From Paracoccus sp. SMMA_5_TC (GTDB lineage Bacteria; Pseudomonadota; Alphaproteobacteria; Rhodobacterales; Rhodobacteraceae): DNA of 64,000 nucleotides. A program made the translations under genes and the position numbers. The stretch covers positions 62,001 to 126,000 of the forward strand of contig NZ_CP102355.1 in NCBI RefSeq assembly GCF_009696685.2. The letters are read 5' to 3'. A model generated the notes under the pieces. The model was not told the DNA's origin and ran no database searches. It saw only the letters and a list, made by a program, of their open reading frames with translations. Of this stretch, positions 1-64,000 are shown in pieces (position 1 is the first letter of the stretch; the number at the start of each line of letters is the position of its first letter).

Positions 1-694
1 CGGTCGGCGCATGGGTGGTCACGGTCGAGGCATTGCCCAGAATCCGCTTGAGCACGCCGACATTGCGCGGGGTGGTGGTGACCACCTGCTGGGGATGTTC
101 GCCCAGGCGCAGCGCGAATTGCAGCATGTCCCAAGTGTCCTCGGCCTTCTTCCACTTGGCCAGTTCGTCCACCCAGGCCGCGTCGAACTGCGGACCGCGC
201 AAGGCTTCGGGCTCATGGGCCGAAAACACCTGCGCGGTGGCGCCGTTGGGCCAGACCAGCCGCCGCCGACCCGCCTCCCATTGCGGGCGGCGGTCCGGGG
301 GCGAACAGGCCAGAATGCCGGATTCGCCAAAGACCATGACATCGCGCGCCTGGTCGAAGGTCTCGCTGACCAGCGCCACGCGATGGGCGCGGCCCGGCAT
401 CTCGGGGCCAGCGCCCTCGACCTGGGCGCGCACCCATTCGGCGCCGGCGCGCGTCTTGCCCGCGCCGCGCCCGCCCATGATGACCCAGGTTTTCCAGTCC
501 CCCGCAGGCGGCAGCTGATGCGGCAGCGCCCAGAACTCGAACAGCCATGGCAGCGCGGCCAAGGCATTGTCGCTGAGCCCGCCCAGGAACGCGTCAACCT
601 CCTCCGGCTCGGCGCAGGCAAGCCAGGCGGCGCCCGATCTCGTCTCGTGCCGCGACAAGGTCGAGTGCGCCTGCACCGACCTGTCCGGCAGCAT
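1..694 (-). CDS. GTA large terminase (TerL, g2-like), 5' part
   Basis: This is the N-terminal part of a phage-type large terminase, the ATPase motor that packs DNA into capsids. It runs off the left edge. The minus-strand reading gives a tryptophan-rich lead (LPWLFEFWALPHQLP), then a Walker A motif (GGRGAGKTR) followed by AGAEWVR, and later TTTPRNVGVLKRIL, all typical of gene transfer agent (GTA) terminases of Rhodobacterales. It overlaps the 3' end of the small-terminase gene in another frame. The start is uncertain: ATG at 694 has an AAGG just before it, but GTG at 676 or TTG at 658 would give the shorter overlap and the N-terminus more usual in GTA relatives. A prophage terminase is the alternative, though the terS-terL order with no integrase or phage regulators nearby favours a GTA. 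Confidence 0.85.
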   Translation of the reverse strand, partial: MLPDRSVQAHSTLSRHETRSGAAWLACAEPEEVDAFLGGLSDNALAALPWLFEFWALPHQLPPAGDWKTWVIMGGRGAGKTRAGAEWVRAQVEGAGPEMPGRAHRVALVSETFDQARDVMVFGESGILACSPPDRRPQWEAGRRRLVWPNGATAQVFSAHEPEALRGPQFDAAWVDELAKWKKAEDTWDMLQFALRLGEHPQQVVTTTPRNVGVLKRILGNASTVTTHAPT

Positions 695-953
695 CCTTGC
701 GAAGCTTGTCAACCTTGCTCCTTTCCTCCAGCACCAACTGGGCGGCGTCCCGCAGGGCGCGCACCAGCTTGCCGGATTCCTTCAGTTCGTCGGTATTGCC
801 TGCCTCGATCTTGCGACGCAGGCGGTCCAGGTCCGCGGCATAGGACCGGAACAGCCCGTCCGCGATGTCCAGCACGCTCGTGTCCGGCGCTGCATCGCCG
901 GGCATGAATGGTCCTTCCGGCGGTTCGCACCCCGGGTCGAAACTGATCGTCAT
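594..953 (-). CDS. GTA small terminase (TerS, g1-like)
   Basis: The product is 119 residues, beginning MTISFDPGCEPP. It is acidic at the N-terminus and then forms a long charged helical stretch (residues about 40-100, with LDRLRRKIE and LEERSKVDKLRKD), as expected for an oligomerising small terminase subunit that delivers DNA to TerL. Size, helix content and position directly before terL match gene 1 of the Rhodobacter capsulatus GTA. An in-frame ATG 12 codons upstream exists, but the chosen ATG gives the natural N-terminus. The ribosome site is weak (GGCAGGG about 8 bases upstream). It is the first gene of the GTA structural run that continues off the left edge. Confidence 0.75.
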   Translation of the reverse strand: MTISFDPGCEPPEGPFMPGDAAPDTSVLDIADGLFRSYAADLDRLRRKIEAGNTDELKESGKLVRALRDAAQLVLEERSKVDKLRKDAAGQVGAGALDLVAARDEIGRRLACLRRAGGG

Positions 954-1001
954 TCGCTTGTTGCCCTGCCCTCGTGTGTCTGTCCGCACGAGCGAGACAT
1001 G

Positions 1002-1037
1002 AAAAAAGCGGCCTCAGGTCCGACGACCTGGCCGCTT
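1002..1037 (-). terminator. intrinsic terminator between mltG and the GTA genes
   Basis: On the minus strand AAGCGGCC pairs with GGCCGCTT and AGGT with ACCT inside it, giving about 12 bp of stem with a two-base bulge, the loop CGTCGG and a run of six T. It lies about 50 bases upstream of terS. It may end the fabF-mltG transcript, terminate a short RNA, or attenuate GTA transcription. Confidence 0.8.
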
Positions 1038-1055
1038 GCCCACCTCTCCCAGCAT
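1002..1055 (-). ncRNA. putative 54-nt small RNA or attenuated GTA leader
   Basis: The interval is bounded by a good promoter (1090-1062) and a strong intrinsic terminator (1037-1002). It contains no open reading frame of note. A transcript would have a short unpaired 5' part containing GGGAGAGGTGGG and a 3' terminator hairpin, the usual build of a trans-acting small RNA. Because terS starts only 49 bases past the terminator, a leader controlled by antitermination is equally possible. I do not recognise the sequence as a named RNA family. Confidence 0.35.
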
Positions 1056-1061
1056 GTAAAC

Positions 1062-1090
1062 TTTCTACCCCAGGGCGTTCGCAGAGTCAA
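1062..1090 (-). promoter_or_regulatory. sigma-70-type promoter upstream of terS
   Basis: On the minus strand a -35 hexamer TTGACT (1090-1085) is followed by 17 bases and TAGAAA (1067-1062). It lies between mltG and the terminator at 1002-1037, so any transcript starting near 1055 meets the terminator after about 54 bases. Confidence 0.5.
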
Positions 1091-1212
1091 CGCAAAACCA
1101 ATGGTTGCGAAGGGATTGCTTAATCATCCTGCATTATCAATGACTTGCCAGACGCAACACCCCGGCGCGCGCTGATGCAACGGGGCGGGAATCGCCCCGT
1201 TGCGCGCCCTCT

Positions 1213-2391
1213 TCAGTCGCCCTGAACCGGCGACAACGGCTGACCGCGCTGTCTTTCGATCTCGCGCCAGCGGGCCACGTTGCGATTGTGTTCATCAAGC
1301 GTGCGGGCGAATGCGTGCCCGCCCGAACCATCGGCCACAAAGAACACGTATTGCGTATCCTCGGGGTTCAGCGCCGCCTCGATCGCGGCCTTGCCGGGAT
1401 TGGCGATCGGCGTCGGCGGCAGGCCGTCGATCTGATAGGTGTTGTAAGGTGTGCGACGGCGCAATTCGCTGGCGCGGATGCCGCGATCAAGCACCCCCTG
1501 ACCGTTGGTGATGCCATAGATCACCGTCGGATCGGTTTCCAGCCGCATGCCCTGGCGCAAGCGGTTGACAAAGACGCTGGCGACGACGCGCCTTTCGTCC
1601 GGCACTGCCGTCTCCTTCTCGATGATCGACGCCATGATCAGCGCTTCCTCGGGTGTCTGATAGGGCAGACCGGGCGCGCGTCGTTCCCAGGCATCGGCAA
1701 GGATTCGCGACTGGCGCTGGCTCATTTCCTCCAGCAGCTTGGCGCGCTCGGCGCCGCGGGTCACGTCATAGGTGTCGGGGGCAAGGCTGCCTTCGGGCGG
1801 CACGGCGCGCACATCGCCGGCCAGGAAACCGGCCTGGCGCAACCCCTCGACCACCTGCCAGCTGGTCACCCCTTCGGCGATCAGGATGCGCAGCCGGGCG
1901 TCGGGCTTCTGCTCGGCGGCGGCTATCGCCTCAGGCGCGGGTTCCTTGGCGGGATCGTATTTCGCCTGTTCGGCAAAAACCCCGGTCTGCGGGTCCAGAT
2001 CGCGCAGGATGACCGAGTTTTCACGCACACCCACGCGGAACACCACCTCGGTGCCGCAGGTGCTGGGACCGCCTGCCGTGATCGCCTTGACCACATCGGC
2101 CATGCTGGCGCCGGGCGGCATCAGATAGGATCCGTATTTCAGGTCGCGCGCCTTGCCGGCGTAATCGGCGCCGGCGCGAAAGATATAGGCATTGGACACC
2201 ACGCCCTGCTCGGCCAGCTGTTCGCTGACCGCGCTCAGGCTGGCGCCAGGTGCCACCCGCACGCAGGCCGCCACCGTCGCCGGGCCGGGGGCGTTGTATT
2301 GATGCTTGGCCCAAGCAATCGCCGCCGCTGCCGCCACCAGCAACACCACCAGCAGCGTCAGGAAATTCGAGGCGATGTGGCGCCAGATCAT
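1213..2391 (-). CDS. mltG: endolytic murein transglycosylase MltG
   Basis: This is a 392-residue membrane-anchored lytic transglycosylase (YceG family) that cuts nascent glycan strands and so ends peptidoglycan chains in the periplasm. A single N-terminal membrane helix spans about residues 8-27. The catalytic domain shows the IIEKET segment with the proposed catalytic glutamate, DPTVIYGI, and TPYNTYQIDGLPPTPIANPG near the C-terminus, all family signatures. Length is normal. Its ATG overlaps the fabF stop (ATGA), so it is translated from the fabF transcript. The fabF-mltG pairing is common in alphaproteobacteria. Confidence 0.95.
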   Translation of the reverse strand: MIWRHIASNFLTLLVVLLVAAAAAIAWAKHQYNAPGPATVAACVRVAPGASLSAVSEQLAEQGVVSNAYIFRAGADYAGKARDLKYGSYLMPPGASMADVVKAITAGGPSTCGTEVVFRVGVRENSVILRDLDPQTGVFAEQAKYDPAKEPAPEAIAAAEQKPDARLRILIAEGVTSWQVVEGLRQAGFLAGDVRAVPPEGSLAPDTYDVTRGAERAKLLEEMSQRQSRILADAWERRAPGLPYQTPEEALIMASIIEKETAVPDERRVVASVFVNRLRQGMRLETDPTVIYGITNGQGVLDRGIRASELRRRTPYNTYQIDGLPPTPIANPGKAAIEAALNPEDTQYVFFVADGSGGHAFARTLDEHNRNVARWREIERQRGQPLSPVQGD

Positions 2392-3650
2392 TCCTGCACG
2401 CGTCCCATCACCAGACTGGCATTGGTGCCGCCAAAGCCGAAGCTGTTGGAAAGCACGTAATCCACCCTGCGCCGCACGGCGGCATTTGCAGCCAGGTCGA
2501 TCACGGTTTCGCGGGCGGGATTATCCAGGTTGATCGTCGGCGGGCAGATCTGGTCACGAATGGCCAGGATGCAGAAGATCGCCTCCACCGCGCCGGCCGC
2601 GCCCAGCAGGTGGCCGATGCTGGATTTGGTCGAGGACATGACCACATTCGCCCCCGCATCGCCCAGCAGATGTTCGACAGCGCCCAGCTCGATCACGTCC
2701 GCCATGGTCGAGGTGCCATGCGCGTTGATGTAATCCAGCCGCGAAGGCTCCAGCCCGGCGCGCGCCAAGGCGTTGGTCATGCTGCGGAAACCACCGTCGC
2801 CGTCCTCGCTGGGGGCGGTGATGTGATAAGCGTCGCCCGACAGGCCATAGCCCAGGATCTCGGCATAGATGCGGGCGCCACGGGCGCGGGCGTGCTCGTA
2901 TTCCTCCAGCACCACGACGCCGGCGCCCTCGCCCATGACGAAACCGTCGCGGTCCTGGTCCCAGGGGCGGCTGGCGGCCTTGGGATCGTTCTCGCGCTTG
3001 GTCGACAGCGCCTTGCAGGCATTGAAACCCGCGACGCCGATTTCGCAGATCGGGCTTTCCGTGCCGCCCGCGACCATCACATCCGCATCGCCCAGCATGA
3101 TCAGCCGCGCCGCGTCGCCGATGGCATGGGCGCCGGTGGAACAGGCCGTCACCACCGCATGGTTCGGCCCCTTGAAGCCGAAGCGGATCGACACTTGTCC
3201 CGAAACCAGGTTGATGAGCGCGCCGGGAATGAAAAAGGGCGACACGCGCTTGGGCCCGCGTTCCTTGATCATCACCGCCGTTTCCGCGATCGAGGCAAGC
3301 CCGCCGATGCCCGAACCGATCAGCACACCAGTCCGCTGGCGCTCGGTCTCGGTTCGGGGCTGCCAACCGGAATCGGCAACGGCCTGACTTGCGGCCGCCA
3401 TACCATACAGGATGAAATCATCGACCTTGCGGCGATCCTTGGGTTCCATCCAGTCATCCGGGTTGAAACTGCCGTCGCTGCCGTTGCCAAAGGGAATCTC
3501 GCAGGCATAGCGCGTGGCAACCTCGGCCGGGTCAAAACGGGTGATCGGTCCGGCGCCGGATTCGCCGGCCAGAAGTCTCGTCCAGGTCGCATCGACCCCC
3601 GAGGCCAGCGGTGTGACCATCCCCAGACCGGTGACGACAACTCTGCGCAT
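2388..3650 (-). CDS. fabF: 3-oxoacyl-ACP synthase II (KAS II)
   Basis: This 420-residue enzyme elongates fatty acids by condensing malonyl-ACP with acyl-ACP in the cytoplasm. The reading starts MRRVVVTGLG, the standard KAS II N-terminus. The catalytic cysteine lies in TACSTG, and the two histidines in NAHGTST and SIGHLLGAAG. The C-terminus NSFGFGGTN is conserved. The frame stays open upstream, but that extension has no family similarity. In many relatives acpP lies directly upstream; here 160 bases of intergenic DNA and a divergent gene are found instead. Confidence 0.97.
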   Translation of the reverse strand: MRRVVVTGLGMVTPLASGVDATWTRLLAGESGAGPITRFDPAEVATRYACEIPFGNGSDGSFNPDDWMEPKDRRKVDDFILYGMAAASQAVADSGWQPRTETERQRTGVLIGSGIGGLASIAETAVMIKERGPKRVSPFFIPGALINLVSGQVSIRFGFKGPNHAVVTACSTGAHAIGDAARLIMLGDADVMVAGGTESPICEIGVAGFNACKALSTKRENDPKAASRPWDQDRDGFVMGEGAGVVVLEEYEHARARGARIYAEILGYGLSGDAYHITAPSEDGDGGFRSMTNALARAGLEPSRLDYINAHGTSTMADVIELGAVEHLLGDAGANVVMSSTKSSIGHLLGAAGAVEAIFCILAIRDQICPPTINLDNPARETVIDLAANAAVRRRVDYVLSNSFGFGGTNASLVMGRVQE

Positions 3651-3752
3651 GCGCGGGCTCCATTTCACAAGGCTCAATCGGGCAGGTTCTACACGCCCCC
3701 CGGCGGTCGCGCAACGCCAAGCGATCCGGTCGGATCCTGCGCAGCGGCGCGT

Positions 3753-3780
3753 TGATCTTGGCGACAAACACCCTATTCTT
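3753..3780 (+). promoter_or_regulatory. probable promoter of the telA-like operon
   Basis: TTGATC (3753-3758) is followed by 16 bases and TATTCT (3775-3780), about 33 bases before the telA-like ATG, in the divergent fabF/telA gap (3651-3812). No other clear site was seen in this gap. Confidence 0.45.
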
Positions 3781-3812
3781 TCCGAAAAGACCATGGAGCA
3801 AGGATCCTTCGG

Positions 3813-4973
3813 ATGACCACCCAGACTCAGGCCAGTGCCCAGGCTGCCTTGGACGAAATCCAGTCCGTCACCTCGGTCATCCTGCCCGAACCACCCGCGG
3901 CAACGCCCAGCCTGGAACAGGCTGACCCCGCCATCGCGCAGGAAATCCGCAAACGCATGGACGAGGTGGATATCCGCGATTCCGGCTCGATCGTGCATTT
4001 CGGCGCGCGGGCGCAGAACGAATTGCAGGAAATCAGCCAGGCGATGCTGGCCGACGTCAAGAACAAGGATGTCGGCCCCGCCGGGGAATCACTGCGCGAG
4101 ATCGTGACCGCCATCCGCGGCTTTTCGGTCAGCGAACTGGACGTGCGGCGCGAACGCAGCTGGTGGGAAAGGCTGCTGGGCCGCAGCGCCCCCTTTGCCA
4201 AGTTCGTCGCCAATTACGAAAAGGTCCAGTCGCAGATCGACCGCATCACCTCGGAACTGGACCAGCACCAGCACCGCCTGCTCAAGGATATCAAGTCGCT
4301 GGACCTGCTTTATGATCGCACGCTGCGCTTTTACGACGAGCTTGCGCTCTATATCGCTGCCGGCGAGGCCAAGCTGGCGCAGATCGACCGCGAGGATATC
4401 CCCGCCCGCGAAGCGGCGATGAATGCCGCGCCCGAAGAGGCCAAGGTGATGGCGGCGCAGGAATTGCGCGATCTGCGCGCGGCCCGCGACGATCTGGAAC
4501 GGCGCGTGCACGACCTGAAGCTGACGCGGCAGGTGACGATGCAGTCTCTGCCCTCGATCCGTCTGGTGCAGGAAAACGACAAGTCTCTGGTCACCAAGAT
4601 CAATTCGACCCTGGTCAACACCGTGCCGCTTTGGGAAACCCAGCTGGCACAAGCCGTGACCATCCAGCGCGGGGCCGAGGCCGCCCGCGCCGTGAAAGAG
4701 GCCAACGACCTGACCAACGACCTTCTGACAGCCAACGCGCGCAACCTGCGCCAGGCCAATGCCCAGATCCGCACCCAGATGGAACGCGGCGTGTTCGACA
4801 TCGAGGCGGTGCGCACCGCCAATGCCGAGCTGATCGCCACCATCGAGGACAGCCTGCGCATCGCTGACGAAGGCCGCACCCGTCGCGCCGCCGCCGAAGA
4901 AGATCTGACCGCGATGGAGCAGGAACTGCGCAAGACCCTTGCCGCCGCCAGCGCCCCCAAGACGCAGGCGTGA
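3813..4973 (+). CDS. TelA/KlaA-family toxic anion resistance protein
   Basis: The 386-residue protein belongs to the TelA family, named from tellurite resistance plasmids and found in chromosomal envelope-stress loci. It is almost entirely helical and coiled-coil, without signal peptide or membrane segments. Family features include the ARAQNELQEIS stretch, the WWERLLG motif near residue 115, the QLDQHQHRLL-like helix and the SLPSIRLVQENDKSLV segment in the second half. The molecular function is not established. It opens a plus-strand run in which the next gene overlaps its stop by GTGA. Context with SPFH and zinc-ribbon proteins suggests a membrane or peptide stress role (inference). Confidence 0.88.
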   Translation: MTTQTQASAQAALDEIQSVTSVILPEPPAATPSLEQADPAIAQEIRKRMDEVDIRDSGSIVHFGARAQNELQEISQAMLADVKNKDVGPAGESLREIVTAIRGFSVSELDVRRERSWWERLLGRSAPFAKFVANYEKVQSQIDRITSELDQHQHRLLKDIKSLDLLYDRTLRFYDELALYIAAGEAKLAQIDREDIPAREAAMNAAPEEAKVMAAQELRDLRAARDDLERRVHDLKLTRQVTMQSLPSIRLVQENDKSLVTKINSTLVNTVPLWETQLAQAVTIQRGAEAARAVKEANDLTNDLLTANARNLRQANAQIRTQMERGVFDIEAVRTANAELIATIEDSLRIADEGRTRRAAAEEDLTAMEQELRKTLAAASAPKTQA

Positions 4974-6010
4974 CCGCCGTGCCCAGCCTGTCCCGCCGCC
5001 TTGCCCTGCCGCTCGGCCTGTGCATCGCCGCCGTGCTGGCGGGTTGCGCGCCCAGTCCGGCGCCGCAGGCTCCGCCACCGCCCAGGGTCGAGGCGCCGCC
5101 GCCCCCGGCCCGCCCCGATCCGGCGGTCGTCGATCAGGCGGCGTTGCGCCGCGACCGGGCGCAGGCAGCCCGTCTCGCGGCGGCCGCCGCCCGCGACGCC
5201 GCCAATTCACCCGCCAGCCGCAACATGCGCGACTACCTCTCCGGCGTCGAACAACGGCTGATCGCGCAAGGACGCCTGCGCACCGACGACGGCCGCGATA
5301 TCGCGCTGAGCCCGGAAAAGCTGACCGATGATTTCATCGAGGTCGCCCTTTACGATGAATACAGCCGCAGTGGCGACAGGCTGGTGGCGCGTGCGGCCCC
5401 CGCACCCATGCGCCGCTGGCAACAGCCGGTGGCGATCCGGCTCGAATTCGGCGATTCGGTCAGCCCCGCCCAGCGCAGCCGCGACCGGGCCGAGGTCGCC
5501 GACTATGCCGCACGGCTGCAACGGGTCAGCGGCCATCCGGTGGCCCTGACCGGGGCCAGCGGCAATTTCACCGTGCTGATCGTGAACGAGGATGAACGCC
5601 GCCAGATCGCGCCGAGGCTGACGGCGCTGATCCCCGGCCTGCCCCCGGGCGACATTGCGGCCTTGCGCGATCTGGCCCCGCAGATCCATTGCACGGTCTT
5701 TGCCTATTCCGAAGGCAACTCGCCGGTCTATGCCCGTGCCGTTGCCCTGATCCGCGAGGAATTGCCGCCCCGCCTGCGCCGGTCCTGCTTTCACGAGGAA
5801 CTGGCCCAGGGGCTGGGGCTGGCCAATGACAGCCCGCGGGTGCGCCCTTCGATCTTCAACGATGACGAGGAATTCGCCCTGCTGACCCGGCATGACGAAC
5901 TGCTGCTGAAGATCCTTTACGATCCGCGCCTGCGTCCCGGCATGACCGAGGCCGAGGCTCGCCCCATCGTCCTGCAGATCGCGCGCGAACTGCTGGCCAC
6001 GGAAACCTGA
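4970..6010 (+). CDS. DUF2927 lipoprotein
   Basis: The 346-residue precursor starts at a GTG that overlaps the upstream stop. A lipoprotein signal is clear: a hydrophobic stretch at residues 13-23, then the lipobox LAGC. A proline-rich linker (residues about 28-50) leads to a globular domain with LSPEKLTDDFIEVALYDEY, a paired-lysine-poor core, and CFHEELAQGLGLANDSP near the C-terminus. The HEELAQGLGL segment is characteristic of DUF2927 and resembles a metalloprotease-like HExxx pattern, but I would not claim catalysis. It is probably anchored to the inner or outer membrane facing the periplasm, and is co-transcribed with the telA-like gene. Confidence 0.8.
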   Translation: MTAVPSLSRRLALPLGLCIAAVLAGCAPSPAPQAPPPPRVEAPPPPARPDPAVVDQAALRRDRAQAARLAAAAARDAANSPASRNMRDYLSGVEQRLIAQGRLRTDDGRDIALSPEKLTDDFIEVALYDEYSRSGDRLVARAAPAPMRRWQQPVAIRLEFGDSVSPAQRSRDRAEVADYAARLQRVSGHPVALTGASGNFTVLIVNEDERRQIAPRLTALIPGLPPGDIAALRDLAPQIHCTVFAYSEGNSPVYARAVALIREELPPRLRRSCFHEELAQGLGLANDSPRVRPSIFNDDEEFALLTRHDELLLKILYDPRLRPGMTEAEARPIVLQIARELLATET

Positions 6011-6040
6011 ACACACGCAGCCGGCGCGGCGCGGCGGGGC

Positions 6041-6069
6041 TTGACGCCCGGCCCCGACCGCGCGCTATC
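6041..6069 (+). promoter_or_regulatory. possible promoter for the SPFH gene
   Basis: TTGACG (6041-6046), 17 bases, then GCTATC (6064-6069), with the SPFH start at 6106. The -10 is poor. The 95-base gap after the lipoprotein gene contains no visible terminator, so read-through from the telA-like gene is also possible. Confidence 0.3.
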
Positions 6070-6105
6070 CTGCCGGCGACAGACGCAGCGCAGGGGGCGG
6101 CAGCC

Positions 6106-7314
6106 ATGGGCATCTTCGACATTCTGGGCGGCGAGTTCATCGACATCATCGAATGGACCGACGACAGCCGCGACACCATGGTCTATCGCTTCCCCACCGT
6201 CGGACGGGCGATCAAATACGGCGCCAAGCTGACCGTGCGCGAAGGCCAGGCGGCGGTGTTCATTCACGAAGGCCAGCTTGCCGATGTGTTTGCCCCCGGC
6301 CTTTACATGCTGGAAACCAACAACCTGCCGATCCTGACCCGGTTGCAGCATTGGGACCACGGCTTTCGCAGCCCGTTCAAGTCGGAAATCTATTTCGTCA
6401 ACACCACCCGGTTCAACGACCTGAAATGGGGCACCCGCAACCCGGTGATCGCCCGCGATCCCGAATTCGGCCCGGTGCGGCTGCGCGCCTTTGGCACCTA
6501 TTCGATGCGGGTGACCGATCCCGGCCGCTTCATGACCGAAATCGTCGGAACCGACGGCGAATTCACCCGCGACGAGATCAGCTTTCAGCTGCGCAACATC
6601 ATCGTGCAGGAATTTTCCCGCATGATCGCCGCCTCGGGGATTCCGGTGCTGGACATGGCGGCCAACACCGACCAGTTCGGCCAGATGATCGCCCGCGCCA
6701 TCAGCCCGACGGTGGCGGCCTACGGCCTAACCATTCCGGAATTCTACATTGAAAACATCAGCCTGCCCGACGAGGTTGAAAAAGTTCTCGACAAGCGAAC
6801 CTCGATGGGGATTGTCGGCGATCTGAACCGCTTTGGCCAGTATGCGGCGTCCGAGGCGATGCTGAACGCCTCGCAGCAGGCGGGCGGCATGGGCGCGGGG
6901 CTGGGCGCGGGCATCGGCGCCGGCATGGGGGCCGGTATGGGCGCGGGGCTGGGCGCGGGCATCGGCGCCGGCATGGGGGCCGGTATGGGCGCGGGCATGG
7001 CTGCGGGCATGGGTGGCGCGCTGGCCGGGCGCGGCCCCTGGGGGGCGGTGCCGCAGGCCGGGGCCGGCGCGCCGCCGGCACCACCGCCGCTGCCCTCGGA
7101 AACCCTGTGGCACATTGCCGTCAACGGCGAGGCGCAGGGCCCCTATGGCCGCGCCCATCTGGGCCGGCTGGTGCGTGAAGGCGGCTTTGCCCGCGACACG
7201 CTGGTCTGGGCGCCCGGCCAGGACGGCTGGAAGCGGGCCGAGGACATCGCCGAGCTGGCGCAGCTGTTCACGGTCGCGCCGCCGCCGCCACCGCCCGTGC
7301 CACCGCGGGGTTGA
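6106..7314 (+). CDS. SPFH-domain protein with C-terminal GYF_2 domain (YdjI-like)
   Basis: The 402-residue product has three parts. Residues 1-260 form an SPFH (stomatin/flotillin-like, 'virion core') domain, with GQAAVFIHEGQLADVFAPG and EKVLDKRTSMG. A glycine/methionine linker at about 262-305 is built of MGAG, LGAG and IGAG units. Residues about 325-395 form a GYF_2/DUF4339 domain (WHIAVNGEAQGPYGRAHLGRL, then WAPGQDGWKRAED). Bacillus subtilis YdjI, which works with YdjG and PspA in membrane protection, has the same build, and the next gene here matches YdjG. No transmembrane helix is seen, so membrane attachment probably comes through the SPFH assembly and its partner. Confidence 0.85.
   Translation: MGIFDILGGEFIDIIEWTDDSRDTMVYRFPTVGRAIKYGAKLTVREGQAAVFIHEGQLADVFAPGLYMLETNNLPILTRLQHWDHGFRSPFKSEIYFVNTTRFNDLKWGTRNPVIARDPEFGPVRLRAFGTYSMRVTDPGRFMTEIVGTDGEFTRDEISFQLRNIIVQEFSRMIAASGIPVLDMAANTDQFGQMIARAISPTVAAYGLTIPEFYIENISLPDEVEKVLDKRTSMGIVGDLNRFGQYAASEAMLNASQQAGGMGAGLGAGIGAGMGAGMGAGLGAGIGAGMGAGMGAGMAAGMGGALAGRGPWGAVPQAGAGAPPAPPPLPSETLWHIAVNGEAQGPYGRAHLGRLVREGGFARDTLVWAPGQDGWKRAEDIAELAQLFTVAPPPPPPVPPRG
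6889..6984 (+). repeat. perfect 48-bp tandem duplication in the Gly linker
   Basis: Positions 6889-6936 and 6937-6984 are identical 48-base units encoding 16 residues each of (M/L/I)GAG steps. The duplication is in frame and followed by a shorter degenerate copy. Perfect identity implies a recent slippage or duplication event. Confidence 0.95.
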
Positions 7315-7323
7315 CCGGCCAGG

Positions 7324-8601
7324 ATGCCCACGCCCCCTTCGGAATACCGCTATCCCTGCGAAAACTGCGGCGCCAGCCTTGAGTTTTCGCCCGGACAACA
7401 AAGCCTTGTCTGCCCCTATTGCGGGCATGAGCAGCATATCGGCCCCGGCCCGGCGCGGGCCCCGGCCCGGCAGGCCGAGCATGGCCCCTGGGGCGACCGA
7501 ACCATGCTGGGCGTGCCGTCCAGCGGCCGCGCCCTGCAATGGGACGGCGGGCACAAGTCGGACCTGACCGAGATTCCGCTGGAACGCGGGTTGCGGCTGG
7601 ACGCGGCCTCGGACCTGACAGAAAACCTGCGCACCCTGTCCTGCCCCAATTGCGGGGCCAAGGTGGAAATCACCAGCGACCGCCACGCCAGCACCTGCCC
7701 CTTCTGTGCCACCGCCGTGGTGACCGACACCGGGCCCTCGCGCCAGATCAAGCCGCAGGGGGTGCTGCCCTTTGTCATCACCGAACAGCAGGCGCGCGCC
7801 GCGCTCGAGGATTGGCTGCGCGGGCTGTGGTTCGCGCCCTCGGGGCTGACCGCCTATGCCCGGCGCGGCAAGCGGATGAGCGGGGTTTATTCGCCGTTCT
7901 GGACCTTCGACGCCGACACCCGCTCGACCTACAGCGGTGCGCGCGGCGACTGGTATTTCGAGACCGTCTATGTGACCCAGACCGTGAACGGCCGGCCGCA
8001 GCGGGTCGCCCAACAGGTGCGGCGCACGCGCTGGACGCCGGTCTCGGGCCAGGTGGCGCGGAATTTCGACGATGTGCTGGTGCTGGCGGCCAGTTCCTTG
8101 CCGCGGCGCATCACCGATGCGCTGGCGCCCTGGGACCTGTCGCATCTCATGCCCTATCGCCCGGAATACCTGGCCGGCTTCCTGGCCGAGGGCTATACAG
8201 TGCCGCTGGCTGCCGGCCATGACATCGCGCGTCAGGAAATGGCGGGGGTGATCGCCATGGATGTGCGCCGCGCCATCGGCGGCAACGAACAACAGATATC
8301 CAGTATCCAGACCCGCCACAGCAACGAGACCTTCAAGCACATCCTGCTGCCGGTCTGGACTGCCGCCTATCGCTACAACGGACAGAGCTACCGTTTCGTG
8401 GTCAATGGCCAGTCGGGCCGGGTCCAGGGCGAAAGGCCGTGGTCGGTGTGGAAGATCGCGCTGGCCGTGCTGCTGGCGGCGCTGGTGGTGGCGGCGCTGC
8501 TGTGGCTGAACCAGGGTGGGCAGCTGCGCATCGGCCAGATGCCGGCCGCGCAGACGCCGACCGATGCGGCAAGCGCCATCTGGTCAGGGGGGACGACGTG
8601 A
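7324..8601 (+). CDS. zinc-ribbon membrane protein, YdjG-like
   Basis: The 425-residue protein carries two zinc ribbons at the N-terminus: CENC-CPYC (residues about 11-35) and CPNC-CPFC (about 110-137). A long domain with GVLPFVITEQQARAALEDWL and YSPFWTFDADTRS follows, then one transmembrane helix near residues 380-398 and a short tail. Such proteins are often mis-annotated as primosomal or TFIIB-like because of the ribbons. The layout matches B. subtilis YdjG, partner of the SPFH protein encoded just upstream (9-base gap). Likely role: the membrane anchor of an SPFH-based membrane-stress complex (inference from family and context). Confidence 0.8.
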   Translation: MPTPPSEYRYPCENCGASLEFSPGQQSLVCPYCGHEQHIGPGPARAPARQAEHGPWGDRTMLGVPSSGRALQWDGGHKSDLTEIPLERGLRLDAASDLTENLRTLSCPNCGAKVEITSDRHASTCPFCATAVVTDTGPSRQIKPQGVLPFVITEQQARAALEDWLRGLWFAPSGLTAYARRGKRMSGVYSPFWTFDADTRSTYSGARGDWYFETVYVTQTVNGRPQRVAQQVRRTRWTPVSGQVARNFDDVLVLAASSLPRRITDALAPWDLSHLMPYRPEYLAGFLAEGYTVPLAAGHDIARQEMAGVIAMDVRRAIGGNEQQISSIQTRHSNETFKHILLPVWTAAYRYNGQSYRFVVNGQSGRVQGERPWSVWKIALAVLLAALVVAALLWLNQGGQLRIGQMPAAQTPTDAASAIWSGGTT

Positions 8602-9545
8602 TCCTGTGCGTGGGCGAATCGCTGATCGACATGCTGCCACAGCCGGACGGCAGCTATCGGCCGCTGCCGGGCGGGTCGGTCTATAACACGGCGCTGGCGC
8701 TGGGGCGGCTGGGGGTGCCGACCGGCTATCTGTGGCCGCTGGGCAACGACGGCTTCGCCGAGATGCTCTTGGCGCGCTTGCAGGCGGCGGGGGTGGCGAC
8801 CGATCTGTGCCCGCGCCCGGACCTGCCGACCAGCCTGGCCTTTGTCAGCCTGACCGGGGCCGAGGCGCGCTATGTTTTCTATACCCAGGGCACCGCCGGC
8901 GGGCGCCTGGACGCCGAAACCCTGCCCGATCTTCCCGGAAATACCGACGCGCTGTTCATTGGCGGCATCAGCCTGGCCCAGGACGCCACCGCCGCCGGGG
9001 TCGAGGCGCTGGTCCGGCGCCTGCCGGCGGACATACCCGTGATTCTGGATGCCAATATCCGCCCGCCTGCCGCCACCGATGGCGCCGCCTATCGCCAACG
9101 GTTGCAGCGGCTGCTGGCGCGCGCCGATCTGGTCAAACTGTCGGTCGAGGATCTGCACTGGCTGATGCCCGGCACCGATCCCGACGCGGCCGCCGCGACG
9201 ATCCTGGGGCAAGGGGCGCGGGCGGTGCTGCTGACGCGCGGCGCGGCCGGCGCCAGCGCCTATGGACCGGGCGGTGGCCGGGTCGATTGCTCGGCGGTGC
9301 CGACGGTCGCGGCCGACAGCATCGGCGCCGGCGACACCTTCAACGCCGGGGTGCTGGCGGCGCTGCACGATCTGGGCGTGCTGGGCCGCGGCGGTCTGGC
9401 GCGATTGGGTCCGGGCATCCTGGGGCGGGCACTGTCGCAGGGGTGCCACGCGGCGGCGATCGCCGTGTCGCGACCGGGGGCGGATCCGCCCTGGCGCCAT
9501 GAACTGGCGGCAGCCATGACCGCCGGCGGCGCTACAGCGCCCTGA
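8598..9545 (+). CDS. PfkB-family sugar kinase (fructokinase-like)
   Basis: The 315-residue kinase begins at GTG 8598 (MILCVGESLIDMLP), overlapping the upstream stop by GTGA. The PfkB signature GGSVYNTALALGRLG lies near the N-terminus and the ATP/anion-hole motif DSIGAGDTFNAGVL near residue 240, including the catalytic aspartate. It phosphorylates a sugar, probably fructose or a related ketose; substrate cannot be set from sequence. It seems translationally coupled to the zinc-ribbon gene, an unexpected partner. Its last 14 bases overlap the 3' end of the convergent hflX. Confidence 0.88.
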   Translation: MILCVGESLIDMLPQPDGSYRPLPGGSVYNTALALGRLGVPTGYLWPLGNDGFAEMLLARLQAAGVATDLCPRPDLPTSLAFVSLTGAEARYVFYTQGTAGGRLDAETLPDLPGNTDALFIGGISLAQDATAAGVEALVRRLPADIPVILDANIRPPAATDGAAYRQRLQRLLARADLVKLSVEDLHWLMPGTDPDAAAATILGQGARAVLLTRGAAGASAYGPGGGRVDCSAVPTVAADSIGAGDTFNAGVLAALHDLGVLGRGGLARLGPGILGRALSQGCHAAAIAVSRPGADPPWRHELAAAMTAGGATAP

Positions 9546-10839
9546 AGGCGGCCTTTTGCCGGTCGGTCCAGCGCAGCCGCAGATGCACACCATCCTCGCG
9601 CATCTCCTCGTGCGTGACCACGCCCTGGCCGTGCAGCCAGGCGCGGCGGCGCCCGTCACCATGCGCCAGCACCAGTTCGTCGGCACGGCGCGGTTCGTCC
9701 AGCGCATCGGCCAGGCCCTGTTCGACCGCGGCCAGAAGCTCGTCCAGCCCTTCGCCGGTCAGCGCCGAAATCGCCTGCACCCCCTGGGTGCGGGAATCGG
9801 TGCGGCGCAGCGCCGCTCGGCTGTCCTCGGCCAGCGCGTCGATCTTGTTCCAGACCTCGATCATCGGCACGGTTTCCTCGACCCCCAGCGAGCCCAGGAT
9901 CTCGGCCACATCGGCCGCCTGCTGTTCGGTTTCGGGGTGGCTTATGTCGCGCACATGCAGGATCAGGTCGGCGGCCAGTACCTCTTCCAGCGTGGCGCGG
10001 AAGGCCGCGACCAGCTCGTGCGGCAGATCGCTGATGAAGCCCACCGTATCCGACAGGATCACCCGCCGCCCGCCGGGCAGCACCATCTGGCGCATGGTCG
10101 GGTCCAGCGTCGCGAACAACTGGTCCTTGGCCATGACCTCGGCCCCGGTCAGGCGGTTGAACAGCGTTGACTTGCCGGCGTTGGTATAGCCGACCAGCGC
10201 GACGATCGGATAGGGCACCTTGGCGCGGGCCTTGCGGTGCAGCTCGCGCGTCCGGACCACGCGTTCCAGCTGCCGGCGCAGGCGGATGATCTGTTCGTCG
10301 ATGGCGCGGCGGTCGGCCTCGATCTGGGTTTCGCCGGGGCCGCCCACAAAGCCGAAGCCACCGCGCTGGCGTTCCAGATGCGTCCAGGCCCGCACAAGGC
10401 GCGTGCGCTGATAGGCCAGCGCCGCCATTTCCACCTGCAACACGCCTTCTCGGGTCTGGGCCCGGTCGGCAAAGATTTCCAGAATCAGGCCGGTGCGGTC
10501 CAGGATCTTGACCCCCCACTCCTTTTCCAGGTTGCGCTGCTGGACCGGGGTGACGGGTCCGTCGATCAGCACCAGTTCCGCGCCCTGCCCCTCGGCGGCG
10601 GCCTTCAGTTGCTGGCCGATTTCCTCGCGCTTGCCCTTGGAAAACAGCATCCCCGCATCGGGGTTGCGCAGGCGGGCCACCGCGGCGCCGACCACCTCGA
10701 TCGCCGGCAGCGCATGGGCCAGCGCCACCGCCTCCTCCAGCGCAAGTTCGGGGGCGCGGCGGGTGCGGGCATTGCCCAGATCGGGGTGGATCACATAGGC
10801 GCGGGTCGGGCGGTCCCGGGTGTCGCTGGGTTCGGGCAA
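9532..10839 (-). CDS. hflX: ribosome-associated GTPase HflX
   Basis: The 435-residue GTPase splits or rescues stalled ribosomes. The N-terminal HflX domain carries NPDAGMLFSKGKREEIG, followed by a helical linker and the G domain with P-loop GYTNAGKSTLF, G3 DTVGFISDLP and G4 NKID. It starts with TTG at 10839, directly abutting the hfq stop, so it depends on hfq translation. An internal GTG (codon 15) is a possible alternative. The hfq-hflX order is conserved in proteobacteria. Confidence 0.95.
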   Translation of the reverse strand: MPEPSDTRDRPTRAYVIHPDLGNARTRRAPELALEEAVALAHALPAIEVVGAAVARLRNPDAGMLFSKGKREEIGQQLKAAAEGQGAELVLIDGPVTPVQQRNLEKEWGVKILDRTGLILEIFADRAQTREGVLQVEMAALAYQRTRLVRAWTHLERQRGGFGFVGGPGETQIEADRRAIDEQIIRLRRQLERVVRTRELHRKARAKVPYPIVALVGYTNAGKSTLFNRLTGAEVMAKDQLFATLDPTMRQMVLPGGRRVILSDTVGFISDLPHELVAAFRATLEEVLAADLILHVRDISHPETEQQAADVAEILGSLGVEETVPMIEVWNKIDALAEDSRAALRRTDSRTQGVQAISALTGEGLDELLAAVEQGLADALDEPRRADELVLAHGDGRRRAWLHGQGVVTHEEMREDGVHLRLRWTDRQKAAFRAL

Positions 10840-11073
10840 TCAGTCCTCGCCGTCATAAAGGCTGATCGGCTGCCCCGGCATGATGGTCGAGATGGCGTGC
10901 TTGTAGACCAGCTGCGACTGACCGTCGCGGCGCAGCAGCACGCAGAAATTGTCGAACCAGGTGATGACACCCTGCAGTTTCACACCGTTGATAAGAAAGA
11001 TCGTCACCGGAACCTTGCCCTTGCGGACATGGTTCAGAAAAGCGTCCTGAAGGTTCTGTTTGTCGCCGGCCAT
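10840..11073 (-). CDS. hfq: RNA chaperone Hfq
   Basis: This 77-residue Sm-like protein forms a hexamer that pairs small RNAs with mRNAs. The Sm1 region ([20 protein letters not shown]), [19 protein letters not shown] and the Sm2 motif YKHAIST are intact. The ATG at 11073 is preferred over one 11 codons upstream: it has AAGG about 8 bases before it and gives the usual MAGDKQN start. It lies between trkH and hflX. Confidence 0.97.
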
Positions 11074-11150
11074 TCGATGCACCTTGTTCTTATCGCGGGT
11101 TTTCAAGACTTAGGCGAGCGGCAGGCGGCTTGCAAGCGGATCAATGGGCC

Positions 11151-12773
11151 CTAGCGTCGCCAGTATTCGGGCGACAGCAGCGCCAGCAGCGCCAGGGTCT
11201 CGACCCGGCCGACGATCATCGCGCCGGCCAGGATCGCCTTGGTGACGCCCGGCAGCCCCGCCCAGCCCTGCCAGGGCGCCCCGGCCATGCCGGCCGACCC
11301 CTGGAATGTGGGGGTCAGCGGAATCGCCCCGGCCAGGGGACCGGTATTGGTCAGCGCGGAAATCGACAGGATGGTGGCCGAATCGAATTCGATTTCCTGC
11401 AGCGAAATCAGCATCACCACCACGGCGATGGAACTTGCAAACAGCATGAAGAAGATGAACGCCAGATAGGCGCCCTCGCGCCGCAGCCGACGTGCCAGCA
11501 GCCCGCCGCCGCCCACGGATGTCGGGTGGACGATGCGTTCCACCTCGCGCTGGCTGTGACGCGCCAGGGCATAGACGCGCAGCAGCTTGACCCCGCCGGC
11601 GGTGGTGGCGACGCCGCCCCCCATCATCGCAAGGCCGGCCAGGATCAGCCCCGGCGAGCTGAGCCCCGACCAGTTGCGCGCCCCCTGCCATTCGATCGAG
11701 TTCCAGCCGGTGGTCGTCAGATAGCTGAGGCCGTTGAAGATGCCGCCCCAGGCCGCCGACAGCGCACTGTCAAGCGTTGTCAGGAACCCGGTGCCACCGC
11801 CCGGCGTCACCCCGATGGCGCCCAGGAAATGACGCGCGAACAGCATCGCCGACACCAGCAGCACCACGCCCGCCGCCATTTGCAGTTCCGGATCGCCCCG
11901 CCAGCGCTCGCTGATGGTCAGTTCGCCGCCACCGGGCCAGAACCGCCGGGACAGCGCCGGGATCAGGAACAGAAAGATCACCACCTCGCCGGCGATGCCA
12001 CTGGCCTGCCCGGCCGGGCCGCTGACCGGGCTGATGCCGCTGGTCGACAGCGTGCCCATGGCGCGGGTCAGCGCGACCAGCCCGGTTTCGCCCAGCATCA
12101 GCAGCAGCACCCACATCGCCAGGGTCAAGCCCGCATAGACCGGAAACACCACCCGCACCGCGCGATAGGCACGGCTGACCGGATCGACCAGTTCCGTGTC
12201 GAAGGTTGGTGGCGACAGATGGGTGACGATGCTGGGCAGTTCTGCCGGCCGCGGCAGCCGCTCGAACCGCTCGGATCGACCATAGGGCATGGCCATGATC
12301 TCGAACCCGCCGACGCGCAGGGGCGCCAGCAGGGAGATGGCGGCGACCAGCATGAAAAGCCCCCCCAGCCAGCCGACGATGGCCCGCCACAGGTGCAGCG
12401 ACGGCGCCAGCAGTTCCGCCGAATAGAGCGACGCGCCCGTGGTGGTCAGACAGGACACCATTTCCCACCAGGCGTTCAGAAACCCGGTGTCAGGCAAGGC
12501 CATGGCAAAAGGCACCGCCATGATCGCCGGCAGCAGCGTCATCGTGCCCAGCATGGTCAGCAGCACCGCGCGCGGGCGTGCTTCTTGCGGGGCATCGGCG
12601 GTTGCCAGACCCAGGATTGCGCATAAAAGCAGCCAAAGCCCTGCCGCGCCCAGAAAGATGCTGCCGATGCGATGGTCGTCCAGCGCATGGGCATGAAGCC
12701 CCGGCACCGCCATGGCCAGGGCGGTGATCCCGGCCAGAATCACGATCAGCGGCAGGCGCAGCAGCATTCGCAT
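11151..12773 (-). CDS. trkH: potassium transporter subunit TrkH/KtrB
   Basis: The 540-residue integral membrane protein forms the K+ translocation pore. It has many hydrophobic helices from residue 5 onward, a selectivity-filter-like loop SCLTTTGAS (about 107-115) and a later TTAGGVKLLRV after MMGGGVA. It is longer than minimal KtrB and fits the alphaproteobacterial TrkH group. trkA, encoding the regulatory subunit, lies directly upstream (11-base gap). Confidence 0.93.
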   Translation of the reverse strand: MRMLLRLPLIVILAGITALAMAVPGLHAHALDDHRIGSIFLGAAGLWLLLCAILGLATADAPQEARPRAVLLTMLGTMTLLPAIMAVPFAMALPDTGFLNAWWEMVSCLTTTGASLYSAELLAPSLHLWRAIVGWLGGLFMLVAAISLLAPLRVGGFEIMAMPYGRSERFERLPRPAELPSIVTHLSPPTFDTELVDPVSRAYRAVRVVFPVYAGLTLAMWVLLLMLGETGLVALTRAMGTLSTSGISPVSGPAGQASGIAGEVVIFLFLIPALSRRFWPGGGELTISERWRGDPELQMAAGVVLLVSAMLFARHFLGAIGVTPGGGTGFLTTLDSALSAAWGGIFNGLSYLTTTGWNSIEWQGARNWSGLSSPGLILAGLAMMGGGVATTAGGVKLLRVYALARHSQREVERIVHPTSVGGGGLLARRLRREGAYLAFIFFMLFASSIAVVVMLISLQEIEFDSATILSISALTNTGPLAGAIPLTPTFQGSAGMAGAPWQGWAGLPGVTKAILAGAMIVGRVETLALLALLSPEYWRR

Positions 12774-12784
12774 CGCATCCGCAC

Positions 12785-14161
12785 CTAGAAGAAATCGATC
12801 GAGACCTGCAACAGTGTCTCGACCTCGGGGATGTCCTTGCTGAGCGCGAAGATCACCACCACATCGCCTTCCTCGATGCGCATGTCTCCGGTCGGTTTCA
12901 GGACGCGGTCGCCCTTTTGCACCGCACCCAGCAGCGCGCCTTCAGGAAAGTCGATGTCGCGGATCGGCCGCCCGCATATGGGCGAGGTAGACAGCACCTG
13001 CGCCTCGATCACCTCGGCCTCGGCATCGCCGATGGAATAGATGTCGCGCACGCGGCCGTGGCGGATATGGCGCAGGATGGTCGACACGGTCGAGGCACGC
13101 GGGTTGATGAAGGCGTCGATGTCCAGCGGCTCCATCAGCGACATCAGCGTGGGGTCGTTGACCAGCGAGATCGCGAGCCTGGCCCCGGCCTGCTTGGCGC
13201 GCACCGCCGCAAGGATGTTGGTCTTGTCGTCGTCGGTGATTGCCAGCACCGCATCGGCGCGCGGCACCGCCGCCTCTTCCAGCAGTTCGGCCGACAAGCC
13301 GTCGCCGTTCAGCACGATGGTGCGATTGAGCGCATCGGCCGCATCCTCGGCCCGCGCCCGATTGCGTTCGATCAGCTTCACCCGCACGCGCTCGCGGCGC
13401 GATTCCAGCGCCTGCGCCACCGCCAGGCCGACATTGCCGGCGCCGATGATGACCACGCTTTCCTGCCGGGCAGCGGGCTTGCCGAACACCTCCAGCGTGC
13501 GCGGAACATCCTCGGTGCGGGTAAAGACATAGATCTGGTCGCCCTCGAACAGCTGGTCATTGGCTTCGGGCGCGAACAGGCGGCCGCCGCGGCGCACGCC
13601 GGCGACCAGGGCCATCAGGCTGGTGAACATCTCGTTCAACTGACGCAGCGGCGTGTTCAGCACCGGACTGTCGGCGTCCAGCGAAATGCCCAGAAGGTGC
13701 AGACGTCCCTCCAGAAAGGTTTCCGCGTCAAAGGTCGAGGGCGCCGACAGCCGTTGCAGCGCCGCCCGCGCCACCTCGCGTTCGGGCGAGATCACCACAT
13801 CGATGGGCAGACGGTCGGCGCGGTAAAGGTCGGAATACATCGCATCCAGATAGGCCGGCGCCCGCAATCGCGCGATCTTGCGCGGCACCTGGAACACGGC
13901 ATGGGCCACCTGGCAGGTAACCATGTTCACCTCGTCCGAATAGGTGGCGGCGATGATAAGGTCGGCATCGCGCGCACCCGCGCGTTCCAGCACGTCGGGA
14001 TGGCTGGCAAAGCCCGTGACCCCCTGCACGTCCAGCGCGTCGGTGGCGCGCCGGATAAGTTCGGCATTGGTGTCGATGATGGTGACATCGTTGCGTTCGC
14101 CCGACAGATGGCGGGCGATATGCCACCCCACCTGCCCCGCACCGCAGATGATGATCTTCAT
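12785..14161 (-). CDS. trkA: Trk potassium uptake regulatory subunit TrkA
   Basis: The 458-residue cytoplasmic protein gates TrkH in response to nucleotides. It consists of two repeats, each an RCK_N Rossmann domain followed by an RCK_C domain. The first NAD-binding motif is GAGQVGWHIA at residues 7-16, and the second is GAGNVGLAVAQAL near 238. It ends IDFF. It lies between ntrX and trkH on the same strand, with about 96 bases to ntrX. Confidence 0.96.
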   Translation of the reverse strand: MKIIICGAGQVGWHIARHLSGERNDVTIIDTNAELIRRATDALDVQGVTGFASHPDVLERAGARDADLIIAATYSDEVNMVTCQVAHAVFQVPRKIARLRAPAYLDAMYSDLYRADRLPIDVVISPEREVARAALQRLSAPSTFDAETFLEGRLHLLGISLDADSPVLNTPLRQLNEMFTSLMALVAGVRRGGRLFAPEANDQLFEGDQIYVFTRTEDVPRTLEVFGKPAARQESVVIIGAGNVGLAVAQALESRRERVRVKLIERNRARAEDAADALNRTIVLNGDGLSAELLEEAAVPRADAVLAITDDDKTNILAAVRAKQAGARLAISLVNDPTLMSLMEPLDIDAFINPRASTVSTILRHIRHGRVRDIYSIGDAEAEVIEAQVLSTSPICGRPIRDIDFPEGALLGAVQKGDRVLKPTGDMRIEEGDVVVIFALSKDIPEVETLLQVSIDFF

Positions 14162-14257
14162 TCCGGCCCCGGTTGTTGACCCTGGTCAACGGCGATCCTA
14201 GCGCGGCTTGCGGCCGGCCGATACAGGGAAATCCCCGTCCGGCCGGACCGGCCGGCG

Positions 14258-15646
14258 TCATTTGCCCATCAATTCCTCTTCGACCCGCATGCCGCCGACG
14301 ACGCCCAGCGACTTCAGCTTGCGGTGCAGGGCCGAACGTTCCATGCCGACGAATTGCGCGGTGCGGCTGATATTGCCGCCAAAGCGGTTGATCTGCGCCA
14401 GCAGGTATTCGCGCTCGAAAAGTTCGCGTGCCTCGCGCAGCGCCAGGCTGGTGATCTGCGGCCCCAGCGCCAGCGCCTCGCTGGTCGAGGTGCTGCCGTT
14501 CTGGGTTTCCAGTTCCGACGGCTGGATCGGCCCGTTGCCGTCCCCCAGGATCAGCACCCGTTCGATGACGTTGCGCAGCTGGCGGATGTTGCCCGGCCAG
14601 TGCATTGCCTGCAACGCGGCGCAGGTTTCCTCGCTGAGGCGACGCAGCGGCAGCCCCTGCACCTGGTGGAAATGCTCGACGAAATGTTCGGCCAGCAGCG
14701 GGATGTCGTCGCGCCGTTCGGCCAGCGAAGGCACCGCAACCGGCACCACGTTCAGACGATCGTAAAGTTCCTGGCGAAAACGTCCGGCGGCGATTTCGGC
14801 CGTCAGGTCGCGGTTGGTCGAGGAAATCACCCGCAGATCCACCCGCACCTTGTCGGTCCCCCCGGCACGCTGGAACTGCTGTTCGGTCAGCACGCGCAGG
14901 ATCTTGGGCTGGGTGCCCAGCGGCATGTCGGCGACCTCGTCGAAATAGATCACGCCGCCATGCGCCTGTTCCAGCAGCCCCGGCTCGACGCCGCGACCGG
15001 GGGTCTCGCGGCCGAACAGCACCTCTTCCATGTGCTCGGGCTCGATGGTGGCGCAGGGCACGGTGACAAAGGGTTCGCGGGCGCGCGGGCTCTGGGCGTG
15101 GATATAGCGCGCCGCGCATTCCTTGCCGGCACCCGGTTCGCCGGTCAGCATCACCCGACCGTTCGATTTCGCCACCTTGTCCAGCTGTTCGCGCATCCGA
15201 CGGAACGGGGCGGAATTGCCCAGCATTTCGGCCGCGCGGCTTTCGCCGCGCTTCAGGGTCGAGTTCTCGCGCCGTAGCCGTGCGGTTTCCATCGCCCGGC
15301 GGATCACCACCAGCAACTGGTCGATGTTGAACGGCTTTTCGATGAAATCATAGGCGCCCTGCTTGATCGCGGCGACGGCGATTTCGATGTTGCCGTGCCC
15401 CGAGATGATGACTACCGGCACATCGGGATTGTTGCGCTTGACCTGCTTGAGAATGTCGATGCCGTCCATCTTGCTGTCCTTCAGCCAGATGTCCAGGATC
15501 ATCAGGGCAGGTTCGACGGCGTTCAGTTCCGCCATCGCCTGATCGGAATTGGCCGCCATGCGCGTCGCAAAACCTTCGTCGCGCAGGATATCGGAAATCA
15601 GTTCGCGGATGTCGCGTTCGTCATCGACAATCAGAATATCGCTCAT
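14258..15646 (-). CDS. ntrX: response regulator NtrX (no GAFTGA)
   Basis: The 462-residue regulator is the partner of NtrY. The receiver domain (1-120) has phosphoacceptor D52 and K in EKPF. The AAA+ domain has Walker A GEPGAGKE and Walker B GGVIYFDEVADM. The sigma-54-contacting GAFTGA loop is absent: after VLFGRETPGRG the sequence goes straight to LLEQAHGG. The C-terminal Fis-type helix-turn-helix is present (GNISRTAQFVGMERSALHRK). Loss of GAFTGA implies sigma-70 regulation or repression rather than classical sigma-54 activation. Its start overlaps the ntrY stop (ATGA). Confidence 0.95.
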   Translation of the reverse strand: MSDILIVDDERDIRELISDILRDEGFATRMAANSDQAMAELNAVEPALMILDIWLKDSKMDGIDILKQVKRNNPDVPVVIISGHGNIEIAVAAIKQGAYDFIEKPFNIDQLLVVIRRAMETARLRRENSTLKRGESRAAEMLGNSAPFRRMREQLDKVAKSNGRVMLTGEPGAGKECAARYIHAQSPRAREPFVTVPCATIEPEHMEEVLFGRETPGRGVEPGLLEQAHGGVIYFDEVADMPLGTQPKILRVLTEQQFQRAGGTDKVRVDLRVISSTNRDLTAEIAAGRFRQELYDRLNVVPVAVPSLAERRDDIPLLAEHFVEHFHQVQGLPLRRLSEETCAALQAMHWPGNIRQLRNVIERVLILGDGNGPIQPSELETQNGSTSTSEALALGPQITSLALREARELFEREYLLAQINRFGGNISRTAQFVGMERSALHRKLKSLGVVGGMRVEEELMGK

Positions 15647-17916
15647 TTGAATGTTTCCTGCTCTGTTTTGTGGCGGCGGGCCGACAGGCGCACCGGCTGG
15701 CGTTCGCGGGGCAGGCGGATTTCGGCCATGGCGCCGCGCCCGCCGGGGGCGTCGGTCAGCGCCAGGCTGCCGCCGTGTTCCTCGACGATCTTCTTGACGA
15801 TGGGCAGTCCCAGGCCGGTCCCGCCCGGTTTCATCGTGACATAGGGCTCGAACAGCCGGGTGCGGTCCTGCGGCAGGCCGGGACCGTTGTCGATGATGCG
15901 GATGGTCACCGCATCGGGGGCGGCCTCAAGCTCGACACTCACGCGCGGCACCCAGCCCTGCGGCGGGTCGGCGCGCAATTCGTCCAGCGCCTCGCCGGCG
16001 TTCTTCAGCAGGTTGGTGAACACCTGCCGCATCATGCCGGCATCGGCATCGACGATCACCGGCCCTTCGGGAATGCGCGACACCAGCGCCCCCTGCAATG
16101 CGTCGCGCTGCATCAGCTCGGCGTCGCGCAGCAGCTTGGCGATGTCGGTTTCCTTGCGGTCGGGCTCCGGCATGCGGGCAAAGCGCGAGAATTCGTCCAC
16201 GATCCGGCGCAGGTCGTTGGTCTGGCGGATGATGACCTCGGTATATTGTTCCAAGGCCTCGCGGTCGTCGCCGGCGATGGGGGCGAACTTGCGCTTCAGC
16301 CGCTCGGCCGACAGCTGGATCGGGGTCAGCGGGTTTTTGATCTCATGCGCGACGCGGCGGGCGACATCTCCCCAGGCCGCCATGCGCTGGGCCGACACCA
16401 GGTCGGTTACATCGTCCAGCGCCACCACATAGCCTTCCAGGCTGCCGGCGGCGCCGCGGCGGATCGCCATGCGCACCAACAGGCTTTCGACCCGGCCGTC
16501 GCGGGTCAGGCGGATTTCGTCCTGCACCGATTCGTTGACCGATTGCGCAAGCCGCTCGAACAGGGGCGCGAACTCGGGCACCGCCTCGGCCAGCAGCCGG
16601 TCATGCGCCAAAGCCGGGTCCAGCCCCAGCAGGCGCGTGGCCGAACGGTTCAGGAAATCGATCTCTCCGGCCGCGTCCAGCCCGATCACCCCCGCCGTGA
16701 CCGAGGACAGCACGCTGTCGAACAGCCGGCGCTGATCGTCGGCCAGGCGATAGCTTTCGACCAGTTCGGCGCGCTGCTGCTTCAGTTGCCGGGTCATGCG
16801 GTTGAAGCTTTCGCCCAGGGTCTGGATCTCGTCGCCGGTGTCGGGCGCGGGGATCTGCAGGTCCAGGTTGCCCTCGCCCACCTGTTCCGAGGCCTCGGCC
16901 AGGCGGCCGATGGGCCGCGACAGCCGGTCGGCGAACCACAGGCCCAGCCACATCGCCGCCGCCACCAGCAGCAGCGCAAACCCCAGATACAGCAGCGAGA
17001 ATTCAAACAGCACCCGGCCGCGTTCCTGTTCCAGGCGCTGATAGTCGCCCACGGTCTTGCGGGTGTCGTCCAGCAGCCCCAGCAGGTGGCCGTCGACATC
17101 GCGGGTCACATACAGATACCGGTCGGCCAGCGGCGTCAGCGGCACCAGCGCGCGAAATTCGTTGTTCTGCCAGTCCTCGATCAGGACCAGCCCCTTGGCG
17201 GCGGCCTCGTCGAACTGGGCCGGAGCCGGACGCTCGAACCAGAACTGATAGCTGCGGTCGCCGCGGGCGCGGATCTCGCCCCGCCCGTCGATGATATAGG
17301 CCTCGCGCAGGCCGCGCTGGATCTGGGCCTGGCCCTGGCCCAGCAGCAGCCGCAATTCGCCATCATCCATCATCGGATTGAGCCGCGCGGCCTGGGTCAG
17401 CGCCCCGGCCAGCAGCTTGGCGTCATTGGTCAGGTCGCGGCGGTGTTCGTCCTGATAGGCCTCGGCCGCGGCCAGCGAACTGGACACCACCTGCTGCACC
17501 CGGCTGGAAAACCAGCCCTCCAACCCGATGTTCAGCGTCAGCCCGGCAAACAGCGCCACCAGCACCGTGGGCACCAGCGCGATGGTGGCAAACACCGCGA
17601 CCAGCCGCATGTGCAGCCGCGATCCCGCCGCCGACTTGCGCCGCGCGGCGACGATACGGGCCATGCGCGTGGCCACAAGCCCGGTCAGCACGATCAGATA
17701 GATCAGGTCGGCCAGCAGCACCAGCCGCAACAGCGTTCCGCCCGCCGCTGCATCGGCAAAGGGGCCCATGATGGCAAAGGTCAACCCGGCCAGCGCCGGC
17801 CCCAGCAGCACCAGGCCCAGCGTGGCGGCATTGCGCATGCCCCGCCGGCGCCGCAGCCTTGCGACCCGTTCCCACGCGTCCCTTGACAGGGTTCCCGCCA
17901 CTGTGCCCGACCTCAT
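15643..17916 (-). CDS. ntrY: sensor histidine kinase NtrY
   Basis: The 757-residue membrane sensor has transmembrane helices near residues 28-50, 60-80 and 90-112, a periplasmic-type region, another helix near 300-325, then HAMP, PAS, HisKA (RRVAHEIKNPLTPIQ, phosphorylated histidine) and HATPase (NLLKNAGEAL, DNGPGLP, GTGLGLPIVKKIV). It signals to NtrX and is tied to nitrogen, redox and envelope control in alphaproteobacteria. The gene follows ntrC after about 70 bases. Confidence 0.95.
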   Translation of the reverse strand: MRSGTVAGTLSRDAWERVARLRRRRGMRNAATLGLVLLGPALAGLTFAIMGPFADAAAGGTLLRLVLLADLIYLIVLTGLVATRMARIVAARRKSAAGSRLHMRLVAVFATIALVPTVLVALFAGLTLNIGLEGWFSSRVQQVVSSSLAAAEAYQDEHRRDLTNDAKLLAGALTQAARLNPMMDDGELRLLLGQGQAQIQRGLREAYIIDGRGEIRARGDRSYQFWFERPAPAQFDEAAAKGLVLIEDWQNNEFRALVPLTPLADRYLYVTRDVDGHLLGLLDDTRKTVGDYQRLEQERGRVLFEFSLLYLGFALLLVAAAMWLGLWFADRLSRPIGRLAEASEQVGEGNLDLQIPAPDTGDEIQTLGESFNRMTRQLKQQRAELVESYRLADDQRRLFDSVLSSVTAGVIGLDAAGEIDFLNRSATRLLGLDPALAHDRLLAEAVPEFAPLFERLAQSVNESVQDEIRLTRDGRVESLLVRMAIRRGAAGSLEGYVVALDDVTDLVSAQRMAAWGDVARRVAHEIKNPLTPIQLSAERLKRKFAPIAGDDREALEQYTEVIIRQTNDLRRIVDEFSRFARMPEPDRKETDIAKLLRDAELMQRDALQGALVSRIPEGPVIVDADAGMMRQVFTNLLKNAGEALDELRADPPQGWVPRVSVELEAAPDAVTIRIIDNGPGLPQDRTRLFEPYVTMKPGGTGLGLPIVKKIVEEHGGSLALTDAPGGRGAMAEIRLPRERQPVRLSARRHKTEQETFK

Positions 17917-17985
17917 GCCCTCGCCGCTGTGCCGCGGCCGTTCTGTGGCCTCTGCGCGACGATTGCAGGGCCATCTGTGGCCGTT

Positions 17986-19422
17986 TTACATCAGTTTGCG
18001 GCGCCGTGTCACCTCGATATTCAGCTCGGTCAGTTTCTTGCGCAGCGTATTGCGGTTGATGCCCAGCAAATCGGCACAGCGCAGCTGATTGCCGCCGGTC
18101 GCATCCAGCGCGATCTGCAACAAGGGGCGCTCGATCTCGCGCAGGATGCGGTCGTAAAGACCGGGGGGCGGCAAGGCATCGCCGTGCAGGTCGAAATAGC
18201 GCTGCAAATGCGCCTGAACGGATTGTGCCAGACGCATCTCGCCCGGTTGGATCGGCGCGGCAGTGCTGCCGGCAACAGATGCAGGCGCCGCCTGCAAGGC
18301 CACGGCCGGGGCGGTTTCGGCCAGAGCGGCCCGAGCCTCGGCCTGGGTGATCTCGGGCGCGGCGGCGGTCAGCGCCAGACGGCGCATCAGGTTTTCCAGT
18401 TCGCGCACATTGCCGGGAAAGGCATGGGCGCGGATCGCGGCGGCGGCCCCCTCCGACAGGGTCCGGCGCGGCAGCCCCTGGGCCGCGGCCCGCGCCAGCA
18501 GATGTCGTGCCAGGGGCGGAATATCATCGACGCGGGCGCGCAGCGGCGGCACCGTGATGGTGACACCGGCCAGGCGGTAATACAGATCGGCGCGCAGGCG
18601 GCCGGCGGCCACATCGGCCTGCGGATCGGGGCCGGCGGTGGCCAGCAGCCGCGGCACCTGCGCGCGGCCGGGGCCGGCCTCCCATGTCTCGATCATGCCG
18701 ATCAACCGCGCCTGGGCAACTGCGTCCAGGCTGGCCGGATCCTCGATCAGCAGGGTGCCGGCCTGGGCGCGTTCGCCGGCGCGCTGGATCGCCTCGTCCG
18801 CGACATCGGCCGAGGTCAGCACCGCCAGCCCCGCCGCGCGCCGGTCCGACAGGTCGTGGAACGACCGCGCCAGCATGGTCCTGCCCACCCCCGGCTCGCC
18901 CGCGATCAGCACCGGCAGATCGGCGTTCAGCACCCGCGCCACCATGCGAAACAGGTTCTGCATGACCGGGGCATGGCCGATCAGCGGCAGGCCCGGATCA
19001 CCGTCCGGCGCCACCACCCCGGCATCGTCCTGAACCGGTTGCGGATCGACACGCCGCGGCCGCTGCGCCAGCGCCTGCCCGGCACGCTGCATCAGCTCGG
19101 GCAGATCGAAGGGCTTGGGCAGATAGTCGAAGGCCGCCGCCTCGGTCGCGCGGATGGCGGTGACGATGGTGTTCTGCGCCGAAATCACGATCACCGGCAG
19201 GTCGGCGCGGGCACGGCGGATGGCGGGAATCATGTCGATGCCGTTGCCGTCGGGCATCATCACGTCGGTGACGACCAGATCGCCGCGCCCCTCCTCGACC
19301 CAGCGCAACAGCTGCGCCAGCGAGCCGGTGGCATGGACGCGACAGCCGGCGCGGGTCAGCGCCTGGGTCAGCACCGTGCGGATGGTGCGGTCGTCATCGG
19401 CAAGCAGAACGGTCCCATCCAT
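17986..19422 (-). CDS. ntrC: nitrogen regulator NtrC, degenerate AAA+ type
   Basis: The 478-residue regulator has a receiver with D53 and K in LPKPFD, and a C-terminal Fis-type HTH (CADLLGINRNTLRKKL). The AAA+ domain is unusual. Walker A is GEPGVGRT (arginine in place of the key lysine), Walker B reads TLLIEDPAS rather than LDEIGD, and no GAFTGA loop is found. This agrees with Rhodobacter-type NtrC, which works with sigma-70, and goes further in the weakened nucleotide site. ntrB is encoded 8 bases upstream. Confidence 0.94.
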   Translation of the reverse strand: MDGTVLLADDDRTIRTVLTQALTRAGCRVHATGSLAQLLRWVEEGRGDLVVTDVMMPDGNGIDMIPAIRRARADLPVIVISAQNTIVTAIRATEAAAFDYLPKPFDLPELMQRAGQALAQRPRRVDPQPVQDDAGVVAPDGDPGLPLIGHAPVMQNLFRMVARVLNADLPVLIAGEPGVGRTMLARSFHDLSDRRAAGLAVLTSADVADEAIQRAGERAQAGTLLIEDPASLDAVAQARLIGMIETWEAGPGRAQVPRLLATAGPDPQADVAAGRLRADLYYRLAGVTITVPPLRARVDDIPPLARHLLARAAAQGLPRRTLSEGAAAAIRAHAFPGNVRELENLMRRLALTAAAPEITQAEARAALAETAPAVALQAAPASVAGSTAAPIQPGEMRLAQSVQAHLQRYFDLHGDALPPPGLYDRILREIERPLLQIALDATGGNQLRCADLLGINRNTLRKKLTELNIEVTRRRKLM

Positions 19423-19430
19423 GACACACC

Positions 19431-20588
19431 TCAGGCTTTGGGCAGGGAAAGGCGGAAAACGGTGCGGCCGGGGCGCGAATCCACCGCGATCCAGGCGCCG
19501 TGGTCGGCGATGATCTTGGACACCAGCGCCAGCCCCAGCCCTGTGCCGTTTTCCCGCCCCGAAACGAAGGGCTCGAACATGGCATCGGCGATGGCGGGCG
19601 GGATGCCGGGGCCGTCGTCCTCGACCTCGATCTGCAACGGCAGGCTGCGGCCCAGGGGCTCGGCCTCGGTCGGGGCCAGCCGCAGCGTGCCGTCATAAAA
19701 GCTGCGCAGGCGAATGGTGCCGCCCGCGCCGCCACGGCCGATCGCTTCGGCGGCGTTGCGCACCAGGTTCAGGCAGACCTGCACCATCTGGTCGGCATCG
19801 ACCCGCGCCATCGGCAGCGAGGGGTCGTACTCCGGCACGATGCGCAACCCCTGGCCGAAGCCCACCCCGGCCAGGCGGCGGACGCGTTCCAGCACATCAT
19901 GGACATTCACCGCCGCCAGCACCGGCGGCGAGGTATCGCCAAAGCGTTCGACCTGGTCCAGCAATTCGACGATGCGGCGCGATTCGGCCACGATCAGATC
20001 GGCCAGCTCGCGATCCTCGGCCTGCAGGTTCATGCCGATCAGCTGCGCCGCGCCGCGAATCCCCGCCAGCGGGTTCTTGATTTCATGGGCCAGCATCTCG
20101 GCCATGCCGATGGCCGACCGCGCCGCCAGACGCGCGGCCTGCCCCTGGGCCAGGCGGCCGTTGCCCTCGACCGGGGCGATCAGGACGGCAAAGCCGCCCG
20201 CCGGGCTGGGGGCATGGCCCACATGCAGCGTGGCCATGCGCTCGACATGGCCGCCGGCGCGATCGCCGATCTGAAAGCGGACGCCGGCGCGGTTCAGCGC
20301 CTCGTGCCCCTGGCGCATCGGCGCCAGGATCGCGCCCAGCGCCGGCAGGATGCGCAGCCGCTTCAGCATCTCGGGGCCCTCGATGGCCAGCCCCAGCGAC
20401 GAGCGGCACGAGACGTTCAGAAACGCCTCGGCCAGGTCGTTCATGGCGGCGATACGGCCCTGGGCGTCCAGGATGATCGCCGGCAGCGGCAGCGCCGCCC
20501 AGTTCGGCCCGACCTCGGCCGGGCAAAAGCCGGCGCAGGTCTCGACCTCGGGGTCGGGGCGTTCGGGGGCGCGGCCGCGGGCGCTCAT
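19431..20588 (-). CDS. ntrB: nitrogen sensor kinase NtrB
   Basis: The 385-residue soluble kinase controls NtrC phosphorylation according to nitrogen state via PII. The N-terminal PAS domain is followed by HisKA (EMLAHEIKNPLAGIRGAAQL, with the phosphorylated His) and HATPase motifs (NLVRNAAEAIG, DDGPGIP, GTGLGLALVSKII). The ATG at 20588 overlaps the dusB stop (ATGA), the classic nifR3-ntrB coupling. Confidence 0.95.
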   Translation of the reverse strand: MSARGRAPERPDPEVETCAGFCPAEVGPNWAALPLPAIILDAQGRIAAMNDLAEAFLNVSCRSSLGLAIEGPEMLKRLRILPALGAILAPMRQGHEALNRAGVRFQIGDRAGGHVERMATLHVGHAPSPAGGFAVLIAPVEGNGRLAQGQAARLAARSAIGMAEMLAHEIKNPLAGIRGAAQLIGMNLQAEDRELADLIVAESRRIVELLDQVERFGDTSPPVLAAVNVHDVLERVRRLAGVGFGQGLRIVPEYDPSLPMARVDADQMVQVCLNLVRNAAEAIGRGGAGGTIRLRSFYDGTLRLAPTEAEPLGRSLPLQIEVEDDGPGIPPAIADAMFEPFVSGRENGTGLGLALVSKIIADHGAWIAVDSRPGRTVFRLSLPKA

Positions 20589-21610
20589 GCCGGGGCCTCG
20601 ACGGGTTGCAGCGCCGGCCCGGCATCGGCAAAGCCCGCCCGGATCGCCGCAAGCGCCGCCTGCGGGGTCGTCGCCGACAGCAGTTCGGCCCGGTTCGGGG
20701 CGCCATTGGCCTGGGCATACCAGCCCAGATGCTTGCGCGCCACGCGCAGGCCCAGTTCGGAGCCGTAAAGCGACAGGATGTCGTCGTAGTGCCAGGCGAC
20801 GGCATCGGCCAGGGCGGGGCCTTGCGGCACCTGCGGCGCCGGCGTGCCCCACAGCTCATGCGCGATCTGCGCCAGCCGCCAGGGCGCGCCCTGGGCGCCG
20901 CGCCCGACCATCACCGCATCGGCCCCCGATTGCGCCAGTGCCGCCCGCGCCGAGGCCGCATCGACCACATCGCCATTGGCGACCAGCGGCGGCCGGCCGG
21001 GCAGGCGCGCCACCCGCCCGATCGCCACCCAATCGGCGCGGCCGGTATAGAATTGCGCCCGAGTGCGGCCGTGGACGGTCAGCATCCGCACCCCGGCATC
21101 CGCTGCCCGCGCCGCCAGTTCCGGCGCGTTCAGGCAATCCTGGTCCCAGCCCAGCCGCATCTTCAGCGTGACCGGCAGGTCGGGCACCGCGGCGACCACC
21201 GCGTCGATCAGGCCCAGCGCATGGTCCAGATCGCGCATCAGCGCCGCCCCGGACAGGCCGCCCGTCACCTTCTTGGCCGGGCAGCCCATGTTGATGTCGA
21301 TGATCCGCGCGCCCATGCCGGCGACGATGCGGGCGGTTTCGGCCATGGCCCCGGCCTCGCGCCCGGCGATCTGCACGCTGACCGGCAGCACGCCTTCGGT
21401 CAGCGCCTTGGCGCGCACCGCCGCCCGGGTCGAGGGGCGCGGCGTCACCATCTCGGTCGAGGCGACCATCTCGCTGACCATCAGCCCGGCCCCGCCGTGA
21501 CGGGCGACGGCGCGGCGGAACGGCAGGTCGGTGATGCCGGCCATCGGGGCCAGAAAGACGCCGGGACCAAGCCGGATGTCGCCAAGCAGGATGGGGGCGG
21601 GCAATGTCAT
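20585..21610 (-). CDS. dusB: tRNA-dihydrouridine synthase (NifR3/DusB)
   Basis: This 341-residue FMN enzyme reduces uridines in tRNA. The start MTLPAPILLG is followed by the flavin motif FLAPMAGITDLPFRRA, the catalytic cysteine region INMGCPAKKVTGG, MRLGWD and TVHGRTRAQ. It is the first gene of the ntr run, historically nifR3. The open frame extends upstream of ATG 21610 without family similarity. A strong palindrome (21704-21722) lies about 94 bases upstream. Confidence 0.95.
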   Translation of the reverse strand: MTLPAPILLGDIRLGPGVFLAPMAGITDLPFRRAVARHGGAGLMVSEMVASTEMVTPRPSTRAAVRAKALTEGVLPVSVQIAGREAGAMAETARIVAGMGARIIDINMGCPAKKVTGGLSGAALMRDLDHALGLIDAVVAAVPDLPVTLKMRLGWDQDCLNAPELAARAADAGVRMLTVHGRTRAQFYTGRADWVAIGRVARLPGRPPLVANGDVVDAASARAALAQSGADAVMVGRGAQGAPWRLAQIAHELWGTPAPQVPQGPALADAVAWHYDDILSLYGSELGLRVARKHLGWYAQANGAPNRAELLSATTPQAALAAIRAGFADAGPALQPVEAPA

Positions 21611-21703
21611 GACCAGACTCGTAGGACGGGCGGAAAAACTGCGAAAGTATCGTGCGTCGGCAGCGGTCCGTCGATGAGCCGGCCCGCGGGAATCTGCCTT
21701 GAG

Positions 21704-21722
21704 TTTGGGCAGGCTGCCCAAA
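21704..21722. promoter_or_regulatory. 19-bp palindrome in the dusB/sdaA gap
   Basis: TTTGGGCAG, one central G, then CTGCCCAAA: nine-base arms, fully matched. It sits 94 bases from the dusB start and 122 from the sdaA start in the divergent 233-base intergenic region. The symmetry and place suggest an operator for a dimeric regulator; the regulator is unknown. Confidence 0.5.
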
Positions 21723-21843
21723 TAATGCGCAATGGCGGGTTCGTCAAATGTCGCGAAATTGCCTGCGCCGCGTCGCAGCCGCTCTGGCAGGCCCGGCGCG
21801 GGCTGGCTAAGCTTGACCCCGCACGGCATAAGGATCAGCGCGC

Positions 21844-23226
21844 ATGTTTCTGTCGGTCTTTGACATCTTCAAGATCGGGGTCGGCCCTTCCTCGTCCCAT
21901 ACCATGGGGCCGATGGTGGCGGGCGGGCGTTTCCTGGCGGCGCTTGCCCAGCAGCCCTTTCGCCCCCAGGGCCTGCGCGCCAGCCTGCACGGCAGCCTGG
22001 CCTTTACCGGCAAGGGTCACGCCACCGACCGCGCCACCATCCTGGGCCTGGCGGGTTTCCTGCCCGAAACCATGGACGCCGAGGCCGCCGAGGCGGCGCT
22101 GGAACAGAACCGCCGCAGCGGCATGCTGTCGCCGCCGGGCCTGGGCGAGCTGCGCTTCGATCCGGCGCGCGACCTGGTGTTCGACTTCGACCGCGCCCTG
22201 CCCGGCCATGCCAATGGCATGATACTGATGGCGACCGATGCCCAGGGCGACGTGATCTATCAACAGACCTATTATTCGGTGGGCGGCGGCTTTGTGCTGA
22301 CCGAGGCGGAACTGGCCGCGCGTGGCGACGACAGTCGCACGGATGCCGACCCCAAGGTGCCCTATCCCTTTGCCACTGCCGCGGAAATGCTGGACATGGC
22401 CGCGCGATCGGGCAAGACCATCGCCGCAATGAAGATGGAGAACGAGCGCGTCCACCGCAGCCCGGCACAGATCGCCAGCGGCATCGCCCGCATCTGGCAG
22501 GTGATGCGCGACTGCATGGATCGCGGCCTGGCCACCCCCGGCACCCTGCCCGGCGGGCTGTCGATCCGCCGCCGCGCGCCCGCAATCCTCGCCGCCCTGC
22601 GGGCCGAGGCGGGCACCAACCTGACCGCGCCACATGTCATCAACGACTGGATGTCCATGTATGCCATGGCCGTGAACGAGGAAAACGCCGCCGGCGGCCA
22701 GGTGGTGACGGCGCCCACCAATGGCGCGGCCGGGGTGGTGCCGGCGGTGATCCGCTACTGGCTGGACCATGTGCCCGGCGCCTCGGAGCGCCAGCTGGAC
22801 GAATTCCTGCTGACCGCCGCCGCCATCGGCGGGCTGATCAAGCACAATGCCAGCATCTCGGGCGCCGAATGCGGCTGTCAGGCCGAGGTCGGCTCGGCCA
22901 GCGCCATGGCGGCGGCGGGTCTGTGCGCGGTGCTGGGCGGCACCCCCCAGCAGGTCGAGAACGCCGCCGAAATCGCGCTGGAACATCATTTGGGCATGAC
23001 CTGCGACCCGGTGCGCGGGCTGGTGCAGGTGCCTTGCATCGAACGCAACGGCCTGGGCGCGATCAAGGCGGTCAGCGCCGCCAGCCTGGCGTTGCGTGGC
23101 GACGGCCAGCATTTCGTGCCGCTGGACGCGGCCATCGAGACCATGCGCCAGACCGGCCGCGACATGAGCGACAAATACAAGGAAACATCGCTGGGCGGAC
23201 TGGCCGTCAACGTCCCCAACTGCTGA
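21844..23226 (+). CDS. sdaA: L-serine ammonia-lyase (single-chain, Fe-S)
   Basis: The 460-residue enzyme converts L-serine to pyruvate and ammonia. It opens with the family signature [20 protein letters not shown]. The cysteines for an oxygen-sensitive 4Fe-4S cluster lie in [12 protein letters not shown] and [18 protein letters not shown]. Alpha and beta domains are fused, as in E. coli SdaA. It is monocistronic by appearance, reading away from dusB. Confidence 0.96.
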
Positions 23227-23353
23227 GCGGCGCGAACTTCCGCGCAAATCCCCGTCAGGCAACCCCTGCGCGGCCTGTCTGTGCTTGCCGAAAGCCGGGC
23301 CTTCCTGTAGCCAATCAGGCATAAGCAAAACCCTCGGAACCGGGACAGAGCAG

Positions 23354-24220
23354 ATGAAATTCCGTTCGGCCTTCGCCGTCCTTTCGATGACTGTTGCCCT
23401 TGCCGCCTGCGGAAACCTGCCGTTCCAGCAGGAAGAACGCGCGGAAGAGGCAGCCCCCGCCACCCATTCCGGCCCCCCGGCTGTCTCGCCGCTGGAACAG
23501 CCGATCGAGACCGGGGCCGCGGGCGTGCCCGTCGCCACCGCCGAAGCCAGCACCATGGCCACCGCCATCTTCCGCGCCAGCGGCGCCGGCTGGACGGTGA
23601 CCGCCGCCGACAAGACCGCGGTCTATGAACGCCCCGGCGCCAAGTCCGTGGGTGTCAGCGTGCGGCGCATGACCTATGGCAAGGGGGTCGAGTTCATCGG
23701 CACCATGAACGGATCGGTGTTTGCGCTGAACATCCGCGCCCAGGCCTGCGAGGCCGGCGGCCAGAAGGCGCCCTTTACCGCCAATCTGCGCGTGGGCAGC
23801 CAGCGGCTGACCGGCTGTGCCGCAGCCACCGATACCATGCCCAAGGCGCAGGTGCAGGCCTCGTCCGCGGCGCCCAAGCCCAAGGCGGCGCCAAAGCCGG
23901 CCGCAGCAGCCCAGCCGAAGCCGGCGGCACCCGCAACCCCGGCAAGCCCCGCCCCGACCACGACGGCACCGGCCACGACGGCACCGGCCACGCCAGCGCC
24001 GGAAACCCCGGCGGCCAGCGCCCCCGCGACACCGGCACCCGCGACACCGGCGACCGAGGCACCGGCACCCGCAACGTCGGCACCCGCAACGTCGGCACCC
24101 GCAACGTCGGCACCCGCAACGCCGGCCCCGACCAGCGAACCGGCCAAGCCCGCCGACATCACCAGCGGCGTTCCCGCCCCGGCACTGATCCTGCCCGTGC
24201 CGCCCGCCAAGACCGAATGA
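23354..24220 (+). CDS. Pro/Ala-rich lipoprotein, unknown
   Basis: The 288-residue precursor starts MKFRSAFAV and has a lipobox-like LAACG at residues 17-21. Residues 65-155 form a compact domain with paired cysteines (RAQACEAGG and LTGCAAA) and WTVTAADKTAVYERPG. From about 160 to the end the protein is a low-complexity Ala/Pro/Thr/Lys tail with tandem repeats, probably spanning the periplasm or binding peptidoglycan. The globular part may belong to COG3650-type periplasmic domains, which I cannot confirm. An in-frame start further upstream would hide the signal peptide. Confidence 0.7.
   Translation: MKFRSAFAVLSMTVALAACGNLPFQQEERAEEAAPATHSGPPAVSPLEQPIETGAAGVPVATAEASTMATAIFRASGAGWTVTAADKTAVYERPGAKSVGVSVRRMTYGKGVEFIGTMNGSVFALNIRAQACEAGGQKAPFTANLRVGSQRLTGCAAATDTMPKAQVQASSAAPKPKAAPKPAAAAQPKPAAPATPASPAPTTTAPATTAPATPAPETPAASAPATPAPATPATEAPAPATSAPATSAPATSAPATPAPTSEPAKPADITSGVPAPALILPVPPAKTE
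24064..24123 (+). repeat. four 15-bp tandem repeats in the lipoprotein tail
   Basis: The unit GGCACCCGCAACGTC occurs three times exactly and a fourth time with one change. It encodes the pentamer APATS and stays in frame. Less regular APAT units precede it. Confidence 0.95.
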
Positions 24221-24300
24221 CCCCGTTGCGGCGCCGCGGTCCCGGCCGCGGCGCCCCCTGCCCGCACCGGACGCGGGCCTTGCAGTGAAAGGATCCGCAG

Positions 24301-26514
24301 ATGCGCGCCCATTCGACGACAACCCGCCGACTGCTGGCCACGACAGTGCCCATGGCGCTGCTGCTGGGCCTGGGGGCCACCCCGGCGCGCACCGATCCGA
24401 TGATCGGCAATGTCATGAACAGCTATGGTCTGCCGGGCGCGGTCGAAACCCCGACGGCCGAGATGCTGCCCGACGCCACGCTGGGCGGCACGGTGTCCGC
24501 GAACGGCCTGGGCCGGCGGCACAACATCGTGTTCCAGCTGCATCCGCGCGTCACCACCGCCCTGCGCTATTCCCGGGTCGAAGGCATCAACGATCACAAC
24601 AACCTGGGCCATATCTGGGACCGCTCGTTCGACATCCGTTTCCAGGTGCTGGACGAGAGCGGCTGGCGGCCCGCGGTCGCGGTGGGCTTGCAGGATTTCA
24701 TGGGCACGGGCGTCTATTCGGGCGAATACATCGTCGCCAGCAAGACCCTGACCCCTAACCTGCGCGCCAGTCTGGGCGTCGGCTGGGGACGGCTGGCCGG
24801 CAAGCAGCGGCCGCTGGATGCCGATGACGAAGGCGGCACGCCCAACATCGGCGACTGGTTTTCCGGCGATGCGCGGCCCTTCGGCTCGGTCACCTGGCAG
24901 GTCAATGACAAGCTGCGGCTGGTCGCGGAATATTCCAACGACAAATACGAACGCGAAACCGCCAGCGGCGTCGAAGAGGCGCCGGGCAACCAGGTCAACC
25001 TGGGCGCCTATTACACCTTCAGCCCCAGCTATCAGCTGGGCGTCTATACGCTGGGCGGGGACAAGGTGGGGGCGCAGTTCAGCTTTGCGCTGAACCCGCG
25101 CAACGCGCCCTTCCCCTCGGGGCTGGAAAAGGCGCCGGCGCCGGTCCGGCCGCGCCCCGCACCCGCGGCCGATCCCGATGGCTGGTCGGGCGCCTGGTCG
25201 GCCGATCCGACCGCACAGCCCGCGATCCAGACGGCCCTGGCCAAGGCCCTGGCCGAAGAGGGTCAGGTGCTGGAATCGATGGCCCTGTCGGCCAACCGGG
25301 CCGAGGTGCGCATCCGCAACACCCGCTACATCCAGCAGGCCGAGGCCGTGGGCCGCACCGCGCGGCTGATGACGCGGGCGCTGCCGCCCTCGGTCGAAAC
25401 GCTGGTCATCACCTCGAATGCCGAGGGCATGGCGACCTCGTCGGTGGTTCTGCGCCGCTCGGATGTCGAGCGGCTGGAGAATACCGAAGCCGGGCGCATC
25501 GCCGCGGTCGCGCTGGTGCAGGATGCCGCGCCGCGACCCGACGATCTGGTGACGACACCGGGGCTGTTCCCGCGCTTTCGCTGGAAGCTCGCGCCCTATC
25601 TGGAACTGGGCCTGTTCGACCCGCAAGACCCCTTGCGCTATGAAACCGGGGCCGAGCTGAAGGCCAGCTACGAGCTGGTGCCGGGCCTGGTGCTGTCGGG
25701 CACCGTGCGCCAGCGCGCCTTCGGCAGCCTGGAACAGCGCGGCCCCGGCATCCCCTGCGGTCCGGGCGGCGTGCCGCCGGCGGGCGTCGACCGCTGCGGG
25801 CGCGGCGAACACTTCACCCCCGACGAATATGTCGCCAATCCGCAGAACGAATTCTACAAGGGCGTGCCCCGCGTGCGCTCGGATACCCGGATGTATGCCG
25901 GCAACGACAGCCCGACGATCCCGGAACTGACCCTGGCCTGGTATGCCCATCCCAGCCAGTCGATCTATACCCGCGTCACCGTCGGCCTGCTGGAGCGCGC
26001 CTATGGCGGCGTCTCGGGCGAAGTCCTGTGGAAACCGGCCGATTCGCCGCTGGCCTTCGGCGCCGAGATCAACCGGGTGCGCAAGCGCGACTTCGAGGAT
26101 GTCTTTGGCTTCCGCGACTATGAAGTCACCACCGGCCATGTCTCGGCCTATTACGAATTCGCCAATGGGTTCACCGCACAGCTGGATGTCGGCAAGTATC
26201 TGGCCGGCGACAAGGGCGCGACCGTGACCTTGACGCGCGAATTCGCCAACGGCTGGCGCATCGGCGCCTATGCGACCAAGACCGACCTCAGTGCCGAGGA
26301 ATTCGGCGAGGGGTCTTTCGACAAGGGCATCACCATGTCGATCCCGGTATCCTGGGCGACCGGCACGCCGACGCGCGATCGCGCCGGCACCACGCTGCGG
26401 TCGCTGTCGCGCGACGGCGGCGCCCGCGTCAACGTGAACGGGCGGCTTTACGACAAGGTGCGCGACGCGCAGTCGGTCAAACTTTACCAAGGCTGGGGGG
26501 ATTTCTGGCGATGA
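24301..26514 (+). CDS. yjbH: YjbH-family outer membrane exopolysaccharide protein
   Basis: The 737-residue protein has a signal peptide ending near residue 31 (TPARTDP) and a YjbH domain with alternating beta-strands throughout, consistent with a large outer-membrane barrel or lipoprotein linked to exopolysaccharide export. Recognisable parts are GNVMNSYGLPGAVETPTAEM, the N-terminal barrel strands (ASLGVGWGRLAG) and the C-terminal VSAYYEFANGFTAQLDVGKYL. Its stop overlaps the start of the yjbF-like gene (ATGA), matching the E. coli yjbEFGH grouping. Confidence 0.88.
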   Translation: MRAHSTTTRRLLATTVPMALLLGLGATPARTDPMIGNVMNSYGLPGAVETPTAEMLPDATLGGTVSANGLGRRHNIVFQLHPRVTTALRYSRVEGINDHNNLGHIWDRSFDIRFQVLDESGWRPAVAVGLQDFMGTGVYSGEYIVASKTLTPNLRASLGVGWGRLAGKQRPLDADDEGGTPNIGDWFSGDARPFGSVTWQVNDKLRLVAEYSNDKYERETASGVEEAPGNQVNLGAYYTFSPSYQLGVYTLGGDKVGAQFSFALNPRNAPFPSGLEKAPAPVRPRPAPAADPDGWSGAWSADPTAQPAIQTALAKALAEEGQVLESMALSANRAEVRIRNTRYIQQAEAVGRTARLMTRALPPSVETLVITSNAEGMATSSVVLRRSDVERLENTEAGRIAAVALVQDAAPRPDDLVTTPGLFPRFRWKLAPYLELGLFDPQDPLRYETGAELKASYELVPGLVLSGTVRQRAFGSLEQRGPGIPCGPGGVPPAGVDRCGRGEHFTPDEYVANPQNEFYKGVPRVRSDTRMYAGNDSPTIPELTLAWYAHPSQSIYTRVTVGLLERAYGGVSGEVLWKPADSPLAFGAEINRVRKRDFEDVFGFRDYEVTTGHVSAYYEFANGFTAQLDVGKYLAGDKGATVTLTREFANGWRIGAYATKTDLSAEEFGEGSFDKGITMSIPVSWATGTPTRDRAGTTLRSLSRDGGARVNVNGRLYDKVRDAQSVKLYQGWGDFWR

Positions 26515-27173
26515 GCTTTCACCGCATCCAGGCTGCGGCACTTTCGGTGGCGCTGATCGCGGGGCTGGCCGCCTGCGGCAATGACGACAGCGGCAATGCC
26601 TCGAACCCGCTGATGATCGCGGCCAAGACCGCGGTCGGCACCGCCGCCCGCATCCGCGGGGCCGAGGATCAGCCCGCCGCCCCCGCCCGCACCCCCGAGC
26701 AGATGGCGGCCGAGGCGCTGCGGGTCAATCCGGGGCCGCTGGTCCTGGTCGGCTTTGAATCGCTGGGCCGCAACCAGGTGATGGCGATGACCGGCGAGAA
26801 CGGCGGCATGCGCACCTATATGGCCCCGTCGAAAGAGGCGCTGATCCTGCGGGGCGGCATGCTGGTCGGCACGCGTGGCCTTGGTCATGACCTGTCCGTG
26901 GCCGAGCCGCAGACCGAGGCGCTGATCCGCGCCGGCCGTTCCGGCAGCGCCAGCCGCGTCATGCGCTATTACAGCGGCGACGGGCTGGAGCGGCCGCTGA
27001 AATTCGACTGCACCGTCGGCCCGGGCCCCAAACCCGGGGTGGTGATCGAAAGCTGCCAGGGCCATGGCGTCAGCTTCCAGAACAGCTATCTGCCCCAGGG
27101 CGGCACCCTGGCGGTGTCGCGGCAATGGGTGGGGCCGAACCTGGGCTATGTGACCATCCAGGTGCTGCGCTAG
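26511..27173 (+). CDS. yjbF: YjbF-family lipoprotein
   Basis: The 220-residue precursor has a lipobox LAACG at residues 18-22. The mature part carries GFESLGRNQVMAMTGENGGMRTYM and a C-terminal NSYLPQGGTLAVSRQWVGPNLGY segment, as in YjbF/GfcB proteins of exopolysaccharide and group 4 capsule loci. It is probably an outer-membrane lipoprotein acting with YjbH. A strong terminator follows 22 bases after its stop. No yjbE or yjbG homologue is visible next to it. Confidence 0.85.
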   Translation: MSFHRIQAAALSVALIAGLAACGNDDSGNASNPLMIAAKTAVGTAARIRGAEDQPAAPARTPEQMAAEALRVNPGPLVLVGFESLGRNQVMAMTGENGGMRTYMAPSKEALILRGGMLVGTRGLGHDLSVAEPQTEALIRAGRSGSASRVMRYYSGDGLERPLKFDCTVGPGPKPGVVIESCQGHGVSFQNSYLPQGGTLAVSRQWVGPNLGYVTIQVLR

Positions 27174-27195
27174 GTCATCAGCCTAGCCCGCGCCC

Positions 27196-27225
27196 GGCCG
27201 ATCCGTTTCGCGGATCGGCCTTTTT
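27196..27225 (+). terminator. terminator of the yjbH-yjbF transcript
   Basis: GGCCGATCCG and CGGATCGGCC form a perfect 10-bp stem with loop TTTCG, followed by five T (27221-27225). Confidence 0.93.
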
Positions 27226-27633
27226 CATGACCGGGGCCCGCAGCATCACGGGGGCAAGCCCTGGCTGGACCGTCCGCGCAGGGGCGCTAGCGGCAGCGCC
27301 CTGATGCGGCGATGCGATCCCGCCAAGCCGGGCCTTGCGCTGTATCCCCCAGGCCGCGCCAGATGCCGTGACAATCCTGCCGTTCCCCTTATGGCGGCGG
27401 CTGCGCATGTTGGACCGATACCGGTCCCCGAGAACCGCGGCAGGGGGGAAATCGCCCTGTGGCCCGGCAGCCGCTCGAGGCCGGCCCCCGGCAAGCGGGT
27501 CGCGGGCACAAGCTGTGGCGGCAGGGCGGGCTTTGGCCACCCGGCGCCAAAGACGCCTGCGCGCGCATCGGGCATCCGGCTTTCCCGCACCCCGGATGCC
27601 GTTCCTGCGCCGCGGATAGGGGTCGCGGAAAGC
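27226..27633. other. 408 bases without a recognisable gene
   Basis: The stretch lies between two terminators that face each other. Open frames on both strands have shadow-type composition and no start context. One feature stands out: GGCATCCGG (27571-27579) and CCGGATGCC (27592-27600) could form a 9-bp hairpin with a 12-base loop and no T-run. Nothing else was identified. Confidence 0.5.
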
Positions 27634-27664
27634 AAAAAGGGACTGACCCCGGGGTCAGTCCCTT
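27634..27664 (-). terminator. terminator of the small secreted-protein gene
   Basis: A perfect 28-base palindrome (27637-27664, half AAGGGACTGACCCC) is followed on the minus strand by a T-run (A-run 27634-27638 on the plus strand). It lies about 35 bases after the small gene's stop. Confidence 0.93.
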
Positions 27665-27697
27665 GAACCTTGACGGAACCGAAGTTCCGTAAAGATA

Positions 27698-27901
27698 TCA
27701 GCTGTCGTCGTCGTCCGAAGCGACGGCGGCGATCACGCCCAGCAGCAGCAGGGCCGGAACCACCAGGCCAGCGTTCGACGAAGCGGGCTTCTCGTCAACG
27801 ACGACCGGCTCGACTTCCACGACGGGGGCGACATAGCCACCGGCGAGAGCCGACGAAGCCGTCAGGCCGAGGGCCAGGGCGAAGGTAGCGAATTTGGTCA
27901 T
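27698..27901 (-). CDS. 67-residue secreted protein with hydrophobic segment and acidic tail
   Basis: The product starts MTKFATFALALGL with a signal peptide cut near ALA/GGY. A Val/Pro/Glu-rich middle (PVVEVEPVVVDEKP), a hydrophobic stretch (AGLVVPALLLLGVIAAVA) and the tail SDDDDS follow. The ATG at 27901 is chosen over one six bases upstream because GGAG then lies 7 bases away. A strong terminator follows, and a ribosome site is present, so the gene looks real. I recognise the general type as a common small Rhodobacterales envelope protein but know of no function. It is convergent to yjbH-yjbF and is not evidently YjbE. Confidence 0.75.
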   Translation of the reverse strand: MTKFATFALALGLTASSALAGGYVAPVVEVEPVVVDEKPASSNAGLVVPALLLLGVIAAVASDDDDS

Positions 27902-28115
27902 GATCATGCTCCGTTCAGTACTTTGAAGGCTGCCGTTTCCAGCAACATCGCTGCGACAGTCGCATAAACCCAAGCACTTGGAAAGCGGTCTTGGAACGCC
28001 AGTCGTGCGCGTCAGGGGCAACTGTTGCATATTAGCCAACACCTTGCGGATGCGGCAGGATCCTGCCCGGCAGCCGGCCGGTTCCCGCCGATGGAACGCC
28101 GGTCGCCGACACAGG

Positions 28116-28898
28116 TCACTTTCGGTAAACCACTATACTTGCGACATAAATTACCAGCGCCGCCACCACGATAGACGGACCGGCAGGCGTGTCCAGCGCC
28201 AGGCTGGCCCAAAGGCCGCCGAAAACGGCGAGCCCTCCGAAGAGGATCGCGGAACCTGCCATCTGCTCGGGCGTTCTGGCGAATCCGCGCGCGGCCGCTG
28301 CGGGCACGATCAGCATGGCCGACACCAGCAATGCCCCCACCACGCGAATCGCGATCGCGACCACAAGCGCAAGCGCAAGCGACAGGATCAGGCGTTCGCG
28401 CGCAGGGTTGATGCCGGCGGCCATGGCAAGTTCCTCATTGACGGAACTCGTCACAAGCCTTTGCCAGCGCCAGATCAACAGCGCCAGCACCAGCCCCGCA
28501 CCGCACCAGATCCATGCCAGATCGGCGCGCGTCACCGCCAGGATGTCGCCGAAAAGAAACGCATCCAGACCGCTGCGCAGTGACGGCACCAAACTGGCCG
28601 CCACCAGCCCCAGCGCCAGGGCACCATGCGCCAGCACGCCCAGAACGGTGTCGGTCGACTGGCCGCGACCTCCAAGTTGCGCCACCAGCACGGCCATTGC
28701 GATCGCCACGGCGACGGTGCCCAGGTAGATGGGCATCGCAAAGGCAAAGCTCAGCGCAACGCCCAGAATCGCGGCATGTGCGGTCGAATCGCCAAAATAG
28801 GCCATCCGGCGCCAGACCACGAAACAACCAAGCGGTCCCGTCGCCAGAACCAGCCCCAGCCCGGCCAGCAGGGCGCGGGTCAGAAAATCGTCGAACAT
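28116..28898 (-). CDS. znuB: zinc ABC transporter permease ZnuB
   Basis: The 260-residue permease starts MFDDFLTRAL. It has about seven to eight hydrophobic helices, the CFVVWRRMAYFGDSTAHAAILGVAL segment conserved in the ZnuB/MntB family (given here as RRMAYFGDSTAHA), and a later GALLVSAMLIVPAAAAR. It imports zinc with ZnuA and ZnuC. znuC lies 7 bases upstream; the gene is last in zur-znuC-znuB. Confidence 0.94.
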   Translation of the reverse strand: MFDDFLTRALLAGLGLVLATGPLGCFVVWRRMAYFGDSTAHAAILGVALSFAFAMPIYLGTVAVAIAMAVLVAQLGGRGQSTDTVLGVLAHGALALGLVAASLVPSLRSGLDAFLFGDILAVTRADLAWIWCGAGLVLALLIWRWQRLVTSSVNEELAMAAGINPARERLILSLALALVVAIAIRVVGALLVSAMLIVPAAAARGFARTPEQMAGSAILFGGLAVFGGLWASLALDTPAGPSIVVAALVIYVASIVVYRK

Positions 28899-28905
28899 GA
28901 TGTCC

Positions 28906-29679
28906 TCAGGAATGAACGCAGCCCGGGCCGTGGCGATGGTCGGCCTCGGCATCGTGCAGGTGGTCGTGATCGTGGTCGTGGTGATGTTGATACAGGGCCA
29001 GCGTTCCTTGCGCTTCGGCCCCGAACAGGGCGCGATAGGCGGGGGCGGCGCTGACCGCCTGTGGCGTGCCCTCGCAGCAGATGTGACCGTTGAGGCAGAT
29101 GACCCGGTCCGAGGCGCGCATCACCACCAGCAGGTCATGGCTGACCATCAGGACCGCCGCCCCGGTCTGTGCGCGCACCTCCTCGATCAGCTTGTAGAAG
29201 GCCACGATGCCGGGTTGATCCAGTCCCTGGGTCGGCTCGTCCAGGACCAGCAATTGCGGATCGTTCAGCAAGGCCCGCGCCAGCAGCACGCGCTGGAACT
29301 GGCCGCCGGACAAGGCGACGATCTGGCGATCCTGAAGGCCGGGCACCCCCGTGCGGTCCAATGCCGCGGCGGCCTGATCGTCCGTGACGCGCCGGGGCAG
29401 CGACAGGAAACGGCGCACCGTCATCGGCATCGCCCGTTCGACATGCACCCGCTGCGGCACATAGCCGATACGCAGCCCCGCCATGCGCGTCACCTGCCCG
29501 GCACTGGGCGCGACATGACCCAGAAGTGCCCGCATCAGCGTCGATTTCCCCGACCCGTTCGGCCCGACCACGGTCACGATTTCACCCGGATCGATCCGGA
29601 AATCGACATCGCGCAGGACCGGCAGGTCGCCGGCGGGATGCGTGACCGACAGACCACTGGCCGCGATCAGCGCGCTCAT
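28906..29679 (-). CDS. znuC: zinc ABC transporter ATPase ZnuC
   Basis: The 257-residue ATPase has Walker A GPNGSGKST, signature LSGGQFQRV, Walker B LLVLDEPTQGLD and switch His in VSHDL. The C-terminal tail is rich in histidine (HHHDHDHDHLHD, later HRHGPGCVHS), a zinc-binding extension typical of ZnuC from this group. Its ATG overlaps the zur stop (ATGA). Confidence 0.96.
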   Translation of the reverse strand: MSALIAASGLSVTHPAGDLPVLRDVDFRIDPGEIVTVVGPNGSGKSTLMRALLGHVAPSAGQVTRMAGLRIGYVPQRVHVERAMPMTVRRFLSLPRRVTDDQAAAALDRTGVPGLQDRQIVALSGGQFQRVLLARALLNDPQLLVLDEPTQGLDQPGIVAFYKLIEEVRAQTGAAVLMVSHDLLVVMRASDRVICLNGHICCEGTPQAVSAAPAYRALFGAEAQGTLALYQHHHDHDHDHLHDAEADHRHGPGCVHS

Positions 29680-30170
29680 GCCCCGGCCTCCTGGCAGTTC
29701 TGGCACAGTCCCAGCAGCTCGACGCTGGCACGTTCGGTGCGAAACCCGAGGCTTCCGGCCATTGCCGCCAATGCGGGTTGCAGCTCGGTGGTTTCGGCCT
29801 CGGCCAGGCGGTGACAGCCGCGGCAGATCAGAAAGGCCGGAGAGTGGTCGCGCTGTGGCGACAGGCAGGCGACATAGGCGTTCAGGCGCTGCACGCGATG
29901 GGCCAGCCCCTGATCGACCAGGAAATCCAGCGCCCGATAGGCGACCGGCGGCTGTCGGCCGAAGCCTTCGGCTGCCAGCCGCTCCAGCACTTCGTAAGCC
30001 CCCATCGCCCGATGCGATTCCAGCAGGATTTCCAGCGCCCGCCGTCGCACTGGCGTCAGGCGCACGCCATCGCGTTGGGCCTGATCCTCGGCCCGTCGCA
30101 GAACCTCGGCGGCGCAATGGGCGTGATCGTGATCGTGAAAGGCATCGCCTGGGCCGCAGGTTTCATTCAT
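29676..30170 (-). CDS. zur: zinc uptake regulator Zur (Fur family)
   Basis: The 164-residue repressor has a histidine-rich N-terminus (HDHDHAHC), the winged-helix domain with LTPVRRRALEILL and PPVAYRALDFLVDQGL, and two CxxC pairs (CRGC, CQNC) for the structural zinc. When loaded with zinc it should repress znuA and its own operon through sites in the 76-base divergent gap. First gene of zur-znuC-znuB. Confidence 0.94.
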   Translation of the reverse strand: MNETCGPGDAFHDHDHAHCAAEVLRRAEDQAQRDGVRLTPVRRRALEILLESHRAMGAYEVLERLAAEGFGRQPPVAYRALDFLVDQGLAHRVQRLNAYVACLSPQRDHSPAFLICRGCHRLAEAETTELQPALAAMAGSLGFRTERASVELLGLCQNCQEAGA

Positions 30171-30219
30171 GTTATAATGTCACATCCATCTTGACTGGTT
30201 ACTTTATAACATAAATAAC
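30171..30219. promoter_or_regulatory. probable Zur operators between zur and znuA
   Basis: Two AT-rich elements stand out. TGTTATAATGTCACA (30170-30184) is an imperfect palindrome, and 30198-30219, GTTA-CTTTATAACATAAA-TAAC, is a 22-base imperfect palindrome. Both carry the GTTATA/TATAAC core found in alphaproteobacterial Zur sites. A TTGACT (30190-30195) lies between them and could be the znuA -35. Confidence 0.65.
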
Positions 30220-30246
30220 CGACGCGTTTAAGCAAGCGAGAGTGTC

Positions 30247-31221
30247 ATGTTGCACAAAACCCTTGTCCCGCTGATGGCGCTGAGCCTTGGCGCCCTGCCC
30301 GCGCTGGCCGACGTGCCGCGGGTGGTTACCGACCTGCCGCCTGTCGCCGCTCTGGTCGATCAGGTGCTGGGCGATCTGGGCAGCCCCACATTGCTGGTGG
30401 CCAGCGGCGCCGACGCCCACAGCTATCAGCTGCGGCCCAGTCAGGCCCGCGCACTGCAACAGGCCGATCTGGTGGTCTGGGTCGGGCCGCAGATGACGCC
30501 ATGGCTGCAAAGGGCGGTTGACGGCCGCGATCATGGCGATTTGCTGACCTTGCTGACCGTTCCTGGCACGCATTTGCGCAACTTCGATCAGGAAATCGCT
30601 GCCGATGCGCATGACGGCAAGGACGAACATGCACATGAGCATGAGCATGAGCATGAGCATGAAGATGCGGGCGATCACGGGCACGACCATGACCACTCGG
30701 GCATCGACCCACATGCCTGGCTGGACCCCCGAAATGCCGAGCTGTGGCTGCAGGCAATCGCGCAGGCACTAAGCGCCCGCGATCCGGCGAATGCGGCCGC
30801 CTTTGCGGCGAATGCCGAACGGGCTGCTGCCGAGATGCAGGCGCTGGATGCCGAGCTGGAGGCCAGGCTGGCGCCGCTGCGCGGCAAACCGTTTGTCGTA
30901 TTCCACGACGCCTATGGCTATTTCACCGATCGCTACGGGGTCGGGCCGACAATTGCCGTCAGCCTGGGCGATGCATCGACACCGTCGGCCGCAAGGCTCC
31001 AGTCCATTCGCCAGCAGGCCGCGCAAGGCAATGCGCATTGCGCCTTCCCCGAGGCCAACCATGATCGGCGGCTGATCGCCTCGGTCACCGAAGGCAGCGG
31101 CGTGCGCGCGGGCGAGGCCCTGGACCCGGAAGGCAGCACCCTGTCGCCCGGACCGCAGCTTTACACCGAATTGCTGCGCAATCTGGGTAGCACCCTGGCC
31201 GATTGCCTGTCGCGCCCCTAG
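30247..31221 (+). CDS. znuA: zinc-binding periplasmic protein ZnuA
   Basis: The 324-residue precursor has a signal peptide ending near ALADVP. It is a cluster A-I solute-binding protein with zinc ligands in GADAHSYQL, IDPHAWLDP and HDAYGYF. Between the first two lies a His/Glu/Asp-rich loop (residues about 125-155, repeated HE units and HGHDHDH) typical of zinc chaperoning loops. It is transcribed away from zur-znuC-znuB. Confidence 0.96.
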   Translation: MLHKTLVPLMALSLGALPALADVPRVVTDLPPVAALVDQVLGDLGSPTLLVASGADAHSYQLRPSQARALQQADLVVWVGPQMTPWLQRAVDGRDHGDLLTLLTVPGTHLRNFDQEIAADAHDGKDEHAHEHEHEHEHEDAGDHGHDHDHSGIDPHAWLDPRNAELWLQAIAQALSARDPANAAAFAANAERAAAEMQALDAELEARLAPLRGKPFVVFHDAYGYFTDRYGVGPTIAVSLGDASTPSAARLQSIRQQAAQGNAHCAFPEANHDRRLIASVTEGSGVRAGEALDPEGSTLSPGPQLYTELLRNLGSTLADCLSRP

Positions 31222-31318
31222 CGCAGGGATATGGAATACCCGACTCTTTTTCTTTGACATCCCCGAGTCAATTTGTCAGGTTACAGGTATCGCGACAGAG
31301 ACGGAATGAGGACCACAG

Positions 31319-31495
31319 ATGACCGCGACGCGCCCTGCCGATTTCACCCGCCCCGGCGTTACCCCCTTGCAGCGTCTGCCCCAGCATGATGCCCAGACGC
31401 TGACCGCCGGTGGCAATCAGGCGCTGATCGCCCTGGGCGATCAGATCTACAACCTGCGCATCACCCGCGCCGGCAAGTTGATCCTGACCAAGTGA
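31319..31495 (+). CDS. hemP: hemin uptake protein HemP
   Basis: A 58-residue gene with a good ribosome site (GAGG, 7-base spacing). The C-terminal half QALIALGDQIYNLRITRAGK, then LILTK, is the HemP signature. HemP is a small regulator/partner of hemin uptake, normally induced under iron limitation. Upstream, TTGAC-N8-GTCAA (31254-31271) forms an inverted repeat that includes a TTGACA -35-like hexamer and may be an iron-responsive operator. No hemin receptor gene is adjacent, and the neighbour on the other side is convergent. Confidence 0.88.
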   Translation: MTATRPADFTRPGVTPLQRLPQHDAQTLTAGGNQALIALGDQIYNLRITRAGKLILTK

Positions 31496-31527
31496 CTGCG
31501 CGCGGCGCCCACCGGGCGCCGCGTCGA

Positions 31528-33096
31528 TCAGCCGCGCCGGGGGCCTTTCCCCTGCGGTTTCGGACCTTTCGGCCGCGGGCCGCGTGCAGCGCCCGGCTTG
31601 TCGGCGAAACGACGGCTTCCGGATGCGGCATCAGCCGGTTTTCCCGCGCCGATCGATCTGGGCTTGCCGGGCTTGAAGCCGGCGCCCTTGCCGGGCCGGT
31701 CGGCACCGACTGATGCGGGCTTGCCACCACGGCCCGCATCGGCGCGCCCTGCATTGATCCGCCCACCATCGCCACGCCCGGATTCTGCGCGCGGCCCCTT
31801 GCCGACTGCCTGGGCCGCGCGGGGCTTGAATCCACCAGCCGAGGCGGGGCGGCCGCCATCAGCAGCCGACCGATCGGAACGATAACCGCCGCTTTGGCCA
31901 GCCGCCCCGGCACCGGCGCGCGGCTCTGCTCCTGCCCGGGGTCGAGCATCGGATTTCGACCAGCTCCGTGCGCCCGCGGCGGGCTTTTCGCCCGTGCGGC
32001 GACCGGCCGGGCCGGGCTTGCCCGAAAGGCGCGGCGCGGCGTCATCATCGCGGCGGGCATAGGGGCGGCGCTGGCCATCGGCCGTGACCGGGCGCGGCGC
32101 GCGCGCGCCATCGGCCGCGCCGCCACCGCCATCGCGGCGGCCATAGGGTTTCGCCCCGGCGTGATCGCGCGCGCCCGCACCCTTGCCGACCGCATCGCCG
32201 CGCCGGGCAAAGGGTTTCGCCTCGCCCATCGGCCGCGCGGGGCGGGACGGGCGTCCTGCGGCCCGGTCCTCGCTGCGGGCGCCGCGTTCGCGGAACTGGC
32301 GCGGTTTTTCTTCGACCTCACCGGTCAGCAAGCCGCCCAGCTGGTCGCGCAGAACCTTGCGCTTGACCTCGCGCACCTCGTTTTCCTCAAGCCCGGTCAG
32401 CTTGAACGGGCCGTAGCCGATGCGGATCAGCCGGTTCACGATCAGCCCGACATGCGCCATGGCGCGGCGAATCTCGCGGTTGCGGCCTTCGCGGATGCCG
32501 ACGGTCAGCCAGGCATTCGCGCCCTGCTGGCTGTCAAGGCTGATTTCCATGGGCTGGAATTCCTCGCCGTCGATAGTCACGCCCCTGCGCAGCGGCGCAA
32601 ATGTCAGGTCGTTGGGCGTGCCATTGACGCGCACGCGATAGCGCCGCAGCCAGCCGGTGCTGGGCAGCTCCAGCCGGCGCTTCAGCTCGCCGTCATTGGT
32701 CAGCAGCAGCAGCCCTTCGGAATTCAGGTCCAGCCGTCCCACGGTCATCACCCGCGGCAGATCGCGCGGCAGCGCATCGAACACGGTCTGGCGCCCCTTT
32801 TCATCGGCATTCGAGGTCACCAGCCCCAGCGGCTTGTAATACAGCCACAGCCGGGTTTCCTGCGGCGCCTCGAGCGGTTGGCCATCGACGCGGATGCGGT
32901 CCTGGGCGGTCACGTCCAGCGCCGGGCTGTCGATCTTGCGGCCGTTGACGGTGACACGCCCCTCAAGGATCATGCGCTCGGCCTCGCGGCGACTGGCAAC
33001 GCCGGCGCGGGCCATCACCTTGGCGATCCTTTCGGCCCCATTGTCCGGGCCTGCGGCAGTCGGATTCTGGGCGGGTTTTTCGGGGGTGTCGGTCAT
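31528..33096 (-). CDS. RluB-family rRNA pseudouridine synthase with long basic tail
   Basis: Of 522 residues, the first ~275 are the enzyme: an S4 RNA-binding domain (IAKVMARAGVASRREAERMI), then the RsuA/RluB catalytic domain with the catalytic aspartate in VGRLDLNSEGLLLLTNDG and GRNREIRRAM. Residues ~280-522 are disordered and rich in Gly, Ala, Arg and Lys with scattered aromatic residues, a likely RNA- or ribosome-binding tail. Most relatives are 250-350 residues without it, though Rhodobacterales often carry such tails. It is convergent with hemP and divergent from tadA. Confidence 0.92.
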   Translation of the reverse strand: MTDTPEKPAQNPTAAGPDNGAERIAKVMARAGVASRREAERMILEGRVTVNGRKIDSPALDVTAQDRIRVDGQPLEAPQETRLWLYYKPLGLVTSNADEKGRQTVFDALPRDLPRVMTVGRLDLNSEGLLLLTNDGELKRRLELPSTGWLRRYRVRVNGTPNDLTFAPLRRGVTIDGEEFQPMEISLDSQQGANAWLTVGIREGRNREIRRAMAHVGLIVNRLIRIGYGPFKLTGLEENEVREVKRKVLRDQLGGLLTGEVEEKPRQFRERGARSEDRAAGRPSRPARPMGEAKPFARRGDAVGKGAGARDHAGAKPYGRRDGGGGAADGARAPRPVTADGQRRPYARRDDDAAPRLSGKPGPAGRRTGEKPAAGARSWSKSDARPRAGAEPRAGAGAAGQSGGYRSDRSAADGGRPASAGGFKPRAAQAVGKGPRAESGRGDGGRINAGRADAGRGGKPASVGADRPGKGAGFKPGKPRSIGAGKPADAASGSRRFADKPGAARGPRPKGPKPQGKGPRRG

Positions 33097-33204
33097 CGCG
33101 ATCTCCTGCGCATCTCTGCGGTGGCAAAGGGGGCCTTCTACGCCCAACGCCACGTGATGGAAAGCGCTTCTTGCGCGCCGGTCAAGGCCGGTCCACAAAC
33201 CCCT

Positions 33205-33675
33205 ATGCAATTCACCTCGCTGATGCCAATTGCCCTTGAGGAAGCCCGCGCCGCCGCCCGGCGCGGCGAGGTGCCGGTCGGCGCGGTGCTGACCGATTCC
33301 CGGGGCCGGATCCTTGCGCGGGCGGGCAATCGCACCCGGGCGCTGCACGATCCCACCGCCCATGCCGAGATTCTGGCCATTCGGCAGGCCTGCGCGCAAA
33401 TCGGCTCGGAGCGGTTGCCCGGCACGCGCCTTTGGGTCACGCTGGAGCCCTGCCCGATGTGCGCCGCCGCGATCTCGGCGGCGCGAATCGCCGTGCTGTA
33501 TTACGGGGCCGAGGACATGCGCATGGGCGGGGTTCGTCACGGGGCGCGCGTGTTCGACCACCCCCAGTGCCACCACCGCCCCGAGGTCATCGACGGCATT
33601 TCCGCAGAAGAATCGCGCCGCCTGCTGCAAAATTTCTTTCGCGCGCGGCGCGGCGACGGCATGACGGAATTGTAA
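33205..33675 (+). CDS. tadA: tRNA-specific adenosine deaminase TadA
   Basis: The 156-residue enzyme deaminates the wobble adenosine of tRNA-Arg. Zinc and proton-shuttle residues are present: H53 and E55 in HAE, C83 and C86 in PCPMC. The MGGVRHGARVFDHP region fits TadA rather than cytosine deaminases. The start MQFTSLMP is chosen as the usual N-terminus. Confidence 0.93.
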   Translation: MQFTSLMPIALEEARAAARRGEVPVGAVLTDSRGRILARAGNRTRALHDPTAHAEILAIRQACAQIGSERLPGTRLWVTLEPCPMCAAAISAARIAVLYYGAEDMRMGGVRHGARVFDHPQCHHRPEVIDGISAEESRRLLQNFFRARRGDGMTEL

Positions 33676-33688
33676 CGCCAAAGGCGCT

Positions 33689-33722
33689 GTTAGCGGTTGC
33701 GCCGCGACGCGGCATCGCTAAC
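33689..33722 (+). repeat. inverted repeat upstream of pyruvate carboxylase
   Basis: GTTAGCG (33689-33695) and CGCTAAC (33716-33722) enclose a nested CCGCG-A-CGCGG hairpin. No T-run follows. It lies 39 bases before the pyc start and could be a regulatory leader structure or an operator. Confidence 0.45.
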
Positions 33723-33760
33723 CTGCGGCGCGTGCGCACCATCGTGGGGGAGGGCAGCCG

Positions 33761-36700
33761 ATGTTCAGAAAGATCCTGGTCGCAAACCGAGGCGAAATCG
33801 CGATCCGCGTCATGCGGGCCGCCAACGAACTGGGCAAGAAAACCGTCGCCATCTATGCCGAAGAGGACAAGCTGGGCCTGCACCGCTTCAAGGCGGACGA
33901 GGCTTATCGCATCGGCGAGGGATTGGGGCCGGTCGCAGCCTATCTGTCCATCCCCGAGGTGATCCGCGTGGCGCGGGAATCGGGCGCCGACGCCATTCAC
34001 CCGGGCTATGGGCTGCTGTCGGAAAATCCCGATTTCGTCGATGCCTGCACCGCGGCCGGCATCGCCTTCATCGGCCCCAGCGCCGACACCATGCGCGCCC
34101 TGGGCGACAAGGCCAGCGCGCGGCGCGTGGCCATTGCGGCCGGCGTTCCGGTCATCCCGGCAACCGAGGTGCTGGGCGATGACATCGAGGCGATCAAGGC
34201 CGAAGCCGAGGCGATCGGCTATCCGCTGATGCTGAAAGCCAGCTGGGGCGGCGGCGGGCGGGGCATGCGCCCGATCATGAACGCAGCAGAACTGCCCGAA
34301 AAGATCCGTGAAGGGCGACGCGAGGCCGAAGCCGCCTTTGGCAATGGCGAAGGCTATCTGGAAAAGATGATCCAGCGCGCCCGCCACGTCGAGGTGCAGC
34401 TCTTGGGCGACAGCCACGGCGGGCTTTATCATCTGTATGAACGCGACTGCACCGTGCAGCGCCGCAACCAGAAGGTGGTCGAACGCGCCCCGGCCCCCTA
34501 TCTGACCGACGACCAGCGGGCCGAGGTCTGCGACATGGCGCTGCGCATCGGCCGCGCCGTCGGCTATCAGAATGCCGGCACCGTCGAATTCCTGATGGAT
34601 ATGGACAGCGGCAGGTTCTATTTCATCGAGGTCAACCCCCGCGTCCAGGTCGAGCACACCGTCACCGAAGAGGTGACCGGCATCGACATCGTGCAATCCC
34701 AGATCCTGATCGCCGAAGGCGCGACCCTGGCCGAGGCGACCGGCGTTGCCCGCCAAGAGGACGTGCGGCTGAACGGCCACGCCCTGCAATGCCGGGTCAC
34801 GACCGAGGATCCGCTGAACAATTTCATTCCCGATTACGGCCGCATCACCGCCTATCGCTCGGCGACCGGCAACGGCATCCGGCTGGACGGCGGCACCGCC
34901 TATTCCGGCGGCGTCATCACCCGCTACTATGATAGCCTGCTGGTCAAGGTGACCGCGCATGCCCAGACCCCGGAAAAGGCCATCGCCCGCATGGACCGGG
35001 CCTTGCGCGAATTTCGCGTGCGCGGGGTGGCGACGAACATCGAATTCGTCATCAACCTGCTCAAGCATCCGACCTTCCTGGATGACAGCTATACCACCAA
35101 GTTCATCGACACCACGCCCGAGCTTTTCGCCTTTCGCAAACGCCGCGACCGGGCGACCAAGCTGTTGGTCTATATCGCCGACATCTCGGTCAACGGGCAT
35201 CCGGAAACCGCCGGGCGGCCACAGCCGCCGGCACAGGCCCGCACCCTGGTCCCGCCGCCGCCGCGGGCCGAACCCGCCCCCGGCACCCGCCAGCTGCTGG
35301 ACAGCCAGGGCCCAAAGGCCGTGGCGGAGTGGATGCTGGCGCAAAAGCGGCTGCTGATCACCGACACCTCGATGCGCGACGGCCACCAAAGCCTGTTGGC
35401 CACGCGGATGCGGTCGATCGACATGATCCGCGTCGCGCCCAGCTATGCCGCCAATCTGCCGCAGCTGTTCAGCGTCGAATGCTGGGGCGGCGCCACCTTC
35501 GACGTGGCCTATCGCTTTCTGCAGGAATGTCCCTGGCAGCGGCTGCGCGACATCCGCGCCCGTCTGCCGAACCTGCTGACACAGATGCTGCTGCGAGCAT
35601 CGAACGGCGTGGGCTATACCAACTATCCCGACAATGTCGTGCAGTTCTTCGTGCGGCAGGCCGCCGAAACCGGGGTGGATGTGTTCCGGGTCTTCGACAG
35701 CCTGAACTGGGTCGAAAACATGCGCGTCGCCATGGATGCGGTGATCGAAACCGGCAAGATCTGCGAAGGCACCATCTGCTATACCGGCGACCTGCTGGAC
35801 CCGGCGCGGTCGAAATACGACCTGAAATACTACCTGGACATGGCGCGGCAGTTGCGTGACGCGGGCGCCCATGTGCTGGGGCTGAAGGACATGGCGGGGC
35901 TGTTGAAACCCGCCTCGGCCAGCATTCTGGTGCGGGCCCTGAAAGAGGAAATTGGCCTGCCGGTGCATTTCCACACCCATGACACCAGCGGTCTTGCGGG
36001 GGCGACCATCCTGGCCGCCAGCGCCGCCGGCGTCGATGCCGTCGATTGCGCCATGGATGCACTGTCGGGCAATACCTCGCAGCCCTGCCTGGGCTCGGTG
36101 GTCGAGGCGCTGCGCAATACCGACCGCGACACCGGGCTCGACATCGCGGCCATCCGCCAGATCAGCAATTACTGGGAGGCGGTGCGGGAACAATACGCCG
36201 CCTTCGAATCCGGCTTGCAGGCGCCTGCCTCCGAAGTCTGGCTGCACGAGATGCCCGGCGGCCAGTTCACCAACCTCAAGGCCCAGGCCCGCAGCCTGGG
36301 GCTGGAGGAACGCTGGCACGAGGTCGCCCAAGCCTATGCCGATGCCAACCGGATGTTCGGCGACATCGTCAAGGTCACGCCCAGTTCCAAGGTGGTGGGG
36401 GACATGGCGCTGATGATGGTGGCGCAGGGGCTGAGCCGCGAACAGGTCGAGGATCCGGCCGTCGAGGTCGCATTCCCCGAATCGGTCGTGGACATGATGC
36501 GTGGCAACCTGGGCCAGCCCCCCGGCGGCTGGCCGCCCGCCCTGCAACGCAAGGTGCTGAAGGGCGAGACGCCGCTGACCAGCCGACCTGGCGCCTCGAT
36601 GCCGCCGGTCGACCTTGAAGCAGTTCGCGCCGATCTGAGCCGGCAGCTCGAGGGCAAGGCCGTCGATGACGAGGATCTGAACGGCTATCTGATGTATCCG

Positions 36701-37195
36701 AAGGTGTTTCTGGACTACATGGGCCGGCATCGCCAATACGGCCCGGTGCGCACCCTGCCCACCCGCACCTTCTTTTACGGGATGGAGCCGGGCGAGGAAA
36801 TCGCCGCCGAAATCGATCCCGGCAAGACACTGGAAATCCGCCTGCAGGCCATCGGCGAAACCGACGAGACGGGCGAGGTCAAGGTGTTCTTCGAACTGAA
36901 TGGCCAGCCGCGCGTGATCCGGGTGCCGAACCGCCTGGTCAAGTCGCAGACCGCCGCCCGCCCCAAGGCCCAGCCCGGCAATGACGGCCATGTCGGGGCG
37001 CCGATGCCGGGGGTCATCACCTCGGTCGCGGTCAGTCAGGGCCAGAAGGTCAATCCCGGCGATCTGTTGCTGACCATCGAGGCGATGAAGATGGAAACCG
37101 GCCTGCATGCCGACCGTCCCGGGGTGGTCAAGGCCCTGCACGTCCGCCCTGGCGAGCAGATCGACGCCAAGGATCTGCTGGTGGAAATCGACTGA
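33761..37195 (+). CDS. pyc: pyruvate carboxylase
   Basis: The 1144-residue biotin enzyme carboxylates pyruvate to oxaloacetate, replenishing the TCA cycle. Domains in order: biotin carboxylase (MFRKILVANRGEIAIRV; ATP loop KASWGGGGRGM; FIEVNPRVQVEHTVTEE), carboxyltransferase (from about residue 530, DTSMRDGHQSLLATRMR; metal-binding HFHTHDTSG), and C-terminal biotin carrier with the biotinylated lysine in EAMKMETG. Length and order are full. Apparently monocistronic. Confidence 0.97.
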   Translation: MFRKILVANRGEIAIRVMRAANELGKKTVAIYAEEDKLGLHRFKADEAYRIGEGLGPVAAYLSIPEVIRVARESGADAIHPGYGLLSENPDFVDACTAAGIAFIGPSADTMRALGDKASARRVAIAAGVPVIPATEVLGDDIEAIKAEAEAIGYPLMLKASWGGGGRGMRPIMNAAELPEKIREGRREAEAAFGNGEGYLEKMIQRARHVEVQLLGDSHGGLYHLYERDCTVQRRNQKVVERAPAPYLTDDQRAEVCDMALRIGRAVGYQNAGTVEFLMDMDSGRFYFIEVNPRVQVEHTVTEEVTGIDIVQSQILIAEGATLAEATGVARQEDVRLNGHALQCRVTTEDPLNNFIPDYGRITAYRSATGNGIRLDGGTAYSGGVITRYYDSLLVKVTAHAQTPEKAIARMDRALREFRVRGVATNIEFVINLLKHPTFLDDSYTTKFIDTTPELFAFRKRRDRATKLLVYIADISVNGHPETAGRPQPPAQARTLVPPPPRAEPAPGTRQLLDSQGPKAVAEWMLAQKRLLITDTSMRDGHQSLLATRMRSIDMIRVAPSYAANLPQLFSVECWGGATFDVAYRFLQECPWQRLRDIRARLPNLLTQMLLRASNGVGYTNYPDNVVQFFVRQAAETGVDVFRVFDSLNWVENMRVAMDAVIETGKICEGTICYTGDLLDPARSKYDLKYYLDMARQLRDAGAHVLGLKDMAGLLKPASASILVRALKEEIGLPVHFHTHDTSGLAGATILAASAAGVDAVDCAMDALSGNTSQPCLGSVVEALRNTDRDTGLDIAAIRQISNYWEAVREQYAAFESGLQAPASEVWLHEMPGGQFTNLKAQARSLGLEERWHEVAQAYADANRMFGDIVKVTPSSKVVGDMALMMVAQGLSREQVEDPAVEVAFPESVVDMMRGNLGQPPGGWPPALQRKVLKGETPLTSRPGASMPPVDLEAVRADLSRQLEGKAVDDEDLNGYLMYPKVFLDYMGRHRQYGPVRTLPTRTFFYGMEPGEEIAAEIDPGKTLEIRLQAIGETDETGEVKVFFELNGQPRVIRVPNRLVKSQTAARPKAQPGNDGHVGAPMPGVITSVAVSQGQKVNPGDLLLTIEAMKMETGLHADRPGVVKALHVRPGEQIDAKDLLVEID

Positions 37196-37258
37196 AGACG
37201 GCACGCAATGGGACCGGATGCCCCGCGCCTTCGGTCCTGCATCCGGCCCGGCAATCGC

Positions 37259-37287
37259 TTGCATATCTACGCAGACTTGAATATATT
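37259..37287 (+). promoter_or_regulatory. promoter and operator of the DUF2892 gene
   Basis: TTGCAT (37259-37264), 17 bases, TATATT (37282-37287). The spacer holds ATATCTAC (37263-37270) and GAATAT (37279-37284), both also found in the regulatory region of the neighbouring ArsR-family gene (37957-37992). This suggests a shared repressor. Confidence 0.6.
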
Positions 37288-37366
37288 TTTTCGGCAAGAC
37301 CGGTTTGCAATCCTGCCGTGGCTCGGTTGCCCGCGTTCGCAAGCCGGCCCGCGAAGGAGGAAGGAC

Positions 37367-37570
37367 ATGATCCCCAATGTTGGCAGCACCGACCGGATCC
37401 TGCGCATTGTCGTCGGCGCCCTGCTGATTCTGCTGGGCCTTTTGGCCGGGCTGGTCGGATTCTGGAAATGGCTGGCGGTAATCGTCGGTCTGGTGTTGGT
37501 TGCGACGGCGCTGTTCCGTTTCTGCCCTGCCTACCGGCTGCTGGGCATGAATACCTGCGAACGGCGCTAG
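37367..37570 (+). CDS. DUF2892 (YgaP-like) inner membrane protein
   Basis: The 67-residue protein has two membrane helices (residues about 11-30 and 33-52) and the conserved end FRFCPAYRLLGMNTC, with paired cysteines typical of DUF2892 proteins linked to sulfur and rhodanese chemistry. A strong ribosome site (AAGGAGGAAGG) precedes the ATG. Its last four bases overlap the 3' end of the convergent ArsR-family gene. Shared operator-like motifs suggest it belongs to the persulfide-response set. Confidence 0.85.
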   Translation: MIPNVGSTDRILRIVVGALLILLGLLAGLVGFWKWLAVIVGLVLVATALFRFCPAYRLLGMNTCERR

Positions 37571-37956
37571 ACCGGACCCGCGGCGCCCTTGCACAGCCCC
37601 GCCCGCGCCTGCTGCGCGGGCGTGCAGAAACTTTCGTAAAGCACGGCCATGACGCGTCGCGCGGCCTCGCTTTCGATGCGATACCAGATCACTTGCCCTT
37701 CCCTGCGGCCGGCGATGATGCGATCGCGCCGCAACAGCGCCAGATGCTGCGACACCGTGGAATCGCGGATGCCCAGGAACGCAGCCAATTGCCCGACCGA
37801 ACGCTCGCCCACCGCCAGGGCGCAGAGGATCAGCAGCCGATGCCGGTTGCCCAGGGATTTCAGAAGCTCGCTGGCCTCATCCGCCGCAGCACGCATGGCT
37901 TCGGGATCGGCGGCGGTTGGCACCGCGACCTTTGGGGCAAGGATTGCTGTGGTCAT
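37567..37956 (-). CDS. ArsR-family persulfide-sensor-like repressor (SqrR/BigR type)
   Basis: The 129-residue winged-helix regulator has the ArsR core LKSLGNRHRLLILCALAVG and recognition helix STVSQHLALLRRDRI. Cysteines at 45 and 111 are 66 residues apart, the same spacing as C41 and C107 of Rhodobacter SqrR, which form a tetrasulfide link under sulfide stress. A third cysteine is at 122. The arsenite motif ELCVCDL is absent. It probably represses itself, the thioredoxin gene on the other side and the DUF2892 gene. The predicted start of transcription coincides with the ATG (leaderless). Confidence 0.85.
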   Translation of the reverse strand: MTTAILAPKVAVPTAADPEAMRAAADEASELLKSLGNRHRLLILCALAVGERSVGQLAAFLGIRDSTVSQHLALLRRDRIIAGRREGQVIWYRIESEAARRVMAVLYESFCTPAQQARAGLCKGAAGPV

Positions 37957-37992
37957 TCTTGAATATCTACAGGAATCCGAATATATCGTCAA
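37957..37992. promoter_or_regulatory. overlapping divergent promoters and operator of the repressor and trx genes
   Basis: Plus strand: TTGAAT (37959-37964), 17 bases, TATATC (37982-37987), reading to the thioredoxin gene. Minus strand: TTGACG (37992-37987), 17 bases, TAGATA (37969-37964), reading to the repressor gene. The two promoters overlap face to face. GAATAT occurs at 37961 and 37979 (18-base period), and ATATCTAC at 37963, as also at 37263. Confidence 0.6.
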
Positions 37993-38010
37993 CACGACCT
38001 GCCGGAGGCG

Positions 38011-38457
38011 ATGATGTCGGACAGCGAACGCCAGATCGTCTGCACCAATTGCGCGGCGCTGAACCGCCTGCCGCCGGATCGCGATGCCCTGGCCGCGCGC
38101 TGCGGAAAATGCCGGACGCCGTTGTTTTCCGGCCAGCCCGCCGATGTCGACAGCCGCATGTTCGCGCGCCAGATCGGCCGCAATTCGATCCCGGTGCTGG
38201 TCGATGTCTGGGCGCCCTGGTGCGGACCCTGCCGGATGATGGCGCCGGAATTCGCCCGCGCTGCGCGATCCCTGGAACCGAGCATGCGGCTTGTCAAACT
38301 CAATTCCGAATCGGAACAGGCGACGGCCGCGAGCCTGGGCATTCGCGGTATCCCCACCCTGCTGCTGTTTCACCACGGCCATGAACTGGCGCGTCAGGCA
38401 GGTGCAATGGACGCCGCGGCCATCGCCGCCTGGGCCAGAAGCCAGCTGCGGAATTGA
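38011..38457 (+). CDS. trxC: thioredoxin 2 (TrxC-like)
   Basis: The 148-residue disulfide reductase has an N-terminal zinc ribbon (CTNC, CGKC) followed by a thioredoxin fold with active site WCGPC and the cis-proline in GIRGIPTLL. This is the TrxC layout. Two ATGs in a row are possible starts (38011 and 38014). Divergent to and probably controlled by the SqrR-like repressor, fitting a role in persulfide reduction. Confidence 0.9.
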   Translation: MMSDSERQIVCTNCAALNRLPPDRDALAARCGKCRTPLFSGQPADVDSRMFARQIGRNSIPVLVDVWAPWCGPCRMMAPEFARAARSLEPSMRLVKLNSESEQATAASLGIRGIPTLLLFHHGHELARQAGAMDAAAIAAWARSQLRN

Positions 38458-38550
38458 GCTGAATCCCGGGTATCCGACCCCCATTTCCCCGGATATGTCA
38501 TTGCCTTTCATGGGCTTGTCAAAAAATCCGCAAGAGGGTGATTTTTCCGC

Positions 38551-38579
38551 TTGCACCCATCCGCGCCCCCCCCTATACG
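38551..38579 (+). promoter_or_regulatory. promoter of tRNA-Ala
   Basis: TTGCAC (38551-38556), 17 bases that are nearly all C/G, TATACG (38574-38579), 44 bases before the mature tRNA 5' end. Confidence 0.6.
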
Positions 38580-38622
38580 ACCCCTCACACGGGCGGCGCA
38601 GCCGCTGCCCAAGACCTCCGGT

Positions 38623-38698
<76 letters not shown>

Positions 38699-39129
38699 AA
38701 CACAAACAGCAATGCGCTGATTTTCCCGCATAAACTTACCCAGATTTCTCGGATTTCTCAGAAAGCCCCGCAGGGCAATGCGGAATGTTCTGCGGCTTGG
38801 CGCACGCTGGCGGAGGTGTGGCAGGCCCTTGCCGGTCCTGCTGGTCGTGGGGCAAGGCGGCCGCGCAGGCTGCGGCTGGGGGCGATGCCCCCGGGACCAC
38901 AGCCATGCCCTTGTCTGCGCGACCACACCTTTCCGATGTATTGCTTCGGCCTGGGGCTGATCCCGCTGCGACAGAGGGCCGGGCGTGCGGACGCGATCCG
39001 GACCGGCGCATGGACAGTGATCTGCCGCGCTGTTGACGCCGGGCGGTGCTGCCTGTGCGTCACCCCCTTGCGCAGGGCGTTTCGCCACGGCAACCTGCGC
39101 AAAAATTCGATTCAGAACGGTTTCAGATC
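38699..39129. other. 431 bases without a recognisable gene after tRNA-Ala
   Basis: No clear terminator, attachment-site duplication of the tRNA 3' end or integrase remnant was found, and open frames here look like shadows. The last part is the upstream region of the GyrI-like gene. Confidence 0.45.
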
Positions 39130-39567
39130 ATGCAGATACGCCAGCTTCCCCCCCTTGCCGCGCTGCGTCGGCAGGTGCGGCTTACGATTCCCGAAATCGG
39201 TGCCGAATCCGGCCCGGCCTTGCAGGCCTTGACGGATGAGGCGCGCCAGCGCCGGCTTGCTGTCAGCGGTCCCCCGGTGTTTCGTGCCCTGGGCATGCCG
39301 CGCGATACCACGACCCGTTTCGACATGGAGTTCTGCTTGCCGGTCGAGGCATCGGCAGACGGCGCGTTGCCGGCGCTGAATTGCGCCTGCCTGGTGCATC
39401 ACGGACCGCTGTCGACCCTTTTTGAGGCGGGTTATGCGCCGCTGCTGGCGGCAATGGAACAGGCAGGACTGCAACCGGGGCGCGAAAGCCGCGAAGTCTA
39501 TCACCAGTGGCAGGGTCCGGAGTCGCCCGACAACCGCATCGAAATCCAGATCGCCATTGCCGAATGA
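39130..39567 (+). CDS. GyrI-like small-molecule-binding protein
   Basis: The 145-residue protein starts MQIRQLPPLAALRRQVR and has the alternating strand pattern and MEFCLPVEASADG / HHGPLSTLFEAGYAPLL segments of the GyrI-like/SOUL ligand-binding fold. Such domains bind drugs or act as effector domains of AraC regulators. It stands alone without a DNA-binding domain. It overlaps the next gene by 11 bases. Confidence 0.65.
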   Translation: MQIRQLPPLAALRRQVRLTIPEIGAESGPALQALTDEARQRRLAVSGPPVFRALGMPRDTTTRFDMEFCLPVEASADGALPALNCACLVHHGPLSTLFEAGYAPLLAAMEQAGLQPGRESREVYHQWQGPESPDNRIEIQIAIAE

Positions 39568-40012
39568 ACGGCTGACGCTGCGACCGTTTCAGGCGCAGGA
39601 TTTTCCCGCATATCGCGCCTGGTATGCGGATGACCGGCTGAACCGACATCTGGGGCCGATGGACGACGACTGGCTGGACCATGTGCTGTCCGATGTCCGG
39701 GGCGAACAGTGGGCACTGCTGAGCGGGGGCGAGCTGCGGGCCGTCATCGGCCTGGTGCCCGACGACCGCCCGGAAGCGCCGGCCGGCAGCTGGTTGGTCA
39801 CCGATCTTGCCGTGGCCCCATCGCTGCGCAGGCAAGGCTGGGGAAGGCGGGCATGGCAAAGCCTGACCGCCCTGCCCCGGATGCAGGCGCGGCGCTGGCA
39901 CGCCATCGTCGCAAGTGACAATCCGCAAGCGCTGGCCTTCTTTCAGGCGATGGGCTTTCGCATCACCCGCCAGCCACAGGCCGAGGATCCGTTCTGGCTG
40001 CTGGCGGGCTGA
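39557..40012 (+). CDS. GNAT-family N-acetyltransferase
   Basis: The 151-residue acetyltransferase has LTLRPFQAQDFPAYRAWY at the start, the acetyl-CoA loop RRQGWGRRAW after LAVAPSL, and ASDNPQALAFFQAMGFR near the end. A TTG at 39557 inside the GyrI-like gene is the only reasonable start and implies translational coupling. The substrate is unknown. Its stop lies 3 bases from the convergent acoR stop. Confidence 0.8.
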   Translation: MPNERLTLRPFQAQDFPAYRAWYADDRLNRHLGPMDDDWLDHVLSDVRGEQWALLSGGELRAVIGLVPDDRPEAPAGSWLVTDLAVAPSLRRQGWGRRAWQSLTALPRMQARRWHAIVASDNPQALAFFQAMGFRITRQPQAEDPFWLLAG

Positions 40013-40015
40013 AGG

Positions 40016-41917
40016 TCAGTTCCCGATGCCCGACCCTTCGGGCGCGCCGCCCGATCCGGACAGGCCCAGACGCCGCATCCTTCGGTAGATGGTGCTTCGA
40101 TCCACCCCGGCCTGGCGCGCCGCAGCCGAGATATTGCCGTCGCATGCCGCGATCAGGCTGCGCAGCGCGCGCCCTTGCGTGGCACTGTCGCCCGGTGCCT
40201 GGCGGGCGGTTTCACCAATGCCTGCCGGCAGATCCTCGACCCCGACCAGCCCCCCGTCGCAAAGCGCGGCGCAGAGCGCGCAAAGATTGACGATCTCGCG
40301 CACATTTCCCGGCCAGTCATGCGCCAGCAGGCGGGCCATGGCGGCGGCGGAAAACCGTGGCTTTCCTTCGGTGGCATCGGCTATCCGGTCGATGAGCCAT
40401 TCCAGATCGGTGCGTGCGCGCACCGCGGGAATGTCAAGAATGAGCCCGTTCACACGATAATACAGATCCTGGCGGAACCTTCCTTCCGCCACCAGCGAGG
40501 CCAGATCCCGATGCGAGGCGGAAATCACCCGGATGTCCACCGGCTCGGGGCGCGAGGCGCCCACCGCCAGAACCTCGCGTTCCGACAGAACCCGCAGCAG
40601 CCGCGCCTGCAATGCCAGCGGCATGTCGCCGATCTCGTCCAGAAACAGGGTGCCGCCATGAGCCTCGCGGATCAGCCCCTTCTTGCCGCGGGCATGTGCG
40701 CCGGTGAAGGCATTCGGGGCATAGCCGAACAGTTCGCTTTCGATCAGCGCCTCGGGCAAGGCTGCGCAGTTGATCGCCACGAATGCCCCGCGCCGTCGTG
40801 ACGATGCATGAATCGCACGGGCGATGAATTCCTTGCCGGTGCCGGTTTCGCCGCGCAGGATGATGCTGATCTGTCGGTCGACGACCTTGGCCGCCCGCTC
40901 GGCCAGGCGTTGCATCGCGGGATCGCCACCATGAATCGCCGCCAGCGGCGCAGGCAGGCTGGGCACAGCGACGGCCCGGGGCGCGGTGCCCGGCGGCACG
41001 GCCCGGGCAAAGATCAACCCCCCGCCCAGAATTTCCAGCGCGCCATCGACCGGCGCCATCGCCCGCGACAGTTTCGGCAGGTCTTCAGGCTCACCGGCAA
41101 AGATGTCCTGGAAGCGGCGACCGATCAGCGGCGCGTCCGCGTCCGGGGCCAGCAAGTCGCGGGCATTATGGGTCATGCCGCTGATGCGACCGTCGGCGTC
41201 GATGGCCACGGCCGCCATGGGATCGACATCGAGAAACTCGGGCGAGGGGTTCAGCCGCAGGATCCAATCGCCGCGATGACGTCGCACCAGGTTCGCCATT
41301 TCGATACGCCGAACACAGGATTTCATCACCTCCAGCGTCAGGGCCTGGCTCATCTTGTCCTGCGGTGCCTGCAGATGGGACAGGTCAAGCACGCCGATAA
41401 GCCCGCCGCGCGTGCCGTGCAACGGCACGGCAGTGCAGGATAATGGCGTCAGCGCCAGATCAAAGTGATCGCTGCGATGAACGGTGATCGCCCTGCCGGT
41501 GGCCAGACAGGCGCCAACCCCGTTCGTTCCGACATGGTTTTCATTCCACTGCGAACCGGCGATCAGCCCGGCATGTCGCAGATCGCGGTCCAGCTGCGCA
41601 TCGCCGATGGCGTCGACGGTCACCCCATGGGCATTGGCCAGCAGCAGCACATATCCCATGGCATTCACGCGCCGATACAGATCCTCCATCCCGTGGCGCG
41701 CCATTTCCAGCAGCTCTTCGGATTCCTGCCGGTGCTGGCGCAGCTCGCCTTCGGTCAGGATGCGCGGGCCAAGCCGCCGGCCGGGCTCCAGCCGATATTC
41801 ACGCACGCAGCGGCGCCATGACGCCAGAACATCGGCATCGCGGCGCGGCGACATCTCGCCCTCGGCCACGCGCATGACTTCAAGGACATGCGTCCCATGG
41901 TCAGCCATTTCCAGCAT
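40016..41917 (-). CDS. acoR: sigma-54 activator AcoR
   Basis: This 633-residue regulator activates acetoin catabolism. Domains: N-terminal GAF-type sensor (about 70-200, with SQWNENHVGTNGVGACLATG), PAS-like middle, AAA+ (about 330-560; Walker A GETGTGKE, Walker B GGTLFLDEIGDM) and Fis-type HTH (NISAAARQAGVDRSTIYRRM). The sigma-54 contact loop reads NAFTGA instead of GAFTGA. ATG 41917 is preferred over GTG 41941 because GGGGAGG lies 5 bases before it. It is the last gene of the aco operon, 81 bases after bdhA. Confidence 0.93.
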   Translation of the reverse strand: MLEMADHGTHVLEVMRVAEGEMSPRRDADVLASWRRCVREYRLEPGRRLGPRILTEGELRQHRQESEELLEMARHGMEDLYRRVNAMGYVLLLANAHGVTVDAIGDAQLDRDLRHAGLIAGSQWNENHVGTNGVGACLATGRAITVHRSDHFDLALTPLSCTAVPLHGTRGGLIGVLDLSHLQAPQDKMSQALTLEVMKSCVRRIEMANLVRRHRGDWILRLNPSPEFLDVDPMAAVAIDADGRISGMTHNARDLLAPDADAPLIGRRFQDIFAGEPEDLPKLSRAMAPVDGALEILGGGLIFARAVPPGTAPRAVAVPSLPAPLAAIHGGDPAMQRLAERAAKVVDRQISIILRGETGTGKEFIARAIHASSRRRGAFVAINCAALPEALIESELFGYAPNAFTGAHARGKKGLIREAHGGTLFLDEIGDMPLALQARLLRVLSEREVLAVGASRPEPVDIRVISASHRDLASLVAEGRFRQDLYYRVNGLILDIPAVRARTDLEWLIDRIADATEGKPRFSAAAMARLLAHDWPGNVREIVNLCALCAALCDGGLVGVEDLPAGIGETARQAPGDSATQGRALRSLIAACDGNISAAARQAGVDRSTIYRRMRRLGLSGSGGAPEGSGIGN

Positions 41918-41998
41918 CGGTGCCTCCCCAGCCGCTGCCACAAGCCCCGTGCGACGATAGCATGAGACTGCCGCACGGGGGGATAGTTATTGCGCCGG

Positions 41999-43078
41999 CT
42001 AATCTGTCCGGGACATATCGATCAGGATCTTCAGGTGGCTGCCGGCCGGATCCAGCAGCGCGTCAAAGCCCTGGGTCACGGCCTCGCGCAAACCGATGCG
42101 GCCCGTCACCACCCTGCCCGCCGGAATCGCGCCCGAAGCAATCAGTTCGATGGTGCGGGGCCAGCTGTAGGTGGGATAGCACCACGATCCGCGGATTTCG
42201 GCATCCTTGAAGGTCAGCTGAAAGAAGTCGACGCTGCCCTTGCCGGGATGCAGGCCGGTCTGGACGATCACGCCCTGCTTGCGCACTGCCTCCAGGCAGG
42301 ATTGCAGGGCCCGTTCGCTGCCCACGCATTCCAGCGCCACGTCGCAACCCAGCCCCGATGTCGAGGCCGCGCGGACGATTTCCCCCAGGTTTTCACGGGC
42401 AGGGTTGACGGTGACCACGCCCGGCACCACCTGCGCGGCCAGCGCCAGCCTGGTGTCGTTGATGTCCGACACGATAAGCCGGGTGGCACCAAAGGCGCGC
42501 GCGGTCATCAGGGCTAGGATGCCGATGGGGCCGGCACCCGTCACCAGCACGCAATCGCCTGCCCGAACACCGCCCCGGTCGCAGGCATAGACGCAAACCG
42601 CTGTCGGCTCGACAAGCGCGGCTTCCTCGTCGGTCATGGTGTCGGGAATGCGCTCGACGTTATAATCGTTGAGCAGCGCCATCTCGGCCATGCCGCCCCA
42701 GGGCCAGGACAATCCGACCAGCGCCAGACTGGCCGACAGGTTGTGCCAGCCGCGATCGGCGAAATGTTCGCCACTGCGCGGCATGACCAGAGGCTGCACC
42801 GCAACGCGATCGCCGGGCGCAACCTTGCTGACGCCCGGACCCACCGCGATCACGGTGCCGCCGAATTCATGGCCCAGCACCTGCGGCCCCTGCGCACCCG
42901 TGTAGGGATGCGGGGTTTGCGGAATGAAGATCGGGCCCGAGACATATTCATGCAGATCGGTCCCGCAGATGCCGACATGGCTGTTGCGGACCAGAACCTG
43001 GCCCGGACCGGGCTGCGGCGGTTCGGCGATATCGTCGATCCGCAAGTCCCTTCTGGCGTGAAAACGCAATGCCTTCAT
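41999..43078 (-). CDS. bdhA: 2,3-butanediol dehydrogenase (zinc MDR family)
   Basis: The 359-residue NAD-dependent enzyme oxidises 2,3-butanediol to acetoin. The catalytic zinc site is seen in GICGTDLHEY and GHEFGG; the structural-zinc cysteines are missing, as in (R,R)-butanediol dehydrogenases. The Rossmann motif is GAGPIGILAL and the substrate-domain segment ECVGSERALQ. It feeds acetoin into the AcoABC reaction encoded upstream. Confidence 0.9.
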   Translation of the reverse strand: MKALRFHARRDLRIDDIAEPPQPGPGQVLVRNSHVGICGTDLHEYVSGPIFIPQTPHPYTGAQGPQVLGHEFGGTVIAVGPGVSKVAPGDRVAVQPLVMPRSGEHFADRGWHNLSASLALVGLSWPWGGMAEMALLNDYNVERIPDTMTDEEAALVEPTAVCVYACDRGGVRAGDCVLVTGAGPIGILALMTARAFGATRLIVSDINDTRLALAAQVVPGVVTVNPARENLGEIVRAASTSGLGCDVALECVGSERALQSCLEAVRKQGVIVQTGLHPGKGSVDFFQLTFKDAEIRGSWCYPTYSWPRTIELIASGAIPAGRVVTGRIGLREAVTQGFDALLDPAGSHLKILIDMSRTD

Positions 43079-43087
43079 GATGTCACC

Positions 43088-43417
43088 TCACAACGCATCG
43101 AATGCAGCCAGCGCCTTGCCGGCATAGACCGTGCCCGGCCCGCCCGACATCTCGATGGCGACGGCGAGCACTTCGACCAGTTCATCGCGGCTGGCGCCGT
43201 GCTGTTTGGCCGCACTGGTATGAAACAGGATGCAATCCTCGCAGCCGCGCCCTATGGCCACGGCGACCGCAACCAGTTCCTTGGTGGCGGCCCCCAACCT
43301 GCCGGCGCGATTGGCCGCGGTCATGACGCCGCGAAAGGCGGTCATGGTCTGTGGATCGGCCTTGTGAAGGGCGACCGCGCGCGCATTCACCTCGGCCAGC
43401 TTCTGCTGAACGTTCAC
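43088..43417 (-). CDS. carboxymuconolactone decarboxylase/AhpD-like protein
   Basis: The 109-residue helical protein has the CMD motif GRGCEDCILFH (C59, C62, H66), a thiol pair like that of AhpD, so peroxidase or disulfide reductase activity is more likely than lactone decarboxylation. It sits between acoC and bdhA (9-base gap to bdhA). AhpD partners the lipoyl dehydrogenase/E2 system in mycobacteria, so use of the AcoC lipoyl group as electron source is conceivable (inference). Confidence 0.85.
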   Translation of the reverse strand: MNVQQKLAEVNARAVALHKADPQTMTAFRGVMTAANRAGRLGAATKELVAVAVAIGRGCEDCILFHTSAAKQHGASRDELVEVLAVAIEMSGGPGTVYAGKALAAFDAL

Positions 43418-43442
43418 GGGTTTTTCCTTTTGCTGGACAAGC

Positions 43443-43473
43443 GACCGCCCCGGGACACCCGCCGGGGGCGGTC
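43443..43473 (-). repeat. stem-loop between acoC and the CMD gene
   Basis: GACCGCCCC (43443-43451) and GGGGCGGTC (43465-43473) form a 9-bp GC-rich stem six bases after the acoC stop. No T-run follows, so RNA stabilisation or partial termination within the operon is more likely than full termination. Confidence 0.6.
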
Positions 43474-43478
43474 AGGGG

Positions 43479-44582
43479 TCAGGCAATGAAGTCGCCGATC
43501 AGGCGATTGACCTCGGCCGATTGCTCCATCTGCACCATATGGCCGGCAGAGGGGATGACGTGGCATTCCGCGCCCGGCAGATTCGCGGCATGACCGGCCG
43601 GGATGATGGCGTCGGCCTGACCCCAGATCACCTGAACGGGCACGCCAGATGCCTGCAACGGGGCGACGATGGTTTCGCTTTGCCGGCCGTCCCGGAACAG
43701 TGCCGAAGCAAGATCGGACAGGAACCCCTGCACCCCGTCGAGGCGCTTGTATTTCAGCAAGTCCTCGACCATGGCGCGGCTGACCAGTGTCTGGTCGTGA
43801 AACAGCTGCGCCAGCACCGGCTTCAGCTCCTTGCGGCCGGCGGATCGGACAAAGCCGTCGATGTAATCGCCGTTGATCTCGGCCCCCAGCCCGGCAGGGC
43901 AGATCAGCGTCACCGACGCCACCCGCTGCGGCCGCGCGGCTGCGACTGCCCCGGCAATCAACCCGCCCATCGAATGGCCGACAAGATGCGCGCGTTCGAC
44001 GCCAAGGTGATCCATGAACGCCAGAACCGTGTCCACCATCAGCTTCAGATCGGCCGGTCCGGCAGTCTTGACGGAATGGCCGTGCCCCGGCAGGTCAAGG
44101 GCCAGCACCCGGCCGTGCTGGGTCAAGGCGTCGATATTGAACAGCCAGTTGTCCAGATCGCCGCCGAAACCATGGATCAGCACCAGGGGCGTTCCTTCGC
44201 CCGGCCGGTCGGCATAGCGGATGCGTCCCACCGGCAGTTCGGCGAATTCGTGGCGGGGTGCGTCATCCTGATCGTCGCTGTCAGCGGCCGGCATCTGCCA
44301 TGCCGCGACAAAGGCATCGATCTCGGCTTCGGGAACGGTTTCGGGCGCCATCACCCCCAGAAGCGCGCGCACCGGATAGGTCTGGCCCTGAACGCCGACA
44401 CGGCGGCGCAGCAGGCCCCCGTCCGCTGCCTCGACGACATTGGCGATCTTGTCGGTTTCGACATCCATGATCTCGTCGCCGGGGCTGATATGGGCACCTT
44501 CGGCCACGTGCCATGCGGCCAGCTTGCCCTCTTTCATCGACAGGCCCCATTTGGGCATCAGGATCGGTGTGATCTGGTCCAT
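43479..44582 (-). CDS. acoC: acetoin dehydrogenase E2 (dihydrolipoamide acetyltransferase, AcoC)
   Basis: The 367-residue protein has an N-terminal lipoyl domain (K45 in VETDKIANV), a linker, then an alpha/beta-hydrolase fold (from about 125; LVLIHGFGGDLDNW, nucleophile in GHSMGG, catalytic His in PSAGHMVQMEQ) in place of the usual E2 core. This is the standard AcoC build. It transfers the acetyl group from acetoin cleavage to CoA. ATG 44582 follows the acoB stop with one base between. Confidence 0.95.
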   Translation of the reverse strand: MDQITPILMPKWGLSMKEGKLAAWHVAEGAHISPGDEIMDVETDKIANVVEAADGGLLRRRVGVQGQTYPVRALLGVMAPETVPEAEIDAFVAAWQMPAADSDDQDDAPRHEFAELPVGRIRYADRPGEGTPLVLIHGFGGDLDNWLFNIDALTQHGRVLALDLPGHGHSVKTAGPADLKLMVDTVLAFMDHLGVERAHLVGHSMGGLIAGAVAAARPQRVASVTLICPAGLGAEINGDYIDGFVRSAGRKELKPVLAQLFHDQTLVSRAMVEDLLKYKRLDGVQGFLSDLASALFRDGRQSETIVAPLQASGVPVQVIWGQADAIIPAGHAANLPGAECHVIPSAGHMVQMEQSAEVNRLIGDFIA

Positions 44583-44583
44583 G

Positions 44584-45591
44584 TCAGTTCCCCATCGTCT
44601 TGCGCACGGCATCGGCGATACGCGCGGCCGAGGGCACATAGGCATCCTCGAGCGAGGGCGAGAACGGCACCGGGGCATGGGGCGGCGTCACCATCTGCAC
44701 AGCAGCGCGCAGGGAACCGAAGGCTTCCTGCGCCACCGTGGCCGCGATGTCGGCCGCGATCGAGCAGCGGGGATTGGCCTCATCGACACAGACCAGCCGT
44801 CCTGTCGCCTGGACGCTTTCCAGAACCGTATCGATGTCGATGGGCGACAGCGTGCGCAGGTCGATCACCTCGACCTCGATCCCGTCCCGCTTCAGCAGAT
44901 CGGCCGCCTCGACCGAGCGCCCCACCATCTGACCATAGGTGACGATGGTGGCATCGCCCCCTTCACGGACGATATTCGCCTCGCCAAAGGGGATGGTATA
45001 GGGTTCCTCGGGCACATCGGCCGTGCTGGCGTAAAGGTTCTTGTGCTCGAGAAAGATCACCGGATCGTTGTCGCGGATCGCCTGGATCAGCAACCCCTTG
45101 CAATCATAGGCGTTCGACGGACAGACGACCTTGAGCCCGGGCACATGGGCAAACAGGGGCGTCAGCATCTGACTGTGCTGGGCAGCAGCCCGGAAACCGG
45201 CCCCGCACATCGCCCGGATCACTACCGGAGTTTCGGCCTTGCCCCCGAACATGTAGCGGAACTTGGCCGCCTGGTTGAAGATCTGATCCAGGCAGACACC
45301 GACGAAATCGACGAACATCAGTTCCGCCACCGGGCGCAGCCCGGCCGTCGCCGCACCGATGGCGGCGCCGACATAGGCGCTTTCCGACAGGGGTGTGTCG
45401 ATCATCTGGTTGGGATGCTTGGCATAAAGCCCCTTGCTGACCCCCAGGACGCCGCCCCAGGCGTCCTCTTCGCCCTGGGTGCCGGCGCCGCCGACGATGT
45501 CCTCTCCCATCATGATGACGGTGGGATCGCGGGTCATTTCCTGATCCAGGGCCTCGTTGACCGCGTCCTTCATGCTGATGATGCGTGCCAT
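44584..45591 (-). CDS. acoB: acetoin dehydrogenase E1 beta
   Basis: The 335-residue subunit of the thiamine-dependent acetoin:acceptor oxidoreductase begins MARIISMKDAVNEALDQEM. Typical E1-beta parts are MMGEDIVGGAGTQGEEDAWG, AYVGAAIGAATAGLRPVAELM and the C-terminal domain with VTYGQMVG and VIDLRTLSPID. It pairs with AcoA encoded 13 bases upstream. Confidence 0.95.
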   Translation of the reverse strand: MARIISMKDAVNEALDQEMTRDPTVIMMGEDIVGGAGTQGEEDAWGGVLGVSKGLYAKHPNQMIDTPLSESAYVGAAIGAATAGLRPVAELMFVDFVGVCLDQIFNQAAKFRYMFGGKAETPVVIRAMCGAGFRAAAQHSQMLTPLFAHVPGLKVVCPSNAYDCKGLLIQAIRDNDPVIFLEHKNLYASTADVPEEPYTIPFGEANIVREGGDATIVTYGQMVGRSVEAADLLKRDGIEVEVIDLRTLSPIDIDTVLESVQATGRLVCVDEANPRCSIAADIAATVAQEAFGSLRAAVQMVTPPHAPVPFSPSLEDAYVPSAARIADAVRKTMGN

Positions 45592-45604
45592 GGCAATGCC
45601 TCCC

Positions 45605-46585
45605 TCAATAGCTCACGTAAACGTCGGTGGTCAGCTGCTCGGGTCCGGGCAGCGGGGCGGCAACAGCTTCGGCCACGGCCTCGTCGATCAGCGCCGCAAC
45701 CTCGGCGTCGATGGCATCCAGTTCGGCGTCCGAGATCACCCCGGCCTGGGTGACCTTTTGCCGAAACAGCTTCAGGCAATCGTTATGGGCGCGGTTGTAT
45801 TCATTCTCGCCCGGCGCCTTGTAGGTCTGGGCATCGCCTTCAAAATGGCCAAAGAAGCGCACGTTCTTGCATTCCAGCAACGTGGGTCCGGCACCCTCGC
45901 GCGCCCGCCGGATCACCTCGCCCGCAGCCTCGTAGACGGCGAAGAAATCGATGCCGTCCACGGTGATGCCCGGCATGCCGAAGCCGGCGGCGCGGTCCAC
46001 GTAGCTGTCCGAGGCAGTGGCGTAATCGACCGAGGTCGATTCGGCATAACCGTTGTTCTCGACCACGAAAATGGCCGGAAGGTTCCAGATCGCCGCCAGG
46101 TTCATGCTTTCCAGCACGGTGCCCTGGTTGGACGCGCCATCCCCGAAAAAGGTGATGCCCACACCGTCATGGCCCAGCTTCTGCGCCGCCAGTGCCGCCC
46201 CGCAGACCAGCGGTGCGCCCGCCCCCAGGATACCGTTTGCGCCCATCATGCCCAGCGACAGGTCGGCAATGTGCATCGACCCGCCCTTGCCCGCGCAGCA
46301 GCCGGTGGCCTTGCCATAGATTTCGGCCATCATCGCCTTGACGTCGACGCCCTTGGCGATGCAATGGCCATGGCCGCGATGGGTCGATGCGATACGGTCG
46401 CGGTCGTGCAGATGCATCATGATGCCGACAGCCGTCGCCTCCTCGCCGGCATATAGATGCACAAAGCCCGGAATCTCGCCCCGGGCGAAATCGACATGCA
46501 GTCGCTCTTCAAAGTCGCGGATGGTGCGCATCTTGCGATAGGCATCCAGCAGCCGCTCCTTTGGCAGTGGAAACGGATTGGACAT
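45605..46585 (-). CDS. acoA: acetoin dehydrogenase E1 alpha
   Basis: The 326-residue subunit binds thiamine diphosphate through GDGASNQGTVLE and ENNGYAES. The N-terminus RKMRTIRDFEERLHVDFARG is typical. ATG 46585 has AGGAG about 6 bases upstream. With AcoB it cleaves acetoin to acetaldehyde and an acetyl group passed to AcoC. No gene for a dedicated E3 was seen. Confidence 0.95.
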   Translation of the reverse strand: MSNPFPLPKERLLDAYRKMRTIRDFEERLHVDFARGEIPGFVHLYAGEEATAVGIMMHLHDRDRIASTHRGHGHCIAKGVDVKAMMAEIYGKATGCCAGKGGSMHIADLSLGMMGANGILGAGAPLVCGAALAAQKLGHDGVGITFFGDGASNQGTVLESMNLAAIWNLPAIFVVENNGYAESTSVDYATASDSYVDRAAGFGMPGITVDGIDFFAVYEAAGEVIRRAREGAGPTLLECKNVRFFGHFEGDAQTYKAPGENEYNRAHNDCLKLFRQKVTQAGVISDAELDAIDAEVAALIDEAVAEAVAAPLPGPEQLTTDVYVSY

Positions 46586-46605
46586 GAACTCCTCCCTCTT
46601 GTTGT

Positions 46606-47619
46606 TCAGTCTGGGTTGCACAGGAAAAGCCCCTCCTGCGCGGCATGAGCCATGCAGGCGGGCACATCGATGGTGTGAAACGCATCTGGAACCAGACGCA
46701 CCGAAACCCGGTCGCCGGGACCGAAGGTCAGTTCGCGCTCGCCGTCAAAAGCCAGGGCACCTTGCGCGATCGAAGGGACATGTCGCGCCCCGGGCTGCAT
46801 GACCTCGACCCCGGCGATGCCTACGCGCTCGATCAAACCGGGGGCGATCGGCGCCGCCAGCCACCGGCTTGCCCGGGGCGAAAGGCGGATGTGCCGGCCC
46901 TGTGGCGCGTCGCGGTCCAAGGGCGCGCACAGGCCCGCGATGGCCGACATGCCGATGGCCTGCGGCAGCCCGAAGGTCACGAACAGATCCCGAAACCCCT
47001 CGGCCTTCCAGATCGCACGGGCGCCAACATAGTGCTCTTCGACCACGGCGACATCGACCAGCGCGATTTCCCGGCGATCGTTCACCCTGACCTCGAGCCA
47101 TTTGTTGGCACGCAGCGCCGTCGCGGCAGGAACGCGGCCGCTGGCCGCCAGGCCCACCGCAAGGCCGGTGATCGTGGGTTCGCGCAATTCGGGAAAGGCG
47201 TTGTTGGTCCCGGTCGAGACCCCCGCCACCGGCACGGAACCGCAGGCGCCGACCACGACCCTGTTGGTGCCGTCGCCCCCCAGCACCACGATGGCGGCCA
47301 CAGCTTCGGCCGCCATCATTTCAGCCGCCGTGGCGCTGTCCTGGGCCGAGGCGGTAACCGGCATGTCCAGATAGCGCAGGCGCGGCAGGCCGCTGTGGCC
47401 CAGCCGCAGCTCGCGCCCGATGATGCGTTCCAGGTGAAAGCGGATGCCGCCGTTTTCGGGCATGACGACCACCTCGTCCACCCCGGCAGCGGCCAGCCCG
47501 GTCATCATCCGCAGCACGATATTGGCCCGGTCGTTGATGGGCAGATTGCCCGCATGGGAAATGACCCGACGGATGTCGCGGGCTGAAATCGGATTGGCGA
47601 TGATGCCGACCTTGACCAT
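46606..47619 (-). CDS. acoX: AcoX, NAD kinase-like protein
   Basis: The 337-residue protein belongs to the ATP-NAD kinase-like AcoX family, with IVVLGGDGTNR (the GGDGT motif) and GVSTGTNNAFP. Its role in acetoin use is not settled; it may modify or repair a cofactor. It is the first gene of the operon, with an AGGGAGGA ribosome site and a sigma-54 promoter just upstream. Confidence 0.93.
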   Translation of the reverse strand: MVKVGIIANPISARDIRRVISHAGNLPINDRANIVLRMMTGLAAAGVDEVVVMPENGGIRFHLERIIGRELRLGHSGLPRLRYLDMPVTASAQDSATAAEMMAAEAVAAIVVLGGDGTNRVVVGACGSVPVAGVSTGTNNAFPELREPTITGLAVGLAASGRVPAATALRANKWLEVRVNDRREIALVDVAVVEEHYVGARAIWKAEGFRDLFVTFGLPQAIGMSAIAGLCAPLDRDAPQGRHIRLSPRASRWLAAPIAPGLIERVGIAGVEVMQPGARHVPSIAQGALAFDGERELTFGPGDRVSVRLVPDAFHTIDVPACMAHAAQEGLFLCNPD

Positions 47620-47644
47620 GTTCGTCCTCCCTGCCCATCATGCA

Positions 47645-47660
47645 AGCAACGACCATGCCA
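47645..47660 (-). promoter_or_regulatory. sigma-54 (-24/-12) promoter of the aco operon
   Basis: The minus strand reads TGGCATGGTCGTTGCT (47660-47645), matching TGGCAY-R-N4-TTGCW in full. Predicted transcript start is near 47634, about 15 bases before the acoX ATG. Confidence 0.85.
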
Positions 47661-47714
47661 ATTCCTGACGCCACGATTCCAAGGGCTTTGAGCAGCACAC
47701 TGTTGCATCTGCCT

Positions 47715-47734
47715 GCCACACTGTGGCGCCACAG
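47715..47734. promoter_or_regulatory. probable AcoR upstream activator sites
   Basis: GCCACA-C-TGTGGC-GCCACA (47715-47733) gives three alternating half-sites and includes the perfect 14-base palindrome CTGTGGCGCCACAG (47721-47734). It is centred about 90 bases upstream of the predicted acoX start, the usual range for a sigma-54 activator, and only 13-32 bases before the rpoN ATG. Confidence 0.65.
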
Positions 47735-47746
47735 CAGGGACTGACG

Positions 47747-48910
47747 ATGCAAAGGCAGGACCAACGCCAGATCCGGGGATTGAAGCTGAGCCAGCACATG
47801 CGGCTATCGCTTGACCTTCTGGCGATGGACGCGGGCCGCATTCGACGCCGTCTGCGGCTCGAGGCATCGCGCAATCCCTTCCTTGTGCTTTCCGAACCCG
47901 CCGAAAGCATCTCGGCCCGTCAGGCACTGCTGGGTCAGATCGGTCTGTTGCGGTTGGCGCGCGAGCAGGCAGAGCTGGCCCGGGCGCTGGTGCATTGCCT
48001 GGACGATCATGGTCTGCTGGCCGAGCCGCTGGCCGAGATTGCCGGCTGGCTGGAGGTGCCCGTCCCCCGGATCGAGGCGCTGCTGCCCGTGTTGCAGGAA
48101 CTGGAGCCGCCGGGCGTCTTTGCCCGCGACCTGCCCGAGGCGCTGGCGCTGCAATTGCGCGCGCGGGGTCGCCTCGACCCGATGATCGGGCGGCTGCTGA
48201 CGCGGCTGGATCTGGTCGCGGCGCGCGACATCGCCGCGATCCAGGCTTTTTGCGGCTGCGACGCCGAAGATGCGTCCGACATGATTGCCGACCTGCACAG
48301 CCTGTCGCCGGTTTCTCTGGGCGATGACACCCCGGAGCTGATCGCGCCGGAACTCTTGCTGACTGCGGATGGCGGCTTGCGGCTGCTTGATGCCCCGTCC
48401 GCGATGTTCGAGGGCACAGCTGGCGCGGCTGCGACCGATAGGCAGGCAGCCCTGGCGCGGGCCCTTGTGGCGGGCTGCAATGCGCGTCAGGCCACGCTCT
48501 TGCGCGTGGCAAGGCTGATGGTCGCCACGCAGGCCGGGTTCCTGCTGCACGGGCGCGCGCCAAGACCATTGACCCTCGGTGATCTGGCAAGCCGGTCGGG
48601 GCTTGCGCGCAGCACGATCAGTCGCTGCATCGCGGGGGTGGCGATGCAGGCTCCGCGCGGCACGCTGTTCCTGCGCGAGTTGCTGCTGGCGCCCGCCAGC
48701 CCGGACAACCCCGAGCTTGGCCCGCGACAATTGCGCCAAGCACTGCAAGACGTGATCGCAACCTGGCCAGACGGACTCAGGTTGTCGGATGCCGCGCTTA
48801 CCGAAGAACTGGCCCGCCGCGGCATACATCTGGCCCGGCGCACCGTGGCGAAATACCGGGCCGATCTGGGCGTGCCGGGATGGAACCGAGGGCGCAACAT
48901 CCAGGGCTGA
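47747..48910 (+). CDS. rpoN: short divergent sigma-54 factor (RpoN paralogue)
   Basis: The 387-residue sigma-54 is about 100 residues shorter than typical. Region I is present but altered (GLKLSQHMRLSLDLLAMDAG, RNPFLVL), the acidic linker is missing, the core-binding and HTH regions are present (LTLGDLASRSGLARSTISR), and the RpoN box ARRTVAKYR is intact near the C-terminus. An AGGGA ribosome site lies 8 bases upstream of ATG 47747. It diverges from acoX, so a dedicated role in acetoin expression is likely (inference). Its presence does not exclude a main rpoN elsewhere. Confidence 0.9.
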   Translation: MQRQDQRQIRGLKLSQHMRLSLDLLAMDAGRIRRRLRLEASRNPFLVLSEPAESISARQALLGQIGLLRLAREQAELARALVHCLDDHGLLAEPLAEIAGWLEVPVPRIEALLPVLQELEPPGVFARDLPEALALQLRARGRLDPMIGRLLTRLDLVAARDIAAIQAFCGCDAEDASDMIADLHSLSPVSLGDDTPELIAPELLLTADGGLRLLDAPSAMFEGTAGAAATDRQAALARALVAGCNARQATLLRVARLMVATQAGFLLHGRAPRPLTLGDLASRSGLARSTISRCIAGVAMQAPRGTLFLRELLLAPASPDNPELGPRQLRQALQDVIATWPDGLRLSDAALTEELARRGIHLARRTVAKYRADLGVPGWNRGRNIQG

Positions 48911-48919
48911 CCGACAGGC

Positions 48920-49261
48920 TCAGTCCCGATCTTCCTCGACCTGCCGCGCGAGCCTTTCCAGCGCGCCGTCCCAGGCCGAGTTGACTTCGGCAAGCCAGTC
49001 CGCCGCCCGGACAAGCGGTGCCGGGGTCAGGGTCAGGTGCAGTTCGCGCCCCGCGCGGCGGGCGGCGATCAGTCCCGCGGCCTCGAGCACTGCGACATGG
49101 CGGCTGACCGCCTGGCGGGTGATCGGCGCGCCGCGCGCCAGTTGCGTCAGGCTCAGCCGCCCCTCGCGCGCCAGCCGCCGCAGGATGCCCGCGCGGGTCG
49201 CATCGCCCAGCGCGGCAAAGACCGGCACCGGATCGGGCGCGCGCGGCTCAGGCTGCGACAT
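48920..49261 (-). CDS. ArsR-family regulator (first ArsR-SRPBCC pair)
   Basis: The 113-residue winged-helix protein has VFAALGDATRAGILRRLAREG and recognition helix TRQAVSRHVAVLEAAGLI. It has no cysteines, so metal sensing is unlikely; this subgroup usually travels with SRPBCC proteins. The start overlaps the 3' end of the SRPBCC gene by 14 bases; thus the order in the transcript is SRPBCC then regulator. Confidence 0.9.
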   Translation of the reverse strand: MSQPEPRAPDPVPVFAALGDATRAGILRRLAREGRLSLTQLARGAPITRQAVSRHVAVLEAAGLIAARRAGRELHLTLTPAPLVRAADWLAEVNSAWDGALERLARQVEEDRD

Positions 49262-49697
49262 GGTCGGCGATGTTCTGCATCTGCATGGTCCAGCCGCCTT
49301 CGTTGCGCTGCCAGACGGCAAGCCCCGGCCCCTCCGGCAGGTCAGCAAAGCCCGATTCCACCAGCGTCAGCCGCGTGCCCGCGCCCTCGGGCGCCAGCGT
49401 GATCGACACCGTGAGGCGCGCGTCGCTGTCGGGATCGCCGGGAAAGGCCTTGCCGTCGAAGGCCGGCCAGTCCCAGACCAGCCGCCGGCCCGGCTCCATC
49501 GTCAGGATGCGCATGTCCCAGCGCATGTGCTCGGTGCCGGGATAAAGGCTGCGGCAGGCAAGCGTCGCGCCCTCGCGCAACTCTCCCGTGACTTCGGCGC
49601 GGAACCAGCGGCCGAATTCGGCCGCGTCGCTCAGCGCGCGCCAGACCCGTTCGGGCGGGGCGTTCAGGTGCAGGGATTTCTCGATCGTGTCGGGCAT
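49248..49697 (-). CDS. SRPBCC/AHSA1-type protein (first pair)
   Basis: The 149-residue protein has the AHSA1/START-like fold: IEKSLHLNAPPERVWRALSDAAEFGRWF at the N-terminus, given by SLHLNAPPERVWRALSD, then RLVWDWPAF and TLVESGFADLP. The fold binds small hydrophobic ligands in a cavity; ligand unknown. Two matching operator-like palindromes lie directly upstream. Confidence 0.88.
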   Translation of the reverse strand: MPDTIEKSLHLNAPPERVWRALSDAAEFGRWFRAEVTGELREGATLACRSLYPGTEHMRWDMRILTMEPGRRLVWDWPAFDGKAFPGDPDSDARLTVSITLAPEGAGTRLTLVESGFADLPEGPGLAVWQRNEGGWTMQMQNIADHVAA

Positions 49698-49712
49698 GGC
49701 GGCCTCGTGATG

Positions 49713-49770
49713 TGCAACAGGATTGTTGCATGATGTCACAGCCAGCCTGATATGCAACATAAATGTTGCG
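49713..49770. promoter_or_regulatory. twin 18-bp palindromic operators
   Basis: Site 1 (49713-49730) is TGCAACA-GGAT-TGTTGCA. Site 2 (49753-49770) is TGCAACA-TAAA-TGTTGCG. Same arms and spacing, with centres 40 bases apart, about four helical turns. Site 1 ends 16 bases before the SRPBCC start. Probable binding sites for the co-transcribed ArsR-family regulator. Confidence 0.75.
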
Positions 49771-49875
49771 CATCATTGCGCCCGCTGTCAGTCGCGCAGC
49801 AGCGCATTCGGGGAAGCGCGACGGCAACAGCATGACATGCCCCGCGCGCATTCGCCCCGGATGCCCTGCGCTCAA

Positions 49876-50373
49876 TCACGCGCCTGCCCTTGCCGCGCGC
49901 GCGGCAAGGTGCCGGGCCAGCTTGTCGAGCGTCTGGACACCGTATTCGACCGCGCCGAAGCCGATGGTCGCCTGCCGCTGCGCGCGCGAGGGGTGCATCT
50001 GGCGCAGCGTCAGCACCGTCTTGCCGTCCGACTGCGCGTCGAAGGTGACGAGCATGCGGAACCGGCCCGGGTCGTCGTCGCGGTCCGCGCCGTGTTCGAC
50101 CTCGATCCGGTGCGGGCGGTCCAGGATCAGGAAGGTCATGCGGTTGCCGTAACGGGTGCCGTCCGCCGCCACCATGTCGAAGCGCCACACACCCCCCTCG
50201 GTCAGGTCGATGGCATGGGTCTCGATGACCATGCCCTCGGGTCCGAACCAGGCGGTGATCTGGGCGGGATCGGTCCAGGCGTCGAACACCGCCTCGGGGC
50301 TGGCATCGAGCACCCGGGCAAGGACGATCTCGCGGTCGAGCGGCCAGTCGGCCCAGGCGGAGTCAGCGGTCAA
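49876..50373 (-). CDS. SRPBCC/AHSA1-type protein (second pair)
   Basis: The 165-residue protein carries LARVLDASPEAVFDAWTDPAQI, here as VLDASPEAVFDAWTDP, followed by WFGPEGM and TLRQMHPSRAQRQ, typical of AHSA1-like SRPBCC domains. It is only distantly like the first SRPBCC protein, so this is a second independent system rather than a fresh duplication. Its start overlaps the upstream regulator gene by 11 bases. Confidence 0.88.
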   Translation of the reverse strand: MTADSAWADWPLDREIVLARVLDASPEAVFDAWTDPAQITAWFGPEGMVIETHAIDLTEGGVWRFDMVAADGTRYGNRMTFLILDRPHRIEVEHGADRDDDPGRFRMLVTFDAQSDGKTVLTLRQMHPSRAQRQATIGFGAVEYGVQTLDKLARHLAARAARAGA

Positions 50374-50710
50374 GGTCGGAATCCTTCTTTATGCGGTTCA
50401 GATGCGCCTCCAGCCGGTCGAGCCGAGCTTCCCAGGCCAAGATGTGGGCGGAGAGCCAGGCCTCGGTCTGGCGCAGGGCGTCGGGGACAAGCGCACAGCG
50501 CCGCACCCGGCCCGTCTTTCGCGACACGATCAGCCCGCCGCGTTCGAGCGCGGCGATATGCTTGAGCATCGTCGGCAGGCCGATGGCGAAGGGCTGGGCC
50601 AGATCGCCGACCGATGCCTCGCCCTGCGTCAGCCGCGCGACGATGGCGCGCCGGGTCGGATCGGCGAGGGCGGCGAAGGCATGGTCGAGTCGCTGCGAAT
50701 TGTTTTCCAT
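50363..50710 (-). CDS. ArsR-family regulator (second ArsR-SRPBCC pair)
   Basis: The 115-residue regulator has HAFAALADPTRRAIVARL and the helix GLPTMLKHIAALERGGLI, with one cysteine only (in RRCALVP). It is first in its transcript, before the SRPBCC gene. Predicted promoter elements put the transcript start at the ATG. Confidence 0.9.
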   Translation of the reverse strand: MENNSQRLDHAFAALADPTRRAIVARLTQGEASVGDLAQPFAIGLPTMLKHIAALERGGLIVSRKTGRVRRCALVPDALRQTEAWLSAHILAWEARLDRLEAHLNRIKKDSDLDR

Positions 50711-50716
50711 ATGGCG

Positions 50717-50745
50717 AAGTAACCGCGCAGGCGCAGCTTCGTCAA
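50717..50745 (-). promoter_or_regulatory. promoter of the second ArsR-SRPBCC pair, probably leaderless
   Basis: Minus strand TTGACG (50745-50740), 17 bases, TTACTT (50722-50717). The expected start is near 50710, which is the first base of the ATG. TGGCGAA (50712-50718) and TTCGCCA (50752-50758) form a wide inverted repeat around the promoter. Confidence 0.5.
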
Positions 50746-50866
50746 GAACAGTTCGCCAAACGGCAAAATTTTTGTCGCCGCAAGGAACGCAATTCGGCCA
50801 TGGCCCCGGCGCGGAACCGCGCTAATCTGGCCCGGCATCCCGCCCCTGCCACATCCGAGCGCGCCC

Positions 50867-53233
50867 ATGACCCCGACCGACCTGTCCCACCTGAAAACCA
50901 TCGAACAGCGGCTGCTGTGGCTGTCGCACTGGATGATCCACCACGCCAATCACATCCGACCCAAGGTCGATGCCATCAAGATCGGCGGGCATCAGGCCTC
51001 GTCGGCGTCGATGGTGTCGATCATGACGGCGCTGTATTTCCATGCGCTGCGCCCGCAGGACCGGGTCGCGGTCAAGCCGCACGCGGCGCCGGTGTTTCAC
51101 GCCATGCAATATCTGATGGGCCATCTGGACCGCGCCCGCATGGAAAATTTTCGCGGCTATGGCGGGGTGCAAAGCTATCCCAGCCGCACCAAGGATGTGG
51201 ATGACGTGGATTTCTCGACCGGGTCGGTGGGGCTGGGCGTTGCCATCACCTGCTTTGCAGCCCTGGTGCAGGATTATATCGCCGCCAAGGACTGGGGGCG
51301 CGACCTGCCCCTGGGCCGCATGGTGGCGCTGGTCGGCGATGCGGAACTGGACGAAGGCAATATCTACGAGGCCCTGCAAGAGGGATGGAAGAACGATCTG
51401 CGCAACTGCTGGTGGATCATCGACTATAACCGCCAGTCGCTGGACGGCATCGTGCGCGAAGGGCTGTTCGCCCGCGTCGAAAAGATCTTCGACGCCTTCG
51501 GTTGGGACGTGGTGCGGGTGAAATACGGCGCCTTGCAACGGGCGGCCTTTGCCGAACCGGGCGGTGAGGCGCTGCGCGACTGGATCGACCGTTGCCCGAA
51601 CCAGGAATATTCGGCGCTGACCTTCATGGGCGGCGCGGTCTGGCGGCGGCGATTGCTCGAGGATCTGGGCGATCAGGGCCCGGTCAGCGCGCTGATCGAG
51701 CGTCGCTCGGACACCGAGCTGGCGGCGCTGATGGAAAACCTGGGCGGCAATTGCGTGCAGACCATGGCCGAAGCCTTTGACGCCATCGACCACGACCGGC
51801 CGACCTGCTTTCTGGCCTATACGGTCAAGGGCTGGGGCACCCCCATCGCCGGGCACAAGGACAACCACGGCGGGCTGATGAACCCCACGCAATTCGCCGT
51901 CTGGCAGCGCCATATGGGCGTGCCGCCCGGACAGGAATGGGAACCCCTGGCCGGCGTGCCCGATCCGGCGGCGCTGCGCGACTTTCTGAACCGGGTGCCG
52001 TTTTTTGCCCAGGGTCGGCGGCGGCATCAGGACGCGCGCATCGCCGTGCCCGACATCGCCCTGGACAGCGACCGGACGATTTCGACCCAGGCCGCCTTCG
52101 GCAAGATCCTGGACGACCTGTCCAAGGGCGACAGCGCGCTGGCCGCGCGCATCGTCACCATGTCGCCCGATGTCACCGGCACCACCAACCTTGGCCCCTG
52201 GGTCAACCGGCGCAAGCTGTTCGCGCGCCAGGCCCAGGCCGATGCCTTCATCGAACACCGCATCCCCTCGACGGCGAAATGGGAATTCACCCCCCAGGGC
52301 CAGCACATCGAACTGGGCATCGCGGAAATGAACCTGTTCCTGCTGCTGGGTGCGGCGGGGCTGGGCCACAGCCTGTTCGGCAAGCGGCTGTTTCCCATCG
52401 GCACGGTCTATGACCCCTTCGTGCATCGGGGGCTGGATGCGCTGAACTACGCCTGTTACCAGGATGCCCGCTTCATCATCGCCGGCACGCCGTCGGGGGT
52501 GACGCTGGCACCCGAAGGCGGCGCGCATCAGTCCATCGGCACGCCGCTGACCGGCCTGTCGCAAGACGGGCTGGCGGCGTTCGAGCCCGCCTTTGCCGAC
52601 GAACTGGCGGTCATCATGCACTGGGCCTTCGATTACCTGCAGCGCGATGGCGAGGGTGACCCGGACGAACGCACCTGGCTGCGCGACGAAACCGGCGGCT
52701 CGGTCTATCTGCGGCTGACGACCAACCCGCTCGAGCAGCCGGGCCGGCGCCACGACGACGCCTTTCGCCAGGGCGCCATCGACGGCGCCTATTGGCTGCG
52801 CCCGCCGGGGCCGAATTGCGATGTGGTCATCGCCTATCAGGGCGCCGTCGCGCCCGAGGCGATCGCCGCCGCCGGGATCATCGGCGAACACCGCCGCGAT
52901 GTCGGCGTGCTGGCCATCACCTCGGCCGACAGGCTGAACGCCGGCTGGACGGCGGCGCAGCGGGCGCGGGCCCGTGGAAATCGCGCCGCGCGCAGCCATA
53001 TCGAACGGCTGCTGGCCCCCCTGCCCCGCGACTGCCTGATCGTCACCGCCATCGACGGGCATCCGGCGACGCTGGCATGGCTGGGCGCGGTCGCGGGCCA
53101 CCCCACCGTGCCGCATGGCGTGGAACATTTCGGCCAGACCGGAACCATCGCGGACCTTTACCGCCACTTTGGCCTGGACCGTCAGGCCTTGGCGCGTTCG
53201 GTTCTGGAACTGTCGGCCGGGTCGCGCGGCTAG
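50867..53233 (+). CDS. AceE/transketolase-family thiamine diphosphate enzyme
   Basis: The 788-residue protein resembles homodimeric pyruvate dehydrogenase E1 (COG2609) and transketolases: GGHQASSASMVSIMTALYF, SYPSRTKDVDDVDFSTGSVG, the ThDP region LVGDAELDEGNIYEAL with NRQSLDG, and a transketolase-type middle and C-terminal domain (ELGIAEMNLFLLLGAAG, EGGAHQSIGTPL, HFGQTG). The ThDP motif starts GDA rather than GDG. It is about 100 residues shorter than AceE and stands without E2 or E3 genes, so the true reaction is unknown. It overlaps arsJ tail to tail by 4 bases. Confidence 0.75.
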   Translation: MTPTDLSHLKTIEQRLLWLSHWMIHHANHIRPKVDAIKIGGHQASSASMVSIMTALYFHALRPQDRVAVKPHAAPVFHAMQYLMGHLDRARMENFRGYGGVQSYPSRTKDVDDVDFSTGSVGLGVAITCFAALVQDYIAAKDWGRDLPLGRMVALVGDAELDEGNIYEALQEGWKNDLRNCWWIIDYNRQSLDGIVREGLFARVEKIFDAFGWDVVRVKYGALQRAAFAEPGGEALRDWIDRCPNQEYSALTFMGGAVWRRRLLEDLGDQGPVSALIERRSDTELAALMENLGGNCVQTMAEAFDAIDHDRPTCFLAYTVKGWGTPIAGHKDNHGGLMNPTQFAVWQRHMGVPPGQEWEPLAGVPDPAALRDFLNRVPFFAQGRRRHQDARIAVPDIALDSDRTISTQAAFGKILDDLSKGDSALAARIVTMSPDVTGTTNLGPWVNRRKLFARQAQADAFIEHRIPSTAKWEFTPQGQHIELGIAEMNLFLLLGAAGLGHSLFGKRLFPIGTVYDPFVHRGLDALNYACYQDARFIIAGTPSGVTLAPEGGAHQSIGTPLTGLSQDGLAAFEPAFADELAVIMHWAFDYLQRDGEGDPDERTWLRDETGGSVYLRLTTNPLEQPGRRHDDAFRQGAIDGAYWLRPPGPNCDVVIAYQGAVAPEAIAAAGIIGEHRRDVGVLAITSADRLNAGWTAAQRARARGNRAARSHIERLLAPLPRDCLIVTAIDGHPATLAWLGAVAGHPTVPHGVEHFGQTGTIADLYRHFGLDRQALARSVLELSAGSRG

Positions 53234-54522
53234 GCCATGCCGTCCCGATCCGGCGCCAGCCGCCGCGCGGCCAACCAGCTGGCCAGTGCCAGCAGCCCGG
53301 CGGTGGCCAGACACAGGCCCAACCCGCCAATCTGATAGCTGACCCCCGACAGCAGCGTGCCGATCAGCCGGCCCGCCGCATTGGCCATGTAGTAGAACCC
53401 CACATCGCGGGTGATCCGCTGCGCCGAGCCATAGGCCAGGATCAGATAGGAATGGACCGAGGAATTGACCGCAAAGACAAAGCCGAACAGAAGCAGGCCC
53501 GCGATCAGCGTACCGGTCAGCCATGGCGCCGGCCCACCCGCCGCCCAAGCCGCCAGCGCCAGCGCAAAGGGGATCGGCACCAGCAGCCCCGACCACAGGA
53601 TCGCCTTGCGGGTGATCGCGGCCTCGGGCTGGGCCTTGCCGCCCAGCAGCCGCGGCGCCATCGCCTGCACGGCCCCATAGCCGATGATCCACAGCGCCAT
53701 GAAGCCGCCGATCAGGAAAAACGCCTCGCGCCGGCCTTCGGCGGTGCCGTCCGACAGCACCGACTGGAAATAGATCGGCACCCCGACCACGAACCAGACA
53801 TCGCGCGCTCCGAACAGGAACATGCGCGCCAACGACAGCCGGTTCACCCGCAGGTCGCGGGACCGCCAGCCCGACCAGCTTTCCTTGGACGATACCCGAC
53901 CGGGCAGACCCGCAGGCAGAAACAGCACCACCGCCAGCAATATCGCGGCCAGCACCGCCGCCATGCCCCACAGCGCCGCGTCGAAGCCCGCCAGCGCCAG
54001 CAGCGCCGCGCCCAGAAAGAAGCCCAGGCCCTTCACTGCGTTCTTGGAACCGGTCAGCACCGCCACCCAGCGAAACAGTGCGCCCTGTTCCGTGGGTGCC
54101 AGCAACTTCACGGCCGATTTCGACGACATCTTGGCCAGATCCTTGGCGACGCCCGACACCCCCTGCACCGCCATGACGAACACGACCGAAGCCGCGATTC
54201 CCCAGGCCGGGTCCAGCAGGGTCAACCCCAGCAGCGCCGCGATCTGCAGCGCCAGCCCCGCATAAAGCGTCGCCGCCAGGCCGAAACGTGCCGCCAGCCA
54301 GCCGGCGGCAAGGTTGGTCACCACCCCCGCCACCTCATACAGCAGAAACAGCCAGGCCAGCTGCACCGGGGAAAACCCCAGCGCGTTGAAATGCAAAAGC
54401 ACCAGCATGCGCAGCGCGCCATCCGACAGCATGAAGGCCCAATAGGCCGCCGTCACCGCGGCATAGGCGCGCAAGGGGTTCGCGGGCGGCCGGGGCCGGG
54501 GGTGGGTCGCGGCCTGGCTCAC
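53230..54522 (-). CDS. arsJ: organoarsenical efflux transporter ArsJ
   Basis: The 430-residue MFS transporter (about 12 helices) starts at GTG 54522, overlapping the GAPDH stop by GTGA. The pairing with GAPDH and segments such as SDGALRMLVLLHFNALGFSP and GVSGVAKDLAKMSSKSAVK mark it as ArsJ, which exports 1-arseno-3-phosphoglycerate made by the adjacent GAPDH from arsenate. The lysine/serine-rich loop is typical of this subgroup. Confidence 0.9.
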   Translation of the reverse strand: MSQAATHPRPRPPANPLRAYAAVTAAYWAFMLSDGALRMLVLLHFNALGFSPVQLAWLFLLYEVAGVVTNLAAGWLAARFGLAATLYAGLALQIAALLGLTLLDPAWGIAASVVFVMAVQGVSGVAKDLAKMSSKSAVKLLAPTEQGALFRWVAVLTGSKNAVKGLGFFLGAALLALAGFDAALWGMAAVLAAILLAVVLFLPAGLPGRVSSKESWSGWRSRDLRVNRLSLARMFLFGARDVWFVVGVPIYFQSVLSDGTAEGRREAFFLIGGFMALWIIGYGAVQAMAPRLLGGKAQPEAAITRKAILWSGLLVPIPFALALAAWAAGGPAPWLTGTLIAGLLLFGFVFAVNSSVHSYLILAYGSAQRITRDVGFYYMANAAGRLIGTLLSGVSYQIGGLGLCLATAGLLALASWLAARRLAPDRDGMA

Positions 54523-55526
54523 ATCGCCCCCAGGATCATCCGCGCCAGGTCGCCCATGCGACAGGCATAGCCCCATTCGTTGTCATACCAGGCATAGATC
54601 TTGACCTGGGTGCCGTTCACCACCATCGTCGAGGGCCCGTCGATGATCGCGGATCGCGGATCATTGGTGAAATCGCCCGACACCAGCGGCCGCCGCTCGA
54701 AACCCAGAATGCCCTGCAGCGCGCCCTCGGCCGCCCCAGACAGCAGGGCGTTCACCTCGTCGACGCTCGTCGCCCGCTCGACCTCGAACACGCAATCGGT
54801 CAGCGAGGCGTTCAAGAGCGGCACGCGGATGGCATGGCCGTTCAGCCGCCCCTTGAGTTCGGGATAGATCAGCGTGATCGCCGTGGCGCTGCCCGTGGTG
54901 GTGGGGATCAGGTTCATCAGCGCCGAACGCGCGCGGCGCATGTCCTTGGCCGGGCGGTCCACGATGGTCTGGGTGTTGGTCACGTCATGGATGGTGGTGA
55001 TCGAACCGTGGCGGATGCCCAGGTTTTCGTGAATGACCTTGACCACCGGCGCCAGGCAGTTGGTGGTGCAGGAAGCAGCCGTGACCAGCGCCTGCGAACC
55101 GTCGTAAAGATGATGGTTCACCCCATAGACCAGGTTCAGTGCCGCCGCATCCTTGATGGGCGCGCTGACCAGCACCGTCCTGACGCCGGCGGCGTAATAG
55201 GGCGCCACCTTGGCCGCGGTCTTGAACACACCAGTGCAGTCGATCACCAGATCGACCCCCAGTGCCGCCAGCGGCAGCGCCTCGATGGTCCTTTCATGAT
55301 GCAGCGGGATGGTGTGACCGCCCAGGGCCAGCGCACCGGGCAGGTGCCGGACCGGAGTGGACCAGCGGCCATGCACGCTGTCGAATTCCATCAGCAGCGC
55401 GTGCTGTTCGGCATCGCCCTGGGCATCGTTCAGCAGCACGATCTGATCGCCCTGGCCTTTGTCGATCAGGTCACGCAGCACCAGCTTGCCGATACGTCCC
55501 AATCCGTTCAATGCGATACGGGCCAT
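54519..55526 (-). CDS. gapdh: ArsJ-associated glyceraldehyde-3-phosphate dehydrogenase
   Basis: The 335-residue enzyme has the Rossmann start LNGLGRIGKLVLRD, the catalytic cysteine in SCTTNCLAPV, and WYDNEWGYACRM at the end. In this operon it should use arsenate in place of phosphate to form the unstable product exported by ArsJ. It follows the arsR-arsC fusion gene after 3 bases. Confidence 0.93.
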   Translation of the reverse strand: MARIALNGLGRIGKLVLRDLIDKGQGDQIVLLNDAQGDAEQHALLMEFDSVHGRWSTPVRHLPGALALGGHTIPLHHERTIEALPLAALGVDLVIDCTGVFKTAAKVAPYYAAGVRTVLVSAPIKDAAALNLVYGVNHHLYDGSQALVTAASCTTNCLAPVVKVIHENLGIRHGSITTIHDVTNTQTIVDRPAKDMRRARSALMNLIPTTTGSATAITLIYPELKGRLNGHAIRVPLLNASLTDCVFEVERATSVDEVNALLSGAAEGALQGILGFERRPLVSGDFTNDPRSAIIDGPSTMVVNGTQVKIYAWYDNEWGYACRMGDLARMILGAM

Positions 55527-55529
55527 TCT

Positions 55530-56369
55530 TCACGCCTTTTCCTTGTCGTCGCTGCCGATTTCATCGACACGGGCCTGCAGCGAAATCCGGCTGAGCGAGG
55601 CAAAGGGCAGTTCGACAAAGGCCATGATCCGGCGCCGCAGCGCGCCATAGGTCTGGGCAAACACCAGCGCCTTTTCCGCATCGGTCCCGGTCGCCTTGAC
55701 CGGATCGGGCAGCCCCCAATGGCCGGTTATCGGCTGGCCGGGCCAGGGCGGACATTCCTCGGCCGCGGCGGTGTCGCAGACGGTGAACACGAAATCCATC
55801 ACCGGCGAATCCGGCTGTTGAAATTCGGAAATGTGTTTGGAACGCAAACCGGCGATGTCATGGCCATTGCGCTGCAGGATCTCGAGCGCAAAGGGGTTGA
55901 GTTCCGTGTTCGGGCGGGTGCCGGCCGAATAGGCGCGAAACCGCCCCTGACCCAGGTCGCGCAGCAGCGCCTCGGCAAAGATGGAACGGGCGGAATTGCC
56001 CGAACAGATGAACAGCACGTCAAAACCGTCGTCGCGCATGGCAGCGTCCTTTCGCGTGGCCAGCATGGGGGCAAGCAGGTCGGGTCGGGCGCGGCCGACG
56101 TCCAGGGCGAGATAGCCGATCAGCGCCTCGACCAGGTCCAGATCGACCGCATAGAACAACGACCGCCCCTGCCGCGTCGCACCGACCAGGCCCGAAACGG
56201 TCAGATCGGCCAGATAATGCGACAGGGTATTGGGCCTGATGCCCAGCGCCTCGGCAATCTCGGTCGGCCGCACCCCGCGCGGGGCAAAGCGCATCAGCAG
56301 TCGAAAGACCGCCAGGCGACCGGGATGACCCAGGGTGGCAAAGGCAAGGCTGGCGCGGTTGTGTTCCAT
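55530..56369 (-). CDS. ArsR-ArsC fusion (repressor plus low-Mr phosphatase domain)
   Basis: The 279-residue protein joins an ArsR-type winged helix (1-~95; RPNTLSHYLADLTVSGL) to a low-molecular-weight tyrosine phosphatase/arsenate reductase domain (from ~115; C122 in FICSGNSARS, later DPVKATGTD). There is no cysteine before C122, so the usual arsenite-binding motif of ArsR is absent. It may sense through the ArsC domain or another ligand such as phosphate or arsenate. First gene of the arsRC-gapdh-arsJ operon. Confidence 0.9.
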   Translation of the reverse strand: MEHNRASLAFATLGHPGRLAVFRLLMRFAPRGVRPTEIAEALGIRPNTLSHYLADLTVSGLVGATRQGRSLFYAVDLDLVEALIGYLALDVGRARPDLLAPMLATRKDAAMRDDGFDVLFICSGNSARSIFAEALLRDLGQGRFRAYSAGTRPNTELNPFALEILQRNGHDIAGLRSKHISEFQQPDSPVMDFVFTVCDTAAAEECPPWPGQPITGHWGLPDPVKATGTDAEKALVFAQTYGALRRRIMAFVELPFASLSRISLQARVDEIGSDDKEKA

Positions 56370-56370
56370 A

Positions 56371-56392
56371 ATTCCCGAATAATGGAATCATA
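56371..56392 (-). promoter_or_regulatory. probable operator and -10 of the ars operon
   Basis: ATTCC (56371-56375) and GGAAT (56384-56388) form an inverted repeat with an 8-base spacer, ending just before the start codon. It overlaps TATGAT (minus strand 56392-56387), a good -10. No convincing -35 was found. Confidence 0.5.
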
Positions 56393-57430
56393 TGCGCCGA
56401 TCAAATGAACTTTCCATGACAGTCGGATGACCGCCAAGCATGACGGTCGCCGAAGCGGTCTGGTCCGTCCTCCGACCGGCCCGCGGGCAGGATACCTTAT
56501 GGCGAAGCTGCCATGTGCAAGGACAACCACGCGACCGTTGCCCAGACCCTGAACCGCTGTTTTCCGGACCGGAGACTTCGACATCAGCGCGCAGCTCGGC
56601 GGGACGGGCAAGATGCTTTTACCCGCGCTGTGGGTCGACAGGGCGTCATCTGCATCGTGCCGGCCTTTCGTTTTCTGTCGACAGACCGGGCTGGACCCCG
56701 GCATCCTGCCCCTGGGGCGCCCATCGTCATGGTGTCATCGGCCGGAATCGCGGCAGAGGCCGCTGGCGACGATTCCCAGATCCATCCCGACGCCAGCAGC
56801 AGGAACGCGCATGTTCCGCACCAAAGCAGGTCGATTCACGGATGATCCGCTGGGTGTGTCCGGCCGCAGAGCTCGCAGGTCTGCGGCCGGGCCCTGACCT
56901 GTTTCGTGACCTGTGATCGGGAAACCGCGTCGCTCCGCATCGCCACGCGCGGATCCGCCACTGTGGGGGATTTGCCCGATGACAGCCTGCGCGGCCGGCG
57001 GCTGGGGGCCTCTGCCGGATGATGCCGACAGCGACGTCTGCGGAATATCCGACAGCGGCAGCTGCACGAATGTTGGCAAATGGCTTGCGCCGCGCCCGCG
57101 ACCGGCGGCGTCCCGGGCGCGGAATGATGGAGAGGCATCGATCGCGGTCCCGCCCCGTCGCCCTGCGGGTCAGCGCCCTCAACGAGGACGGTCATGCCGC
57201 GCGCGAAGGATCGGCATGGCCATGAGCCCTATCGGGACTATTGCTGTCGCCCCTCACAGGAATCACGCGCGATTGCCCCGGCCATGCCTGAACGTCGGCC
57301 AAGGGCGATTGGCAGCATCCACGGTTCCTGCCCCGCCGGCTCAGGGTTCCGCGCCTGCTGGCCGGACGCCACGGCAGCCCCCGGTTCCGGCGCTGGCCCG
57401 CTGTCGTGCTGCGCCGGCCCGGGTCAGCCA
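56393..57430. other. 1.04 kb without a recognisable gene
   Basis: Several open frames of 70-160 codons occur on both strands, but all have arginine/proline-rich shadow composition and none shows a ribosome site, domain or known motif. No inverted terminal repeats or transposase fragments were seen. The first ~50 bases are the ars promoter region. It may hold decayed coding DNA. Confidence 0.45.
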
Positions 57431-59215
57431 TCAACCGCGGCGCGGTTCCGGCCCCGAGGGCCGAGCCTCGGGCGGCTCGACATCGGGGCGCACGGGCAGG
57501 ATGTCCTCGGCACCCGCAATCACCGGGCTCCGGCGCGGGGTGGCAACAGGTTCCGACGGCGCGTCGGGCGTCGCGGCGGGGCGATGGGACAGCGGCGGCT
57601 CGGGATCGGTCACGGTCATGGCCGGCTCGGCCCCGTCAGGCTCGGCAGCGGGCACCACCCGATAGTCGGATTCGCGCGGCACCATTCCGGGAGGCACATT
57701 CGCGACCTCGACGGTCGCACGCGGCGCAGGCGGCTCGGCCCCGGTGGCGGCCGCATCCATCCCTTCGGGGGTTGCCTCCGGCACCGGCGGCGCCGAAGTG
57801 GCAAGAACCCGGTCGGACCCGGCACCGGCAGCGGGCTTGCCCACCAGCAGCGGCAGCATCTCGACGCCGTTCGTGGTCGCAGCCCCCCAGGCAGGGGTTT
57901 CCGGCTCGCGCCAGGTCAGGGTGTCGAACCCGCCGCAACTGTCGCAGACGGGCGACCATTCGGCCATGACGTTATGACATTTGTCGCAGACCCATTGCGG
58001 GCCGCGGCTGGCCACCAGCGCCTTGGCCAGAATGCCGCGCACCACCGCGTCATCGGACCCTTCGCCACGTTCGACCGCCGCCAGGATCGACAGCGACCGG
58101 ACCGTGGGGTGCTTTTCGGCCAGATCACCCAGGGCGCGGCGGGCCCCGGGAAAATCTTCGGCCGCCAGCAGCAATTCGGCGCGCAGCAGCCGCGTTTCCT
58201 CGTGATCGGGATTCTGGCGCATCAGATCCTCGAACCGACGCAGACGCGCGGCGGGTTTTTCATCGGGAACGATTTCGGCATAGGCTGCCGCGATCGCGGG
58301 ATGGGGCCGCACGCTCCACGTCTTTTGCAACACACGGCTGGCATTTCGGCTATCACCTTGCGCGATATAGCTGCGTGCCGCCAGCACCGCCGCAGGGATC
58401 AGGTCGGGGCTGGCGCGGTTGGCCGAAATCGCCGCCTCGCGCGCGCTGATCGAATTGCCCTCGGCCAGGACTTCCGAGGCTTCCTTCAGCGCCAGCACCG
58501 CATCGCGGCGAATATGCACGTCCTTGGGCAGTTGTCCCTGCTGGCGCTTGTCCTTCAGCACGGCGCGGGCGCCCTTCCAGTCGCCCTGCCGGGTCTGCAA
58601 TTCCAGCAGCATGTCCTGCACCTCGCCGTGCCGCGGCTTGAGCGCATAGGCCTTTTCGGCAAGCTTCAGCGCGGTGGGCAGATCGCCTTCGTCCAGCTTT
58701 TGCCGCATCAGCCCGCGCACGCCGACAAAACGCGTGCGCGGATCGGACAGCATGCGGCGATAGACCTCGGCAGCGGTGGCGCGGTCACCGGCCACCTCGG
58801 CGGCCTGCGCCGCCAGCAAGTCGGTGACATGCGGCTTGTCCAGAAAACGCGCCGCCCGCGCCGCCTTGTCCTGCGCCAGACGCCCTTCGCCCGAAGCAAC
58901 CGCCAGCATCCCCTCGGACAGCGCCTCGTAACCCTTGCGCTCGCGCGAGCGCGCAAAATAGCGGGTGATCGAGGTTTCATCGCCAAGCAGAAAGCGCACG
59001 AAAGCCAGGATCAACCCGATCAGCTTGACCAGCAGCCACCCCAGCAGCACCGCGATCAGCACCGCGATCACCGCCTGCACCGGGCCAAGCACATATTCCG
59101 TGCCGCCATAGACCAGACGGAAGCCCTGGCCATATTCGGCAAGTTGCATCGCACCCAGCGTCACCGCCAGCACGATGGCAAAGAAGATCATGATTTTCAG
59201 CGCCGAAAGCAGCAT
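57431..59215 (-). CDS. hemY: HemY-family TPR protein
   Basis: The 594-residue protein begins MLLSALKIMIFFAIVLAV with two membrane helices (about 5-25 and 45-70), then a HemY/TPR region (residues ~95-400) with repeats such as TALKLAEKAYALKPRHG. Near residue 430 a rubredoxin-like zinc ribbon follows (CDKC, CDSC), and the last ~140 residues are Pro/Ala/Glu-rich and disordered. HemY of this kind is tied to late haem synthesis by genetic context, not protoporphyrinogen oxidase. The zinc ribbon resembles that of LapB. Eleven bases separate it from the next gene upstream. Confidence 0.88.
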   Translation of the reverse strand: MLLSALKIMIFFAIVLAVTLGAMQLAEYGQGFRLVYGGTEYVLGPVQAVIAVLIAVLLGWLLVKLIGLILAFVRFLLGDETSITRYFARSRERKGYEALSEGMLAVASGEGRLAQDKAARAARFLDKPHVTDLLAAQAAEVAGDRATAAEVYRRMLSDPRTRFVGVRGLMRQKLDEGDLPTALKLAEKAYALKPRHGEVQDMLLELQTRQGDWKGARAVLKDKRQQGQLPKDVHIRRDAVLALKEASEVLAEGNSISAREAAISANRASPDLIPAAVLAARSYIAQGDSRNASRVLQKTWSVRPHPAIAAAYAEIVPDEKPAARLRRFEDLMRQNPDHEETRLLRAELLLAAEDFPGARRALGDLAEKHPTVRSLSILAAVERGEGSDDAVVRGILAKALVASRGPQWVCDKCHNVMAEWSPVCDSCGGFDTLTWREPETPAWGAATTNGVEMLPLLVGKPAAGAGSDRVLATSAPPVPEATPEGMDAAATGAEPPAPRATVEVANVPPGMVPRESDYRVVPAAEPDGAEPAMTVTDPEPPLSHRPAATPDAPSEPVATPRRSPVIAGAEDILPVRPDVEPPEARPSGPEPRRG

Positions 59216-59225
59216 CTCTTGCCCC

Positions 59226-60701
59226 TTATTGCGTGCCGGCGGCCAATGTGGCCAGGGCGGCCTGGGCCTCGACCCAGGTAGTTGCGCGGGCCGTCCAGTC
59301 GGCCATGGCGGTGCGACCCACCTCGGGCAGGGTGGCGATTTCCGACAGTGCCCCGGCGACATCGCCGGCGTTCACGGCGGCATCGGCGCGCGACAGCACC
59401 GCATCGGGGTCGCTGCCTTCGCGCGGCTCGACGGAACGCGCCCCGGTCTGGACGCGCAGGAAATTGCCGATGGTGCCGGCGATGCCGCCCTGATCGGGCG
59501 CGGCCTTGCGCGTCGCGGCCAGCGCAGCGCGCGCCGCGGCGGGGAAATCGGCCCGCAGCTGCGCCAGGGTCGGCACATCGCCCGCCAGTGCGTCGGGCAC
59601 CTCGACACCAGCCTGTCGCAGATCGGTCAGCGCCTGGTCGCGGGCACCGCCATTTTCGATGGCGGCCTGCAGTGCCGCGGCCGCCGCAGCCGCGCGGGCG
59701 CGCCGATCGGCCGCCTCGGCGGTTTGCTTCAGGGCCTCGGCCTGGGCCTCGGCGGCGGCGATGCGCTGCTGGGCCTCTTCCGCGGCCCGGGCGATCTGCG
59801 CCTGAAGATCCTGCGCCTGCTGCGCAAAGGCGCGGGCCTCGTCGGCGCTGGCTGCATCGGCGGCGGGCCGCGCGGCAAGTTCGTCGATGCGCGCCTGCTG
59901 CGCCGCCAGCCGCTGGGAGAATTCGTTCAGCACCCCTTGCAAGGCAGCGCCCTCGTCGCCCGAGACGACGGCCGGGGGACGCGCCGCAAGCTCGGTCACG
60001 GATTTTTCCAGCGCAGCCAGCTTGTCCTGCAAGGATTTCAGCGCTTCGCCATCGGCGGACGTGGACGAGGCTGAATCGGCCAGGGCCTGCCGCGCGGCAT
60101 CGGCGCCGGCCTGTGCCGCGCGTGTGGAAAAGGCATCGGCCTGCGCCTGAATCTCTGCCCGCGCAGCCTCGACCGCAGCCGAGCGCAGCGCGTCCTCGGA
60201 AAGCACCGGGGCGACAGCTTCGCCTGCCGCCGGGCGCAGGGCTGCGGGCAGATGCGGGATCGCCCAATAGGTCGCGGCGGCGCCCAGACCGGCAGCGATG
60301 ACCCCGCCCAGCACCAGGGGCGCAAACCCGCCCCGGCGCACCTCGACAACGCGGGCAGCAGGGCTATGCGCGGAGGAGGCCGACGCAGGATCGGCGGAGA
60401 TGCCCGCAGAATCCGGGCCAGAGGGGGCTACCGGGGCCGACGCCGCCGCAGTGGGAGCCGACCCACCCGCAGCAGCGTTCGCTGCGCTGGCGCGAGGCCG
60501 CGGCATGGCTGCGGCCGGTCCCTGACCGTCGCCGACCAGGCGCGACTCGATCGCGGGCTTGGGTTCGGCCGGGAGGCTGCTGCCTGCGGTCGGGGCGGTA
60601 ATCGGCCGGCTTTCGATCGCCGCGCCGGGCACCGGTTCGCGGCGGGGCTTGTCGCCCTGGGCGGATTTGTCGCTGCTGGGATGGGTTTCTGGCTTTTTCA
60701 C
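59226..60701 (-). CDS. mitofilin-like (COG4223) membrane protein
   Basis: The 491-residue protein starts at a GTG (MKKPETHPSSDKS) preceded by GGGGAA. A disordered Pro/Ala/Ser-rich N-terminus (1-~125), one membrane helix (APLVLGGVIAAGLGAAATYW), a long coiled coil (~190-345) and a C-terminal helical mitofilin-type domain (TLAQLRADFPAAARAALAA, TGARSVEPREGSDPDA) follow. Alphaproteobacterial relatives are the proposed ancestors of mitochondrial Mic60 and shape intracytoplasmic or inner membranes. Position between hemD and hemY is conserved in the group. Confidence 0.88.
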   Translation of the reverse strand: MKKPETHPSSDKSAQGDKPRREPVPGAAIESRPITAPTAGSSLPAEPKPAIESRLVGDGQGPAAAMPRPRASAANAAAGGSAPTAAASAPVAPSGPDSAGISADPASASSAHSPAARVVEVRRGGFAPLVLGGVIAAGLGAAATYWAIPHLPAALRPAAGEAVAPVLSEDALRSAAVEAARAEIQAQADAFSTRAAQAGADAARQALADSASSTSADGEALKSLQDKLAALEKSVTELAARPPAVVSGDEGAALQGVLNEFSQRLAAQQARIDELAARPAADAASADEARAFAQQAQDLQAQIARAAEEAQQRIAAAEAQAEALKQTAEAADRRARAAAAAAALQAAIENGGARDQALTDLRQAGVEVPDALAGDVPTLAQLRADFPAAARAALAATRKAAPDQGGIAGTIGNFLRVQTGARSVEPREGSDPDAVLSRADAAVNAGDVAGALSEIATLPEVGRTAMADWTARATTWVEAQAALATLAAGTQ

Positions 60702-60809
60702 AACTTTTCCCCGATCTTGGGCCGTGGCGGCCGTTCTGCGCAGCGCGGCAGGACCACGCACCCGATGCCACAATCTGCGCCGAGTCCGTGGCACAGTCTA
60801 GATGCCGCA

Positions 60810-61505
60810 TCATGTCCCCTCAACCCGGCGTTCCGGGGAATGTTCCCTGCCCAGCAGCGCCGAAATGGCCCCGCGCACGCCGGGGCTGTCGGGCGTTTCG
60901 GCCAGCTGGCGGCGCGCGGCGGGCGCGTCCCAGGCCCGGTTCGCGGCGGCACTGATAGGTGCCAGCCAGATGGGCGCCCGCGGCTGGCCGAGCTGATCGG
61001 CCAGCACCTGGGCCGAGCGCGGCGAGAACAGCGGCACCAGCACCGGCGCAGGTCCGGCCAGCACCGCCCGCGCCTGATCGTTCAGCGCCATCGGCTGCTG
61101 GTCATAGACCACCATGCCCGGCACCGGCAGCACCTTGGCCACATGCGCGCCATGCGGATGCAGCCAACCCGGCCCCAGATCCTGCAACAGCGGCAGCATG
61201 CGTTCGGCGTCGCCCGGCCCCTCGGTCACGCGGTATCCCGCCGCCCGCGCCGCCTGCGCTGTCGCCGGCCCCACGCAGATCGCCGGCCGCCCCCGCCCCG
61301 GCCCCGCCGCCGCCAGCGCATTGACCGAGGTCAGCACCAGCCCGCTGGCCGCCGCCAGCCGCGCCGCATCATGCGCCACCGGCACGATGCGCAGCACCGG
61401 CGAAATCACCACCCGCAGCCCCAGATCGGCAACCGCTGCGGCAAAACGCCGCGAGGCGTCCTCGGGGCGGGTCAGAAGCAGCACGGGCAGGCAGGTCTGC
61501 GGCAT
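60810..61505 (-). CDS. hemD: uroporphyrinogen-III synthase
   Basis: The 231-residue enzyme closes hydroxymethylbilane into uroporphyrinogen III. Sequence is weakly conserved, but the start LPVLLLTRPEDASRRFAAAV, LVLTSVNALAA, CVGPATAQAARAAGY and PVLVPLFSPRSAQVLADQL fit the HemD pattern. hemC, often upstream, is absent here: tsaD lies divergently 69 bases away. Confidence 0.88.
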   Translation of the reverse strand: MPQTCLPVLLLTRPEDASRRFAAAVADLGLRVVISPVLRIVPVAHDAARLAAASGLVLTSVNALAAAGPGRGRPAICVGPATAQAARAAGYRVTEGPGDAERMLPLLQDLGPGWLHPHGAHVAKVLPVPGMVVYDQQPMALNDQARAVLAGPAPVLVPLFSPRSAQVLADQLGQPRAPIWLAPISAAANRAWDAPAARRQLAETPDSPGVRGAISALLGREHSPERRVEGT

Positions 61506-61574
61506 GGCAATCGACGCAACATGGTGATACTTCCCCTTGCCTAGGACCTGGGCGGCGCACAGACAAGGACAAGC

Positions 61575-62639
61575 ATGTCACTGACCTTTCTTGGCATCGA
61601 AAGCAGCTGCGACGATACCGCCGCCGCCGTGGTGCGCGGGGATCGCAGCGTTCTGGCCTCGGTCGTGGTGGGGCAGACGGCGCTGCACGCCAGCTTTGGC
61701 GGCGTGGTGCCGGAAATCGCCGCCCGCGCCCATGCCGAAAAGCTGGACGGCTGCGTGGCCCAGGCGCTGGCGCAGGCCGGGCTGGGCCTGCGCGATCTGG
61801 ACGGTATCGCCGTTACTGCCGGGCCTGGATTGATCGGCGGCGTGCTGTCGGGGGTGATGCTGGCCAAGGGGCTGGCGGCCGGCAGCGGCCTGCCGCTTGT
61901 GGGGGTGAACCATCTGGCCGGCCACGCGCTGACGCCGCGGCTGACCGATGGCGTCGAATATCCCTATCTGATGCTGCTGGTCTCGGGCGGGCATTGCCAG
62001 TTCCTGCGCGTTGACGGCCCGCGCGACTTCGCCCGCCTGGGCGGAACCATCGACGACGCCCCGGGCGAGGCCTTTGACAAGGTGGCCAAGCTTCTGGGTC
62101 TGCCCCAGCCGGGCGGCCCCGCGGTCGAGGCCGCCGCCCGCGCCGGCGACCCACGCCGCTTTGCCCTGCCGCGCCCGCTGCTGGACCGGCCGGGTTGCGA
62201 CCTGAGCTTTTCGGGGCTGAAAACCGCGGTCCTGCGCCTGCGCGACGATCTGGTGGCGGCGCAGGGCGGGCTGCACGAACAGGACCGTGCCGACCTTTGC
62301 GCCGGGTTTCAGGCCGCCGTGGCCGAAGTGCTGGCCGAAAAGACCCGCCGCGCCCTGCTGGCCGCACCGGCGCCGGTGCTGGCGGTGGCGGGTGGGGTCG
62401 CCGCCAACCAGACCCTGCGCCAAGCGTTGCAGCAGGTGGCGTCGCAGGCGGGCGCCCGCTTTCTGGCGCCGCCCCTGCAGCTTTGCACCGACAATGCCGC
62501 CATGATCGCCTGGGCCGGGATCGAGGCATTTCAGGCCGGCCAGCGCGACGGCATGGATCTGGCAGCGCGGCCGCGCTGGCCGCTGGACCGCAGCGCCGCC
62601 CCGATGCTGGGCGCAGGCAGGAAAGGCGCCAAGGCATGA
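61575..62639 (+). CDS. tsaD: tRNA N6-adenosine threonylcarbamoyltransferase TsaD
   Basis: The 354-residue ASKHA-fold enzyme makes t6A37 in tRNAs reading ANN codons. The signatures [14 protein letters not shown] and metal-binding [12 protein letters not shown] are present, with [19 protein letters not shown] and the C-terminal [12 protein letters not shown]. Its last four bases overlap gpsA. Confidence 0.97.
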
Positions 62640-63586
62640 CCGGCACGCTTTCGATCATCGGCGCCGGCGCCTTCGGAACCGCCCTGGCGGTCAGCCTGGC
62701 GGCGCGCGGCCCGGTGACGCTGTGGGGGCGCGACATCGACTGGGCGGCAACGGGGCTGAACCCGCGCCTGCCGGGGATCGCCATGCCGCCGGGATTGCGC
62801 GTCACCGACGATCTGGACCAGGCGCGCGCCGACACCATGCTGCTGGCGCTGCCCGCGCAGGTTCTGGGGGGCTTTCTGTCCGAACATGGCGCCGCGCTGG
62901 ACCGGCGAAATCTGGTCAGCTGCGCCAAGGGGATCGATCTGGCGACGCTGCGCGGCCCCTCGGCGCTGATCGCGGCGGCCTGTCCCGATGCCACCGTCGC
63001 CGTGCTGACCGGGCCCAGCTTTGCCGCCGACATCGCCCGCGGACTGCCCACGGCGCTGACGCTGGCCTGCGCGCGCGCCGATCGGGCCGAGGCATTGCAG
63101 CGCCAGCTGTCCACCGCCAGCCTGCGGCTTTACCGCAGCAACGACGTGACCGGGGCGGAACTGGGCGGGGCGCTGAAGAACATCATGGCCATCGCCGCCG
63201 GCGCCGCCATCGGCGCGGGCTATGGCGACAGCGCCCGCGCCAGCGTCATCACCCGCGGCTTTGCCGAAATGACCCGCCTGGCGCTGGCATTAGGCGCGCG
63301 GGCCGAAACCCTGACGGGCCTGTCCGGCCTGGGCGACCTGGTGCTGACCTGCACCTCCGAACAGTCACGCAACTTTCGCTATGGCCTGGCGCTGGGCGCG
63401 GGCCAGCCCTTTGCCGCCGGCACCACGGTCGAGGGCGCGGCCACCGCCCGCGCCGTCGCCGCCCTGGCCCCGACGCTGGGCATCGACATGCCGATCTGCC
63501 AGCTGGTCGCCGGCCTTGCCCAGGGGCGCATCGCCATGGAACATGCGCTCGATCTTTTGCTGAACCGCCCGCTGAAGGAGGAATGA
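62636..63586 (+). CDS. gpsA: glycerol-3-phosphate dehydrogenase [NAD(P)+]
   Basis: The 316-residue enzyme reduces dihydroxyacetone phosphate to sn-glycerol 3-phosphate for phospholipids. The N-terminal Rossmann motif is [30 protein letters not shown] and the catalytic lysine in [12 protein letters not shown] follow. Length is normal. ATGA overlap with tsaD implies coupling. Confidence 0.97.
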
Positions 63587-63858
63587 TGCCGCTTTTCGCC
63601 CTGATCTGCCGCGATGCGCCCGACATGCTGCAAACGCGCCTCGATACCCGCGAACGCCACCTGGCCTGGCTTGCCCAACGGCCGGGCGTGATGGTCGGCG
63701 GCCCGATGCTGCAGGACGGCCAGCCCTGCGGTTCGCTGCTGATCGTCGAGGGCGACAGCCTGGACGAGGTGCGCGCCTGGGCGGCCGGCGATCCCTATGC
63801 CCAGGCCGGCGTTTTCGGATCGGTCGAGATCGTCGAATGGCGCAAGGTGATCGGCTGA
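63586..63858 (+). CDS. YciI-like protein
   Basis: The 90-residue ferredoxin-like fold protein has ALICRDAPDMLQTRLDTRERHLAWL, here seen as TRLDTRERHLAWL, and GGPMLQDGQPCGSLLIVE with DPYAQAGVF, typical of YCII proteins. ATG 63586 is preferred over 63583 because AAGGAGG is then properly spaced. The biochemical role is unknown. It overlaps gpsA and the EVE gene by one base each. Confidence 0.9.
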   Translation: MPLFALICRDAPDMLQTRLDTRERHLAWLAQRPGVMVGGPMLQDGQPCGSLLIVEGDSLDEVRAWAAGDPYAQAGVFGSVEIVEWRKVIG

Positions 63859-64000
63859 TGGCATATTGGCTGTTCAAGTCCGAACCCGATGTCTTCAGCT
63901 TTGACGACCTGATCGCCCGCGGCGAAACCGGCGAGCAATGGGACGGCGTGCGCAACTATCAGGCCCGCAACAACATGCGCGCCATGCAGCTGGGCGAGCG
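63858..64000 (+). CDS. EVE-domain protein, 5' part
   Basis: The first 47 codons read MAYWLFKSEPDVFSFDDLI, then GEQWDGVRNYQARNNMRAM, the N-terminal signature of stand-alone EVE domains (PUA-like fold, modified-base or RNA recognition; human THYN1-like). The gene runs off the right edge. Start overlaps the YciI-like stop. Confidence 0.9.
   Translation, partial: MAYWLFKSEPDVFSFDDLIARGETGEQWDGVRNYQARNNMRAMQLGE

What the first reader, a model, noticed from the sequence alone, without database searches (positions are those of the whole stretch)
40016..48910. Self-contained acetoin system with its own sigma-54
Seen: acoXABC-CMD-bdhA-acoR with a full-match -24/-12 promoter, TGTGGC half-sites about 90 bases upstream of the start, and a 387-residue divergent rpoN sharing the control region. 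Known: aco operons need AcoR and sigma-54, but rpoN is normally a housekeeping single gene; Rhodobacter has specialised copies for nif and flagella. Inference: this rpoN is dedicated to acetoin/butanediol use, a compact and possibly mobile sigma-54 circuit. The half-sites 13-32 bases before the rpoN ATG may also make AcoR control its own sigma factor.
Basis: partly seen in the sequence, partly recalled or inferred. Interest (0 to 1): 0.75.

Follow-up and report, generated by a model that had tools for sequence, protein, structure and literature searches.

The report
Acetoin operon with its own sigma-54
In Paracoccus and some related bacteria the gene cluster for eating acetoin carries its own private sigma-54 transcription factor, often the only sigma-54 in the cell, and the two appear to be inherited and transferred together, so a factor usually thought of as a general-purpose part can travel as the property of one operon.

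Summary
The locus is real. acoXABC-CMD-bdhA-acoR faces a divergent 387-residue rpoN across a 127-bp control region with a TGGCAT-N5-TTGC promoter and two TGTNGC palindromes. That test assumed rpoN is housekeeping. It is not in this genus: 107 of 125 Paracoccus genomes lack rpoN above cut-off. acoX occurs in exactly 11 of 125, and all 11 have this rpoN beside it. In these 11, AcoR is the only activator with an intact AFTGA loop among the candidates inspected.

Twenty aco-linked RpoNs (Paracoccus, Sinirhodobacter, Nioella, Actibacterium, Ruegeria, Defluviimonas, a MAG, Brucella pseudintermedia) form one clade (100/100); in 18 of the 20 genomes it is the only rpoN. The Brucella locus is 99.4% identical over 10.1 kb to a Paracoccus plasmid, in a genome with a canonical sigma-54 elsewhere. 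rpoN is under purifying selection but evolves fastest in the cluster. Best reading: an operon-captive, horizontally moving one-sigma/one-activator circuit, predicted to control one promoter. Function, regulon and AcoR control of rpoN are untested. Precedents: Cereibacter's specialised RpoNs; a published note on P. denitrificans' single N-AFTGA activator. New variant of a known kind.

The parts
47747..48910 (+). rpoN, 387-aa sigma-54 of the aco-linked clade (in-frame GTG at 47723 possible but inside a palindrome)
   Evidence: Pfam AID/CBD/DBD above cut-off; aligns to solved sigma-54 over residues 59-383; only Sigma54_DBD in genome; clade with 19 other aco-linked RpoNs
46606..47619 (-). acoX, NAD-kinase-like protein of acetoin operons
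   Evidence: Pfam NAD_kinase; present in exactly the 11 of 125 Paracoccus genomes with this rpoN
45605..46621 (-). acoA, E1 alpha of acetoin dehydrogenase
   Evidence: Pfam E1_dh; 91-97% identical in 10 other Paracoccus loci
44584..45591 (-). acoB, E1 beta
   Evidence: Transket_pyr and Transketolase_C
43479..44582 (-). acoC, E2 acetyltransferase with alpha/beta hydrolase domain
   Evidence: NF011457 equivalog cut-off met
43088..43417 (-). carboxymuconolactone decarboxylase-family small protein (GTG start)
   Evidence: ORF; same position in P. denitrificans PD1222 plasmid 1, annotated CMD family
41999..43078 (-). bdhA-like zinc alcohol dehydrogenase, probable 2,3-butanediol dehydrogenase
   Evidence: Pfam ADH_N/ADH_zinc_N; orthologue annotated 2,3-butanediol dehydrogenase
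40016..41941 (-). acoR, GAF-AAA+-Fis activator with NAFTGA loop
   Evidence: Pfam Sigma54_activat, GAF, HTH_8; motif; only AFTGA-bearing candidate of 6 in the genome
47645..47660 (-). -24/-12 promoter of acoX, TGGCATGGTCGTTGCT
   Evidence: same spacing to acoX, within 1 bp, in 9 of 10 short Paracoccus control regions by strict pattern
47701..47720 (.). palindrome 1 (TGTTGC-N8-GCCACA), probable AcoR enhancer site
   Evidence: same distance from acoX in 10 of 12 control regions; 2 of 200 shuffles reach it in the window
47722..47733 (.). palindrome 2 (TGTGGCGCCACA), probable AcoR site ending 13 bp before the rpoN ATG
   Evidence: 0 of 200 shuffles; the other 3 genome matches to TGTKGCGCMACA lie inside ORFs

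Best explanation
This is an operon-captive sigma-54 circuit. RpoN, AcoR and the acoX promoter form a closed set: AcoR senses acetoin (or a relative) through its GAF domain, binds the two TGTNGC palindromes, and uses its AAA+ loop to open RNA polymerase carrying this RpoN at the -24/-12 promoter, transcribing acoXABC-CMD-bdhA-acoR. Because acoR is last in the row of genes, activation feeds back on AcoR. rpoN is divergent, with its start codon 13 bp from the proximal palindrome, so AcoR binding probably also affects rpoN (sign unknown). With no other rpoN and no other AFTGA activator found among the candidates inspected, the regulon is predicted to be this one promoter. The set is inherited, and at least once transferred, as a unit. 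Shown: gene content, sole rpoN, linkage, clade, conserved promoter and palindromes, purifying selection, one near-identical copy in another order. Inferred: ligand, binding, dependence of acoX on this RpoN, regulon of one, feedback on rpoN.
For: Only rpoN in the genome. Sigma54_DBD above cut-off in 18 of 125 Paracoccus. acoX in 11 of 125, orthologous AcoR at 72% or more in the same 11, rpoN divergent beside acoX in all 11: gap 124-135 bp in 10, and 1.8 kb with a transposase gene in one. Fisher on 11/0 against 7/107: p = 1.7e-11, not corrected for kinship. Immediate flanking genes of the window locus not found in the fetched stretches of the other 10. In named genomes rpoN, one of them split, lies with aco in 17 of 25 fetched stretches. 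Twenty aco RpoNs are one clade: SH-aLRT 100 with 82 rows, 100/100 with 65 rows. It is the only rpoN in 18 of those 20 genomes. Own genome: 5 of 5 non-AcoR candidates lack the AFTGA loop. Ten other aco genomes: 0 of 64 inspected non-AcoR candidates have it, 10 of 10 AcoRs do. acoX -24/-12 site found in 11 of 11 tested outside loci whose genome has an rpoN (one of them the split Frigidibacter gene) and 0 of 4 whose genome has none. dN/dS of rpoN 0.16-0.45. Brucella pseudintermedia: 10,079 bp at 99.4% identity to a P. kondratievae plasmid, in a genome with a second, canonical rpoN.
Against: No expression, binding or mutant data. The promoter scan used exact consensus only, so weaker sigma-54 sites elsewhere are not excluded. 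The own genome holds a GAFPGA activator (C2:201101) whose sigma-54 dependence is judged only by its motif. Thalassospira has the same operon and NAFTGA AcoR with only a canonical rpoN elsewhere, so AcoR does not strictly need the captive RpoN. Removing either half of the RpoN clade makes the other half attach at different places, so long-branch attraction is not fully excluded. All 10 plasmid records with this rpoN are typed non-mobilizable by PLSDB, and the flank of the Brucella copy matches widespread mobile elements, so neither vehicle nor host assignment of that contig is settled. The palindromes are re-spaced or weak in G026 and G011. RpoN falls below NCBIfam's equivalog cut-off (196.6 vs 277.35).
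Confidence: 0.78

Rival explanations
1. General sigma-54 that happens to sit beside aco: it serves several promoters (nitrogen, transport), as rpoN does in most proteobacteria, and linkage reflects location only.
For: It is the only rpoN; five further Sigma54_activat-like proteins exist in the genome, one with a nearly complete GAFPGA loop; 5 exact promoter matches exist.
Against: 107 of 125 Paracoccus live without rpoN above cut-off; linkage 11 of 11 with unshared flanks; the non-AcoR activators lack AFTGA, and GAFPGA proteins also occur in rpoN-less genomes; Francke et al. (PMC3162934, passages read) class replacements at position 4 other than S, E and perhaps D as inactive, and note a preference for Pro among defective homologues; the other 4 promoter matches lie in frames with coding-like composition, one of them weak.
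Confidence: 0.12
2. Passenger or decaying rpoN: it is too divergent to work, and aco is read by sigma-70 or regulated otherwise.
For: Fastest-evolving gene of the cluster in 9 of 9 pairs; below NCBIfam equivalog cut-offs; a split rpoN beside a deleted acoX in Frigidibacter.
Against: dN/dS 0.16-0.45; all three sigma-54 domains and the RpoN box kept; promoter and spacing conserved; aco operons in rpoN-less MAGs also lack the promoter, 0 of 4.
Confidence: 0.05
3. Two independent captures: Paracoccus-type and Ruegeria-type aco clusters each recruited a different rpoN, and the tree joins them by long-branch attraction.
For: Long stems of 0.55 and 0.82; with one half removed the other attaches elsewhere; Thalassospira, next to the Paracoccus type in the aco tree, has no linked rpoN.
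Against: 100/100 support under a site-heterogeneous model; a region-I motif in 20 of 20 aco and 0 of 62 other RpoNs, though the motif was chosen after seeing the alignment; the same divergent rpoN-acoX order in Actibacterium and Ruegeria sp. HKCCD8929.
Confidence: 0.15

Closest known systems
Specialised RpoN paralogues of Cereibacter (Rhodobacter) sphaeroides: RpoN1/NifA, RpoN2/FleQ, RpoN3/AprX (PMC11999139, passages read)
   Same: A sigma-54 devoted to one activator and one gene set, in the same order of bacteria.
   Different: There four RpoNs coexist in one cell with 5 bona fide activators. Here the captive RpoN is the only sigma-54 in 18 of 20 genomes, sits beside its own operon, and has moved with it. 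The four RpoNs of G174, a four-copy genome in the family survey, fall outside the aco clade.
Classical AcoR/sigma-54 acetoin operons (Bacillus, Pseudomonas, Cupriavidus; recalled, with AcoR as an EBP class in PMC3162934)
   Same: acoXABC genes, AcoR architecture, -24/-12 promoter.
   Different: Those use the host's general sigma-54 (recalled). Here the operon brings its own.
The single EBP of P. denitrificans and Ruegeria pomeroyi with G1 replaced by N (Francke et al. 2011, PMC3162934, Fig. 3 legend read)
   Same: Almost certainly this AcoR: the P. denitrificans orthologue here has NAFTGA, and the R. pomeroyi strain here has NSFTGA.
   Different: In the passages read, the paper ties it neither to acetoin nor to the adjacent rpoN, a clade or transfer.
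P. aminophilus JCM 7686 sole rpoN on plasmid pAMI4 (PMC3925955, passages read)
   Same: A single, plasmid-borne rpoN in a Paracoccus.
   Different: The authors read it as nitrogen-related. No acoX lies in any of the 7 Paracoccus genomes here that have a different rpoN.

Membership tests
Sigma-54 (RpoN) family | Activator-interacting, core-binding and DNA-binding domains | tested here: met
   PF00309 33.0, PF04963 98.7, PF04552 101.3 bits, all over cut-off
Sigma-54 (RpoN) family | RpoN box (ARRTVAKYR; motif recalled) | tested here: met
   LARRTVAKYR aligned to a solved sigma-54
Sigma-54 (RpoN) family | NCBIfam rpoN equivalog score TIGR02395 | tested here: not met
   196.6 bits against 277.35: divergent member, so I claim the superfamily, not that equivalog
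Sigma-54 (RpoN) family | Transcription from -24/-12 promoters only with an activator | not testable with these tools
   needs in vitro or in vivo transcription
AcoR-type sigma-54 activator | GAF, AAA+ and Fis-type HTH domains | tested here: met
AcoR-type sigma-54 activator | GAFTGA loop able to contact sigma-54 | tested here: inconclusive
   NAFTGA; PMC3162934 legend places N at position 1 among functional substitutions, citing this very organism group
Acetoin dehydrogenase operon | acoA, acoB, acoC with E2 equivalog | tested here: met
   NF011457 485.4 against 307 bits; E1 domains
Acetoin dehydrogenase operon | Induction by acetoin and growth on it | not testable with these tools
   no expression or growth data
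Specialised, cluster-dedicated RpoN | Conserved linkage and separate clade | tested here: met
   11 of 11 Paracoccus with acoX; one clade of 20
Specialised, cluster-dedicated RpoN | Not exchangeable with other RpoNs | not tested
   requires cross-complementation

The most novel reading that the evidence does not exclude
The aco-RpoN clade and its AcoR are an orthogonal pair that works in any host, insulated from housekeeping sigma-54: the altered region I (MR-x-SL-x-LL-x-MD) and the N/H-x-FTGA loop evolved together, so the operon carries a private polymerase specificity and can enter hosts with no sigma-54 or with a different one. Sigma-54 would then spread partly as a cargo of catabolic islands, and the patchy sigma-54 of Rhodobacterales would be a set of such captive modules after loss of the ancestral gene.
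Probability: 0.3. Interest if true: 0.78.

Novelty: new variant of a known kind. Interest (0 to 1): 0.62.

Why it matters
Sigma-54 is usually treated as a global, host-owned factor with many activators. Here it behaves as the property of one operon. This predicts a natural one-sigma/one-activator/one-promoter system in the model organism P. denitrificans (on plasmid 1), a clean setting for sigma-54 mechanism and activator specificity, and it explains how a sigma-54 operon can work in a genus that mostly lacks sigma-54. It also warns that finding the only rpoN in a genome does not mean nitrogen control or other general roles.

Tried and rejected
Extra-copy idea: rejected, one rpoN only. Nitrogen role for this rpoN: the NtrC and NtrX of the window (17986-19422, 14258-15646) lack the loop. 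Co-adaptation of the N-AFTGA loop with the captive RpoN: tested and not clean, because Thalassospira AcoR also has N while its only rpoN is a canonical copy elsewhere, and of the best 120 AcoR homologues (listed out of 5225) 8 have GAFTGA, 110 have N or H first, 2 gave no motif. The region-I motif was found by eye and then counted: 20 of 20 against 0 of 62. Among 107 database RpoNs the same expression matched 20, all within the 25 most similar; the five it missed there carry Ile at one place, so it is too strict. Long-branch test: inconclusive. The first look at EBP frames read some wrong strands and was replaced. In one search eight loci needed re-inspection (six read in a wrong frame, one false 'intact', one without a read) and were re-read. 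Rows dropped from trees: named duplicates of loci already present, and the split Frigidibacter rpoN; 17 further non-aco rows in the careful tree. No structure prediction was run.

Not in print: I found no paper describing aco-linked rpoN (open-access PMC library only; hits seen as listings and abstract starts, except passages of PMC3162934, PMC3925955, PMC11999139 and PMC12316311).
Full report
What is there. Minus-strand genes acoX, acoA, acoB, acoC, a CMD-family gene, a bdhA-like dehydrogenase and acoR run from 47619 down to 40016. rpoN starts at 47747 on the plus strand. P. denitrificans PD1222 plasmid 1 shows the same gene order with RefSeq names, including 2,3-butanediol dehydrogenase and 'RNA polymerase sigma 54 subunit RpoN', plus an SDR gene (annotated glucose 1-dehydrogenase) between acoC and CMD that the window lacks.

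Is rpoN an extra copy? No. Sigma54_DBD is found once in the genome; the same search rings in 4 of 14 control genomes. But across 125 Paracoccus genomes the domain passes the cut-off in only 18 (20 at E<=0.001, two of them sub-cut-off scraps). In a family survey, almost one genome per genus, it passes in 130 of 394. So sigma-54 is accessory here, and 'only copy' does not mean 'housekeeping'.

Linkage. Using AcoR as query, 11 of 125 genomes have an orthologue at 72-100% identity. All other hits are at 53% or less except one 70% fragment in G074. Each of the 11 has rpoN divergent from acoX on the same contig. acoX itself occurs in exactly those 11. The gap is 124-135 bp in 10. The window's immediate flanking genes (an ArsR-type regulator; GNAT- and AHSA1-type genes, named by eye) were not found in the other 10 fetched stretches. 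In G074 only the 3' part of acoR remains, beside a recombinase-like gene (by eye) and next to the same two flanking genes as in G011: apparently a deletion scar in which the aco genes and rpoN are both gone. In the family survey acoX occurs in 4 of 394 genomes: the window's, two with rpoN in the same stretch, and one MAG without.

Control region. acoX has a -24/-12 match at a nearly fixed distance from its start in 9 of 10 short control regions by strict pattern; the tenth (G020) reads TGGCCC. Two palindromes built on TGTNGC lie at about 81 and 102 bp from acoX in 10 of 12 regions examined (11 Paracoccus and Sinirhodobacter). At that place palindrome 1 is reached by 2 or fewer of 200 shuffles in 9 of 12, and palindrome 2 in 7 of 12; G026 and G011 have a re-spaced variant. 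In the own genome the strict sigma-54 consensus occurs 5 times, and only the acoX site lies clearly between genes; the other four lie in frames with coding-like composition, one of them (C1:145126) in a weak 178-aa frame. The second palindrome has 3 other matches, all inside ORFs.

One activator. Of six Sigma54_activat-like proteins in the own genome, leaving out a Clp-type hit, only AcoR (NAFTGA) keeps the loop. The others are GAFPGA or deleted. In the ten other aco genomes, 10 of 10 AcoRs have NAFTGA and none of 64 other candidates inspected has an intact AFTGA (9; 55). Eleven candidates from ten rpoN-less genomes also lack it. Among 18 loci of AcoR relatives at about 41-46% identity (L046-L064 without the G074 fragment), my Walker-A pattern matched 5, and these show a shortened loop region; 4 of the 5 genomes are rpoN-less, the fifth (G064) has a different rpoN. 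Francke et al. 2011 (PMC3162934, passages read) already noted that the single EBP of P. denitrificans and R. pomeroyi has N at position 1, and that changes at position 4, often to Pro, mark lost sigma-54 contact.

Beyond Paracoccus. A named-genome scan with acoX gave 25 loci. rpoN lies in the fetched stretch in 17: seven Paracoccus, Sinirhodobacter, Brucella pseudintermedia, two Nioella, Actibacterium, two Ruegeria, Defluviimonas, one MAG, and Frigidibacter, where rpoN is split and acoX has lost its middle. It is absent in 8: two Thalassospira, an Amaricoccus MAG whose contig starts 733 bp before acoX, and five MAG loci. Whole-genome search of 17 of these genomes (the seven Paracoccus and the MAG of L110 were not in it): Thalassospira have one canonical rpoN elsewhere; the Amaricoccus MAG has one elsewhere; four MAGs have none; Brucella and Actibacterium have two. 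Those four MAGs also lack the -24/-12 site before acoX, and the three with enough sequence show no AcoR. All 11 tested loci whose genome has an rpoN (the split Frigidibacter one included) do have the site. MAG incompleteness is a caveat.

Clade and transfer. In a tree of 82 RpoNs the 20 aco-linked ones are one clade (SH-aLRT 100); in a 65-row careful tree support is 100/100. In the aco XAB tree the Paracoccus type (14 rows, 97) lies next to Thalassospira, and the seven Ruegeria-type loci lie on the other side together with the four rpoN-less MAGs (100). In the AcoR tree Thalassospira falls inside the Paracoccus type at an unresolved fork. Loss of rpoN by Thalassospira, which has its own sigma-54, is the simplest reading but is not shown. 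Brucella pseudintermedia carries 10,079 bp at 99.4% identity to the P. kondratievae plasmid, with RpoN nearly identical, in a genome that also has a canonical rpoN. The matching protein cluster bears the name 'MULTISPECIES ... [Brucella/Ochrobactrum group]' (P0003), so more than one genome of that group seems to hold it, which argues against a single contaminated assembly; who owns its longest contig (1.81 Mb) is not told. The neighbouring 13.9 kb match group II introns and insertion sequences of many plasmids, so they do not settle the host. Ten plasmid records carry the gene, all Paracoccus and all typed non-mobilizable.

Rates. rpoN has the highest dN/dS of seven genes in all 9 pairs tested, 0.16 to 0.45 (pairs not independent). 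That means constrained, but less so than its neighbours, as expected of a sigma factor with very few promoters.

Mechanism and limits. The anatomy fits activation of one operon by AcoR with this RpoN. No expression evidence exists here. AcoR acting on rpoN is plausible only from the palindrome ending 13 bp before the start codon. The strict link between loop variant and captive RpoN fails in Thalassospira. The exact-consensus promoter scan could miss weaker sites.

Known or new. C. sphaeroides shows dedicated RpoN-activator pairs (PMC11999139, passages read). An operon-captive sigma-54 that is usually the cell's only one and travels with its operon was not found in the searches listed under Tried and rejected. 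I call it a new variant of a known kind.

Noticed in passing
L076-L082 (the 7 other Paracoccus rpoN loci): The other Paracoccus RpoNs also sit in specific clusters: flagellar-type genes (L076, named from sequence by eye), a phenol/alkene hydroxylase-type cluster (L079; a matching reductase gene in L081), a contractile-tail cluster (L080), and directly beside an activator gene (L078, L082) or near one with an ABC transporter (L077, transporter by eye). An AFTGA/AYTGA activator lies within the stretch in 4 of 7.
   Followed up: partly
window 14258-15646 and 17986-19422: NtrX and NtrC homologues (named by eye) lack the GAFTGA loop, as expected for sigma-54-independent nitrogen control in this group.
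   Followed up: partly
L046-L064: AcoR relatives at about 41-46% identity, mostly in rpoN-less Paracoccus; where read (5 of 18 loci) the AAA+ loop region is shortened, suggesting conversion to sigma-54-independent regulators.
   Followed up: partly
L074:12466-13821: A DDE transposase gene inserted between acoX and its promoter/rpoN in G011 (P. alkenifer); how acoX is read there is unclear.
   Followed up: partly
L075:3315-4187: Solitary acoR 3' fragment in G074, beside a recombinase-like gene and the same flanking genes as the intact cluster of G011.
   Followed up: partly
L116:8344-10360: Frigidibacter rpoN is split across frames and the neighbouring acoX has lost its middle; decay or assembly error.
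   Followed up: no
window 43418-43479: The SDR (annotated glucose 1-dehydrogenase) present between acoC and the CMD gene in P. denitrificans, with a matching gap size in other Paracoccus clusters, is missing in the window.
   Followed up: partly
L103:5943-8782 and L106:5894-8733: In Nioella and R. pomeroyi genes looking like a xanthine/CO-dehydrogenase-type oxidoreductase (by eye) lie between rpoN and acoX.
   Followed up: no
intergenic region about 50-75 bp upstream of acoX (alignment): A partly conserved GGGRTTTT-like stretch between promoter and palindromes, not assigned (rpoN promoter or bend site).
   Followed up: no
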